The position numbers were made by a program, and so were the translations under genes. A DNA stretch of 39,785 bases, taken from positions 1 to 39,785 of IMG/VR virus record IMGVR_UViG_3300046538_000301. One strand, given 5' to 3'. Below, piece after piece: positions 1 to 39,785 of this stretch; position 1 is the stretch's first letter; each line of letters starts with the position of its first letter. Source of the stretch: a virus. The notes under the pieces were generated by a model. The model had not been told where the DNA came from. It ran no database searches and saw nothing but the letters and a program-made list of their open reading frames with translations.

Positions 1-1065
1 TCAGCGAGTGGGTTTTACGATCTCACCAACACGGCGGTAAACGGTCTCCGTAATGCGCTTGTCGGTATGGCCCAGCAGACGACTTGCATCGCCTAGATCG
101 TTAATCTCGCTTGCTGCCTTGGGCCGGATATCGCGAAACTGAAACTTGCGGATACTGATGGCCAGCGTTTCGTCCAAGTTCTGTTTGGCGTTGATGATCG
201 CGTATTTGCGTGCGTCGTCGAAACGAAGCCGCAGCATGGGTTTAGTCACCTGGCGGCCATCGTCCGTGATGATCAGGTAAGGGTTGCGCACGTTGCGCTG
301 GCGGCGCTGTATTATCAGGCGTTCGACCAGAATGCCCAGCTGATTGAGTTCATCGTTGGCAGTAAGGCGAATGCGCAGCTTCTTGGACGTCTTGCCCTGT
401 GCCACCTGCAGAAAGCCTCCAACCACATCCGCCTCGCGCATCGATAGCACGTCAGCTGGTCGCTGCCCGGTTAGGTAGGCCAGGTCCATTGCGTCCCTCA
501 GTTCAAGCACCGCGACGCTGTAGACCGAATTCCAGATTTCCTCGGTTGCGTAAAAGTCCCTTGGCACTTCCTTGTTCTTACGGACGCCGGCGGCGGGGTT
601 GTTGTCGGTGAGCCCCCATTCGCGTGCGATATTGTAGATGTGTGATAGCAGAGAGATCTCCCGGTTGCCTCGTACCTTAGCGGTCCTGCTGTCGCGGTAT
701 TGAGCAATGATATGTGGTGTTACTGCATCAATCGGTGCGTCGGTGAACACCTTACGCAGCTGCTTCAGACACAAGAGATTGTCGCTCTGAGTCTTGGAGG
801 CCTTGCCCGGAATGATCTCCCGTTCATACCGATCAAATACCTGGCCCAGCAGCGCATGCTTCTTGGGTATTGGCTTGCAATCGAGCTTTGCCCATTCAGC
901 TTTCGCAACGTCCAAGTCACCACCGAGCGGGATTTCAACCCGTTTCCCGTCTTCATCCCTCCCGTCGTAGTAATACCCAACCCACTGCTTGCCGCTTTTT
1001 AACTTACGCACCCGCCTAATCATTCGCGGCGGCAGATCTCTATTTGCCGCCTTCTTAATTCGCAT
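1..1065 (-). CDS. int: Tyrosine-recombinase integrase, lambda Int type
   Basis: Catalyses site-specific integration and excision of the phage. The 354 aa start with a basic segment and a GYYYDG..GKR..PLGGD stretch (residues 10-60) resembling the arm-binding N-terminal domain of lambda-type integrases, followed by a core-binding region (about 70-165) and the catalytic domain. Visible catalytic residues are Arg202 (TGQRPADV), Arg314, His333 (LLGHT) and nucleophile Tyr343 (TVYRR). The first His of the usual H-x-x-R is Arg311 here (RDIR), a substitution I have seen in related phage integrases. It is the last gene of the leftward early operon and its stop codon is the first base of the window, so the adjoining attachment site would lie to the left, or across the ends if the molecule is circular. 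Family assignment is secure; arm binding is inferred. Confidence 0.95.
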   Translation of the reverse strand: MRIKKAANRDLPPRMIRRVRKLKSGKQWVGYYYDGRDEDGKRVEIPLGGDLDVAKAEWAKLDCKPIPKKHALLGQVFDRYEREIIPGKASKTQSDNLLCLKQLRKVFTDAPIDAVTPHIIAQYRDSRTAKVRGNREISLLSHIYNIAREWGLTDNNPAAGVRKNKEVPRDFYATEEIWNSVYSVAVLELRDAMDLAYLTGQRPADVLSMREADVVGGFLQVAQGKTSKKLRIRLTANDELNQLGILVERLIIQRRQRNVRNPYLIITDDGRQVTKPMLRLRFDDARKYAIINAKQNLDETLAISIRKFQFRDIRPKAASEINDLGDASRLLGHTDKRITETVYRRVGEIVKPTR

Positions 1066-1068
1066 CTG

Positions 1069-1320
1069 TTATCCCACCCGCGACAAGTCTAGCGTCCACG
1101 CATCGGCCGCAACGTTTTCTGCCGAAGGCTTAACGCCCGCCAGCTTCATGCGTGCGTACACTCGTCCTACAACGGGCCGTCGGGCCCGGGTGAGCACGTA
1201 CTTCCATCCGTTCTGGTTGAGCCAGGAGATTTGTCGGGACGGAAAGACGTAGCCTGTGATCGCGGCCAGCTCATCCTCAGCAAGCATTTCGCTTTGTAGT
1301 TCCTTGCCTGGAACGCTCAT
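1069..1320 (-). CDS. DUF4224 family protein, probable excisionase/directionality factor
   Basis: An 83-residue protein matching the DUF4224 pattern (LAEDELAAITGY..PSRQISWLNQNGW at residues 12-39, then a basic stretch that names the family's small DNA-binding-like fold). DUF4224 genes habitually sit just upstream of phage integrases, as here (3 bp before int on the same strand), which is why an Xis-like role is inferred; nothing catalytic is visible. I chose the ATG at 1320 because a GGGGGAGA Shine-Dalgarno lies just upstream and because it overlaps the preceding gene's stop as ATGA. A longer reading frame to 1533 exists but has no ribosome site that beats this one. Confidence 0.75.
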   Translation of the reverse strand: MSVPGKELQSEMLAEDELAAITGYVFPSRQISWLNQNGWKYVLTRARRPVVGRVYARMKLAGVKPSAENVAADAWTLDLSRVG

Positions 1321-1523
1321 GCCGTCTCCCCCTGCTTTAAACCGGATTGCTCCGGTGCTCTCATGCAGGCACTGTTTACCCCTAGGTAATGGCACTGTGT
1401 ATCGCTGTGGTCGCAGCCACACGCGGGCGAACTGGTTGTCAGCGATCGGAGCCGCGGACCGGCATAAAGGGCAACAACCCATCCCAGCAGTGTCCAACCG
1501 GTAAGAAAGGTAAGTAGGTTCAT
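1317..1523 (-). CDS. Small membrane protein
   Basis: A 68-residue protein with one hydrophobic N-terminal segment (about residues 3-21, LLTFLTGWTLLGWVVALYA), followed by a short Cys/His-bearing tail (CGCDHSDTQCH) of unknown role. The ATG at 1523 follows an AAAGGTGG ribosome site and overlaps the stop of the HD hydrolase gene as ATGA; its own stop overlaps the DUF4224 start in the same way. This coupling is the main reason to accept it as real. I do not recognise the family. An inner-membrane location is inferred from the single hydrophobic helix. Confidence 0.55.
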   Translation of the reverse strand: MNLLTFLTGWTLLGWVVALYAGPRLRSLTTSSPACGCDHSDTQCHYLGVNSACMRAPEQSGLKQGETA

Positions 1524-2323
1524 GCCGCACCACCTTTGCCTATGAGGTGCCCATACCCCTGAGCAGGCTGCGCGGGCGGGCAATCCCAAGCGATTAGCGT
1601 TGCCTCAGCGGTCGCTGCCCGGCGCAGCTTTTCGTGGGGTATACGTGCGTCATCGGTGGCACGAACAAGAGCAGTAATGCCTGCTGCTTCGCAGCAGAGA
1701 CTCTTTGTTTCTTCCGCGTCGACCTTTGGAATGTGCGGAAGCAAAGCGGCATCAGGTCGAGCGATCGAGCGCTGGACGTTCGCTGCCGCTTTCTTCCGGT
1801 GCTCACTGCTGAGTTGGTCCATCAAGCGCCGGAAGTAGGTATCTCGCGCTTCCTGAATGCTCCAAGGTCGAATCGCTTTCGGCATCGGTTCAACGCCGGT
1901 AAGGCAAGACCAGGCGGCCGGGTGGTGGGGCATCAGATCTCGGCGTTCGGTCGCAAGTGCGATCATGTCCGCGTCATACACGCACGAAGGCAACTCCGGA
2001 TCGATCCAGAACCGTTGGCAGACTGCCTGCCAGATCCGCTCCTCTGTGTCGCGGTAAGCCGGCATCGCAAGTTTCAGCGGTCGGACCATGTCGCCGCAGT
2101 ACGCCTCAGTAGCGTCGTGCAATAGGGCGGCCAGCTTATGTTCGTCGGGCACCAGGTCAGCGACGATGCAGCTGTGTTGGGCAACGCTGTAGAACTTGCG
2201 GGTGTGTCCGCCAAATCGGCAGATGTGGGACAGCGCATGAGCAATGTCGCGTGGGTCGATCAGATCGGCGTCCGGCGCACTGAGGTCGAAGCTCTTGCCG
2301 AGGTAGGTCAGAATCTGAGTCAT
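1520..2323 (-). CDS. HD-domain phosphohydrolase (YfbR-like) with C-terminal extension
   Basis: The first 165 residues form an HD-superfamily domain of the YfbR/5'-deoxynucleotidase type: His50 (VAQHS), the His69-Asp70 pair (ALLHDATEAY) and a distal Asp near 117-119 (YDADM) would bind the divalent metal. Such enzymes dephosphorylate (deoxy)nucleoside monophosphates, and in phages they may rebalance nucleotide pools or interfere with nucleotide signals. The last 100 residues are an Ala- and Arg-rich extension with two Cys (SLCCEAAG) that YfbR lacks and that I cannot assign. The gene overlaps its neighbours by 4 bp on each side. The substrate is not determinable from sequence. Confidence 0.8.
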   Translation of the reverse strand: MTQILTYLGKSFDLSAPDADLIDPRDIAHALSHICRFGGHTRKFYSVAQHSCIVADLVPDEHKLAALLHDATEAYCGDMVRPLKLAMPAYRDTEERIWQAVCQRFWIDPELPSCVYDADMIALATERRDLMPHHPAAWSCLTGVEPMPKAIRPWSIQEARDTYFRRLMDQLSSEHRKKAAANVQRSIARPDAALLPHIPKVDAEETKSLCCEAAGITALVRATDDARIPHEKLRRAATAEATLIAWDCPPAQPAQGYGHLIGKGGAA

Positions 2324-2541
2324 GCGGCCTCCTTGACCAGGTCAGCAAGCAGCAAGTTGTTCTCGGTGGTTTCGTGCAGCAGCTGCATCAGCTCTTCGCC
2401 GAGCAGCTGCTTGAGCTGCCGATCAAACTCTTTGCGGTAACGAGTTGATTGAGCGAGTTCGGTAACCGCGATGTTGTATTGGTGCTGCAGCGCGCCGGCA
2501 GTCTCAGGGTCGAGACGCAAGGGTTTTGATTGGCTCCTCAT
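2320..2541 (-). CDS. Hypothetical small helical protein
   Basis: A 73-residue, mostly alpha-helical, charged protein with no Cys, membrane segment or recognised motif; the central stretch (Gln/Glu/Leu-rich, residues 25-65) could form an amphipathic or coiled-coil helix. It overlaps both neighbours by 4 bp (ATGA type), so it is translated as part of the early-left operon. Function unknown. Confidence comes from operon structure and codon use rather than homology. Confidence 0.6.
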   Translation of the reverse strand: MRSQSKPLRLDPETAGALQHQYNIAVTELAQSTRYRKEFDRQLKQLLGEELMQLLHETTENNLLLADLVKEAA

Positions 2542-2936
2542 GCTGCCTCCCCCTGCGTGATCTGGATCTGGGGATTCACAGCAACGGGCATGGGCTGGCT
2601 TGGCTCGACCTGGTCACGAATGCGGGTTGCGATCTTGTTCAGCGCCGCCAGTTGCGATACGACTCTGGAGCGAAACAGTTCGGTGCCTTGCATCGGCAGC
2701 CATGTGTTGTGCGCAACCCGCAGCGTGGTCGCGATGGCCAGCAAGGTTTGCAGGTCGGCGGCGGTTAGACCGTCCTTTTCGAGCCTGGCTTGACGAAGGC
2801 CAGCAGTACGACCGTCGCTGTAGTGGCGTGCATGGTCGCTGGTGATCGCATAGACGGCGAGGAGGTACATGCCGTAGGCAAATCCCCCTGCAAGAATGAT
2901 CGCAACAATGATCAGTCCAACGTTCAGTAATTGCAT
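2538..2936 (-). CDS. Hypothetical protein with N-terminal membrane anchor
   Basis: 132 residues. Residues 5-30 are a strong transmembrane segment (VGLIIVAIILAGGFAYGMYLL), followed by a soluble helical region with conserved-looking LTAADLQTLLAIATTL and an Arg-rich patch. N-in or N-out orientation cannot be fixed. The frame ends in a 4-bp overlap with the next operon gene, and a 54-bp gap separates it from the zinc-ribbon gene upstream. I do not recognise the family. Confidence 0.6.
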   Translation of the reverse strand: MQLLNVGLIIVAIILAGGFAYGMYLLAVYAITSDHARHYSDGRTAGLRQARLEKDGLTAADLQTLLAIATTLRVAHNTWLPMQGTELFRSRVVSQLAALNKIATRIRDQVEPSQPMPVAVNPQIQITQGEAA

Positions 2937-2990
2937 GTGGTGTGCTCCTGGGTTCTGGGTGGCTGGTGGTGGCAGCCGTTGTGTTTTGAA

Positions 2991-3188
2991 TCAGTCGTCG
3001 TCCGGATCTGGTGGGTCGGCCAGTCCGGCCATAAGCTTTGCTTGAAAGGGCATGTAGCCCTCGGCACGCAGACCGTCGTAGTAGTGGTAGTCCTCGGCCA
3101 GGTGGCTGCATCCGTAACAGAGTCGCGCTGCCTCCTCGGCTTGCTGCAGTCGGGTTTTGCACTCTCGGCAGCGGCAGATCAAGGGCAT
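2991..3188 (-). CDS. Small zinc-ribbon protein
   Basis: 65 residues with paired cysteines near the N terminus (C5-x-C7-x2-C10) and C24-x2-C27, the spacing expected of a short zinc ribbon. The rest is acidic, ending in DPPDPDDD. Small zinc-ribbon proteins of this kind are common in phage early operons, where most have no known role. Its ATG lies 10 bp inside the PrtN-like gene, so the two are probably translationally coupled. Confidence 0.6.
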   Translation of the reverse strand: MPLICRCRECKTRLQQAEEAARLCYGCSHLAEDYHYYDGLRAEGYMPFQAKLMAGLADPPDPDDD

Positions 3189-3511
3189 GGTGCCGCCTCC
3201 GTGCTGTCGGGCTGGATGCCCGCCATTTCCTCGTCCGCCTTGTAGCCACGAATGTCGATCAGCGCGGCAACGTGGCGGATGTGAACGAACTTCGGTGCCT
3301 TGCGGCTTGTGTCCAAAGTGGTGATGGGCAACTGAATGCGGCCGCTTTCAATCTCGGCGGCGAACGACCGCTCGTTGAGGTTGCGGAAGTACTGCACGCG
3401 CAGCTTGTCTAGGGGGATGAGCACGTCACCGAAGGTGCGATAGAGCAGCTCAACTGTTACGGGGTCTGGCGCGGGCAGTAACCGCAGCGGGGCTTGGGCG
3501 GCTGCTGCCAT
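3179..3511 (-). CDS. PrtN-family (pyocin activator) transcription factor
   Basis: 110 residues matching the PyocinActivator family: an N-terminal segment (TVELLYRTFGDVLIPLDKLRVQYFRNLN), a Leu-rich helix-turn-helix-like region, the SGRIQLPITTLD strand pair and the KFVHIRHVAALIDIR helix. Known PrtN activates pyocin gene clusters through P boxes after DNA damage. Here the gene lies in the phage integration operon, so it may act on phage promoters, or resemble an excisionase in function, or cross-talk with host tailocins; these are inferences. The ATG at 3511 was preferred over the GTG at 3514 because AAGGAGG stands 7 nt upstream and it overlaps the preceding stop as TGATG. Confidence 0.75.
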   Translation of the reverse strand: MAAAAQAPLRLLPAPDPVTVELLYRTFGDVLIPLDKLRVQYFRNLNERSFAAEIESGRIQLPITTLDTSRKAPKFVHIRHVAALIDIRGYKADEEMAGIQPDSTEAAPCP

Positions 3512-3882
3512 CACGCAGCCTCCTTCGGTCGTGGAAACTTGACGTCTTCCTTGAGGCGTTGCAGTGCCTGTTCAGCACTGTTCCCGTAGCTGTACACCGC
3601 CGTTTTTGCGTCGATGAAGATAAAGGCCTTAAGCTCCGGAGCATCTTCGCGGTAAGCGTCGAGGCTTACGCAAAAGCTTGCGCCGTCCAGCTCGGCCGCC
3701 AATAGCGCCACGCTGGCCCGTAGCTCGATCCACTCGCTATGAACACGCGTAGTTGACTCGACTTCCGCACCAGCTGCCGCGCAAATGAAGCGGGCCCAGC
3801 CTTGAATCATTTCCGGCGTCCGGCATGACGGTAAAGTCGCGGTCAATTGCGCTAGTGCGCGATCAATCAGTTCGTGGTCCAT
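3511..3882 (-). CDS. Hypothetical phage protein
   Basis: 123 residues from the ATG at 3882 (AAGGGG ribosome site upstream); an earlier in-frame start at 3915 would add eleven residues but overlaps the previous gene more. The sequence is a mixed alpha/beta soluble protein: helix LIDRALAQLTATLPSC, then strands around FCVSLDAYREDAPELKAFIFIDAKTAVYSYGNS. No catalytic motif or family is recognised. It abuts the PrtN-like gene with a one-base overlap. Confidence 0.6.
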   Translation of the reverse strand: MDHELIDRALAQLTATLPSCRTPEMIQGWARFICAAAGAEVESTTRVHSEWIELRASVALLAAELDGASFCVSLDAYREDAPELKAFIFIDAKTAVYSYGNSAEQALQRLKEDVKFPRPKEAA

Positions 3883-4084
3883 GATTCTTTTTCCCCTTGG
3901 GATGGTTCCAGGCAATCAAACAGTGCTTTTTGGTGAGCTCGCGCAGGTGCTCAGGAACCTCAAGGAGCGCTGCATTGCGCTCCTCTTTGGTCCTCATGGC
4001 GATGATCTGGCGAGCGTATTCCCTAGGCCACGTCACGGCGGTCGGCTGGTATTGGCGGGAGTTCAAGTCCGAGCTGATTCGCAA
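3863..4084 (-). CDS. Hypothetical small phage protein (DUF7696-like)
   Basis: Up to 73 residues, with the central pattern TWPREYARQIIAMRTKEERNAALLEVPEHLRELTKKH that I associate tentatively with a small phage family (DUF7696). The start is unsettled: the full frame begins with a TTG at 4084, a GTG at 4036 and an ATG at 3997 are alternatives, and none has a strong ribosome site. It overlaps the downstream gene by 20 bp and the KilAC-like gene by up to 62 bp. Basic C terminus (KGKKNHGPRTD). Role unknown. Confidence 0.5.
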   Translation of the reverse strand: MRISSDLNSRQYQPTAVTWPREYARQIIAMRTKEERNAALLEVPEHLRELTKKHCLIAWNHPKGKKNHGPRTD

Positions 4085-4307
4085 GCCAGCGGATGCCAGC
4101 CTGTTTGATCCGCACAGACTGGGTGTACTGCAGCCCGAACACCGGATGGAACCATTGGCCGTTCTTGATGCTTAGGTACTCCCGATCGCGCGTTGGGAAT
4201 GCCGGCAAGCGATCTGCGTTGAGCAGGCCTTTATCACGCATCATTGCGATGAGCTTCGGTCGGGTAGTGCCCAGGTAATGGGCTGCCTGTTTAAGGTCGC
4301 GATCCAT
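4023..4307 (-). CDS. Stand-alone KilAC/antirepressor C-terminal-like protein
   Basis: 94 residues resembling the C-terminal KilAC domain of phage antirepressors: DLKQAAHYLGTTRPKLIAMMRDKGLLN (winged-helix-like DNA-binding helices at residues 4-30), then the basic REYLSIKNGQWFHPVFG strand pair and a C-terminal helix. Classical antirepressors carry an N-terminal Bro-N or Rha domain that is absent here, so this is a single-domain DNA-binding protein. It sits in the early-left operon, 8 bp after the 194-aa gene. It could modulate the repressor or early promoters; that role is inferred. Confidence 0.6.
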   Translation of the reverse strand: MDRDLKQAAHYLGTTRPKLIAMMRDKGLLNADRLPAFPTRDREYLSIKNGQWFHPVFGLQYTQSVRIKQAGIRWLANQLGLELPPIPADRRDVA

Positions 4308-4315
4308 ATCGCCCC

Positions 4316-4900
4316 CTACGCAGCGTGCGCGGCGGGGGTCGCCAGCGCAGCCAGGTGGTTGATGGATTCCGACATTTTTTCGTAGATGTAGACATCGTCA
4401 CCAGGCACGGTGAAACACTTAGTGCGCGGCTGCTTGATGCCAATGCTCATAATCGCAGTAACGCCTGTACGCGTATTGCCACGGTGCATGGCGATGCAAA
4501 TGGGCAGCTCGAAACCCATGTTCAGTTCAAGAAAGCCCCCAGTCCGCACCAGGTTGAATACCTGTTCGCGCTGCTCCTGGGTGAAATTCCCGTAACGACG
4601 GTCCGCGTGCAAAGGTGGTGGCTCTGCTGCGGTAATGTCGGTCGGGCCATTGGCGATTTCTTCAATGAAGTCGGCCAGCTGGAGGTGAGTCTTCTTGCCG
4701 TTGGGTAGGGTGACAGAGTGACGCTGGCTACCCATGGCAACACAGAACGACGTCTCGACCGGACCGCGCTCGACCGTAAGGGTGAAAAGCAGAGGCTTCC
4801 GGGTCGTGCTGTGGCGCAACGTGTGGTTGAACGTCTCGCTCAGGTTCACTTGAGCATTGAGCAGGGCAAGCGTGCGGTTATCAAGTTTGAAGCGCTTCAT
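4316..4900 (-). CDS. Hypothetical phage protein, 194 aa
   Basis: 194 residues, soluble alpha/beta. It begins MKRFKLDNRTLALLNAQVNLSETFN and has a TQEQREQVFNLVRTGGFLELNMGFELPICIA region and a conserved-looking CFTVPGDDVYIYEKMSESINHL near the C terminus. No membrane segment or catalytic motif is evident and the family is not recognised. It starts with ATG at 4900, 4 bp inside the preceding gene. Long anonymous proteins in this position of Pseudomonas phages are usually early nonessential functions. Confidence 0.6.
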   Translation of the reverse strand: MKRFKLDNRTLALLNAQVNLSETFNHTLRHSTTRKPLLFTLTVERGPVETSFCVAMGSQRHSVTLPNGKKTHLQLADFIEEIANGPTDITAAEPPPLHADRRYGNFTQEQREQVFNLVRTGGFLELNMGFELPICIAMHRGNTRTGVTAIMSIGIKQPRTKCFTVPGDDVYIYEKMSESINHLAALATPAAHAA

Positions 4901-5076
4901 GCTGCACGCCCTCCATCGTTAGGATCGAAGGGAGCAGGGCGTGCGCGGTTGGCTACCAGACGGGGTTTGCCACGATGAATGATCACCAGGCAATTGGTGT
5001 TGAGCTGGAGCTGTTCAATCAACTTGCGATTGCTTGAGCACGCAGGGTGGACGTGTAGCGTTGCAGTGGTGTGCAT
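4897..5076 (-). CDS. First gene of early-left operon, small hypothetical protein
   Basis: 59 residues from the ATG at 5076, chosen because a GAGCGAGG ribosome site stands 6-12 nt upstream; an in-frame start at 5112 would lie inside the promoter -10. It has two His pairs and one Cys near the N terminus (TLHVHPACSS) and a basic middle part (VIIHRGKPRLVANRARP). No family is recognised. It is the first reading frame downstream of the promoter at 5112-5140. Confidence 0.5.
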   Translation of the reverse strand: MHTTATLHVHPACSSNRKLIEQLQLNTNCLVIIHRGKPRLVANRARPAPFDPNDGGRAA

Positions 5077-5111
5077 GGTGTTGCCTCGCTCTGTGGTGGG
5101 AGAGTGAGGCA

Positions 5112-5140
5112 AATATCACGCGTCGTGCTATTTAAGTCAA
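5112..5140 (-). promoter_or_regulatory. Early-left promoter (PL-like)
   Basis: On the minus strand, TTGACT (5140-5135) and GATATT (5117-5112) are separated by exactly 17 bp, a good sigma-70 pair. It points into the 13-gene leftward operon ending with int. A perfect palindrome overlaps its -35 element, suggesting repressor control. Confidence 0.6.
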
Positions 5141-5149
5141 TACGTATTG
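5138..5149. promoter_or_regulatory. Candidate repressor operator (OL-like palindrome)
   Basis: CAATACGTATTG is a perfect 12-bp palindrome overlapping the -35 of the leftward promoter by 3 bp. Position and symmetry suit a dimeric CI or Cro operator; no second copy was seen by eye at the cro promoter, so which protein binds is open. Confidence 0.5.
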
Positions 5150-5164
5150 TGATAAAAACTGTGT

Positions 5165-5851
5165 TTATGCGTGTAGGAACCGTGATGATTTTAGAATTCC
5201 GCCGACAAGGTGGATCTCCAGTACGTCGGATTCAGCGATGTGGATAGGTGGGTGTTCTGCATTTACGCTGTCGAGCCTGTACATGCCGTCTCTTAAATAG
5301 ATGAATTCTTTGATCATGGTCCTGCCTGCTACGGTTCTGACCATGACTTCATCCCCGCTTACGTAGCCTTTATTCGGCTCAATCAATACGAACTCACCGT
5401 TTTTTATCCGAGGAATCATGCTGTCCCCGGTGACACGCAGTCCATAGGCATCAGGATCGTCGCTGTGGATGTTGAGATAGCCGTCGCCGTGTCCTGGCGG
5501 GAAATCCAGCGCCTCGAAAAAGCCCTCATTGCCAAGCTGTGCGTTCCCTACCACCGGTACTCTCCCTTCCTTTGCGATGCCTGCATGCTTCATTCCGGCG
5601 TGCTTCATCTCAATGGTGTAGATCGGGCGATGCTCGCCATCAGGGGACTCAGCGTATGCCACTAGATCCACGAAAGGGACGCCGAGGGTGTCTGCAAGCT
5701 TCTTTATATCCTGCAGATTCGGTTGGCGACTCCCTTTCTCGTAATTGCCAATTCGAGACTGTGATTCCCAGCCACATGCAAGGGCCAGCGCTTGCTGACT
5801 CATGCGCCTTTCCTTTCGGAGCTTTTTGATTTGTTCGCCAAGTGTGTTCAT
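5165..5851 (-). CDS. CI-type repressor, HTH plus S24/LexA-like peptidase
   Basis: 228 residues. An XRE-type helix-turn-helix covers residues 4-60 (MSQQALALACGWESQSRIGNYEKG) and a LexA/UmuD-type S24 domain covers about 98-228, with the self-cleavage dyad Ser144 (TGDSM) and Lys181 (TMIKE). This is the architecture of lambda-like repressors that are inactivated by RecA during SOS. The hinge contains a tandem MKHAGMKHAG, giving Ala-Gly pairs at 85-86 and 90-91. These lie farther from Ser144 than in lambda CI (about 37 residues), while the position at the usual distance is Ala104-Gln105. Transcribed divergently from cro; it should hold the lysogenic state. Confidence 0.92.
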   Translation of the reverse strand: MNTLGEQIKKLRKERRMSQQALALACGWESQSRIGNYEKGSRQPNLQDIKKLADTLGVPFVDLVAYAESPDGEHRPIYTIEMKHAGMKHAGIAKEGRVPVVGNAQLGNEGFFEALDFPPGHGDGYLNIHSDDPDAYGLRVTGDSMIPRIKNGEFVLIEPNKGYVSGDEVMVRTVAGRTMIKEFIYLRDGMYRLDSVNAEHPPIHIAESDVLEIHLVGGILKSSRFLHA

Positions 5852-5893
5852 GTGCTTTTTTTACCACGCAATGAAATCTTTTTTTCGTACTTT

Positions 5894-5908
5894 ATGTGTT
5901 GAAAACAT
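5894..5908. promoter_or_regulatory. Candidate operator in the cI-cro intergenic region
   Basis: ATGTGTTGAAAACAT is an imperfect 15-bp palindrome (11 of 14 paired positions by symmetry, allowing the odd centre) lying across the -35 of the cro promoter. Flanking TTCGT (5884-5888) and ACGAA (5910-5914) form a further inverted pair. A CI/Cro operator is inferred from place and symmetry. Confidence 0.45.
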
Positions 5909-5927
5909 CACGAAGTGTGCTTATTAT
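5899..5927 (+). promoter_or_regulatory. Rightward early promoter (PR) for cro
   Basis: TTGAAA (5899-5904) and TATTAT (5922-5927) are spaced by 17 bp, giving a transcription start near 5934, about 20 nt before the cro ATG. It lies in the 102-bp gap between the divergent cI and cro genes. Confidence 0.7.
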
Positions 5928-5953
5928 GGTCGCGTGTAAACGGAGATCACCAA

Positions 5954-6178
5954 ATGAATCGCATAGCTGAATGTCGAGAAAAAGCAGGGATTAAGCAGCG
6001 CGAATTGGTTGCCGCATTGGGCTGGACGCAAACGCGCATCAGCAACTATGAGGCTGGCAGACGGACTGCGGGCCTCGCTGAATGTCGAGCAATCACCAAA
6101 GCGTTGAATCGACTGGGAGCCATTTGCTCTCTGGATGAAGTTTTTCCACCCGAGCTTGATCAGTCCCAAGCCGCTTAA
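5954..6178 (+). CDS. Cro-like repressor
   Basis: 74 residues consisting almost entirely of one helix-turn-helix domain (IKQRELVAALGWTQTRISNYEAGRRTAG, residues 12-39). It is divergent from the S24 repressor and first in the rightward operon, the position of Cro. The ATG at 5954 follows a GGAGATCACC ribosome site; an upstream in-frame start at 5915 would lie inside the promoter. It should repress cI and early promoters after induction. Confidence 0.85.
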   Translation: MNRIAECREKAGIKQRELVAALGWTQTRISNYEAGRRTAGLAECRAITKALNRLGAICSLDEVFPPELDQSQAA

Positions 6179-6183
6179 AGCTT

Positions 6184-6210
6184 AAAAAAAGGGCGACCCA
6201 TAGGCCGCCC
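6184..6210 (-). terminator. Minus-strand intrinsic terminator behind cro
   Basis: In the minus-strand RNA, GGGCGGCC and GGUCGCCC (loop UAUG, one G-U pair) are followed by seven U. On the plus strand the same hairpin has an A-C mismatch and no U tract, so it faces left, although no protein gene lies upstream on that strand before 6514. Confidence 0.6.
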
Positions 6211-6400
6211 AGTTTCCCCCGGCAAACACCACCACAGTGCTGCTGGGTCGCAATTAAGGTAAGCGCGCACACCACATGCAATAACGCTCGCCCTTACCGC
6301 GAAACCAAGGCCCGGAAGCCTTGGGTTGCTGCCTTCTCCACCACAGATAGAGCAGCTGTTGCGCCAGAGGTGAACAACGGATCGTTCGCCTCGGCACGGT

Positions 6401-6437
6401 GCCGGGTTAGATCGTACAGATCGAGACCGGCTTTTTT
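6401..6437 (+). terminator. Plus-strand terminator between cro and cII (tR1-like)
   Basis: GCCGG (6401-6405) pairs with CCGGC (6427-6431), with an inner GATC/GATC helix and a 5-nt loop, followed by six T. Placed about 80 nt before the cII-type gene, it would limit downstream early expression unless antiterminated. Confidence 0.55.
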
Positions 6438-6514
6438 GGGCCTTTCCAAGCCACGCCGCAAATGTACCACCACTACATTGCGTGCGGCACTGGCAACTTA
6501 TAAGGATTAATGCC

Positions 6515-7033
6515 ATGAGCCGAGTTGCTCTTAGCTGTGTCGAGCGGTCAAACCGGGAGGTTCTGACCCTTGAACTCGCCCTTTACCATGCCGCCCGAGA
6601 GTATCCAGGCGGTGCCGCGTCAATAGCCGCCACCACCGGACGCAATGCCACGACCCTGCAGCACAAGTTGTCGCCAACCCATCCCAAGCACGTCGTTAAT
6701 GTGCAGGAATTTGGCGAGATTCTTGAGCTGACCAAAGACCGTCGCATCCTTGATGCGGTCCACGCCCTGGTCGGTGACACGATCTGGCAGGACCTTGCGG
6801 ACTGCTACACCGATGACATGCCCGAGACGCTTACTGTTGGGATTGCAAAGTACTTCCACCAGGTGGCGGATCTGGCTGAAACATGGGCTGAGCACATCAG
6901 CGATGGTCAGGTGGATGACAGCGAGTTGGCAGAGATACGTCACCGGGTGTTTCGCTGTATCCAAGGTTTGCTTGGGATGTACAACCGCGCTTCCTACGTC
7001 AACCAAACGACGAAGGGGGTGCCTCGTGGCTGA
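6515..7033 (+). CDS. Phage regulatory CII-family protein
   Basis: 172 residues related to the phage regulatory CII family: an N-terminal helical DNA-binding part (LYHAAREYPGGAASIAATTGRNATTLQHKLSPTH at residues 21-54, with a helix-turn-helix shape), the VNVQEFGEILELTKDRRILDAVH helix pair, and a C-terminal helical half. In lambdoid phages this protein activates establishment of lysogeny. The ATG at 6515 follows TAAGGA; an in-frame start at 6482 would precede the ribosome site. Its stop overlaps the DksA-like gene by 8 bp. Confidence 0.75.
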   Translation: MSRVALSCVERSNREVLTLELALYHAAREYPGGAASIAATTGRNATTLQHKLSPTHPKHVVNVQEFGEILELTKDRRILDAVHALVGDTIWQDLADCYTDDMPETLTVGIAKYFHQVADLAETWAEHISDGQVDDSELAEIRHRVFRCIQGLLGMYNRASYVNQTTKGVPRG

Positions 7034-7253
7034 TGACATCGATCTGGCTAACGACATCATGCAGGAGCGGCTTGATCAGGCTCTGGCTCAACGTCGCGCT
7101 AAAAAACAAACATGCCCGGCTCATTCATTTCTTTTCTGTGAAATCTGTGACGACCCGATCCCGACATGCCGTCGCCTTGCCGTGCCCGGCTGTACCCATT
7201 GTGTGAGCTGCCAATCCATCGCTGAATCACGCGAGGCCCGCCATGCTCGATGA
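7026..7253 (+). CDS. TraR/DksA-type C4 zinc finger protein
   Basis: 75 residues starting with GTG at 7026 (AAGGGGGT ribosome site), frame confirmed by the zinc finger. An acidic helix (ADDIDLANDIMQERLDQALAQRR) is followed by C-x2-C-x17-C-x2-C (CEICDDPIPTCRRLAVPGCTHCVSC), the layout of TraR and short phage DksA homologues. TraR binds the RNA polymerase secondary channel and mimics DksA with ppGpp; the Asp-rich N-terminal tip is compatible with that. It overlaps cII by 8 bp and the primase-helicase by 11 bp. Confidence 0.85.
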   Translation: MADDIDLANDIMQERLDQALAQRRAKKQTCPAHSFLFCEICDDPIPTCRRLAVPGCTHCVSCQSIAESREARHAR

Positions 7254-9459
7254 TGTTTTGGCGCAATTTGCTGAGTATGGCCTGGAGCCTGCGCAGCCTT
7301 TGGTATTCGGCAAGCTGACTCGCTGCAAAACGACCCAAGACAAAGGCAAAGAGAAAAACGGCTGGTACGTGATCCACGAGCACCGGACCGAAAAGAATGA
7401 AATTCTGATCTTCGGTAGCTTTGGCGACTGGCGGTCAGGGGAAACCCAAAAGGTCAAGGTCAAGGCCGGGCGCATGAGTCCTGAGGAGCGTGAAGTTATG
7501 CGCGCTCGTCAGGAGGAGGCCAAACGCCGTGCCGCCGAGGTTGCTGCCAATGCTTCGCGTCGTGCGGCGAACCGTGCGAGCAGCTTGTTCAGGCGTATGC
7601 CTGAGACCGGCAGAAGCTCCTATCTAGACCGAAAGCAGATTGTCGGTTTCCGTGTTCGCTACGCGCCTCGATCAGGCGCTTTTCTTATTCCAATGAGCAA
7701 TGCCCGCGACCAGATCGTAGGCCTGCAAGTGATCTTCCCTGAAAAACAGCAGGACACTGGCCGGGATAAATCCTACTGGCCATACGGCATGTCGAAGGAG
7801 GGCGCGTTTCATCTGATCGGTCCAGATCCTGAGCCTGGAGAGCCGCTGCTGATCTGTGAAGGCTACGCGACCGGCGCAAGCCTTCACATGGCGACATCGT
7901 TCGCGGTCGCCATTGCATTTGACGCCGGCAACCTTCTACCTGTCGCGAAGTTGATGCGCGACCGTTTCCCAGGTCGTCCGCTGATCGTTTGCCGCGATGA
8001 CGACTGGAAAACCAAACGGGTCAATGGTGACCCTTGGAACCCGGGCGAAGAGAAAGGCAGCAACGCAGCACTGATTGTTGGTGGCCAGGTGATCGGCCCG
8101 GTTTTCTCTAGCGACCGGCAGGACAAGTGGACGGACTTCAACGACCTGCATTGTTCTGAGGGGCTTGAGGCTGTTCGTCGGCAGGTTATGGCGGTGGTTA
8201 AGCCTCCTGCAGCTGGTGGTTGGAAAGACCAGTTAGCCCGTGCTGAAAGCGGCACCTTGATTGCTCATATGCAGAACGTTGAATTGATCCTCGGCAACGA
8301 TGAGCGCTGGGCTGGGGTGATCAGCTTCAACGCTTTCAGCTCCAAGGTCGTAAAGCTGCGGGCAGCTCCATACGGTGGCGGTACGGGGGATTGGGCCGAC
8401 ATCGACGACATGCGCGTGATGAAGTGGCTTGCACAGACCTACAACTTGCGTGTGAAGGCGTCCAGTGTCATCGAGGCGGTAAGCATCGTTGCCCATGACC
8501 ACTCGATTCACCCTGTTCGCGAATATCTCCACAAGTTGGAGTGGGACCGAGTGTTGCGCCTGGATCGTTGGCTCACCGACGTGTTGGGCGTAACGCCGAA
8601 CGACTATTCAATGAAGGTCGGCAAGCGATGGATGATTTCGGCTGTTGCGCGGGTAATGAAGCCAGGCTGCAAGGCAGACTCTGTGTTGATTCTCGAAGGT
8701 GCGCAGGGTGCCGGTAAGTCCACAGCCATGAGTATCCTTGGCGGCAGTTGGTTCATGGATACCCCTTTTGCCCTCGGCGACAAAGACGGTTTTCAGGCAA
8801 TCAGAGGCAAGTGGATTGTCGAACTGGGGGAACTGGACAGCTTCAACAAGGCGGAAAGCACGAAGGCTAAGCAGTTCTTTTCAGCTTCCACTGATACCTA
8901 CCGTGAGAGCTATGGCCGAAGAACTAACGACGTGCCACGCCAGTGTGTTTTCGTCGGGACCACCAACCAAGAAGAATACCTAAAAGACGCCACGGGTAAC
9001 CGCCGCTATTGGCCGGTCGCCTGTACACGCGTCGAGCTGGACCTGTTGCGCGAGATCCGCGACCAGCTATGGGCCGAGGCGATGTTCTGCTACGAGTCTG
9101 GCGAAGTCTGGTGGGTGAACCGCGAAGAGTCATCGATGTTCGCCGAGGCGCAGGACGAACGTTTTGTTGTCGACGAGTGGGAAGGTCCAATCCTCACATG
9201 GTTGGAGGAATCCCAGATCGGCGCAACGGCATCAGGCGGCGACTTGCTTGGCACTGCATTGAAGATCGATCCCAGTCATTGGGGCAAGCCCGAGCAAATG
9301 CGGGTCGGCGCCATCATGCACAGGTTTGGTTGGAAGCGTACGCGACTTGCCACAGCGTCGAAGAGTGGGCAGCGGCCTTGGGTCTATAAAAAGCCAGATG
9401 ATTGGGGCGCCGGCAACATGCCGCCGTCGGCTCCGCGTGAGGAGCCTTGCTTTGATTAA
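7243..9459 (+). CDS. Replication primase-helicase: toprim plus VapE/VirE-type ATPase
   Basis: 738 residues. Residues about 1-120 are a charged N-terminal region. A toprim-like domain spans about 195-320 (LLICEGYATGASL near 202, VCRDDDW near 248). A VirE/VapE-type P-loop ATPase follows, with Walker A EGAQGAGKST near residue 485, a Walker B-like IVELGEL, and the FVGTTN..YLKDATGNRRYWPV sensor/arginine-finger region typical of this family. Toprim fused to this helicase is the self-contained replication initiator of many phages and satellites. It sits directly upstream of the octamer array at 9846-10111, its likely target region. No zinc-finger primase motif is obvious. Confidence 0.88.
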   Translation: MLDDVLAQFAEYGLEPAQPLVFGKLTRCKTTQDKGKEKNGWYVIHEHRTEKNEILIFGSFGDWRSGETQKVKVKAGRMSPEEREVMRARQEEAKRRAAEVAANASRRAANRASSLFRRMPETGRSSYLDRKQIVGFRVRYAPRSGAFLIPMSNARDQIVGLQVIFPEKQQDTGRDKSYWPYGMSKEGAFHLIGPDPEPGEPLLICEGYATGASLHMATSFAVAIAFDAGNLLPVAKLMRDRFPGRPLIVCRDDDWKTKRVNGDPWNPGEEKGSNAALIVGGQVIGPVFSSDRQDKWTDFNDLHCSEGLEAVRRQVMAVVKPPAAGGWKDQLARAESGTLIAHMQNVELILGNDERWAGVISFNAFSSKVVKLRAAPYGGGTGDWADIDDMRVMKWLAQTYNLRVKASSVIEAVSIVAHDHSIHPVREYLHKLEWDRVLRLDRWLTDVLGVTPNDYSMKVGKRWMISAVARVMKPGCKADSVLILEGAQGAGKSTAMSILGGSWFMDTPFALGDKDGFQAIRGKWIVELGELDSFNKAESTKAKQFFSASTDTYRESYGRRTNDVPRQCVFVGTTNQEEYLKDATGNRRYWPVACTRVELDLLREIRDQLWAEAMFCYESGEVWWVNREESSMFAEAQDERFVVDEWEGPILTWLEESQIGATASGGDLLGTALKIDPSHWGKPEQMRVGAIMHRFGWKRTRLATASKSGQRPWVYKKPDDWGAGNMPPSAPREEPCFD

Positions 9460-9811
9460 GCGAATGGATGAAATGCTCAAGCTGTGGGCTGAGGATCTGC
9501 ATTCGCCTATGAGTTTTGGCGGATCTGGCGGCGGCAACATGATTGCGATGCTGATGGAGTGCAAGGGAGAACTAATACGGGGGACACGCGGCAGTCGGGT
9601 GCTGCTGGATGAATCTGCCGATATCGAGCTGATCGTGAACAAGCACCTGGCGCCAGAGCTGGCTGTGGTGGTCAGGGAGCACTACTGCAACCACGACAGC
9701 TTTCTGTCACAGAAGATTCTGCACTGCGGTTGCAGCCGTAAAACCTATTACGACCGCCTGCACGATGCGCACGAAAGCATTCAGGGGATGTTGTGGGGGA
9801 AGGCAGCCTGA
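9452..9811 (+). CDS. Small Q-like late regulator candidate
   Basis: About 119 residues. The C-terminal third (ELAVVVREHYCNHDSFLSQKILHCGCSRKTYYDRLHDAHESIQGML) looks like a sigma-region-4 or ArpU/Q-type helix-turn-helix with three Cys, as in phage late antiterminators and activators. Position supports this: last gene of the early-right operon, followed by a promoter and terminator before the lysis genes. The start is probably the TTG at 9452, which has GAGGAG 7 nt upstream and overlaps the previous gene by 8 bp; ATG codons at 9464 and 9473 are further options. Which Q family it belongs to is not settled. Confidence 0.6.
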   Translation: MIKRMDEMLKLWAEDLHSPMSFGGSGGGNMIAMLMECKGELIRGTRGSRVLLDESADIELIVNKHLAPELAVVVREHYCNHDSFLSQKILHCGCSRKTYYDRLHDAHESIQGMLWGKAA

Positions 9812-10177
9812 TGTCAGAGCTTCCTAACGCTTCCGGCACGGTGTCGTCCCACCTTGTCCCACCTCACTTCGTGGTGGTGGGACGGGTTTCGCCCCCGTAT
9901 ACGCTGGGCCGTCCCACCGTCCCACCTCAAAGCGTGTTTTGCACATGTGAGCGTAGCGGGCACGGTCGTGCGCGTTGTACGCGCAAGCGTGTTTTTAATA
10001 ACTCTCTCTTTACACGGAAAAATAGTAATAGAGGTGGGACGGTGGGACGGGGCTTTGTTTTCGGGGGTTTCATCCGTCCCACCTCTTATAAGCAGGTGGG
10101 ACAGGTGGGACGGCTTGATAAACAGCGAATAGCCGTGATGGTGGTTTCTTTCGTGTTCATACAGTGTTGGTGCTGTG
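9812..10177. repeat. GTCCCACC octamer array, candidate replication origin
   Basis: Ten exact copies of GTCCCACC occur within 266 bp: plus orientation at 9846, 9856, 9911, 9919 and 10076; inverted (GGTGGGAC) at 9876, 10033, 10041, 10095 and 10104. Pairs are spaced 8, 9 or 10 bp. The tandem pair plus TC at 9911-9928 is an exact inverted complement of 10031-10048. Between them lie a TGCGCG/CGCGCA hairpin (9969-9985) and an AT-rich stretch (9990-10030). Arrays of short sites next to an initiator gene and an AT-rich block are the usual form of iteron origins. No credible protein gene is present. A role in packaging or transcription remains possible. Confidence 0.55.
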
Positions 10178-10206
10178 TTGACTACATATTGGTCGGTGGC
10201 ATTAAT
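10178..10206 (+). promoter_or_regulatory. Late promoter candidate (PR'-like)
   Basis: TTGACT (10178-10183) and ATTAAT (10201-10206) are separated by 17 bp. It lies between the Q-like gene and the lysis genes, with an intrinsic terminator about 90 nt downstream of the expected start, the arrangement of lambda PR' and tR'. Confidence 0.5.
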
Positions 10207-10294
10207 TCCGGCTTGCTGCCAGTAAACTGGACCTGTAAAAAGTACTCATCTTCGATAGGTGCGACCGCTTAGAGCGGCAAGCATCAACCAGATC

Positions 10295-10326
10295 AAACCC
10301 GGCCCTCGCGCCGGGTTTTTCTTTTT
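10295..10326 (+). terminator. Intrinsic terminator before the late genes (tR'-like)
   Basis: AACCCGGC (10296-10303) pairs with GCCGGGTT (10310-10317) around a 6-nt loop, followed by TTTTTCTTTTT. A smaller CCGCT/AGCGG hairpin lies at 10265-10277. It would stop transcripts from 10178-10206 unless a Q-like factor acts. Confidence 0.75.
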
Positions 10327-10352
10327 CTGCGTCAACACGATGGGGTACCACC

Positions 10353-10721
10353 ATGGCCGAGCCATTGAGCACGACCGCATCTGTAGTGGTGGCGGGAGCT
10401 GCCGGGGTCGGCGTCGCGGGGCTTTTGACTGGCATTGATATGTTGGCCGCGATTGGCGCACTCGCTGGTGCGTTGGTGTTCTTTACCACCACGGAAGAAA
10501 TGCCAGTGTGGAAGCGCGCTGTCTTTCTGCTGGTGTCGTTCGTCATGGGATACCTGTTTGCGCCGGCACTGACGGACTTCGAAATCTGGGGCATTCGTCC
10601 CTTCAAGTACTCGGGCCCGGCTGCGTTCGGCGCGGCAGTCCTGGTAGTCACTGTCGCGCTTGCCGCGATCAAGCGTCGGGGCAAGTTCGGCCCTGAACAG
10701 CCTGGAGGTCAGGATGGATAA
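10353..10721 (+). CDS. Putative holin, first of two
   Basis: 122 residues with three or four hydrophobic segments (about 10-30, 32-50, 53-72 and 86-105) and a basic C-terminal tail (IKRRGKFGPEQPGG), the usual look of a phage holin or related pinhole-forming protein. It is the first late gene after the tR'-like terminator. A second small membrane protein overlaps its end by 8 bp; such pairs are often holin and antiholin. Assignment rests on topology and place, since the endolysin lies 24 kb away. Confidence 0.65.
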   Translation: MAEPLSTTASVVVAGAAGVGVAGLLTGIDMLAAIGALAGALVFFTTTEEMPVWKRAVFLLVSFVMGYLFAPALTDFEIWGIRPFKYSGPAAFGAAVLVVTVALAAIKRRGKFGPEQPGGQDG

Positions 10722-11004
10722 TCCACTGATTCCCGCTCTTCTGACGCAGGCCACCTTCTGGTTGTGCCTGGCATTGTTCGTTCGCCTGTTCACGTTCCGC
10801 CGCAAAGGTGCCCGCTTCCGCCGAGACATGAGCTGCCTAGCTTGGCTGACGATGGTCAGTTCGGGCACCGCGATGATGTACATCAGCAAAGGGCTGCTAG
10901 TCATGCAGCCGGTATCTTGGCCGTTGGTAGTGTTGCTTGGAGTGTTCGTTGGTTCTGTGTGGCAGAGCAACGGCAACCTGGCGCGCGTGTGGAGGGAAGG
11001 TTGA
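10714..11004 (+). CDS. Putative holin/antiholin, second membrane protein
   Basis: 96 residues from the ATG at 10714, which has CTGGAGGTCAGG just upstream. Three hydrophobic segments (about 5-24, 39-59, 63-83) are separated by an Arg/Lys-rich loop (FRRKGARFRR, residues 27-37) typical of small phage holin families. Its stop overlaps the HNH gene start by one base (TGATG). It probably works with the preceding gene in timing lysis. Confidence 0.65.
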   Translation: MDNPLIPALLTQATFWLCLALFVRLFTFRRKGARFRRDMSCLAWLTMVSSGTAMMYISKGLLVMQPVSWPLVVLLGVFVGSVWQSNGNLARVWREG

Positions 11005-11366
11005 TGGTTGCGGATACGCGGGGCAGCAGCACAGCGCGCGGCTACACATACCGTTGGCAGAAGTCGCGAGATGCTTACCTGGCTGAGAATCCTTTCTGCA
11101 CCATGTGCTCGACTGTTGAGCGGCCAGTTGCGGCAAACGTGGTCGACCACATTGATGCGCCGCGCTTCAAGGATGCCAGGGAGAGTGGTGATCCGCTGCT
11201 GGTCAAGGCCGCATGGAAGCTCTTCTGGAGTCGTGGCAACTGGCAATCGCTGTGCAAGTTCTGCCACGACTCGACCAAGCAGCGAATGGAGAAGAGCGGC
11301 ACGGTCATCGGCTGTACCCCTGACGGAATGCCGCTGGACCCCAACCATCACTGGAATCGCACCTGA
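11004..11366 (+). CDS. HNH endonuclease, terminase-associated
   Basis: 120 residues with an HNH fold: CTMC (residues 32-35) and CKFC (92-95) as structural zinc cysteines, the VVDHIDAPRF beta-beta strand with the first His and metal-binding Asp (near 48-50), and NWQSLCKFCHDSTK carrying the Asn and final His. HNH proteins immediately upstream of P27-type terminases in HK97-like phages take part in cos cleavage with the terminase, and that is the probable job here. ATG at 11004 follows GGAGGGAAGG. Confidence 0.88.
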   Translation: MVADTRGSSTARGYTYRWQKSRDAYLAENPFCTMCSTVERPVAANVVDHIDAPRFKDARESGDPLLVKAAWKLFWSRGNWQSLCKFCHDSTKQRMEKSGTVIGCTPDGMPLDPNHHWNRT

Positions 11367-11580
11367 TTGCACCTATTTGGTGCGTTTTAGTAGCGCTACT
11401 AAAAAAACCAGCTGAAAAGTACTCCCGAAAATTTTCGAGCAGGACAGGGGTGGGGGGGTAAAAAATTCAGAAGGAAAACCCTTCTAGACCGTTCGCCCCC
11501 CTCGCCTCGCAACGCCGTGAAAAATGGCAGGGGGGGGTATCGGCGGTTTGGATTCATTTAAATTTGTAGGAGGTCCGGTC
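11367..11580. other. Palindrome-rich region before the terminase, candidate cos
   Basis: 214 bp without a gene between the HNH endonuclease and the small terminase. It holds GCACC/GGTGC (11369-11383), the perfect 20-bp palindrome TTTTAGTAGCGCTACTAAAA (11385-11404), CGAAAATTTTCG (11426-11437), an AGAAGG/CCTTCT hairpin (about 11469-11485), and homopolymer tracts G7 (11452-11458), C6 (11496-11501) and G8 (11530-11537). In cos phages of this gene order the packaging site lies here. The exact nick sites cannot be read from sequence. The first hairpin plus GTTTT may also terminate transcription. Confidence 0.4.
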
Positions 11581-12111
11581 ATGGCAGGAAACGCCAGTTC
11601 GGGCCGGCCATCCCAGCCGGCCGTCTTGCAGTTGCTCAACGGCAATCGTGGCAAAAAGAGCTTCAGTGATTTGATGGACGTGGTGAAGGGCAGTGGGGTG
11701 CCTGTTGCTGCGCCACCGATGCCGACATGTCTAAGCGACGGCGCGGTGGCGGAATGGGAGCGAGTCGTTCCTGACCTGATCATTCTTGGCCTGGTTAGCA
11801 CGCTGGACGGGATGGCGTTGGCCACCTACTGCGAGGCTGTTGCCGATTGGCACCGCTTCCGCCGGCGTATCAATGAGCTCAACGCCAAGGCGGATAGCTC
11901 TGATGCGGGGGATATCCAGACATTTTCGACCGGCGCCAAGCAGATTTCGGTCTGGCGGCAGTTGGCCAACGACGCGGAAAAGCGCGCGAACACCGCTGGC
12001 GCGCAGTTCGGATTCTCTCCCATGGCCCGCCGTAACTTGAAGACGACGGCCCCGCAGGGAGATCTGTTCCCCAATGAGCAACGAGACGCCGCAAACCGAT
12101 ACTTCAGTTGA
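11581..12111 (+). CDS. terS: Terminase small subunit, P27 family
   Basis: 176 residues starting at the ATG at 11581 with a strong TAGGAGGT ribosome site; matches the P27 small-terminase family (SGRPSQPAVLQLLNGNRGKK at the N terminus, LSDGAVAEWERVVPDLIILGLVSTLDGMALATYCEAV, C-terminal GFSPMARRNL). It recognises packaging DNA and delivers it to the large subunit. The large subunit begins 38 bp before its end, so the two are coupled. An in-frame start at 11524 would be inside the G-rich tract and is unlikely. Confidence 0.9.
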   Translation: MAGNASSGRPSQPAVLQLLNGNRGKKSFSDLMDVVKGSGVPVAAPPMPTCLSDGAVAEWERVVPDLIILGLVSTLDGMALATYCEAVADWHRFRRRINELNAKADSSDAGDIQTFSTGAKQISVWRQLANDAEKRANTAGAQFGFSPMARRNLKTTAPQGDLFPNEQRDAANRYFS

Positions 12112-13894
12112 TCGGGTCCGCGCCTTTGCCGACGATGTTTTGGCTGGACGCATCGTCGCCGGTCCTGATGTACGCAATGCCTGCAAGCGGCATCTGCTTG
12201 ATCTTGAGCACGGTCCGGCCCGAGGGTTGATTTGGGTACAGGACCTAGCGGATCGGGCAATCGGTTTTTTCGAAGATGTCTTATGCCTCAACGGTGGCGA
12301 GTACGAAGGCAAGCCGTTCCTGCTGGCCCCGTGGCAAGCGTTCGTCGTTGGCAGCCTGTTCGGCTGGATGACGGAAGACGGCTTTCGCCGCTTCCGTTTG
12401 GCCTACATCGAGACAGGCAAAGGCTCCGGGAAAAGCCCATTGGTTGGGGGCATCGGTCTGTATGGCTTGGTTGCCGATGGGGAACAGCGCGCCGAGGTTT
12501 ACGCGGCAGCGACCAAGCGCGACCAGGCGATGATCTTGTTCCGTGACGCTGTGTCGATGGTGAACATGTCGCCACTACTGTCCAGCCGTTTGCAGCAATC
12601 TGGCCGCGACGAAAAGGTTTGGAACCTGTTCTACCCGAACACCAATTCATTCTTCCGGCCAATCAGCGCTGACGAAGGCCAGTCCGGCCCCCGTCCGCAC
12701 ATTGGCCTGCTGGACGAGCTGCACGAACACAGGACCGCCACCACCGTAAACATGATGCGAGCCGGTACCAAAAACCGGCGCAAGGCGATGGTGGTGATGA
12801 TCACCAACAGCGGCTCGGACAAAAAAACGGTCTGCGGGCAATATCACGACCAGGGCGTGCGGATCTGCAAAGGGCAGGATGAGGATGACAGCTTCTTTGC
12901 ATTCATCTGCTCGTTGGACGAAGGCGACGACCCGTTCAAAAATGAGGCGTGCTGGCCCAAGGTCAACCCGTCTCTGGATTTTATAGCCGAAGGCCAGACT
13001 GACGGCATTCCCGGTCGCATGTACCTGCGCGAGCAAGTGCGGGCGTCACGGGGATTGCCTGCGCAGGCCTCTGTTGTACTGCGTTTGAACTTCTGCAAGT
13101 GGACCCAGGCGGATTCGCCGTGGCTGTCCTACGAGGTTTGGAACCAGGCGGCAGAGCGCGTTCCCATGCGGCTGTTGCGTGATCGTCCGTGTGTCGCGGG
13201 GCTCGACCTGGCTAGCACGACGGACCTCACTGCGTTCGTGTTGTTGTTCTGGCCTGTGCCCCACGATCCGCACTGGCGGTTGCTGCCTTACTTCTGGATT
13301 CCCGATCACGAGCTGGAGGAGCGGGAGAAGAAGGACAAGGTTCCCTACGCGCTGTGGATTAAGCAGGGCCATCTGGAAACTACACCGGGCAGGGCGATCA
13401 GCAAGCTGTTCGTGCTTCGCCGATTGCAGAAGATCTGTGATTACTTCGACGTCGGGCGGATCGCCTATGACCGCTGGCGAATCGAGGATCTGCTGCAGCT
13501 TATGAGCGAGCACGACATTCAGCTCCCGGAAATGGTGGGCTTCGGTCAAGGTTTCAAAGATATGGGCCCGGCCGTTGATGAGTTCGAGCGGCGGCTTTTG
13601 GGCTTGCCTGAGAAGCCTGTTACCGATCTTGGTCCGGATGACTTCGAAGTTGTCAGCGAGGTCGTTGACCAGGAGGAAATCGAAACGCTTCGGCATGACG
13701 AAAATCCGGTGATGACATGGTGCGCAGGCAACGCGGTGATCGTGTCGGACCCCGCAAACAACCGTAAGGCCGACAAGGCAAAGGCGACTGGCCGCATCGA
13801 CGGCATTGTCGCGGCCATCATGGCAACCGGCATCAGTGGCAAGTCCTCTGGTATTGGCGGCAAATCTATCTACGACGAAGGGGCAAGCATATGA
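12074..13894 (+). CDS. terL: Terminase large subunit
   Basis: 606 residues with both motor and nuclease halves. Walker A is ETGKGSGKSP near residue 111; Walker B is IGLLDELHEH near 208, followed by the coupling ITNSGS. The RNase H-like nuclease starts at VAGLDLASTTD (near 374) with further acidic residues at IAYDRWR and in the C-terminal part (DGIVAA). It translocates DNA into the prohead and cuts it. The protein is close in length and motif layout to HK97-type TerL of the Terminase_1 group. Its stop overlaps a small membrane-protein gene as ATGA. Confidence 0.95.
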   Translation: MSNETPQTDTSVDRVRAFADDVLAGRIVAGPDVRNACKRHLLDLEHGPARGLIWVQDLADRAIGFFEDVLCLNGGEYEGKPFLLAPWQAFVVGSLFGWMTEDGFRRFRLAYIETGKGSGKSPLVGGIGLYGLVADGEQRAEVYAAATKRDQAMILFRDAVSMVNMSPLLSSRLQQSGRDEKVWNLFYPNTNSFFRPISADEGQSGPRPHIGLLDELHEHRTATTVNMMRAGTKNRRKAMVVMITNSGSDKKTVCGQYHDQGVRICKGQDEDDSFFAFICSLDEGDDPFKNEACWPKVNPSLDFIAEGQTDGIPGRMYLREQVRASRGLPAQASVVLRLNFCKWTQADSPWLSYEVWNQAAERVPMRLLRDRPCVAGLDLASTTDLTAFVLLFWPVPHDPHWRLLPYFWIPDHELEEREKKDKVPYALWIKQGHLETTPGRAISKLFVLRRLQKICDYFDVGRIAYDRWRIEDLLQLMSEHDIQLPEMVGFGQGFKDMGPAVDEFERRLLGLPEKPVTDLGPDDFEVVSEVVDQEEIETLRHDENPVMTWCAGNAVIVSDPANNRKADKAKATGRIDGIVAAIMATGISGKSSGIGGKSIYDEGASI

Positions 13895-14070
13895 AGCTTA
13901 CGATTCTGTCCTGGCTGGCAGGACTGCTGGGCTTTGGGCTGCTGGTCGCTGGCGTTGCAATGATCAGTCAGCCCGCAGCTTTTGTAGTTGCCGGAACCGC
14001 CCTAATGGCGTGGGCCTGGCTTGCCGATCGCGCGTCTGCAGCAATGCAGCGAAAAGCCCAGGGGGGTTAA
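13891..14070 (+). CDS. Small two-helix membrane protein between terL and portal
   Basis: A 59-residue protein from the ATG at 13891, which overlaps the terL stop by 4 bp. It has two hydrophobic segments (about residues 4-24, LSWLAGLLGFGLLVAGVAM, and 29-46, AAFVVAGTALMAWAWL) and ends in a basic QRKAQGG tail. Small membrane proteins of this kind are often found between terL and portal in HK97-like phages; their role is unknown. Acceptance rests on overlap, codon use and topology. Confidence 0.6.
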   Translation: MKLTILSWLAGLLGFGLLVAGVAMISQPAAFVVAGTALMAWAWLADRASAAMQRKAQGG

Positions 14071-14072
14071 GC

Positions 14073-15344
14073 ATGTTCTTTTCCAATGTGCTTGGCGGTG
14101 ATGCGGCCAGTTTGACTGAGCCAGGCGGCAGTTTTTGGCGGGGCCTGATCGGCAGTGGCCGTAACAGCTCGGGCGTGAACGTTACCCACGATTCAGCGTT
14201 GGGCCTGCCGATCCTGCAGAACTGCGTCACCCTATTGGCAGAAAGCGCGGCGCAGCTGCCGCTCGAAATCTTCCTGCGGCAGGGCGAGGGTAAACGTGAA
14301 AGCGCGATTAACCATCCGCTTTACGATGTGTTGCGGTATCAGCCCAACGGTTTCCAGACTCCGTACGAGTTCCGCGAGTGTATGCAGCTCTCCGCAGGCC
14401 TGCGTGGTAACGGGTACAGTTTCATCGATCGTCGGGATGACGGGAACGTAACGGCGCTGTGGCCACTGCACAACGACAAAGTCCAAGTGCTCAAGGGCGG
14501 CGACCTGTTGCCGTATTACCGCGTTGGCGGTGGTGAGGCCATGCCCATGCGGATGATCCATCACGTCCGTTGGCACGCAACCAATCACTACGTCGGGCTT
14601 TCACCTGTCGAGCTGCACGCCGAATCTATCGGCTTGGCCGAGGCGGTGCGCAAATACACCGGCAAGAGTTTCGCCAATGGCGTTGCGGTGTCGGGTGTGA
14701 TCGAGCGTCCACGCGAAGCTCCCGCAATCAAGGACAAGGCCAGCATCGACAAAATTGTCGATCAATGGGGCCAGAAGTTCGGCGGCATCGACAATGCGAA
14801 GAAAGTCGCGCTGCTGCAAGAGGGCATGACCTTCAAGCCTGTTTCGATGAACAACGTCGACGCGGAGATTCTGGGCATCCTCAAGCTGACGGGCACCGAC
14901 ATTGCGCGGATGTACAAGATCCCGCTTCCCATGGTCAATGACCTGGAGAAGTCGAACTACAACACGCTGGAGCAGCTGCTGATCCAATTCGTGATCTTTG
15001 CGTTGCTTCCGTGGGTCAAGCGACACGAAGAAGCGATGATGCGCGACTTCCTGTTGCCTGACGATCGCCGGAAGTACTTCATCGAGTTCAACCTGTCTGG
15101 TTTGTTGCGCGGCGACCAAAAGAGCCGATATGAGGCATATGCCATTGGCCGGCAGTGGGGTTGGTTGAGCGCAAACGACATCCGCCGATTGGAAAATATG
15201 CCTCCGGTCACTGGCGGCGACATCTACATGCAGCCGTTAAACATGGTCGACGCGGGCAAGTCCGGCAGTGATCTTACGAACCCAAAGGTGCGTGCGCAGC
15301 TCGAGCTGCAGCAGGCTGAAATCGGAAGGATTCTGGCTCAATGA
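14073..15344 (+). CDS. Portal protein, HK97 family
   Basis: 423 residues from the ATG at 14073. Motifs of HK97-type portals are clear: ALGLPILQNCVTLLAESAAQLPLEIF near the N terminus, HPLYDVLRYQPN, IHHVRWHATNHYVGLSPVE, and the C-terminal GTDIARMYKIPLPMVNDLEKSNYNTLEQ followed by PWVKRHEEAMMRDFLL. It forms the dodecameric ring at the head vertex through which DNA passes and onto which the neck assembles. The ribosome site is the GGGGGG/AAGCATG region at the end of the preceding gene, 2 bp away. The protease start overlaps its stop as ATGA. Confidence 0.95.
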   Translation: MFFSNVLGGDAASLTEPGGSFWRGLIGSGRNSSGVNVTHDSALGLPILQNCVTLLAESAAQLPLEIFLRQGEGKRESAINHPLYDVLRYQPNGFQTPYEFRECMQLSAGLRGNGYSFIDRRDDGNVTALWPLHNDKVQVLKGGDLLPYYRVGGGEAMPMRMIHHVRWHATNHYVGLSPVELHAESIGLAEAVRKYTGKSFANGVAVSGVIERPREAPAIKDKASIDKIVDQWGQKFGGIDNAKKVALLQEGMTFKPVSMNNVDAEILGILKLTGTDIARMYKIPLPMVNDLEKSNYNTLEQLLIQFVIFALLPWVKRHEEAMMRDFLLPDDRRKYFIEFNLSGLLRGDQKSRYEAYAIGRQWGWLSANDIRRLENMPPVTGGDIYMQPLNMVDAGKSGSDLTNPKVRAQLELQQAEIGRILAQ

Positions 15345-16285
15345 AAAACTACCTCAGGGCATCAAGCCTTCTGTTCAATCAGCCGTTGCTGGTGACGCCG
15401 GACATGCTCGATCTGGGCGTACGTTGGGCCAACCAGGCAATGAGCCTGAACATCGTCAACATCGGGGCGCTGGGCCTTCCCAAGCTCTGGGCGGACGACG
15501 GTATGGATTACGTTGCTCAGCGCGAGGAGCAGCGACGGACAGCGATCGCGAATACGGGCGTTGAAGTTATTCCCGTCAGTGGCGTGTTGGTCAGTCGCGG
15601 CAGCCATATAGGCATGTGCGAGACGATGACCAGCTACGAAAGTCTGCGAGCTCAGATTCGTCAGGCAGTTGCGGATCCGATGGTGGAGCGTGTCGTGCTG
15701 GACATCGATAGTCCAGGCGGTTCGGCAGTCGGCGCGTTCGAGCTTGCTGCCGATATCCGCGCCATGGCCCAGCAAAAGCCCATCACTGGCATTGTCAACT
15801 TCATGGCGTACAGCGGCGGCTACCTCATTGGCGCGGCGTGCAGTGAGCTTGTGGTGAGCCAGACCAGCGGTGTCGGATCCATTGGCGTCATTGCCAGCCA
15901 CTTGGATCGCTCAAAGCAGGAGGAGGGCATGGGCGTAAAGGTAACGACCGTTTTCGCCGGGGCTCATAAGAACGACATGAGTCCGCATGAACCGCTGAGC
16001 GAGCAGTCGCTTCAGTACCTTAAAGATGTGGTGCAGGAAAGTTATCAACTGTTCGTCGGCGCGATTGCGGAATATCGCGGGCTATCTATGCAGCAGGTGA
16101 TAGCGACCGAGGCTGGTTTGTATCGTGGCCAGCAGGGCATCGCCGCTGGGCTTGCTGATCGTATGCAGAGTCCGCAGCACGCCGTTGATGATTTGTCTCG
16201 CTCTGTTGCTCTCAGCAGGGCCAATCGCCAGTCGGGCCGCATCAGCGTCCGGGCAGCAGCACTGAATATGCAAACCTTGATCTGA
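15341..16285 (+). CDS. Prohead maturation protease, S49 (SppA/ClpP-fold) family
   Basis: 314 residues of the S49 type: LDIDSPGGSAVG (residues 120-131) forms the oxyanion-side loop, Ser158 in AYSGGYLI is the expected nucleophile, and the Lys in DRSKQEEGMGVKVT (about 192) is the candidate general base. In HK97-like phages with this protease type it removes the capsid N-terminal delta domain and scaffold. It overlaps the portal gene by 4 bp and is followed by a hairpin (CCGCG/CGCGG) and an intrinsic terminator before the capsid gene. Confidence 0.92.
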   Translation: MKNYLRASSLLFNQPLLVTPDMLDLGVRWANQAMSLNIVNIGALGLPKLWADDGMDYVAQREEQRRTAIANTGVEVIPVSGVLVSRGSHIGMCETMTSYESLRAQIRQAVADPMVERVVLDIDSPGGSAVGAFELAADIRAMAQQKPITGIVNFMAYSGGYLIGAACSELVVSQTSGVGSIGVIASHLDRSKQEEGMGVKVTTVFAGAHKNDMSPHEPLSEQSLQYLKDVVQESYQLFVGAIAEYRGLSMQQVIATEAGLYRGQQGIAAGLADRMQSPQHAVDDLSRSVALSRANRQSGRISVRAAALNMQTLI

Positions 16286-16306
16286 CCGCGTTCGCGGCAG
16301 TCTACG

Positions 16307-16330
16307 AACCCGCCTTGTGCGGGTTTTTTT
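16307..16330 (+). terminator. Intrinsic terminator between protease and capsid genes
   Basis: AACCCGC (16307-16313) and GCGGGTT (16319-16325) around a 5-nt loop, continued by a T tract to 16330. It lies inside the head operon, just before the capsid ribosome site, so it may tune capsid mRNA or be bypassed by antitermination. Confidence 0.75.
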
Positions 16331-16346
16331 ATGCCCAGGAGGCAAC

Positions 16347-17660
16347 ATGTCCCTTGTACTTCAAATGCGCAGCGAACGCGCCACACTCGTCGCTTCGGTC
16401 ACCGCCTTGGCGAAGATCGAAGCGGAAGGCGGTTCGCTCAGTACCGAGCAGCTTTCTCAGTTCACTGAGTTGGAGACGAAGATTCACGGCTTGAGCGAGA
16501 AGATTGCTCGTGCCGAATCCGCCGAGCGCCTGCAGGCCGCAACGGCGGTACCTCTAAGCGAGAGCGCTCAGGGCAACAACAGCCCGCCCGGCCATATCTC
16601 CGGACCTTTCAACGAGCAGACGAGGCCAGGAATTGCCATGGCCCAGATGGTGCGTTTGCTCGTCCAGGCACAAGGCAACCAGCAACAGGCCGCAGAGTTG
16701 GCAAAGGCCAATAACTTCGGTGGTGATGTACACATGGCGCTGTCCACTGTCACGCCAGGTGCAGGCGGCGTGTTAGTGCCTGAAAACTTCAGTACCAGCG
16801 TGATCGAGTCGCTGCGTCCGAAATCAGTTGTACGTCGGATGGGCGCTGTAAGCCTGCCGCTGAACAACGGCAACCTGACCATGCCTCGCATCTTGGGCAA
16901 CACTCAGGTGAGCTACATCGGTACCGAGGAAGACATTCCCGTCACTGATATGCAATTCGGTGATCTGAAACTGGCATCGAAAAAAGCAGCAGCACTGGTA
17001 CCGATTTCCAACGATCTGATTGCGTATTCCGGCGTGAACCCGCGAATCGATACGCAGGTGAGCAACGATCTGTCGACAAGCATGGCCTTGTCGGAAGATC
17101 TGCACTTCATCCGCAGTGCAGGGGGCGGTTCGCTGCCGAAAGGTCTGCGCTACTGGGCGCCCGCAGGCAACGTGTCGGGTGCTCCAAGCGGCGCGACGTT
17201 GGCGATCGTTGATCTGTATCTGGGCGGGATGATGCTGCGCCTGGAAGCGGCCAATGTGGATCTGGCTTCCTGCGGTTGGATTCTGGCCCCGCGCACGTTG
17301 CGCTGGCTCCAGTCGTTGCGCGACGGCAACGGTAATAAGGCCTATCCAGAAATCGACACAGGGACCCTGAAGGGCTACCCATTCGCACTCACTACGCAGA
17401 TCCCGGTCAATCTGGGAGCGGGCGGCAATGAGTCCGAGATCTACTTCGTCAACTTTGCCGACTGCTACATCGGTGAAGACACGAACCTGGCAATCGCGAT
17501 CAGCACCGAGGCGTCCTACAAAGATGCTAACGGCAACACGGTTAGCGCCTTCCAGCGCGACCAGACGCTGATTCGTGTGATCAGCAAGCATGACTTCGGG
17601 CCACGTCACGTTGAGTCCGTTTCGGTCGGTACCGGCATCACGTGGGGCGCCGGCATGTAA
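16347..17660 (+). CDS. Major capsid protein, HK97 family
   Basis: 437 residues from the ATG at 16347 with AGGAGG 6 nt upstream. Residues 1-110 are a helical coiled-coil delta domain (KIEAEGGSLSTEQLSQFTELETKIHGLSEKIARAES) that is normally removed by the protease. The mature fold follows, with GGVLVPENFSTSVIESLRPKSVVRRMGA, the E-loop region rich in Leu/Met, YIGTEEDIPVTDMQFGDLKLASKKAAALVPISNDLIAYS, and the C-terminal FQRDQTLIRVISKHDFGPRHVESVSV. It assembles the icosahedral head. The start at 16317 would lie within the terminator and is rejected. Confidence 0.95.
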   Translation: MSLVLQMRSERATLVASVTALAKIEAEGGSLSTEQLSQFTELETKIHGLSEKIARAESAERLQAATAVPLSESAQGNNSPPGHISGPFNEQTRPGIAMAQMVRLLVQAQGNQQQAAELAKANNFGGDVHMALSTVTPGAGGVLVPENFSTSVIESLRPKSVVRRMGAVSLPLNNGNLTMPRILGNTQVSYIGTEEDIPVTDMQFGDLKLASKKAAALVPISNDLIAYSGVNPRIDTQVSNDLSTSMALSEDLHFIRSAGGGSLPKGLRYWAPAGNVSGAPSGATLAIVDLYLGGMMLRLEAANVDLASCGWILAPRTLRWLQSLRDGNGNKAYPEIDTGTLKGYPFALTTQIPVNLGAGGNESEIYFVNFADCYIGEDTNLAIAISTEASYKDANGNTVSAFQRDQTLIRVISKHDFGPRHVESVSVGTGITWGAGM

Positions 17661-17709
17661 CCCCTTGGCTCTGCCAGCCGGCGGGGCCAACTGTTAAAGG
17701 TAAATCGCA

Positions 17710-17973
17710 ATGAAGCCAACCATCATCACATTCATTCTTCCTTGGCGCGGTTACTCGGCAGGTGAGACCGCAGGGTTCGACGATGACGTCGCCCAGAAGC
17801 TCATCGACGGCGGTGCAGCAGAGGCATACACCGGCAAGAAGAAAGCTGCTGCAGCACGCACTCAGACCTCTGGCACCGACACACCGCCGCCGGCAGGTGT
17901 TGATTCGGCCAACGGTGTTGCGCCGCCGGGTAAAAATGGCAGCTCGGACGAACCTGATACCGGGAAGCCCTAA
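17710..17973 (+). CDS. Small head-associated protein, Pro/Gly-rich tail
   Basis: 87 residues: a compact N-terminal part (IITFILPWRGYSAGETAGFDDDVAQKLIDGGAAEAY, residues 5-41) resembling short head fibre or linker modules that begin many HK97-cluster accessory proteins, followed by a low-complexity Thr/Pro/Gly/Ser tail (45-87). AAAGGT lies upstream of the ATG. Position after the capsid gene suggests a decoration or joining role. No firm family assignment. Confidence 0.6.
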   Translation: MKPTIITFILPWRGYSAGETAGFDDDVAQKLIDGGAAEAYTGKKKAAAARTQTSGTDTPPPAGVDSANGVAPPGKNGSSDEPDTGKP

Positions 17974-17976
17974 TCA

Positions 17977-18528
17977 ATGGCCCGCCGAATCGCTTATACA
18001 GGCGACCCTGTTCTCACGATGGCGCAAGTGGCATACCAGTGCCGGATCGAACCGGAAGATATGCAGCCCGAGCTGGTGGACCTCATCATCATTCCCGGCG
18101 TCACTGCGCAGTGCGAGTCAAAAACGGGCGCAGCGATCCGGCGGGCGATCTACGTTGAGGACTGGGCAGACGGCAGCGGCGATGGATCAGCGCTTGATGT
18201 GGGCCAGGCTACCGAGGTTGAGTCAGTGCTGTCATTCAATGACCGAGGTATTGCGGTCAACCAGGTGGGACCGTTCGATCTTCGGCAGGGTAGCCGAGAA
18301 AGTCAGCTGTATTTCCCGGCGGGCCGGCCTTCAGGACGGCTCCAGATTCGCTACACGGCGGGCGTCGATATCGAGGCGTACCCCGGTGTACTGAGCTGGC
18401 TACTCATGGCAGCTGCTACGGCGTGGCAGCAGCGCGAAAAGCTGATCCTCGGGCAAACCCTTGCCGAGGTACCGTCCTCTTTTCTTGACCACCTGCTGGC
18501 TGAGATCACAGTTCCCCCGAGGTTTTAA
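17977..18528 (+). CDS. Head-tail connector, gp6-like adaptor
   Basis: 183 residues. The order after the capsid and the pattern LTMAQVAYQCRIEPEDMQPELVDLIIIPGVTAQCESKTGAAIRRAIYVEDW match the gp6-like head-tail connector family (helical bundle beneath the portal). The C-terminal part, PGVLSWLLMAAATAWQQREKLI, is the usual closing helix. It starts 3 bp after the preceding gene. Confidence 0.8.
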   Translation: MARRIAYTGDPVLTMAQVAYQCRIEPEDMQPELVDLIIIPGVTAQCESKTGAAIRRAIYVEDWADGSGDGSALDVGQATEVESVLSFNDRGIAVNQVGPFDLRQGSRESQLYFPAGRPSGRLQIRYTAGVDIEAYPGVLSWLLMAAATAWQQREKLILGQTLAEVPSSFLDHLLAEITVPPRF

Positions 18529-18530
18529 TC

Positions 18531-18872
18531 ATGGGTATGCGCGAACCGGCGGCTGGGGAGTTAAACAGGCGGATCACGATCCGTCTGCGCAACGACGAGC
18601 CAACCGACGACATGTCATTGGCGTCCGCGTACATCGAAGTTGCCCAGCGTTGGGCAAAGATCGAACCGCTGGGCACCGCCGTGTATGCCGGAGCGGTTCA
18701 GATCGGTGAAGCAATGACACATCGCATCACCTTTCCGAAGATCAACGGACTGACCCGCGCGCATGAAGTTACCAGGGGTGCACAGGTTTTCCGGGTGCGA
18801 CGGGTAACAGATCTGAATGGCCGGGGTGTTTACACCGTGGTCGACGTTGAAGAGCTTGAACCCAACATATGA
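18531..18872 (+). CDS. Head closure protein (SPP1 gp16/lambda FII-like)
   Basis: 113 residues of the head-closure or head-tail joining family: PAAGELNRRITIRLRNDEPTDDMS at the N terminus, then QRWAKIEPLGTAVYAGAVQIGEAMTHRITFPK and the typical VFRVRRVTDLNGRGVYTVVDVEEL beta-barrel strands. It seals the neck after packaging. GAGGTTTTA lies upstream of its ATG. Confidence 0.85.
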   Translation: MGMREPAAGELNRRITIRLRNDEPTDDMSLASAYIEVAQRWAKIEPLGTAVYAGAVQIGEAMTHRITFPKINGLTRAHEVTRGAQVFRVRRVTDLNGRGVYTVVDVEELEPNI

Positions 18873-18880
18873 GGTAGGCC

Positions 18881-19402
18881 ATGTCTAACTCTGCATCGCT
18901 TGAAGGCTATCTGCACTTTGAGGGCTTCGACAGTTTCACGCGCGATGCGTTTGATAAACGCAAAATCCGCGCAGGGATGCGCAAGGCCGGCAAGTTGGTT
19001 ACCCAGCGTGCGCAGATGAACCTGGCGCTCGGCAAAGGTCAGGAAGGCTATCCGGTCAATCGTACGGGTACCACATTAGAGTCGATCAACTTCAAGGTTT
19101 CTCGGGCCGGGTTCCTGGTCCGTATCGCCCCGCGCAAGACGGCGGCCATGAAGGATTTCTACCCTGCCTACCTGCATTACGGAGTCCGCTTAGGATCGCG
19201 GATCAAGGCGCTGCCACCAGGGCAAGGGAAGGGGCGCAGCAACCGACGGGCCAAAGGTGTCCGGGCTGATTTGATTGCCGCACGTCAGGCCGGCGGCTGG
19301 CGGATCACGCCGCGTGACAACTACATGGCGGACGCTTTGCAGGATTCCAGTACGGAGATTCAAGCCATTTTGGCGCAAGCGTTTGCAGCCAGCTTGCAAT
19401 AA
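18881..19402 (+). CDS. Neck/tail-completion protein, HK97 gp10 family
   Basis: 173 residues. Pattern of HK97-gp10-like proteins: SLEGYLHFEGFDSFTRDAFDKRKIRAGMRKAGKLVTQRAQMNL, the VNRTGTTLESINFKVSR turn, and the YPAYLHYGVRLGS motif before a basic loop (GKGRSNRRAKG) and the C-terminal MADALQDSSTEIQAILAQAF helix. It bridges neck and tail. A bidirectional-looking terminator follows. Confidence 0.85.
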   Translation: MSNSASLEGYLHFEGFDSFTRDAFDKRKIRAGMRKAGKLVTQRAQMNLALGKGQEGYPVNRTGTTLESINFKVSRAGFLVRIAPRKTAAMKDFYPAYLHYGVRLGSRIKALPPGQGKGRSNRRAKGVRADLIAARQAGGWRITPRDNYMADALQDSSTEIQAILAQAFAASLQ

Positions 19403-19419
19403 GTCCTTAGGTACAACCC

Positions 19420-19445
19420 AAGCCCCGATCATCGGGGCTTTTTTA
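19420..19445 (+). terminator. Intrinsic terminator at the head-tail gene boundary
   Basis: AGCCCCGA and TCGGGGCT with a 3-nt loop, followed by a T tract to 19444. It separates the HK97-like head block from the Mu-like tail block, the point where the two phage lineages were joined. Confidence 0.8.
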
Positions 19446-19459
19446 CGCGTGGACCACTC

Positions 19460-20050
19460 ATGAAAATCAGCCCTGTGATCCAGCAGTTGCGCATTTACTG
19501 CCCCTCATTTGCAGGACGGGTAGCCGGCGGCCTGGACTGGGACCCTACCGAGAAGAGTGCGAATACGGCCCTGCCGGCAGCATTTGTTATCGCAGTGGGT
19601 GACACCGCTGAAGAATCAAAAACCAACATCGTTCGGCAGGACGTGCGCGACGAATTTGATGTGTGCGTGGTGTTGGTCAACAAAGACGAGCGCGGCCAGG
19701 CGGCGAACGATCAGCTACACATTGTGCGTGGCGAACTGTGGCGTGCGTTGGTGGGGTTTGTGCCGGACGAACAAAGTGAGCCACTTCAGTACGACGGCAG
19801 CGCCCTGCTGCTGATTGACCGGTCACGGGCTGTTTACCGATATCGGTTTTTTACCGAGTTTCAGCTTGGCCGCAACAGCAAGGATGAGCCGCCGGAAACA
19901 TGGCAGGAGCGCGAGCTGGATGGCCTACCGCCCTTGGAAGGGCTCGACATCGATGTCGATTATATCGAGCCCATGTGTGACAAGAACCTAACCGAAAGCG
20001 GCCCTGACGGCCGTATCGAAATGCAACTGCGCGAGGATCTTCCCCAGTGA
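19460..20050 (+). CDS. Tail terminator/completion protein (Mu gp37-like position)
   Basis: 196 residues of alpha/beta type: VIQQLRIYCPSFAGRVAGGLDW at the N terminus, then strands FVIAVGDTAEES and DEFDVCVVLVNKDERG, and a C-terminal YRYRFFTEFQLGRNSK segment. The position just before DUF2635 and sheath genes corresponds to Mu gp37 and related tail-terminator proteins, which cap the growing tail. Similarity is by pattern and context only. Confidence 0.7.
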   Translation: MKISPVIQQLRIYCPSFAGRVAGGLDWDPTEKSANTALPAAFVIAVGDTAEESKTNIVRQDVRDEFDVCVVLVNKDERGQAANDQLHIVRGELWRALVGFVPDEQSEPLQYDGSALLLIDRSRAVYRYRFFTEFQLGRNSKDEPPETWQERELDGLPPLEGLDIDVDYIEPMCDKNLTESGPDGRIEMQLREDLPQ

Positions 20051-20307
20051 CACAACTCTACGTGAAGCCGGCAAAGGACCGGGCGACTCCTGATCCGGAT
20101 AAGGGCGGCGAACTGCTGCCTGAGGCCGGTAGCTGGGTACCGAACTCTGCTTACTGGCAGCGTCGGCTGGCCGACAGCGACGTGGTGGAAAGTGATCCGC
20201 CGGCTGAGTCCGATGCCCCCGAAATGATCGCGATCGAGTCTCCGGCTGAGCCCGGCGCCTTGGCAGTGGTCGAGACCAAACCCCTCAAAGGGAGCAAAGG
20301 CGCATGA
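20047..20307 (+). CDS. DUF2635 family protein (Mu gp38-like)
   Basis: 86 residues; the N-terminal half (LYVKPAKDRATPDPDKGGELLPEAGSWVPNSAYWQRRLADSDV) is the DUF2635 signature found just before the sheath gene in Mu-like phages, and the remainder is a low-complexity acidic Pro/Ala/Glu tail. GTG start overlapping the previous stop; its own stop overlaps the sheath start by 4 bp. Function unknown even in Mu. Confidence 0.85.
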   Translation: MTQLYVKPAKDRATPDPDKGGELLPEAGSWVPNSAYWQRRLADSDVVESDPPAESDAPEMIAIESPAEPGALAVVETKPLKGSKGA

Positions 20308-21791
20308 GCGTAGGCTTTAATCAAATCCCCAGTGATATCCGGGTGCCGCTGTTTTACGCTGAGATCGACAACAGTCAGGCCAATAGCGCGACCTCTTCCA
20401 TGCCGCGGTTGATTGTTGGCCAGGTGAATGACGACGCCGCGGCTGATGAGATTGGCAAGCTCGTTTTGGTTTCCAGTCTCAGCATGGCCAAAAGCATCGG
20501 CGGTTTGGGTTCGATGTTGGCTCAGATGTATGAAACGTTTCGCCGTGCAGATCCTGCTGGCGAGATCTGGTGCTTGCCTTTGAAGGCTACGGGTACCAAG
20601 GCGTCCGGCACCATCACAGTGACTGGTGCCGCGTCGGAGTCGGGAACGCTGAACCTCTATGTAGGTTCTGATCGCATCCGCGCGACGGTTACAAAGGGTG
20701 CTGCTCCAGCCGTCGTTGCCACGGCCATTGCGGCAGCAGTGAACAACGCCGCTTTGGCGGTTACTGCAGTGGCTGTAAGCGGCGTTGTAACGCTGACCTG
20801 CAAATGGTCGGGTGACAGCGGTAATGACATCTCGCTGACATTCAATCGCCTCGGGCGGGCTAATGGGGAGTTTTCACCTGCAGGTTTGACGCTTGTTGTG
20901 GATGCGATGACAGGTGGAGCGGGATCCCCCGAGTTTGGGCCGGCACTTGCGCAGCTTGGCGATGAGCCTTTTGAATTCATCTGCTCGCCCTGGTCGGACG
21001 AAACATCGCTGGACGCCTGGAAAGAATTCATGGGCGATTCAAGCGGTCGCTGGAGCTGGACGCAGCAATTGTACGGGCACGTTTATAGCGCCAAACGCGG
21101 GACGGTCGGGCAGGCCGTTGCATTCGGCATGACCCGAAACGATCAGCACTGCACGGTGTACGGCTTTGAGGTAGGTTGCCCGGATCCGTTCTGGAGCGTT
21201 GCGGCAGCGTATGCGGCCCGAACAGCTGTTTTCATCTCAGCGGACCCGGCTCGTCCAACGCAGTCAGGAGAGTTGAGCGGCATCAGTCCGGCCCCCGCTG
21301 GACAACGCTTCACCCTGACCGAGCGGCAGTCGCTACTGAGCCGTGGAATCGCGACGGCGTACTTTTCCGGCGGCGCCGTTCGTATCGAACGAGCGATCAC
21401 CACCTACCAGAAGAACGCTTTTGACCAGGCTGACGATTCGTACCTGGACAGCGAGTCACTGCATCAGTCGGCCTATGTCATCAAGTATCTCAAGGGCCGG
21501 ATCACCAGCAAATACGGGCGGCACAAACTGGCGAACGACGGTACGCGCTTTGGCGCGGGTCAGGCGATCGCGACGCCAAACGTGATTCGCGCTGAGTTGA
21601 TTTCGGGCTATTTCGAGCTGGAGCAACAGGGCATCGTCGAGAACGCCGAGGCGTTCGCTGCGAACCTGGTGGTGGAGCGATCGAGCACGAACCCCAACAG
21701 GCTGAATGTGCTGTACCCGCCAGACCTGGTGAACCAACTGCGCATCTTCGCGCTGCAATACCAGTTCCGGTTGCAGTACGCCGCCGCTTGA
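20304..21791 (+). CDS. Tail sheath protein, Mu gpL-like
   Basis: 495 residues. It matches the Mu gpL/subtilisin-like-domain sheath family: VGFNQIPSDIRVPLFYAEIDNSQAN at the N terminus, an inserted beta domain with repeated Gly/Val/Ala-rich strands (about 105-205), the FEFICSPWSDETSLDAWKEFM core and the C-terminal TYQKNAFDQADDSYLDSESLHQSAYVIKYLKGRI region. A sheath protein shows the tail is contractile. GGAGCAAAGGCGC precedes the ATG. Confidence 0.95.
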   Translation: MSVGFNQIPSDIRVPLFYAEIDNSQANSATSSMPRLIVGQVNDDAAADEIGKLVLVSSLSMAKSIGGLGSMLAQMYETFRRADPAGEIWCLPLKATGTKASGTITVTGAASESGTLNLYVGSDRIRATVTKGAAPAVVATAIAAAVNNAALAVTAVAVSGVVTLTCKWSGDSGNDISLTFNRLGRANGEFSPAGLTLVVDAMTGGAGSPEFGPALAQLGDEPFEFICSPWSDETSLDAWKEFMGDSSGRWSWTQQLYGHVYSAKRGTVGQAVAFGMTRNDQHCTVYGFEVGCPDPFWSVAAAYAARTAVFISADPARPTQSGELSGISPAPAGQRFTLTERQSLLSRGIATAYFSGGAVRIERAITTYQKNAFDQADDSYLDSESLHQSAYVIKYLKGRITSKYGRHKLANDGTRFGAGQAIATPNVIRAELISGYFELEQQGIVENAEAFAANLVVERSSTNPNRLNVLYPPDLVNQLRIFALQYQFRLQYAAA

Positions 21792-21807
21792 TTCGAAGGA
21801 CAACCAT

Positions 21808-21831
21808 AGCCCGCCCAGTGCGGGCTTTTTT
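21808..21831 (+). terminator. Intrinsic terminator between sheath and tube genes
   Basis: AGCCCGC (21808-21814) and GCGGGCT (21820-21826) around CCAGT, followed by T6. The tube gene's ATG is 15 bp downstream. Confidence 0.8.
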
Positions 21832-21845
21832 GTGGGGAAACAGAA

Positions 21846-22193
21846 ATGGGAAGAAAAGTAGCTGGCACCGTCTACGCGAAGGTTGACGGTACGCAGTTCA
21901 CAGTCACCGGCGGCGTTGAAACCCCGTTGAGTGACAAGAAACGTGAGACGGTGGCCCCGGGGTTTTTCAAAGAAGAAGACCTGCCGGCCTACGTCAAGCT
22001 GACAGCGATCGATGATCCAGATCTGCCGATCAAGCAGCTGGTCAACGCCACGGACTCAACCATCACGGTCGAGTTCGGCAACGGTCGCATCTATGTCCTG
22101 TCCGGTGCCTACATCGTCGGTGAGCCAGCGGCCAAAGGCGACGACGGCACGATCGAGTTCGAATGGAACGGTACGAAAGGGGTATGGCAATGA
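21846..22193 (+). CDS. Tail tube protein, Mu gpM-like
   Basis: 115 residues of the phage tail tube family (pattern VAGTVYAKVDGTQFTVTGGVETPLSDKKRETV, then YVKLTAIDDPDLPIKQLVNATDSTITVEFGNGRIYVLSGAYIVGEPAAK and EFEWNGTKG). It forms the inner tube inside the sheath. TGGGGAAACAGAA precedes the ATG. The chaperone gene overlaps its end as ATGA. Confidence 0.93.
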   Translation: MGRKVAGTVYAKVDGTQFTVTGGVETPLSDKKRETVAPGFFKEEDLPAYVKLTAIDDPDLPIKQLVNATDSTITVEFGNGRIYVLSGAYIVGEPAAKGDDGTIEFEWNGTKGVWQ

Positions 22194-22486
22194 CGGAAGT
22201 CATCAAGCTGGTTACGCCGATCGAGGCGCACGGCGAGACGTTGAATGAAATCACTTTCAGACGTCCTACTGCGCAGGAAGCGCGAACCATCAAGTCTCTG
22301 CCCTACAAGATCGATAAAAACGAAGACGTATCGCTGGATCTCGATGTGGCTGCGAAATACATCGCTGTCTGTGCCGGCATTCCTCAGTCGTCGGTCAACC
22401 AGCTCGACCTCTCTGACCTCAACAGTCTGAGCTGGGCCGTGGCTGGTTTTTTCATGACAGCGGCGTCAGCGACCTTGAAGGCTTGA
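22190..22486 (+). CDS. Tail assembly chaperone, short form (Mu gp41-like)
   Basis: 98 residues from the ATG at 22190, with AAAGGGGT 7 nt upstream and a 4-bp overlap with the tube stop. The sequence (VIKLVTPIEAHGETLNEITFRRPTAQEARTIKSLPY and the VAAKYIAVCAGIPQSSVNQLDLSDLNSLSWAVAGFFM end) is the Mu gp41/tail-assembly-protein pattern. Near its end a T-TTT-TTC heptamer allows a -1 frameshift that would replace the last 10 residues with a 54-residue extension. The short form probably coats the tape-measure protein before tube polymerisation. Confidence 0.88.
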   Translation: MTEVIKLVTPIEAHGETLNEITFRRPTAQEARTIKSLPYKIDKNEDVSLDLDVAAKYIAVCAGIPQSSVNQLDLSDLNSLSWAVAGFFMTAASATLKA

Positions 22487-22617
22487 TCGCCGTCGTCTAC
22501 GACCTTGCTTACTTCTGGAAGACCGATCCCGCGCTGATGATGTCCAGGACACTGGACACCATCGTTGAGTCGATCGAGCACGCCCAGCGTATTAATCAAG
22601 CCATGAAGGTGGAGTGA
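22190..22617 (+). CDS. Tail assembly chaperone, -1 frameshifted long form
   Basis: Reading shifts back one base at 22447-22453 (T TTT TTC, zero frame TTT-TTC). The frame then continues ...HDSGVSDLEGLIAVVYDLAYFW to a stop at 22615-22617, giving about 142 residues. The extension runs right up to the tape-measure ATG and has no start codon of its own before ATG codons deep inside it (ATGATG at about 22537). Overlapping frameshifted chaperone pairs immediately before the tape-measure gene are conserved in tailed phages (lambda G/GT, P2 E/E'). Frameshift efficiency and direction are inferred from the canonical heptamer. Confidence 0.75.
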
Positions 22618-24674
22618 TGGCAGACAAGTTTCAGCTCAAGGCGTTGATCACCGGCGTCGACAAGCTGTCGCCGACGCTCTCCGGCATTCGCAAGAATGTG
22701 GCCGGTTTCAGAAAGCAGATGGAGCGCTCAGGGCTGGGCAAGATCAGCTTCTCCGATGCCATCCAGGGAGGGGCATTCGCTGCGCCCTTCGTGGCCGGGG
22801 TCAATGAGGCGATCAAGTTCGAATCGGCAATGGCGGATGTGAAGAAGGTTGTCAACTTCGATACCCCCGAACAATTCAAACAGATGAGCCGCGACGTGCT
22901 GGAGTTGTCCGAGGCGCTGCCAATGAGCGCCGAGGGCATTGCAAAGATCGTTGCCGCAGGTGGCCAGGCCAGTATTCCGCGTGAGCAGCTGCGTGCGTTC
23001 GCAACGGACGCCGTAAAAATGGGGATCGCCTTCGACCAGACGGCAGAACAATCGGGCGACATGATGGCCAAGTGGCGGACGTCGTTCAAATTGACGCAAC
23101 CGGAAGTCGTCGCGCTGGCCGACAAGATCAACTACCTGAGCAACGTAGGTCCGGCGAGCGCGCAGCAGATCTCCGACATCGTGACGCGGATCGGTCCACT
23201 GGGTGAGATTGCGGGGTTGGCTTCCGGTCAGATCGCGGCCATGGGCGCTACGCTGGCAGGCGTCGGGGTACCCAGCGAAGTGGCGGCGACCGGCATGAAA
23301 AACTTCATGCTGGCTCTGACGAAAGGGTCCTCAGCGACAAAGCAACAACAGCAGGCGTTCAAAGCTCTACGGCTGGATGCCAAGGTACTGGCCAAGGGGA
23401 TGCAAAAGGATGCACAAGGAACGATTGAAGATGTTTTGACGCGCATTGCAAAGGTGGATCCAAGCAAGCAAGCGGGACTATTAAGCAACCTGTTCGGTAC
23501 GGAATCCATCGGTGCGATCGCCCCTTTGCTGACAAACCTCGCGCTACTGAAAAGCAATTTTCGAAGCGCGGGCGATGCCAGCAAATATACGGGTTCAATG
23601 GAGGCCGAGTACGCATCAAGGTCGGCTACTACGGCGAACGCCATTCAGTTGTTGACCAACCGGCTGACCAGCGCGGGCATTACCCTCGGGGCAATCTTCC
23701 TGCCGCCGCTCAATGAAGCGATTACGACCCTCGGGCCGCTGATCAGCAGCGTCGGTGTGTTGATTGCGGCCAACCCGTTTTTGGTCAAGGGCCTGGTAGG
23801 TGCGGCCATTGGTTTCGGTGTACTGCGTCTGGCTGTACTGGCAGCAACCATTGCCACTAAAGCGTTCTCTGCTGTGGCGACAATGTCCCCGGTCGGCATC
23901 ATCTTCCGTGTGCTTGCGTTGGCGGCTGGCCTGCTGATCGCCAACTGGTCAGTGGTCGCACCGTATTTTGCGGCCATGTGGGAAAAGATCCGTGGGCCTG
24001 CGACGGTGGCGTGGGATTTCCTGAAACTTATGTTTGAGTGGTCGCCGCTGGGGAAGATCGCCGAGAACTGGGGGCCTATTACTGAACTCTTCAGGGCGCT
24101 ATGGGACGTTGTGGTGGCGCTGTCGACACCCGTGCTCAGCTTTCTCAAGAGCATGTTCGACTGGTCGCCGCTTGGGATGATCATCAAAAACTGGGAACCG
24201 ATCAGCGCCTGGTTTATGAAGCTGTGGGGCAAGCTCAAGCCGATTCTTGAACCAATGATGTCGCTGTTCAAAGGTGGTGATAACGGGGACGGGATCATTC
24301 AGACCGCGACAAACAAGGCGACCAAGTTTGCCGAGCAGCAGCGCGAACGGAACATTGGTGTGGGTGGCGGCACGGGGGCCTTCATCACGGCGGGCGCGGT
24401 GGACAACAGCAAGCTGAAGCAGCAGAGCGTCAATGCGGCCACCGGCATTCCCTCAACCACGCAGTTGCTCAGTCGTCCAGATCTGCCAGCTCCCGGCAGT
24501 CTGCTGCAGCAGGGCGCTGCCAACAACCGCACGCAGCTGGACGGAGCGCTGGTGGTGCGCTTCGAGAATGCGCCGCAGGGCTTGCGTGTTGACCCTGCAA
24601 AGACAAATCAGCCCGGGTTGGCCATCACCCCGAAAGTCGGTTATCGGTCCTTAGGTGGAGGCAGCAATGAGTGA
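22617..24674 (+). CDS. Tail tape-measure protein, Mu gp42-like
   Basis: 685 residues from the ATG at 22617 (AAGGTGGAG upstream; a GTG at 22614 is less likely). The N-terminal part (FESAMADVKKVVNFDTPEQFKQMSRDVLELSEALPMSAEGIAKIVAAGGQA) is the TP901-type tape-measure core. Residues about 360-450 carry three hydrophobic segments, and an imperfect duplication F(E/D)WSPLG(K/M)I..NW.PI lies near 470 and 515. The length sets the tail at roughly 100 nm by the usual 1.5 angstrom per residue. The last bases overlap the gpN-like gene. Confidence 0.93.
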   Translation: MADKFQLKALITGVDKLSPTLSGIRKNVAGFRKQMERSGLGKISFSDAIQGGAFAAPFVAGVNEAIKFESAMADVKKVVNFDTPEQFKQMSRDVLELSEALPMSAEGIAKIVAAGGQASIPREQLRAFATDAVKMGIAFDQTAEQSGDMMAKWRTSFKLTQPEVVALADKINYLSNVGPASAQQISDIVTRIGPLGEIAGLASGQIAAMGATLAGVGVPSEVAATGMKNFMLALTKGSSATKQQQQAFKALRLDAKVLAKGMQKDAQGTIEDVLTRIAKVDPSKQAGLLSNLFGTESIGAIAPLLTNLALLKSNFRSAGDASKYTGSMEAEYASRSATTANAIQLLTNRLTSAGITLGAIFLPPLNEAITTLGPLISSVGVLIAANPFLVKGLVGAAIGFGVLRLAVLAATIATKAFSAVATMSPVGIIFRVLALAAGLLIANWSVVAPYFAAMWEKIRGPATVAWDFLKLMFEWSPLGKIAENWGPITELFRALWDVVVALSTPVLSFLKSMFDWSPLGMIIKNWEPISAWFMKLWGKLKPILEPMMSLFKGGDNGDGIIQTATNKATKFAEQQRERNIGVGGGTGAFITAGAVDNSKLKQQSVNAATGIPSTTQLLSRPDLPAPGSLLQQGAANNRTQLDGALVVRFENAPQGLRVDPAKTNQPGLAITPKVGYRSLGGGSNE

Positions 24675-25938
24675 ATGGCGCGACCGCCGGCAAGAAGCGT
24701 CCTTCCGGGGCGTCCCGTTCTGGGTGGATACCGATAGCGTGCCAGTGGGCCGCCGTACGCAGGTGCACGAATACCCACAGCGTGATCAGCCGTTTGTTGA
24801 GGATCTGGGGCGCACCACGCGCCGGTACCAGTTCTTCGGCTTCGTTGTAGGCGATGATTGCCTTGCTCAGCGTGACCGGCTGTTGGCAGCTCTCGATACG
24901 CCTGGCCCGGGTGAGCTTGTCCATCCTTGGTTTGGCCGAATGACGGTCACGGCGGGGGAGTGTGATGTCTCGCACTCGCGCAACGAGCTGGGCATGGTCC
25001 GCTTCGGCCTGCTGTTTGTTGACAGCATGCTGGAATTTCCAGTGCAGTCGCCCAACACGCGACGCCTGCTGGCCGCTCAAGAGCCGACGCTGCTTGATTC
25101 AATCAGGCGGCGCTTCAGTGATGCGATGGCGCCAGTGGATCTGGCGCGACAGCGGGTGAACGCAATCAGGACAGCGGTTTCTGGGGCCTACGCCTTTGCA
25201 ATTAACTTCCTCAAGCCACTGACCTCGCTGGCAACGGATCTGGATGCGTTGGTCTATTCCATCGTTAACGCGCCTGACGCTTTCGCGGCCAGCCTGCTTA
25301 GCGATATTTCCAGCCTGGAAAGAACGTTTAGCGGTTACGGCTCCGATGGATCGTTGAAGGGCGCCACGGCGAAGGCCGAAGCGCTCGCTCAGCTGCAGGA
25401 TGTTTCAGCGGTCAGCACGGATCCGGACGTAGTGATTATTCAGCTGGCCGTGATCGGACTTATTCAGGATGCCGCTTTGCTGGACATCTTGCTTGATCTG
25501 GCAGAGATGCCCGTTGCGGTGATCCAGCGTACGCCGGATCCAGCGGCTCTGGACGTGCAGTTGGCCGAACAGGGCGCGCGGGTAGTCGTGTCCGACACGC
25601 TTGGCGGTGCAGGGGAGGGTTCCACCCCGGTATCGAACGACATCATTGCAATCCGGGACGCCGTCAGCGAGGCGCTTTGGTCGGTGGCTGGTCTCAGTCC
25701 GCCGGAGCATTTCAGTGTGCTGAGCGATACCCGGCTTGCAATAGACCGACATTTGACGGAGGTCGCTCGCAGCGGTGTTTGGCTACGTACCTATGCCCCG
25801 CTTGAGAATCTGCCTTCCCTGGTACTGGCTCATGCGTTATACGGCGACGCCCTGCGTGGTGGGGAGATCGTTTCACGTAACCGCATTCGTCATCCTGGCT
25901 TCGTCCCTGCGACGGACCTGCAAATAGCCAAGAGCTGA
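24667..25938 (+). CDS. DNA circularisation/baseplate protein, Mu gpN-like
   Basis: 423 residues from the ATG at 24667 with GGTGGAGG 6 nt upstream; the ATG at 24655 overlaps that ribosome site. N-terminal pattern EWRDRRQEASFRGVPFWVDTDSVPVGRRTQVHEYPQRD..EDLGRTTRRYQFFGFVVGDD is the DNA_circ_N family of Mu gpN. In Mu it is a baseplate hub component; the old DNA-circularisation label is historical. The remaining 270 residues are helical and variable. Confidence 0.9.
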   Translation: MSEWRDRRQEASFRGVPFWVDTDSVPVGRRTQVHEYPQRDQPFVEDLGRTTRRYQFFGFVVGDDCLAQRDRLLAALDTPGPGELVHPWFGRMTVTAGECDVSHSRNELGMVRFGLLFVDSMLEFPVQSPNTRRLLAAQEPTLLDSIRRRFSDAMAPVDLARQRVNAIRTAVSGAYAFAINFLKPLTSLATDLDALVYSIVNAPDAFAASLLSDISSLERTFSGYGSDGSLKGATAKAEALAQLQDVSAVSTDPDVVIIQLAVIGLIQDAALLDILLDLAEMPVAVIQRTPDPAALDVQLAEQGARVVVSDTLGGAGEGSTPVSNDIIAIRDAVSEALWSVAGLSPPEHFSVLSDTRLAIDRHLTEVARSGVWLRTYAPLENLPSLVLAHALYGDALRGGEIVSRNRIRHPGFVPATDLQIAKS

Positions 25939-25940
25939 TC

Positions 25941-27050
25941 ATGGATCCTTTAAACAACGTCACTCTCAGCATTGGCGGGCACGACTACGCCGGCTGGAAA
26001 AGTGTGAGCATCGGCGCCGGGCTCGAACGGCAGGCGCGGGACTTCAATCTGGCAATCACCTGGCGTTGGCCGGGGGGTGGTGATGTGCCGGTCAGAATAC
26101 GCCAAGGGGAACTCGCAGAGGTTCGAATCGGGCAGGACCTGGTGCTTACCGGCTACGTGTTCAGCACTCCGATCCGGTACGACAGCGCGAGCATCACGCT
26201 CAGTATTACTGGGCGGTCGCGCACTGCTGACCTTGTCGACTGTGCAGCGGTGAACAAGCCCGGCCAGTGGAAGGGCCAAAGCGTGCAGAGCATCATCACC
26301 GCCATTGCTCGTGAATACGGCATCAGTGTGGTGAACGAGTCAACGGTTGGTATTGGCCTGGAAGATCACACGATTGAGCCCGGCGAGACTGCTTTCGAAA
26401 GCATCGACCGACTGCTCACGCCGTCGCGTCTGTTCAGCACAGACGATGCTCGGGGCCGTCTGGTGATTGCCAACCCTGGAAGCGCAGGTCGCGCCGTCGA
26501 CACTCTGGAGCTGGGGAAAAATTTGCTGTCGGGAGAGGCGAATCTGGACTTCTCCAATGTGTTCTCCGAATACATCAGCAAGGGGCAGCGCAGCGGCAGT
26601 GACGACGTTTACGGCGCTGAGGCAACCGAGGTGTCGGCCAGCGTCTCGGATGACAGGGTGACTCGACGCCGCGTGAAGATCATTAAGCAGTCGGGGCAGT
26701 TGACCCCGGCCATTGCGCGCGATCGCGTTGTGTGGGAACGGGCGAACGCTGTGGCTAAGGCACTGGCGGTTAATTACACGATTCAAGGATGGCGGCAGAG
26801 CACCGGGCGGTTATGGCAACACAACATGATCGTCCGCGTGATTGATCCGCTGATTGGTTTTGATCGCGACATGCTGATCAGTGAAATCACTTATGAGCTC
26901 AGCGACCAGGGCACGACTGCGAAGATCAGCGTTGCGCCTCCGGAAGCGTTCCTGCCTGAGCCGAACGATGCCTACGAAAAGCGCAAGCTCAGAAAAGGCA
27001 AGGCGACGGACAATTTCGAATACTTGATTCCGGCGGATTACAAACCATGA
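25941..27050 (+). CDS. Baseplate hub protein, Mu gpP (gp44)-like
   Basis: 369 residues of the gp27-like hub family (Mu gp44): NNVTLSIGGHDYAGWKSVSIGAGLERQARDFNLAITWRWPG, LTGYVFSTPIRYDSASITLSITGRSRTADLVDCAAV and a C-terminal EPNDAYEKRKLRKGKATDNFEYLIPADYKP. It makes the trimer at the tube tip to which the spike attaches. It starts 2 bp after gpN and overlaps the gp45 gene by 4 bp. Confidence 0.92.
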   Translation: MDPLNNVTLSIGGHDYAGWKSVSIGAGLERQARDFNLAITWRWPGGGDVPVRIRQGELAEVRIGQDLVLTGYVFSTPIRYDSASITLSITGRSRTADLVDCAAVNKPGQWKGQSVQSIITAIAREYGISVVNESTVGIGLEDHTIEPGETAFESIDRLLTPSRLFSTDDARGRLVIANPGSAGRAVDTLELGKNLLSGEANLDFSNVFSEYISKGQRSGSDDVYGAEATEVSASVSDDRVTRRRVKIIKQSGQLTPAIARDRVVWERANAVAKALAVNYTIQGWRQSTGRLWQHNMIVRVIDPLIGFDRDMLISEITYELSDQGTTAKISVAPPEAFLPEPNDAYEKRKLRKGKATDNFEYLIPADYKP

Positions 27051-27556
27051 GTATCAAGAGCGTTCTGGTTCGCGGGACGGTTGCGTTGGCCGACTCAGTG
27101 AGAAAGCTGCAGAGCCTTCAAGTGAGGCTACTGGCCGGTGAGGTGAAGGATCAAATGGAGCATTTCGAGCCCTACGGCTTTACCGCCGCGCCAATCGCCG
27201 GCGCGGAGGTTCTGGCGGGCTTTATGGATGGTGATCGCAGCCACGGCGTGGTGATCGTCATAGCGGATCGGCGCTTTCGGTTACAGGGTCTGCAATCGGG
27301 TGAAGTTGCGTTGTACACCGACGAAGGCGATCACATTCATTTCAAGCGCGGACGAATCATCGAAATCGAAACGGTGACGTTAAACGTCAAGGCCACCGAC
27401 TCGGTGAATTTCGACACGCCTCTGATTACCCAGACTGGGCGCATTGAATCCACCGGCGATCAGGTGGCCGGTGGCATCAGCCAGATTGCGCATGTGCACA
27501 GCAACGTGATGTTCGGCAACGCGCAGTCCGGCCCGCCAGTGGGAGGTGCGCCATGA
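27047..27556 (+). CDS. Baseplate spike, Mu gp45-like (gpV family)
   Basis: 169 residues. An N-terminal OB-like part (IKSVLVRGTVALADSVRKLQSLQVRLLAGEVKDQMEHFEPYGFTAAP) is followed by beta-helical strands and a C-terminal QIAHVHSNVMFGNAQSGPPVGGAP. The His-x-His near residue 151 is the iron-binding tip motif of Mu gp45 and related spikes. It should form the membrane-piercing trimer. Overlaps both neighbours as ATGA. Confidence 0.92.
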   Translation: MSIKSVLVRGTVALADSVRKLQSLQVRLLAGEVKDQMEHFEPYGFTAAPIAGAEVLAGFMDGDRSHGVVIVIADRRFRLQGLQSGEVALYTDEGDHIHFKRGRIIEIETVTLNVKATDSVNFDTPLITQTGRIESTGDQVAGGISQIAHVHSNVMFGNAQSGPPVGGAP

Positions 27557-27939
27557 GCCGCGAAACTCTGTTGAGGCGAGCGGTGACCATCAGTCTTTTC
27601 ACCTGGCGCCGAGCGTTGATCGATGACGCGGTTGACGACAGCGATCGACGTGGATGGTGGGGTGATGCGCTGCCCACTGTTGCCGGAGATCGCATCGGTT
27701 CACGTCTCTGGCTACTGCAGCGTCGGACCTTGACCAGCGAGACGCTGCGAGACGCCCAGAGCTACGCAGAGGAGGCGCTGGAGTGGATGACCAGCGACGG
27801 CATTGTGACGGCGGTAGCAGTTGTCGTGGAGCGGCAAGGCAATGACCGCATGAACATGCTGGTTCGGCTCACCGAGTTGAACGGTGAAACGCTGGATCTA
27901 GCTTTCGAAGATACTTGGAGTTTGATCAATGCCATATGA
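27553..27939 (+). CDS. Baseplate wedge, Mu gp46-like (GP46 family)
   Basis: 128 residues with the GP46 pattern: LLRRAVTISLFTWRRALIDDAVDDSDRRGWWGDALP, RIGSRLWLLQRRTLTSETLRDAQSYAEEALEWMTSDGIVTAVAV. It corresponds to T4 gp25/P2 W in the baseplate wedge. The frame ends 11 bp inside the gp47 gene. Confidence 0.92.
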   Translation: MSRETLLRRAVTISLFTWRRALIDDAVDDSDRRGWWGDALPTVAGDRIGSRLWLLQRRTLTSETLRDAQSYAEEALEWMTSDGIVTAVAVVVERQGNDRMNMLVRLTELNGETLDLAFEDTWSLINAI

Positions 27940-28972
27940 GATTCCAACGCTTCCGGCGCTCATCAAGCGAGCCGAAGGGGACTTCGAACGCAACGCGCCT
28001 GATGCGCTACGGCGCTCGGACGCCAAAGTTGGGGCTCGGGTCATCGGCGGCGCGGCGTTTGAGTTGTACGGATACCAAAGCTACATTGCCCGTCAGTCGC
28101 ACCCGTCGACCTGCGATGAAGAAATGCTGCTTAAGTGGGCAGCCATCAAGCTTGAAGACGGTCGCAAACCCGCTGTATCGGCCTCAGGTCCGATAGGCGT
28201 GATCGGTTCAAGCGGTGCGCTGGTCGACGTAGGAACTGTCTTCCAGTCCCAAGATGGGCGGCGGTACCGCGTTCGCGTTACTGCGACTTTGGTCGCCGGC
28301 GCAGCGCAGGTGTCGATGGAGGCAGTTGATGTCGGCTCGGCTGGGAACATCGAGAGCGGAACACTGATGGCGATCAGTCCGATTCTGGGGGTCAACCCGA
28401 CTGCGGTTATCGGCGCCGGCGGAATTGTGGGTGGGACTGACGAGGAGGGGATTGAGCCGCTCCGAGCAAGGGTTGAGGCCGAATTCAAAAATCCGAGCAA
28501 AGTCGGCAGTGGTGCAGACTTCGTAGGCTGGGCAAAGGAAGTGCCTGGCGTAACTCGGGCTTGGCCGCTGCCTCGCTGGATGGGGCCGGGCACCTTTGGT
28601 TTAACGTTCGTGCGCGATGCTGACCCGAACATTTTTCCGAACGCCGCCCAGGTAGCAGAGGTGCAGGCCTATCTGGAGAAGAAACGCCCGGTGACGGTAG
28701 AGGTTTACGCCTTTGCCCCGCTGGAACATGCCGTCGACTTCACGATTCGGCTGAAACCCGACAGCACAGCGCTGCGCGCGGCAGTCAGTGCTTCGCTCGG
28801 CAATCTGATTGCAGATGAAGGCGGATCTGATTCAACAATTTTGCTGACCCATATTCGGGCTGCGATCAGTAACACGCCCAACGAATCCGACCATGTTCTA
28901 TCCGCGCCAGTAACGGACGTGGTCGTGGCCAAAAATGAGATTGCCACGATGGGGGTGATCACATGGCTATGA
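27929..28972 (+). CDS. Baseplate wedge, Mu gp47-like (gpJ family)
   Basis: 347 residues of the baseplate J family: IPTLPALIKRAEGDFERNAPDALRRSDAKVGARVIGGAAFELYGYQSYIARQSHP at the N terminus, GVDVGSAGN-type turn (EAVDVGSAGNIESGTLMAISP near 135-155), GGTDEEGIEPLRARVEAEFKNPSKVGSGADFVGWAKEVPGVTRAWPLPRW. It joins wedge to fibre network. ATG at 27929 follows TTGGAG. Confidence 0.93.
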   Translation: MPYEIPTLPALIKRAEGDFERNAPDALRRSDAKVGARVIGGAAFELYGYQSYIARQSHPSTCDEEMLLKWAAIKLEDGRKPAVSASGPIGVIGSSGALVDVGTVFQSQDGRRYRVRVTATLVAGAAQVSMEAVDVGSAGNIESGTLMAISPILGVNPTAVIGAGGIVGGTDEEGIEPLRARVEAEFKNPSKVGSGADFVGWAKEVPGVTRAWPLPRWMGPGTFGLTFVRDADPNIFPNAAQVAEVQAYLEKKRPVTVEVYAFAPLEHAVDFTIRLKPDSTALRAAVSASLGNLIADEGGSDSTILLTHIRAAISNTPNESDHVLSAPVTDVVVAKNEIATMGVITWL

Positions 28973-29604
28973 GTGAAGCGGACTACCTGCAGCAGCTGCG
29001 GCAATTGCTGCCTACGGGGCCGGCGTTCGATCCAGAGCTTGAACCGGATGTCGCGCAACTGATCGCCAGCTGGGCACCTGAACTGGCACGGGTTGATGCG
29101 CTGAACGACCAGTTACAGCTTGAACAAATGCCTGGGACTGCGACTTGGCTTTTACCTGACTGGGAAGCCTATTTGGGTTTGCCGGACATTTGCACTGTGC
29201 CTGGATCGCAAACGATAGAAGAGCGTCGAGCAGCAGTGGTTAACAAACTGGCTGTTAAGGGCGCTCCCCAGCGCTCTTTTTATATGCGCTTGGCTACTCA
29301 GACCGGAGTGCCGATCGGGATTGATGAGTTTCGTCCGGCGCGTGTCGGGCCAGCAGGTGTCGGTGACTTCTTGTACGGCGATGGCTGGCCGTGGTCTTGG
29401 CTTGCCTCCGCACCTTCTGGCGCATTCGGCACAGTCGAAGCGGCAACGCTCAACTGTCGGCTGCAACTTGAGGCGCCGGATTACACCGATGTGGTGCTGG
29501 GATACGGCCAGGCTGAAGCCGAGCGAGTCAAGCTCGCGGTTGATGAGTTGTTCAATGCCATTCATTACGTTGCGCCTGCTGCTGTTGCGGGTATAGAGGA
29601 CTGA
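28963..29604 (+). CDS. Baseplate protein, YmfQ/DUF2313 family (Mu gp48-like)
   Basis: 213 residues: EADYLQQLRQLLPTGPAFDPE at the N terminus and LLPDWEAYLGLPDICTVPGSQTIEERRAAVVNKLAVKGAPQRSFYMRLATQTGVPIGIDEFRPAR are typical of the YmfQ family, the P2 gpI-like wedge that carries fibres. Two Met codons (28963 and 28969) are possible starts. Overlaps gp47 by 10 bp. Confidence 0.9.
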   Translation: MAMSEADYLQQLRQLLPTGPAFDPELEPDVAQLIASWAPELARVDALNDQLQLEQMPGTATWLLPDWEAYLGLPDICTVPGSQTIEERRAAVVNKLAVKGAPQRSFYMRLATQTGVPIGIDEFRPARVGPAGVGDFLYGDGWPWSWLASAPSGAFGTVEAATLNCRLQLEAPDYTDVVLGYGQAEAERVKLAVDELFNAIHYVAPAAVAGIED

Positions 29605-29606
29605 CC

Positions 29607-30494
29607 GTGGAAAGAATTGCAGCATGGACCGACCTGGTAGCGCCGCCGGGTAACTTCCGGTACGGCAGCATAGTTGGAGGACAAGCCCCGACGCCGATCA
29701 AGGCTGAATGGCTGAACATGGTGCAGGGCGAGCTGGTGAATTTCATTCTGGCTTACCTGCCAGCCCTGAATGCCGCAGACAATAGCCAGCTGCTGAAAGC
29801 AGCACGCGCGATGGTCGCCAACTTTGCTATCAAGGCCACAACCCTCGGCGGCTACGGGATCATGGATGCGTACACCAAAACGCAGACCGATGGCCTGCTA
29901 TCCGCAAAAGCCAACTGGGGTATCACCTTGGCGGCCTATGGCATCGGTGATGCCTACACCAAGACTGCCGTGGACACGTTGCTGAACGCGAAGGCCGCTA
30001 AGGCGACCACCCTCGCGGGCTACGGGATCACCGACGGGTACACCAAAACGCAGACCGATGGCCTGATAAGCGCGAAAGCCAACTGGGGTATCACTCTGGC
30101 GGCCTATGGCATCGGTGATGCCTACACCAAAACAGCAGTGGATACAGCGTTGCTGACCAAGCAAGACAAGAACACCGCAAGCCTTGGCGTGAGTGGCTGG
30201 CATCTGGATTCAGCCACGGGCCGACTGGAAGTGTGGGGCCAGGTGCAGTTGCAGGTGGCGACCGCGACAGGCGCCCAGGCGGACGCGGCGGTGGTGTTTC
30301 CTATTCCGTTTCCCAACGCTGCCTTTAACGTCTCGTTCTCAAGCACCGGGGGAGACCTGACGGAAATTGTCGAGAACATCGTGGGCTTTAGTGCGCTGAC
30401 CAAATCCGGCATGACCGTCTCGGTTAAGCGTATGTCGGGGTCGCAGACCGGGGCCGAGAAAACATTGATTCACTACCGCGTGATTGGCAACTAG
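29607..30494 (+). CDS. Tail fibre protein with tandem repeats and gp53-like C-terminal domain
   Basis: 295 residues, GTG start with GAGG upstream. Residues 1-75 attach to the baseplate (WTDLVAPPGNFRYGSIVGGQAPTPIKAEWLNMVQGELVNFI). Residues about 76-190 contain two near-identical 56-residue repeats with the shorter motif Y-G-I-x-D-x-Y-T-K-T repeated four times, likely a beta-rich fibre shaft. The C-terminal 100 residues (ATGRLEVWGQVQLQ..FPIPFPNAAFNVSFSS...IHYRVIGN) match the receptor-tip domain of gp53-like fibres. No tail-fibre assembly chaperone gene follows. Confidence 0.85.
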   Translation: MERIAAWTDLVAPPGNFRYGSIVGGQAPTPIKAEWLNMVQGELVNFILAYLPALNAADNSQLLKAARAMVANFAIKATTLGGYGIMDAYTKTQTDGLLSAKANWGITLAAYGIGDAYTKTAVDTLLNAKAAKATTLAGYGITDGYTKTQTDGLISAKANWGITLAAYGIGDAYTKTAVDTALLTKQDKNTASLGVSGWHLDSATGRLEVWGQVQLQVATATGAQADAAVVFPIPFPNAAFNVSFSSTGGDLTEIVENIVGFSALTKSGMTVSVKRMSGSQTGAEKTLIHYRVIGN

Positions 30495-30523
30495 CCGCTG
30501 TAACCAACTCCCTCTTGTACCTG

Positions 30524-30545
30524 AGCCCGCGAAAGCGGGCTTTTA
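30524..30545 (+). terminator. Intrinsic terminator between fibre and spike genes
   Basis: AGCCCGC (30524-30530), GAAA tetraloop, GCGGGCT (30535-30541), followed by TTTATT. It lies 13 bp before the spike ATG. Confidence 0.75.
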
Positions 30546-30557
30546 TTGGAAAAATAA

Positions 30558-32699
30558 ATGACCGACATTTCGGCGTTGGAAGCGTACGCGGGTACGCTTT
30601 CCGAGGCGGCCAGCCAGGCCAAGACAGCCTCGCAAGTGCAACATGATTATGTGAACGGTGACGCGCAGACCTCGGTTGCCACCGAGTCGGGCGTGGTGCC
30701 TTCACTGGCACGGCAAGCCATGCTCGCCGCTGAGAAAATTCAGCTGTTCATTTCCACGTCTTACGGGGTGTTTACCACCAAGGCGCTGATGGATGCCGAC
30801 CTGCGGGCGAATGCTGGGCAAACCGGGCAGGTCACCGCCGACCCAACGGCCACCTTGAACGGCTGGTATTCCAAGCTCGGCGCCAGTGGCTCGGGTAGTT
30901 GGCAATGGATTGTCGATCAGCCGGTTAGCGGTACGGTCTTCAAGGCCATCGACAGCCGCACCGCTGTACTGGAAGCGGAGGCGGTACGCTCACAAAAATC
31001 CACGGACGCGGACTTTGTCCTGGCGTTTGTCGACGATAACAATCAAGTCACTATCGGTACGCGCGCAGATGGGACCAACTACGTTGCCGGTATCAGCGAA
31101 GACCTCGACGCACTCACGGCCAATGCCATGCAAAGCACGCCGGCCGAAGACATCACCGATTATGTGTTTGGCTTTGGCGACGATGATGGTGCCATCGCAC
31201 TGGGCATCACGGATGAAGGTGTCGTAAAAGGCAACCTGGAGCCGGCGAGCCTGAGTGCGGTGTCCACCTATGTGGCACGGGCGCCCAAGGTGGCCGGGCT
31301 AACGGTGCTGACCTCGGCCAGCAAGTTGCGATACGGCGGTCTGGTCTACAAGCTGAGCGACGTGGCGGCGAGTGCGGCCACCGATGTGGTGGAGTCGGTG
31401 AAGGATTACCCGCTGGCCTACATCGTGCCGGTGTCGATGCCCATCACCGAATTTCTCAAGGTGGACGCGGCGCCATGGCTGGGTTATTCCAGCGTCAGTA
31501 TCGTGTCGGTCATCGATCAGGCCACGGGCCTGCCGTTGGCAGTCGGCGTTGATTACGCGCACACCGAAAATGGCAAGCTAGCCCTGATCAATCCGGGCGC
31601 CACCCTCACGGTGACCGTCAATTTCACCGGGCATAAAGAGCGTTATGACCTGGTGGCCTACAACCTGTTGACGCAAACGACAGTGATTCGCCAAGGCACT
31701 GAGCGCCGTATTACCGCGCATGAGGACGCCTATCGTGCCAAGCCGCTGTCGGGTGATATTCCGCTGTACAGCCTGTACGTCGTCGGTGGCGCGATTAAAA
31801 GCATGATCGATGTCAGCGAATGGCGCGGCACCCGGCATCGCAACACCAACGGCGAACAGGCCGCGCTGATCGCGCAGAACCGCTACCGTCTACGGCGCTT
31901 CCTGACCAAGCTCAATCGGGGTGACGGCGTTATCGTCACAGGCTACGGCGACAGCAACACCGCACTGGGCGGCACGCGCGGCACGGACGCAGCATATGTG
32001 CCCAACCGGCCGGACGTGGACACCGATTCGTTTCAGGGTCCGTATCTGATGTCTGCCGTAGAGGCGGATTTCCGCGCGGCCTATTTGGCCGCCGTCGGCC
32101 GCGTCGCGGTCAATGGCCAGATGCGTTACAAGACCTCGCCGAACTGGAGCGTGATTGACAAGATTTGCAGCGGTTACGGCTACACGTTTGCGGCTGACCG
32201 TGTGCCGGCCAGTCGTGAAGTGGTGTACCTGAATCAGGGCATCGCCACTACCACGGCGGCGAACGTGGGGCAAGGCGGGCTCAACCCGGCGCGGTTGGCG
32301 GCGATGATCAACCCGGCCGGATTCCGCCGGCCTGACCTGGTGATTATCGCGTTCGGCATGAACGACCGCACGGACGTGGCTTATGTCAGCAACATCGAGC
32401 AGATCACCGCTGCGGTCCTCGCCGCCGGCGCAGACGCCATTATTGTCGGCCCGCATCAGGTCAACACCAGCAGCGCGTCATTCACCGACGAGACGTGGCA
32501 CCTGCTGCACCGCCGGCTGATGGAATGCGCCGAACGCTTGGGTGTGGCGTTCCTGCCGTCCGAACTGTTCTACAGCGGCCCAAACCGGGGCTATCTGGGG
32601 ATCAGTGATTACTCGCTGACCCGAGCCAATTTTGCCAACCACCCCGGCCCCTACGAGTACCGCATGCTCGGCGAAGCGCTGGCCAACTCCTTTCTCTGA
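30558..32699 (+). CDS. Tail spike with SGNH/GDSL esterase domain
   Basis: 713 residues. The N-terminal 150 residues have a TATLNGWYSKLGASGSGSW motif found in other phage fibres, and a beta-rich central part (about 190-400). A C-terminal SGNH hydrolase follows: block I GYGDSN with nucleophile Ser466, block III FGMND (Gly600, Asn602) and block V His695 (NHPGPYEY). Such domains deacetylate capsule or O-antigen sugars during adsorption. The canonical Asp three residues before the His is Phe692, so the triad may be incomplete or use another acidic residue. It is the likely host-range determinant. The ribosome site is only GGA. Confidence 0.85.
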   Translation: MTDISALEAYAGTLSEAASQAKTASQVQHDYVNGDAQTSVATESGVVPSLARQAMLAAEKIQLFISTSYGVFTTKALMDADLRANAGQTGQVTADPTATLNGWYSKLGASGSGSWQWIVDQPVSGTVFKAIDSRTAVLEAEAVRSQKSTDADFVLAFVDDNNQVTIGTRADGTNYVAGISEDLDALTANAMQSTPAEDITDYVFGFGDDDGAIALGITDEGVVKGNLEPASLSAVSTYVARAPKVAGLTVLTSASKLRYGGLVYKLSDVAASAATDVVESVKDYPLAYIVPVSMPITEFLKVDAAPWLGYSSVSIVSVIDQATGLPLAVGVDYAHTENGKLALINPGATLTVTVNFTGHKERYDLVAYNLLTQTTVIRQGTERRITAHEDAYRAKPLSGDIPLYSLYVVGGAIKSMIDVSEWRGTRHRNTNGEQAALIAQNRYRLRRFLTKLNRGDGVIVTGYGDSNTALGGTRGTDAAYVPNRPDVDTDSFQGPYLMSAVEADFRAAYLAAVGRVAVNGQMRYKTSPNWSVIDKICSGYGYTFAADRVPASREVVYLNQGIATTTAANVGQGGLNPARLAAMINPAGFRRPDLVIIAFGMNDRTDVAYVSNIEQITAAVLAAGADAIIVGPHQVNTSSASFTDETWHLLHRRLMECAERLGVAFLPSELFYSGPNRGYLGISDYSLTRANFANHPGPYEYRMLGEALANSFL

Positions 32700-32706
32700 G
32701 GTTCTT

Positions 32707-33477
32707 ATGAAATACGGAAAAACTATTCGGCTCGACGGCGTGAGTTTCAATAACCCGAATCTGCCAAGCCTGCGCAACTTTCAAGACATGATCGCAAACC
32801 ACGCGCACTGCATCGGCGCTTGGCGTATGGACGGCGCGGACGCACTGACGCTGGACGGTGCGGGCGGCATCCAATCGTTTGCGAACTGGAAGACCGGTGG
32901 TATGCCCTTGGCACTGGGTGGCGGACAAGCGGCGGTTCTGATCGACAACCCCTTAAGTGGGGGAAAAATGGCTCGATTCGGTGCTGCGTGCGAGTACCGC
33001 CTGAACGGGTACGCCTGGGATCTGGCCAAGAGCTACACGATGGTTGCGATCTACAAGCCCGACAGCTATGCAGCTTTGGGCAACGTCTGCGGTGACATTA
33101 ACCAGGCAGACATGACTAAGACGGCGGCGATTTTTAGCCGCAAGAACGGCGCTGCGTCGGCCATCGCGATGTTTGAAGCGAACAATACGGTTTATCAGAG
33201 CGTTGCCAATGAAGCCGTTCTATTGGCGGTCATGGCCCGGCATGATGCTAATGCGAAAGTGAACTACGTGACCGGAGTCGGTGTGGGCTCGAATTCAGGC
33301 GCCTCTGGGGCACCAGCTGCCAGCGGCGCGGTGACGTTTAAGATCTCCGACCAAACCCTTTATCCGTTTATCGGAGTGGTGGATTTTGTAGCTTTATTCG
33401 ATATCAATACCGCCACTAATGCTGATCTGCAATCGGTGCTTGGTGATTATCTTGCGATTCGTGTCCGAGCAGGATGA
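32707..33477 (+). CDS. Tail-spike-associated hypothetical protein
   Basis: 256 residues from the ATG at 32707 (CTGAGG upstream), 7 bp after the spike. The sequence alternates short strands and Gly/Ala/Asn-rich loops (MLPLALGGGQAAVL, AIYKPDSYAALGNVCGDI, the TNADLQSVLGDYLAIRV end) and resembles concanavalin-like beta-sandwich lectins in rhythm, but no motif proves this. Placement suggests a second receptor-binding or capping subunit on the spike. No signal peptide. Confidence 0.6.
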   Translation: MKYGKTIRLDGVSFNNPNLPSLRNFQDMIANHAHCIGAWRMDGADALTLDGAGGIQSFANWKTGGMPLALGGGQAAVLIDNPLSGGKMARFGAACEYRLNGYAWDLAKSYTMVAIYKPDSYAALGNVCGDINQADMTKTAAIFSRKNGAASAIAMFEANNTVYQSVANEAVLLAVMARHDANAKVNYVTGVGVGSNSGASGAPAASGAVTFKISDQTLYPFIGVVDFVALFDINTATNADLQSVLGDYLAIRVRAG

Positions 33478-33586
33478 GGCTCAGGCATAGGTTTATCCTT
33501 TTCCAGTAGGGCCGCAGGCATGCGCTACGGCGCTCGGGTATGTGCGTGTGCCATGGGGTCAGATATTCCTCTATGGGTCCCAGAGT

Positions 33587-33615
33587 TTGTGAGACCGTGG
33601 GGAAGCGGGTATTCT
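33587..33615 (+). promoter_or_regulatory. Weak candidate promoter before the glycosyltransferase gene
   Basis: TTGTGA (33587-33592) and TATTCT (33610-33615) with a 17-bp spacer; four of six consensus matches in each box. The expected start near 33622 would fall within the ribosome site of the short leader reading frame. A private promoter would suit a lysogenic-conversion gene. Confidence 0.3.
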
Positions 33616-33627
33616 GTAGGGAGAAAA

Positions 33628-33654
33628 ATGTCTACGGTTTGGGGCAATGCATGA
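33628..33654 (+). CDS. Eight-codon leader peptide coupled to the glycosyltransferase
   Basis: ATG TCT ACG GTT TGG GGC AAT GCA TGA encodes MSTVWGNA. It has the only good ribosome site in the area (TAGGGAGAA) and its stop overlaps the glycosyltransferase ATG as ATGA, while that ATG itself has only a weak GGGG. Translational coupling is inferred; chance is possible for so short a frame. Confidence 0.35.
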   Translation: MSTVWGNA

Positions 33655-34517
33655 CAGACGTATCTGCAGATTCAAAACAAAAACAGAGAATTGCCTGTTG
33701 TGCAATTATGAAAAATGAATCCCCTTATATACATGAGTGGGTTGCCCACTACACCAAGCTCGGATTTGATCATATCTTTATTTACGAGAATGACAGCTCT
33801 GATAAAACCGCATCACTACTAAAATCCCTAGACCAAACCGGATTTATTAAGTTTACGAGTTGGCCATCCTTAGATAGGAGATCTCCGCAGATCAGTGCAT
33901 ATGAGGATGCAGTCTCGCGCACTGATGCTGACTGGATACTATTTTGTGATGCAGATGAATTCCTTGTGCTTAATCAGCACGAAAACGTTCACGAGTTCAT
34001 GGCATCTTTCAGCGAAGACGTGTCCAGCGTGTGTATTAACTGGCGCATATTTGGCTCATCAGGTCAGGAAACAAGAACTGCAGGCCTTGTTCTTGAGCGA
34101 TTCCAGAGAAGCTCGGAGATTGATTTCGATGTAAACCGGCATGTGAAATCTTTTGTGCGCCCTTCCAGTATCACCGAGATGCACATACACGCACCAATCA
34201 CCAGCGGGGCATCGACCTATTCGGACGGAGAGCCCATCTCCTTCCGGGAAGGAGAGCAGGGGATTGCTCCCGAAGTCAGGGCAGATGTCGCGGTGATCAA
34301 CCACTATTTCACTAGAACCAAAGAAGAGTGGGGGGTCAAAAAACTTCGCGGCAATGCGAATCGTTCGATAAATGCTAGAGACAAATTCATTCGTTACCAT
34401 GAAGGCCTTTTTGAAAGGCACGACAGGAATGAAGTTGAGAACACCTCTGCTGTTAAGTATGTGCCTGCTATTCATGAGCTTGTCAGCCGATTTCTCTCGG
34501 ACCTTGGCCGTAAATAA
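33651..34517 (+). CDS. Glycosyltransferase, family 2-like (Glyco_tranf_2_4/GT92 type)
   Basis: 288 residues from the ATG at 33651. Conserved pattern CAIMKNESPYIHEWVAHYTKLGFDHIFIYENDSSD (residues 16-50) and the metal-binding DADEF (near 100) mark the family-2-like glycosyltransferases that act on cell-surface sugars. No membrane segment. Base composition is much more AT-rich than the neighbouring phage genes, so it looks like a recently acquired moron, plausibly altering O-antigen or capsule to block superinfection. The frame extends upstream to 33540 without a ribosome site. Confidence 0.85.
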   Translation: MTDVSADSKQKQRIACCAIMKNESPYIHEWVAHYTKLGFDHIFIYENDSSDKTASLLKSLDQTGFIKFTSWPSLDRRSPQISAYEDAVSRTDADWILFCDADEFLVLNQHENVHEFMASFSEDVSSVCINWRIFGSSGQETRTAGLVLERFQRSSEIDFDVNRHVKSFVRPSSITEMHIHAPITSGASTYSDGEPISFREGEQGIAPEVRADVAVINHYFTRTKEEWGVKKLRGNANRSINARDKFIRYHEGLFERHDRNEVENTSAVKYVPAIHELVSRFLSDLGRK

Positions 34518-34550
34518 CAAGACTTCGAGTGGCTGCAGACTCTACCAAGC

Positions 34551-34577
34551 AAAAGCCCGCTAACAGCGGGCTTTTAT
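34551..34577. terminator. Bidirectional terminator after the glycosyltransferase
   Basis: AAAAGCCCGC (34551-34560) and GCGGGCTTTT (34566-34575) around TAACA form a perfect 10-bp stem with A and T tracts on either side. It can end the rightward glycosyltransferase transcript and the leftward 77-aa gene. Confidence 0.8.
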
Positions 34578-34597
34578 CTTTCCGTAACAATTGAAGG

Positions 34598-34831
34598 TCA
34601 GTAGGTTTCAGGGGTGGCAGCAATAAAATCGTTGGTACCAACATGATGTGATCCGTACAAGGCTTCATAGGCACCGCCGAGTGATGCTGCCTCGTCAAGC
34701 GCTTCCTTTTGCGAGCTGTATACAGAGACAAGACTCCATGGGTTTGGCTGCTCGATCACTGCCCAGCCAATTACCCACCCATCGAGAGATGGATGGGGCT
34801 TCAGGTCAGGTGAAAGTCTTACATCGGACAT
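34598..34831 (-). CDS. Orphan small protein on opposite strand
   Basis: 77 residues, soluble, Trp/Tyr-rich, with SLDGWVIGWAVIEQPNPWSLVSVYSSQKEALDEAASLGGAYEALYGSHHVG. GAGAGGAATAAGAG precedes the ATG, and a possible promoter TTGGCC-N18-TATGCT lies at about 34868-34897 on the minus strand. Lying alone and antiparallel among late genes with its own terminator, it is likely expressed from the prophage. The function is unknown. Confidence 0.6.
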   Translation of the reverse strand: MSDVRLSPDLKPHPSLDGWVIGWAVIEQPNPWSLVSVYSSQKEALDEAASLGGAYEALYGSHHVGTNDFIAATPETY

Positions 34832-34927
34832 CTCTTATTCCTCTCATCGGGATCTGAGACCAGCATAGACCAAAGTTTTTGGGCCGGCCAAATCCATAGC
34901 CGACCCCTAAGTTAACTAAATACCCAA

Positions 34928-34952
34928 GCCCGCCATGAGCGGGTATTTTTTT
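34928..34952 (+). terminator. Intrinsic terminator before the endolysin gene
   Basis: GCCCGC/GCGGG(T) stem around CATGA (34928-34943), then TATTTTTTT. It stands 16 bp before the endolysin ATG. Confidence 0.6.
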
Positions 34953-34967
34953 GCCTGGAGAAAAGTG

Positions 34968-35393
34968 ATGACTGTGACTGACAAAGATCGCGATGTGCTG
35001 GCGAGAACGCTGTGGGGCGAGGCGCGCGGCGAGGGACTGGACGGGATGGTGTCCACGGGCTGGACGATCCGCAACCGGGTGAACGACGGTAAGGATCGGT
35101 CGTGGTGGGGCGAAGGCTATGCCGGTGTCTGCCAGAAGCCGTACCAGTTCAGTTGCTGGAACTCTAACGACCCCAACTTTCCGTTCCTCAGCGGTGCCAA
35201 GCCGATTCCTGCGGCCGAGTTCGCGAAGTGCCAGCTTGCGGCACAGCAAGTTATTGAGGGCGCAAAGCCTGATCCCACCGGCGGTGCGACTCACTATTAC
35301 TCGACATCGATGGCCAAGCCGCCGAAGTGGGTAGTGGGCGCGAAACAGACGTTGCGCTTGGGCCACCACATTTTCTTCAAGGACGTGCCATGA
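34968..35393 (+). CDS. Endolysin, SleB-like cell-wall hydrolase (Hydrolase_2)
   Basis: 141 residues from the ATG at 34968 (CTGGAGAAAAG upstream). Matches the Hydrolase_2/SleB family: DRDVLARTLWGEARGEGLDGMVSTGWTIRNRV, in which the WGEARGE Glu is the presumed catalytic residue, then YQFSCWNSNDPNFPFL and GATHYYSTSMAKPPKW. It lacks a signal peptide, so export needs the holin. It overlaps the Rz gene by 4 bp. Confidence 0.88.
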   Translation: MTVTDKDRDVLARTLWGEARGEGLDGMVSTGWTIRNRVNDGKDRSWWGEGYAGVCQKPYQFSCWNSNDPNFPFLSGAKPIPAAEFAKCQLAAQQVIEGAKPDPTGGATHYYSTSMAKPPKWVVGAKQTLRLGHHIFFKDVP

Positions 35394-35902
35394 GCAGGGT
35401 TCAAATCAAACTTATTGGTGTCGGGATGGCAGTTTTGGCTCTGGTCTTCATCAGCGCTGCTGGCGCGTGGTTGTGGCAGGACAATGCCTACGGCAAAGTA
35501 ATTGCTACGAACGAAGCTAGTCGCCAGGCTGATCTAACGCTGATCGCCAATGCCGGCGCAGAGCAGGCAAGGGATGCACTCGACAAGCAGCAAAAGGCTG
35601 AACTGGCACTTGCCAACCTCGACACTAAACGTACTCAGGAGCGGGACAAATTAAATGAAGAAAATGATGATCTGCGCCGCACCGTTGCTGATGGCACTCG
35701 CCGGCTGCGCATCGCGGGAAGTTGTCGTGCCAATGGCAGCGACGTGTCCAAAACCGCCGGCGCCTCCGGCTTGGGTGATGAAGGCTCCGTCGAAGTCTCT
35801 GAAACAACTGGACAATTTGTTCTTGATATCCGCGCCGGCATTATTGCCGACCAAGCAGCCTTGAGGGCGGCGCAAGACTACATTCTAAAGGTTTGCCGAT
35901 AG
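35390..35902 (+). CDS. Rz: i-spanin Rz
   Basis: 170 residues from the ATG at 35390. One N-terminal transmembrane helix (about residues 7-30, LIGVGMAVLALVFISAAGAWLW), then a long charged coiled coil (EASRQADLTLIANAGAEQARDALDKQQKAELALANLDTKRTQERDKLNEENDDLRR), and the lysis-Rz C-terminal region ending in CR. It spans the periplasm with Rz1 to fuse inner and outer membranes. The Rz1 gene lies entirely within it in the +1 frame. Confidence 0.88.
   Translation: MSRVQIKLIGVGMAVLALVFISAAGAWLWQDNAYGKVIATNEASRQADLTLIANAGAEQARDALDKQQKAELALANLDTKRTQERDKLNEENDDLRRTVADGTRRLRIAGSCRANGSDVSKTAGASGLGDEGSVEVSETTGQFVLDIRAGIIADQAALRAAQDYILKVCR
35655..35864 (+). CDS. Rz1: o-spanin lipoprotein Rz1, nested in Rz
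   Basis: 69 residues in the +1 frame inside Rz. Signal peptide KKMMICAAPLLMALAGC with lipobox LAGC (Cys18), followed by Ala-Ser and a Pro-rich stretch (CPKPPAPPAW, residues 31-40) typical of Rz1. It would be lipidated and sit on the inner face of the outer membrane, pairing with Rz. GAAGAAAATG nearby provides the weak start context. It is longer than the minimal lambda Rz1 (mature 40 aa). Confidence 0.82.
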   Translation: MKKMMICAAPLLMALAGCASREVVVPMAATCPKPPAPPAWVMKAPSKSLKQLDNLFLISAPALLPTKQP

Positions 35903-35910
35903 ACATTATC

Positions 35911-36972
35911 TTAAGTATTTCTGAAATATTGCTTTACTGCGTCGGAGCCATTGCATTCGAAGGAAATCGCATCACCATTTCTGGCTGTTCTCTGGTAGAG
36001 ACCAAGACCCATCAAGGAGCATTTTATTTCCGTAGTCTGTTTCTGAATCGATTTGAAAAATTCTCTCGCTAACCAAAAGCTCATAAAATCAGCAACTTCC
36101 AGCAGGTGGTGGGATCCGGGTTTGACAAAGCTCGGTCTGGTAATATTGGCGTGGGCAGTTAGATAGATGAATTGCCTATTATGTTGCAATCCAAGAAAGC
36201 ATTCATCAGCCCACCCTTCAGTTCTCTCACCAGTTGAGGTGTCTTTAGTATTGTCATAGATCCAATTTATTCCCATAGAGCTCCTTCTCAATATTTCTAG
36301 GCTGGAAAGTGTCGCTTGCTTGAATATGTCGTCCCGTTGAAGCATAAGCTGTTCTGCGCGCTTCGTCTTATTATCAGGAAGCATGATAGCGCTAGAGACG
36401 TTGAGGCTAGTCAAGTAAGGTCTTGTTTCTTTTATAAGTCTAGCGAACGATTTCATGTGTGAGATTTTCTCAGGTACGGAGGTCAAACTATATTTTTTTA
36501 AGTCCGGATGAGTACTCCATATGTCTGTCGTATGATATGTCCACGTTTCTGGATCTTCACTAGGTCGAATGCTAGATTTTAATTCTAATAACTTTGTCTT
36601 GAAATTCTCCCGTGCTTCTGGGTGCATTCCAATTAGAGTGATGCAAAAAAAGCTTACCTCGCCAGCGTTTGTTTTTATCACTCTATGAGCCTCATCGCCA
36701 TAGAATGTTCTACTGCCTTCGAGGGGTTTTTTTGGAATTTCAAAATTTATGGTCGTGCCGCATTTGCATGGTACTGGAAAACTGACCGGTATCCACATAC
36801 GACCATCATTGGCCTCGATAGGTTGGCGGGGATGCTCCAAATCCTCATTCCAGCTTATCTCGTTAGCTGTATTACAAACTTTGCAAATCGCGCGAACCGA
36901 TTTTAGTTCAGGCAATATGAGTCCAGGGGACTTTCGATAAGGGCCAACAATGCCATTGATTCTGGTCGACAT
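35911..36972 (-). CDS. Zinc-ribbon plus DUF3800-like cargo protein
   Basis: 353 residues from the ATG at 36972 (AGGGAAG upstream); a GTG at 37047 is less likely. N-terminal four-Cys zinc ribbon (CKVC ... CKCG, about residues 30-75), then FYGDEAHRVIKTNAGEVSFFCITLIGM, resembling the first acidic motif of DUF3800 (RNase H-like fold), and a C-terminal HHLLEVADFMSFWLAREFF resembling its closing ADxxxW motif. DUF3800 proteins are uncharacterised and recur in mobile elements and defence islands. Codon use is AT-rich compared with the phage core. The role is inferred as accessory or anti-phage. Confidence 0.6.
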   Translation of the reverse strand: MSTRINGIVGPYRKSPGLILPELKSVRAICKVCNTANEISWNEDLEHPRQPIEANDGRMWIPVSFPVPCKCGTTINFEIPKKPLEGSRTFYGDEAHRVIKTNAGEVSFFCITLIGMHPEARENFKTKLLELKSSIRPSEDPETWTYHTTDIWSTHPDLKKYSLTSVPEKISHMKSFARLIKETRPYLTSLNVSSAIMLPDNKTKRAEQLMLQRDDIFKQATLSSLEILRRSSMGINWIYDNTKDTSTGERTEGWADECFLGLQHNRQFIYLTAHANITRPSFVKPGSHHLLEVADFMSFWLAREFFKSIQKQTTEIKCSLMGLGLYQRTARNGDAISFECNGSDAVKQYFRNT

Positions 36973-37052
36973 ATAACTTCCCTGCGGCGTCGGAACGGTA
37001 CGTAATAGTAGCAGCTCTGCGAATATGCGGAAGGCAGGCAAGCCCACACCAT

Positions 37053-37844
37053 CTACTTTCGTGATAAGGCTTCCTGAGTCAAAAGATATAAGTCCTCAAT
37101 ATCACTACCGGGTGGACCGCGCATCGCAAGCGGAAGTTTGCTGGGGCACTCAGGATCCTCAGTAAAGCCTCGGCCGCGGCAGGCTTCACAGTCCTCACGC
37201 AGATAAAAGCGATCGCAGCATGCGGAGCATTGCAGGAAGATCGAGAAGTTTTCTTTTTCCCAAAGCTCAATGTACAAGGCTATGTTCGCTTCTTCCAGCG
37301 CAATCATGGCTGCGTCAATGGTGGCGCGATAGCAGTCTGGGTCGTCCAGTCTCGTTTTATGCACGCCTTCAACCAGCCGGCCGCGCTCTACCAACGTCAA
37401 CTTTTGCCCTGTCTCGGTATGGATGTGACGATCAATCAACTCTCCATAGGGCTGATAAGACCGCGTGACGACCTTTAGTTTGTCGCCTGCCTCCTGAACC
37501 TGTGCAAAGAAATCCATCGGTCCAGGCTTCGCGCCGGCGCCATGCAGGAAATAGCGATTCCCTTGCAGGCTTCCAACTTGGTGGCCGCAGGCGTTGTACA
37601 CGTCATAGTCGGACGCTGGGTGGCGCCAGTGCATTGGGGCTTCCTCAATGAAGTAGCAGAAGGCGGCGTTGGCACGGTCCACCATGTCGAAACGTTCAAG
37701 TGGGTCTATCGCCCCGATCTCCAGCATCCTATCGGCGAGCCGCTTCAGATATCTGTAGTTGGCCAGTGGGTTGACCCATAGCCGCCTGCTGTCGATCCGC
37801 TCGTGCCAGTCGGCCAAAAACTCGTCCTTCTGGGGGGTAGCCAT
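37053..37844 (-). CDS. LexA-controlled hypothetical protein with C-terminal zinc ribbon
   Basis: 263 residues from the ATG at 37844 (a TTG at 37862 is in frame). The N-terminal helical part (DSRRLWVNPLANYRYLKRLADRMLEIGAIDPLERFDMVDRANAAFCYF) and the central GVHKTRLDDPDCYRATIDAAMIALEEANIALYIELWEKEN are not a family I recognise. Near residues 215-235 is a CSACCDRFYLREDCEACRGRGF zinc-ribbon-like cluster of five Cys. A LexA box lies 21 bp upstream, so it is expected to rise during SOS. It runs 6 bp short of a possible upstream frame of the next gene. Confidence 0.65.
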   Translation of the reverse strand: MATPQKDEFLADWHERIDSRRLWVNPLANYRYLKRLADRMLEIGAIDPLERFDMVDRANAAFCYFIEEAPMHWRHPASDYDVYNACGHQVGSLQGNRYFLHGAGAKPGPMDFFAQVQEAGDKLKVVTRSYQPYGELIDRHIHTETGQKLTLVERGRLVEGVHKTRLDDPDCYRATIDAAMIALEEANIALYIELWEKENFSIFLQCSACCDRFYLREDCEACRGRGFTEDPECPSKLPLAMRGPPGSDIEDLYLLTQEALSRK

Positions 37845-37864
37845 TGCGCATAACCAGTTCAAAA

Positions 37865-37884
37865 TACTGTTTGTATATACAGTA
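37865..37884. promoter_or_regulatory. LexA (SOS) box
   Basis: TACTGTTTGTATATACAGTA contains CTG-N10-CAG with arms close to the Pseudomonas and E. coli LexA consensus. Its centre is 30 bp upstream of the ATG at 37844, where it would cover the promoter. Confidence 0.75.
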
Positions 37885-37983
37885 ATCGAATTTGATTCAT
37901 GGCGCGAGGGTGGGCGGACGAACCGTTGCCTGAGCTTTGAGGGGATGTGGGGGCTACATCGGCAGATGTCGGTTGCTGTAGGA

Positions 37984-38006
37984 AACAGACACCTTAACAG
38001 ACACCT
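37984..38006. repeat. Tandem AACAGACACCT repeats, candidate arm-type integrase sites
   Basis: Two 11-bp copies of AACAGACACCT at 37984-37994 and 37996-38006, spaced 12 bp, stand about 37 bp from the attachment core. Paired direct repeats in this place resemble the arm sites of lambda-type attP. No other copy is noticed on the far side of the core. Confidence 0.4.
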
Positions 38007-38042
38007 GGATTACGCGGGGTAGGCTTAAAGCCCTGAATTCAT

Positions 38043-38091
38043 TGGAGCGGGTGAAGGGAATCGAACCCTCGTTATCAGCTTGGGAAGCTGA
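38043..38091 (-). other. tRNA-Gly(CCC) 3' fragment, attachment-site core
   Basis: Read on the minus strand, this is the last 49 nt of a tRNA-Gly with anticodon CCC: anticodon stem CAGC/GCTG around TTCCCAA, the T arm GAGGGTTCGATTCCCTTC and the acceptor ACCCGCTCCA with an encoded CCA. The 5' half (acceptor, D arm) is absent upstream. The flanking bases extend the anticodon stem into a perfect 12-bp inverted repeat around the anticodon (38070-38096). This is what an att core inside a tRNA gene looks like. It is not a functional tRNA. Confidence 0.75.
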
Positions 38092-38096
38092 TAACG
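38070..38096. repeat. 12-bp inverted repeat centred on the anticodon
   Basis: CGTTATCAGCTT (38070-38081), GGG, AAGCTGATAACG (38085-38096) is a perfect dyad. In the host tRNA only the inner five or so bases are symmetrical, so the outer bases come from the mobile element and provide matching core sites for the integrase around the crossover region. Confidence 0.5.
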
Positions 38097-38107
38097 ACGG
38101 CTTGAGG

Positions 38108-38227
38108 TCACTTTTTGATAATTTTATCCGCGTGGTTGAGCACCATTACAACCTCGGGCTTTTTAGCCGCCGGGTTTGGCTTCGGTTTTTCGGCCGGCTT
38201 TGCGTCAACCTTTTTTTCGTCTGTCAT
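38108..38227 (-). CDS. Lys/Pro-rich 39-residue peptide
   Basis: A short protein from the ATG at 38227 with GGAGTAGGATC upstream, overlapping the preceding gene's stop as ATGA. Residues 4-25 are a Lys/Ala/Pro-rich disordered segment (EKKVDAKPAEKPKPNPAAKKP) and the end is VVMVLNHADKIIKK. It may be an accessory or inhibitor of the membrane protein. No family is recognised, and size makes it uncertain. Confidence 0.45.
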   Translation of the reverse strand: MTDEKKVDAKPAEKPKPNPAAKKPEVVMVLNHADKIIKK

Positions 38228-38748
38228 GATCCTACTCCGTTGGGAAAAGCTGCGATCCAGAAGTAAAGCAGAAGACACGTGCCCAAAAGGCACGTTGAGC
38301 AAAATATTTCTCTGTAGGCACTTTCCAAATAGTCAGTCTTAGCCTTGAGTACGGGTCTGGCCAGCGACAGCGCATCTTGACAGGAAATTGCTACGTTGTT
38401 GTACATCGTTATCAGCTCTTCTTCGTCGGCGAGCTGATTCATGGTTGTGCCAATCGCGATAGTTGGACTGTCAGACAGCTTGATGCTGTTAAAGATACGA
38501 AACCAAGCGGAAAAAAGCGCAATGAACGTCAGTCCAGTTAGGGTCACAAATACCCAGCCGGAAAAGCCTAAGGAACTCATCGCTTGCAGTTTGGAGGACG
38601 CGGCATTTATCAGAGCGGTATAGGCAACGATCCCGATGCTTAAGATGCTCAAAAAGCGACTGGCCTTCTCATCCAGTTTTTTGTATCGATCGAGCTCTTC
38701 GTCTAGCGCTTTCTTCGAAAGCTCGTAGAGGAATTTGTAATTTTCCAC
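38224..38748 (-). CDS. Multi-pass membrane protein, SLATT/Pycsar-effector-like
   Basis: 174 residues, GTG start at 38748 with GGGGGT upstream. The N-terminal helix (YELSKKALDEELDRYKKLDEKASRFLSILSIGIVAYTALI) runs directly into a first transmembrane segment; further hydrophobic segments lie near 66-86 and 146-166. Amphipathic helix plus DEKAS then membrane helices is the layout of SLATT and Pycsar-type TM effectors, in which pore formation follows signalling. No cyclase gene is visible in the window, so a defence role is only a hypothesis. Ordinary stress membrane protein is the alternative. Confidence 0.5.
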   Translation of the reverse strand: MENYKFLYELSKKALDEELDRYKKLDEKASRFLSILSIGIVAYTALINAASSKLQAMSSLGFSGWVFVTLTGLTFIALFSAWFRIFNSIKLSDSPTIAIGTTMNQLADEEELITMYNNVAISCQDALSLARPVLKAKTDYLESAYREIFCSTCLLGTCLLLYFWIAAFPNGVGS

Positions 38749-38837
38749 TGGACCCCCTGGGTATCGTGAGCTGACACGTCAAGCCGTCCGTTATTCTGTA
38801 GTCGGACGCCTATAAACCACCTACACGGCATCAGTTT

Positions 38838-39785
38838 TTATTTGTCTTTCCCAATCTTATTGAACCCTTCTAAATAGTCCCCAAGTATTCCAGCGTTATG
38901 AAGAGTTCGAAATGCATTGCGATGGGCCGCTTGGTGCTCGTCATTTTCTGTGATGCTGCACCATGAGCATCTCACCCTTTTTGAAGGTTCCAGACATTTT
39001 TCGCATCTTTCTTCAGTTGGAGTTATTTCATTCAGAGTGAATAAGTAAGTATTGTCAGTTTCATCGACGAAGAACGGAGTGGTAGTACTTCGTCCAATTC
39101 TCTTCTCGTAGAACTTGCAACCGATTGTAGAGGCCGTTTCGCGGAGCTTGATCTTCGTTGCTTCCGAGGATTTCGCGCCTACGATTATTGCAGTTACGAA
39201 TTCTGACGGAAAATATAACAGTGATAGGTTAGGATTGATCACCGTTTCCGCCGCCTTGGGTGAGACCAGCCTGCGTTCCTGTTCGTAGGACCAGCATTGC
39301 TGTTTTGTAAAATACGCTGCACTGCTGATTGCGTCTCGCAACCACCCAATATACCTAAACTTAGAAATATGGAACGCCTTATCTAACATTTCCTGCATGT
39401 AACCATGAGGCGTGTCTTGGTAGTCGATATCACCAAATGCTGCTTCCCAATTCATCTCTTCTTCGAGCCAATTGGATAGCCCGACTTCGTCTATTTCTAC
39501 AACAAAACCTTGAGAGTTAGCTGCATAGTGCGCCCACATTGGTGTGCTTATAGGTGATTTCGAAAAGCATGTCACGGGGTGCTCAATCACCATTGAAATC
39601 ATCTCATTATAATAGGCGAGTATTTCTGGCTCTTGATCATAATTTATAGTTAAAAAAAACTCGAAAGGGTCGTTATAGTCCTTCAGGTACGAGAGTTTCA
39701 CACTACATGTGCCATCCTTTTGCAGAAATATATCTGCAATGTCGGGTCCAAGATATTTATAGAGTTTGCCCGGCGTGTCTTCCAT
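38838..39785 (-). CDS. DUF2971 family protein
   Basis: 315 residues reaching the window edge, where the ATG lies. DUF2971 features are clear: LYKYLGPD.. at the N terminus, LKDYNDPFEFF (residues 34-44), CFSKSPISTPMWAHYAANSQGFVVEID (73-99) and CWSYEQERRLVSP (164-176). Near the C terminus is a four-Cys zinc-binding-like cluster (CEKCLEPSKRVRCSWC). The family is uncharacterised but frequent in mobile and defence islands. Codon use is AT-rich. Since upstream sequence is not included, an earlier start cannot be excluded. Confidence 0.75.
   Translation of the reverse strand: MEDTPGKLYKYLGPDIADIFLQKDGTCSVKLSYLKDYNDPFEFFLTINYDQEPEILAYYNEMISMVIEHPVTCFSKSPISTPMWAHYAANSQGFVVEIDEVGLSNWLEEEMNWEAAFGDIDYQDTPHGYMQEMLDKAFHISKFRYIGWLRDAISSAAYFTKQQCWSYEQERRLVSPKAAETVINPNLSLLYFPSEFVTAIIVGAKSSEATKIKLRETASTIGCKFYEKRIGRSTTTPFFVDETDNTYLFTLNEITPTEERCEKCLEPSKRVRCSWCSITENDEHQAAHRNAFRTLHNAGILGDYLEGFNKIGKDK

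Follow-up and report, generated by a model that had tools for sequence, protein, structure and literature searches.

The window discussed here is the whole stretch of DNA that was analysed, a viral sequence record 39,785 bp long. Its gene P0001 (7243-9459, + strand) encodes a protein of 738 aa that combines a TOPRIM primase, a VapE-like helicase and a predicted C-terminal winged-helix domain, and that we propose to be a replication initiator. The Pfam matches of P0001 are to Toprim_3 and to the VapE-like family PF05272 (E=6.8e-81), it corresponds to phrog_2249, and it gives a profile match to PriRep1 of SaPI (7PDS, E=2.4e-81); together with a Foldseek structural match of the helicase (E=9.7e-22), these place in P0001 a VapE-like ATPase core homologous to that of SaPI Rep. 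The TOPRIM part resembles P4 alpha (BLASTP, E=3e-16), the similarity being confined to the primase half. In an AlphaFold2 model of moderate confidence (pLDDT 82), the C-terminal domain (residues 641-722; 9163-9408, +) has the order H-E-H-H-E-E expected of a winged helix, and its Foldseek matches, which are weak (best E 0.026), include several winged-helix proteins. This domain is the proposed reader of the repeats described below, and its helix alpha-3 (residues 682-695; 9286-9327, +; codon 686 at 9298-9300), to which a residue-iteron scan drew attention, is the putative recognition helix.

The last early gene, P0002 (9452-9811, +; phrog_4300), resembles antiterminator-Q-like late regulators. 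A Pfam search with P0002 itself was empty, and BLASTP gave no match to the gene at the equivalent place in Marinobacter phage PS3 (PF06530, E=5.6e-10); the place of P0002, and a distant homologue annotated 'antitermination protein' in a Halomonas phage, suggest a Q-type late regulator. A putative late promoter (TTGCTG-17-TAAAAA; 10213-10241, +) was picked out by eye in relatives and in loci with a Q-like gene and no primase; a consensus promoter scan did not call it. The late leader ends in an intrinsic terminator (10295-10318, +), and the first late gene encodes a putative holin (10353-10721, +; PF16931, E=2.3e-16). The repeat array that is our main subject occupies the interval between P0002 and this putative promoter and leader (10213-10318), outside the promoter itself, in agreement with the earlier note on this DNA, which had it ending where the early genes end and the late promoter begins.

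Elsewhere in the window, a glycosyltransferase gene (33540-34517, +; GT92/GT2-like, E=9e-24) directly precedes the lysis genes, and Pfam and PADLOC searches with the leftward genes at 35911-38748 gave no match. The window ends with a leftward gene (38838-39785, -) for a 315-aa DUF2971 protein, a PADLOC defence candidate (PDC-S31, E=1.9e-21).

A mirrored array of octamers

Ten exact copies of the octamer GTCCCACC, five in each orientation, lie in the 266 bp from 9846 to 10111, each of them where the earlier note had reported it. An exact-match count over the whole 39,785 bp found only two others (18264 and 28430, both on the - strand), and hence none of the equally dense clustering elsewhere that the note had named as grounds for rejecting its proposal. 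Shuffles gave an expectation of 1.06 copies per window and therefore about 0.007 per 266 bp, and the Poisson probability of ten or more copies in the array is about 9e-29.

The ten sites form five mirrored pairs about a dyad near 9979.5. The left half-array (9846-9926, +), which is conserved in 206 relatives, has iterons at 9846+, 9856+, 9876-, 9911+ and 9919+, and the right half-array (10033-10111, -) has them at 10033-, 10041-, 10076+, 10095- and 10104-; the pairs 9919/10033, 9911/10041 and 9876/10076 are exact (offset 0), while 9856/10095 is off by 1 bp and 9846/10104 by 2 bp. The 18-bp inverted repeat already recognised in the inner tandem pair (9910-9927, +, mirrored at 10032-10049) is indeed exact, and understates the symmetry, which extends to the whole array. 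Five dyad pairs were never reached in 2000 random placements, whereas 262 of 2000 shuffles of orientation with positions kept equalled the array (so that by this second measure the dyad is not significant); the dyad signal is therefore positional.

The two halves flank a GC-rich palindrome, TGCGCGTTGTACGCGCA (9969-9985, +), and an AT-rich block (9986-10032, no strand assigned). The palindrome, near the dyad centre, is terminator-like and weak as a structure: the segment 9927-10032 folds no more strongly than shuffled sequence (z=-0.56), which disposes of a special hairpin at the centre of the array. The block, a candidate unwinding element, is 70% AT and contains the conserved TCTCTTTACACG; only 0.35% of 47-bp stretches in the window are equally AT-rich. 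An AT-rich block within or next to the repeat cluster is a feature of iteron origins of the P4 and SaPI kind.

These features bear on the possibility that P0001 binds the array as a control or incompatibility site (for copy-number titration, or as a second required site), with the melting origin elsewhere, as for crr of P4. P4 does have crr beside alpha as well as a distant origin, both with TGTTCACC octamers, and GC skew gives no origin signal at the array: the cumulative curve for the window, a check put forward in the earlier note, has no turning point there, and for that reason skew was dropped as an origin marker. On the other hand, the 39,785-bp window has no second octamer cluster, and the array has an AT-rich block of its own near the dyad centre, so we consider a separate melting origin improbable.

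Conservation and gene linkage

A survey of 160 loci with P0001 relatives (75-90% identity), from viral contigs and Pseudomonas genomes, placed the array about 380-670 bp past the primase stop in nearly all those with enough downstream sequence. When a site matching GTCCNACY with at most one mismatch was counted as conserved, a mean of 8.05 of the ten array sites was kept across 206 non-identical relatives, only two of which had fewer than three sites. In the same set, column conservation was 0.83 in iterons against 0.72 in spacers, and the density of GTCCNAY was a median of 8 per 330 bp at the array against 0.17 in the upstream flank. A repeat cluster adjoining the initiator gene, which is again characteristic of iteron origins of the P4 and SaPI kind, is thus the rule among them.

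The converse approach, in which viral contigs were searched with the tandem octamer alone, brought in at least 79 new loci; among the matches listed, 65 of 79 had a P0001-like gene no more than 1.5 kb away, the others being two arrays at contig edges with a Q-like gene, six arrays by other genes and six matches with too few sites. The co-occurrence of array and related primase-helicase that the earlier note had suggested looking for is therefore found from both directions. The six arrays of GTCCCACC type near genes that do not match P0001 (L444, which has a RepA-like ATPase, L383, L398, L369, L386 and L401) may function with different initiators whose word is similar. We also draw attention to L275, which has an initiator with isoleucine at residue 686 and a Q-like gene, yet no array; its sequence past the Q-like gene diverges from that of its near twin L271.

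Could the array instead be the region at which P0002 binds for late transcription, replication starting elsewhere? It lies directly 3' of the Q-like gene, its far end is some 100 bp short of the putative late promoter, and this gene order (Q-like gene, array, putative late promoter) is common to the 206 relatives. However, among P0002 homologues in Pseudomonas genomes, an array (here, two or more sites) accompanied 41 of 43 Q-like genes with an adjacent primase, but none of four without one (Fisher 8e-5), even though all four retained the late leader. In PS3 and the Halomonas phage the array is upstream of the Q gene, and five of the 65 listed array loci beside P0001-like (VapE) genes are without a neighbouring Q-like gene. 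Iteron distance, moreover, is associated with primase distance given Q (Mantel, partial r 0.50), whereas given the primase it is not associated with Q (0.04). We therefore regard binding by P0002 as a poor prospect, slightly less likely than a separate melting origin. A lambdoid Q-binding element was rejected because Q-only loci lack the array although they retain the late leader, and because it lies upstream of Q in the PS3 and Halomonas phages, and the same observations leave without support the further idea in the earlier note that the array couples replication to late transcription. The four loci with a Q-like gene and late leader and neither primase nor array are L168, L320, L321 and L322; L168, an 18.5-kb Pseudomonas aeruginosa record with annotated holin, baseplate and tail fibre genes, is possibly a tailocin.

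Co-variation of iterons with the initiator

The iteron word co-varies with the putative recognition helix alpha-3 of P0001. When all positions of P0001 and P0002 were scanned against the iterons, the best single predictor of GTCCNAT rather than GTCCNAC was isoleucine at residue 686 of P0001 (MCC 0.86; next position 0.67). Independence was assessed on a tree of P0001 residues 1-640, in which four independent pairs agree, none disagrees and one lacks an iteron change (sign test p=0.125, the events being few). Two loci, L029 and L033, are exceptions, having I686 with GTCCNAC iterons; outside the scan set, L298 conforms to the association, as does L271, from a lineage of 69% identity (six NAT, no NAC). 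When the Mantel comparison was divided by primase domain, the signal was 0.33 for VapE and 0.08 for the C-terminal domain, so that this comparison gives no indication in favour of the C-terminal domain.

At greater distances, other primase-helicase lineages have an array in the equivalent place with different iteron words. Marinobacter phage PS3, whose primase is 47% identical, has an array of GGTCACCCC-type 9-mers between primase and Q gene, with 6+6 sites mirrored about 6325.5, and Halomonas phage H4907 has a TCAGACA array between primase and antiterminator, in which dyad symmetry was not seen and which excludes such symmetry as a universal feature. Relatives of the Halomonas helicase have arrays of TTCCGACA, CCCTTCCC, TGTTCCCA, ACCCAACACA or ACCCTAGACA. 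No such array was found at the primase of two more distant VapE phages, Achromobacter Mano and Xanthomonas FoX1. As a separate observation, the TGTTCACC iterons of P4 (L323) and the Halomonas-type arrays of TGTTCCCA, GTCCCCA and CCCTTCCC (L187-L190) seemingly share one pyrimidine-rich theme, despite their differing helicases.

A role for the array with some host or phage protein that has nothing to do with P0001, for example in partition or packaging, is hardly credible: a few similar arrays do occur near other genes (the RepA-like ATPase of L444, and contigs with no P0001 match), but the iteron sequence shifts from one initiator lineage to another and according to residue 686, and most listed tandem matches (65/79) are beside P0001-like genes.

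Proposed origin function and known systems

Taken together, it seems to us highly probable, from sequence comparison, that the array is the replication origin of the phage and that P0001 is its self-contained initiator, with a C-terminal winged helix that binds the GTCCCACC iterons. The earlier note had suggested an origin recognised by the 738-aa protein, and comparison between loci favours this (conservation, swapped iterons, absence of the array where the primase is absent, and co-variation with the helix); physical binding, like the further steps, is inferred. The C-terminal domain of P0001 would bind the iterons, and a VapE-type helicase ring would assemble on each of the mirrored half-arrays, one ring per half. 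Opening would then occur at the 70% AT block that separates the two inner tandem pairs, and two opposed helicases would depart in opposite directions, giving a bidirectional start for which the TOPRIM domain would make primers. More tentatively, and with rather less than even confidence, we suggest that mirrored arrays may represent a widespread, uncharacterised class of dyad origin, in which each half, with its five or six iterons (about one for each subunit), loads one ring and specificity diversifies through recognition-helix changes such as M686I, matched by the rewriting of most iterons.

If so interpreted, the locus offers a concrete pairing of origin and initiator for many Pseudomonas prophages, the replication start being unannotated in the database records examined, and the TOPRIM-VapE fusion ties initiators of P4 type to those of SaPI type. 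The natural variants GTCCNAC/M686 and GTCCNAT/I686 make origin recognition by self-loading helicases testable with unmodified proteins, and the mirrored 5+5 and 6+6 layouts bear on the loading of a pair of opposing hexamers.

A literature search for the tandem octamer found no paper in the collection searched. The premise of the earlier note, that origins for such initiators are poorly described, is only half right, because those of P4 alpha (with crr) and SaPI Rep are close precedents. P4 alpha binds origin repeats via a winged helix (PMC4234260), and P4 has 5+5 annotated TGTTCACC octamers beside alpha, in direct repeats. The likeness to P0001 lies in the TOPRIM primase-helicase, the C-terminal winged helix (predicted here) and the octamer iterons adjoining the initiator gene, five per unit. 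The differences are that P4 has direct 120-bp repeats of TGTTCACC and a separate origin about 4.5 kb off, whereas the present array consists of two inverted halves of GTCCCACC about one dyad, and that the helicase of P0001 is of VapE type, only its primase half resembling alpha in BLASTP. With octamer and layout differing, and a single cluster in the window, this is not a P4 crr/ori proper. Another self-loading helicase, Cch2 of SCCmec, uses its C-terminal domain to bind direct repeats that lie downstream (PMC7581432), a role proposed here for the C-terminal domain of P0001 at its array; Cch2 belongs to another helicase family, and its putative origin has only three 5-nt iterons (AAGTG) and no dyad array.

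In SaPI, the C-terminal domain of Rep binds iterons directly downstream of its own gene, and Rep seems to function as a pair of hexamers (PMC7581432). The helicase of SaPI Rep and PriRep1 (VapE) is homologous to that of P0001 and likewise has an iteron origin directly 3' of its gene, the corresponding array here being known from sequence; P0001 differs in its fused TOPRIM primase and in the iteron GTCCCACC, and the element that carries it resembles a complete temperate Pseudomonas phage, unlike SaPI. The best reading of these comparisons is that the array would work as do the origins of P4 alpha/crr and SaPI Rep, as a known kind of origin in a variant layout.
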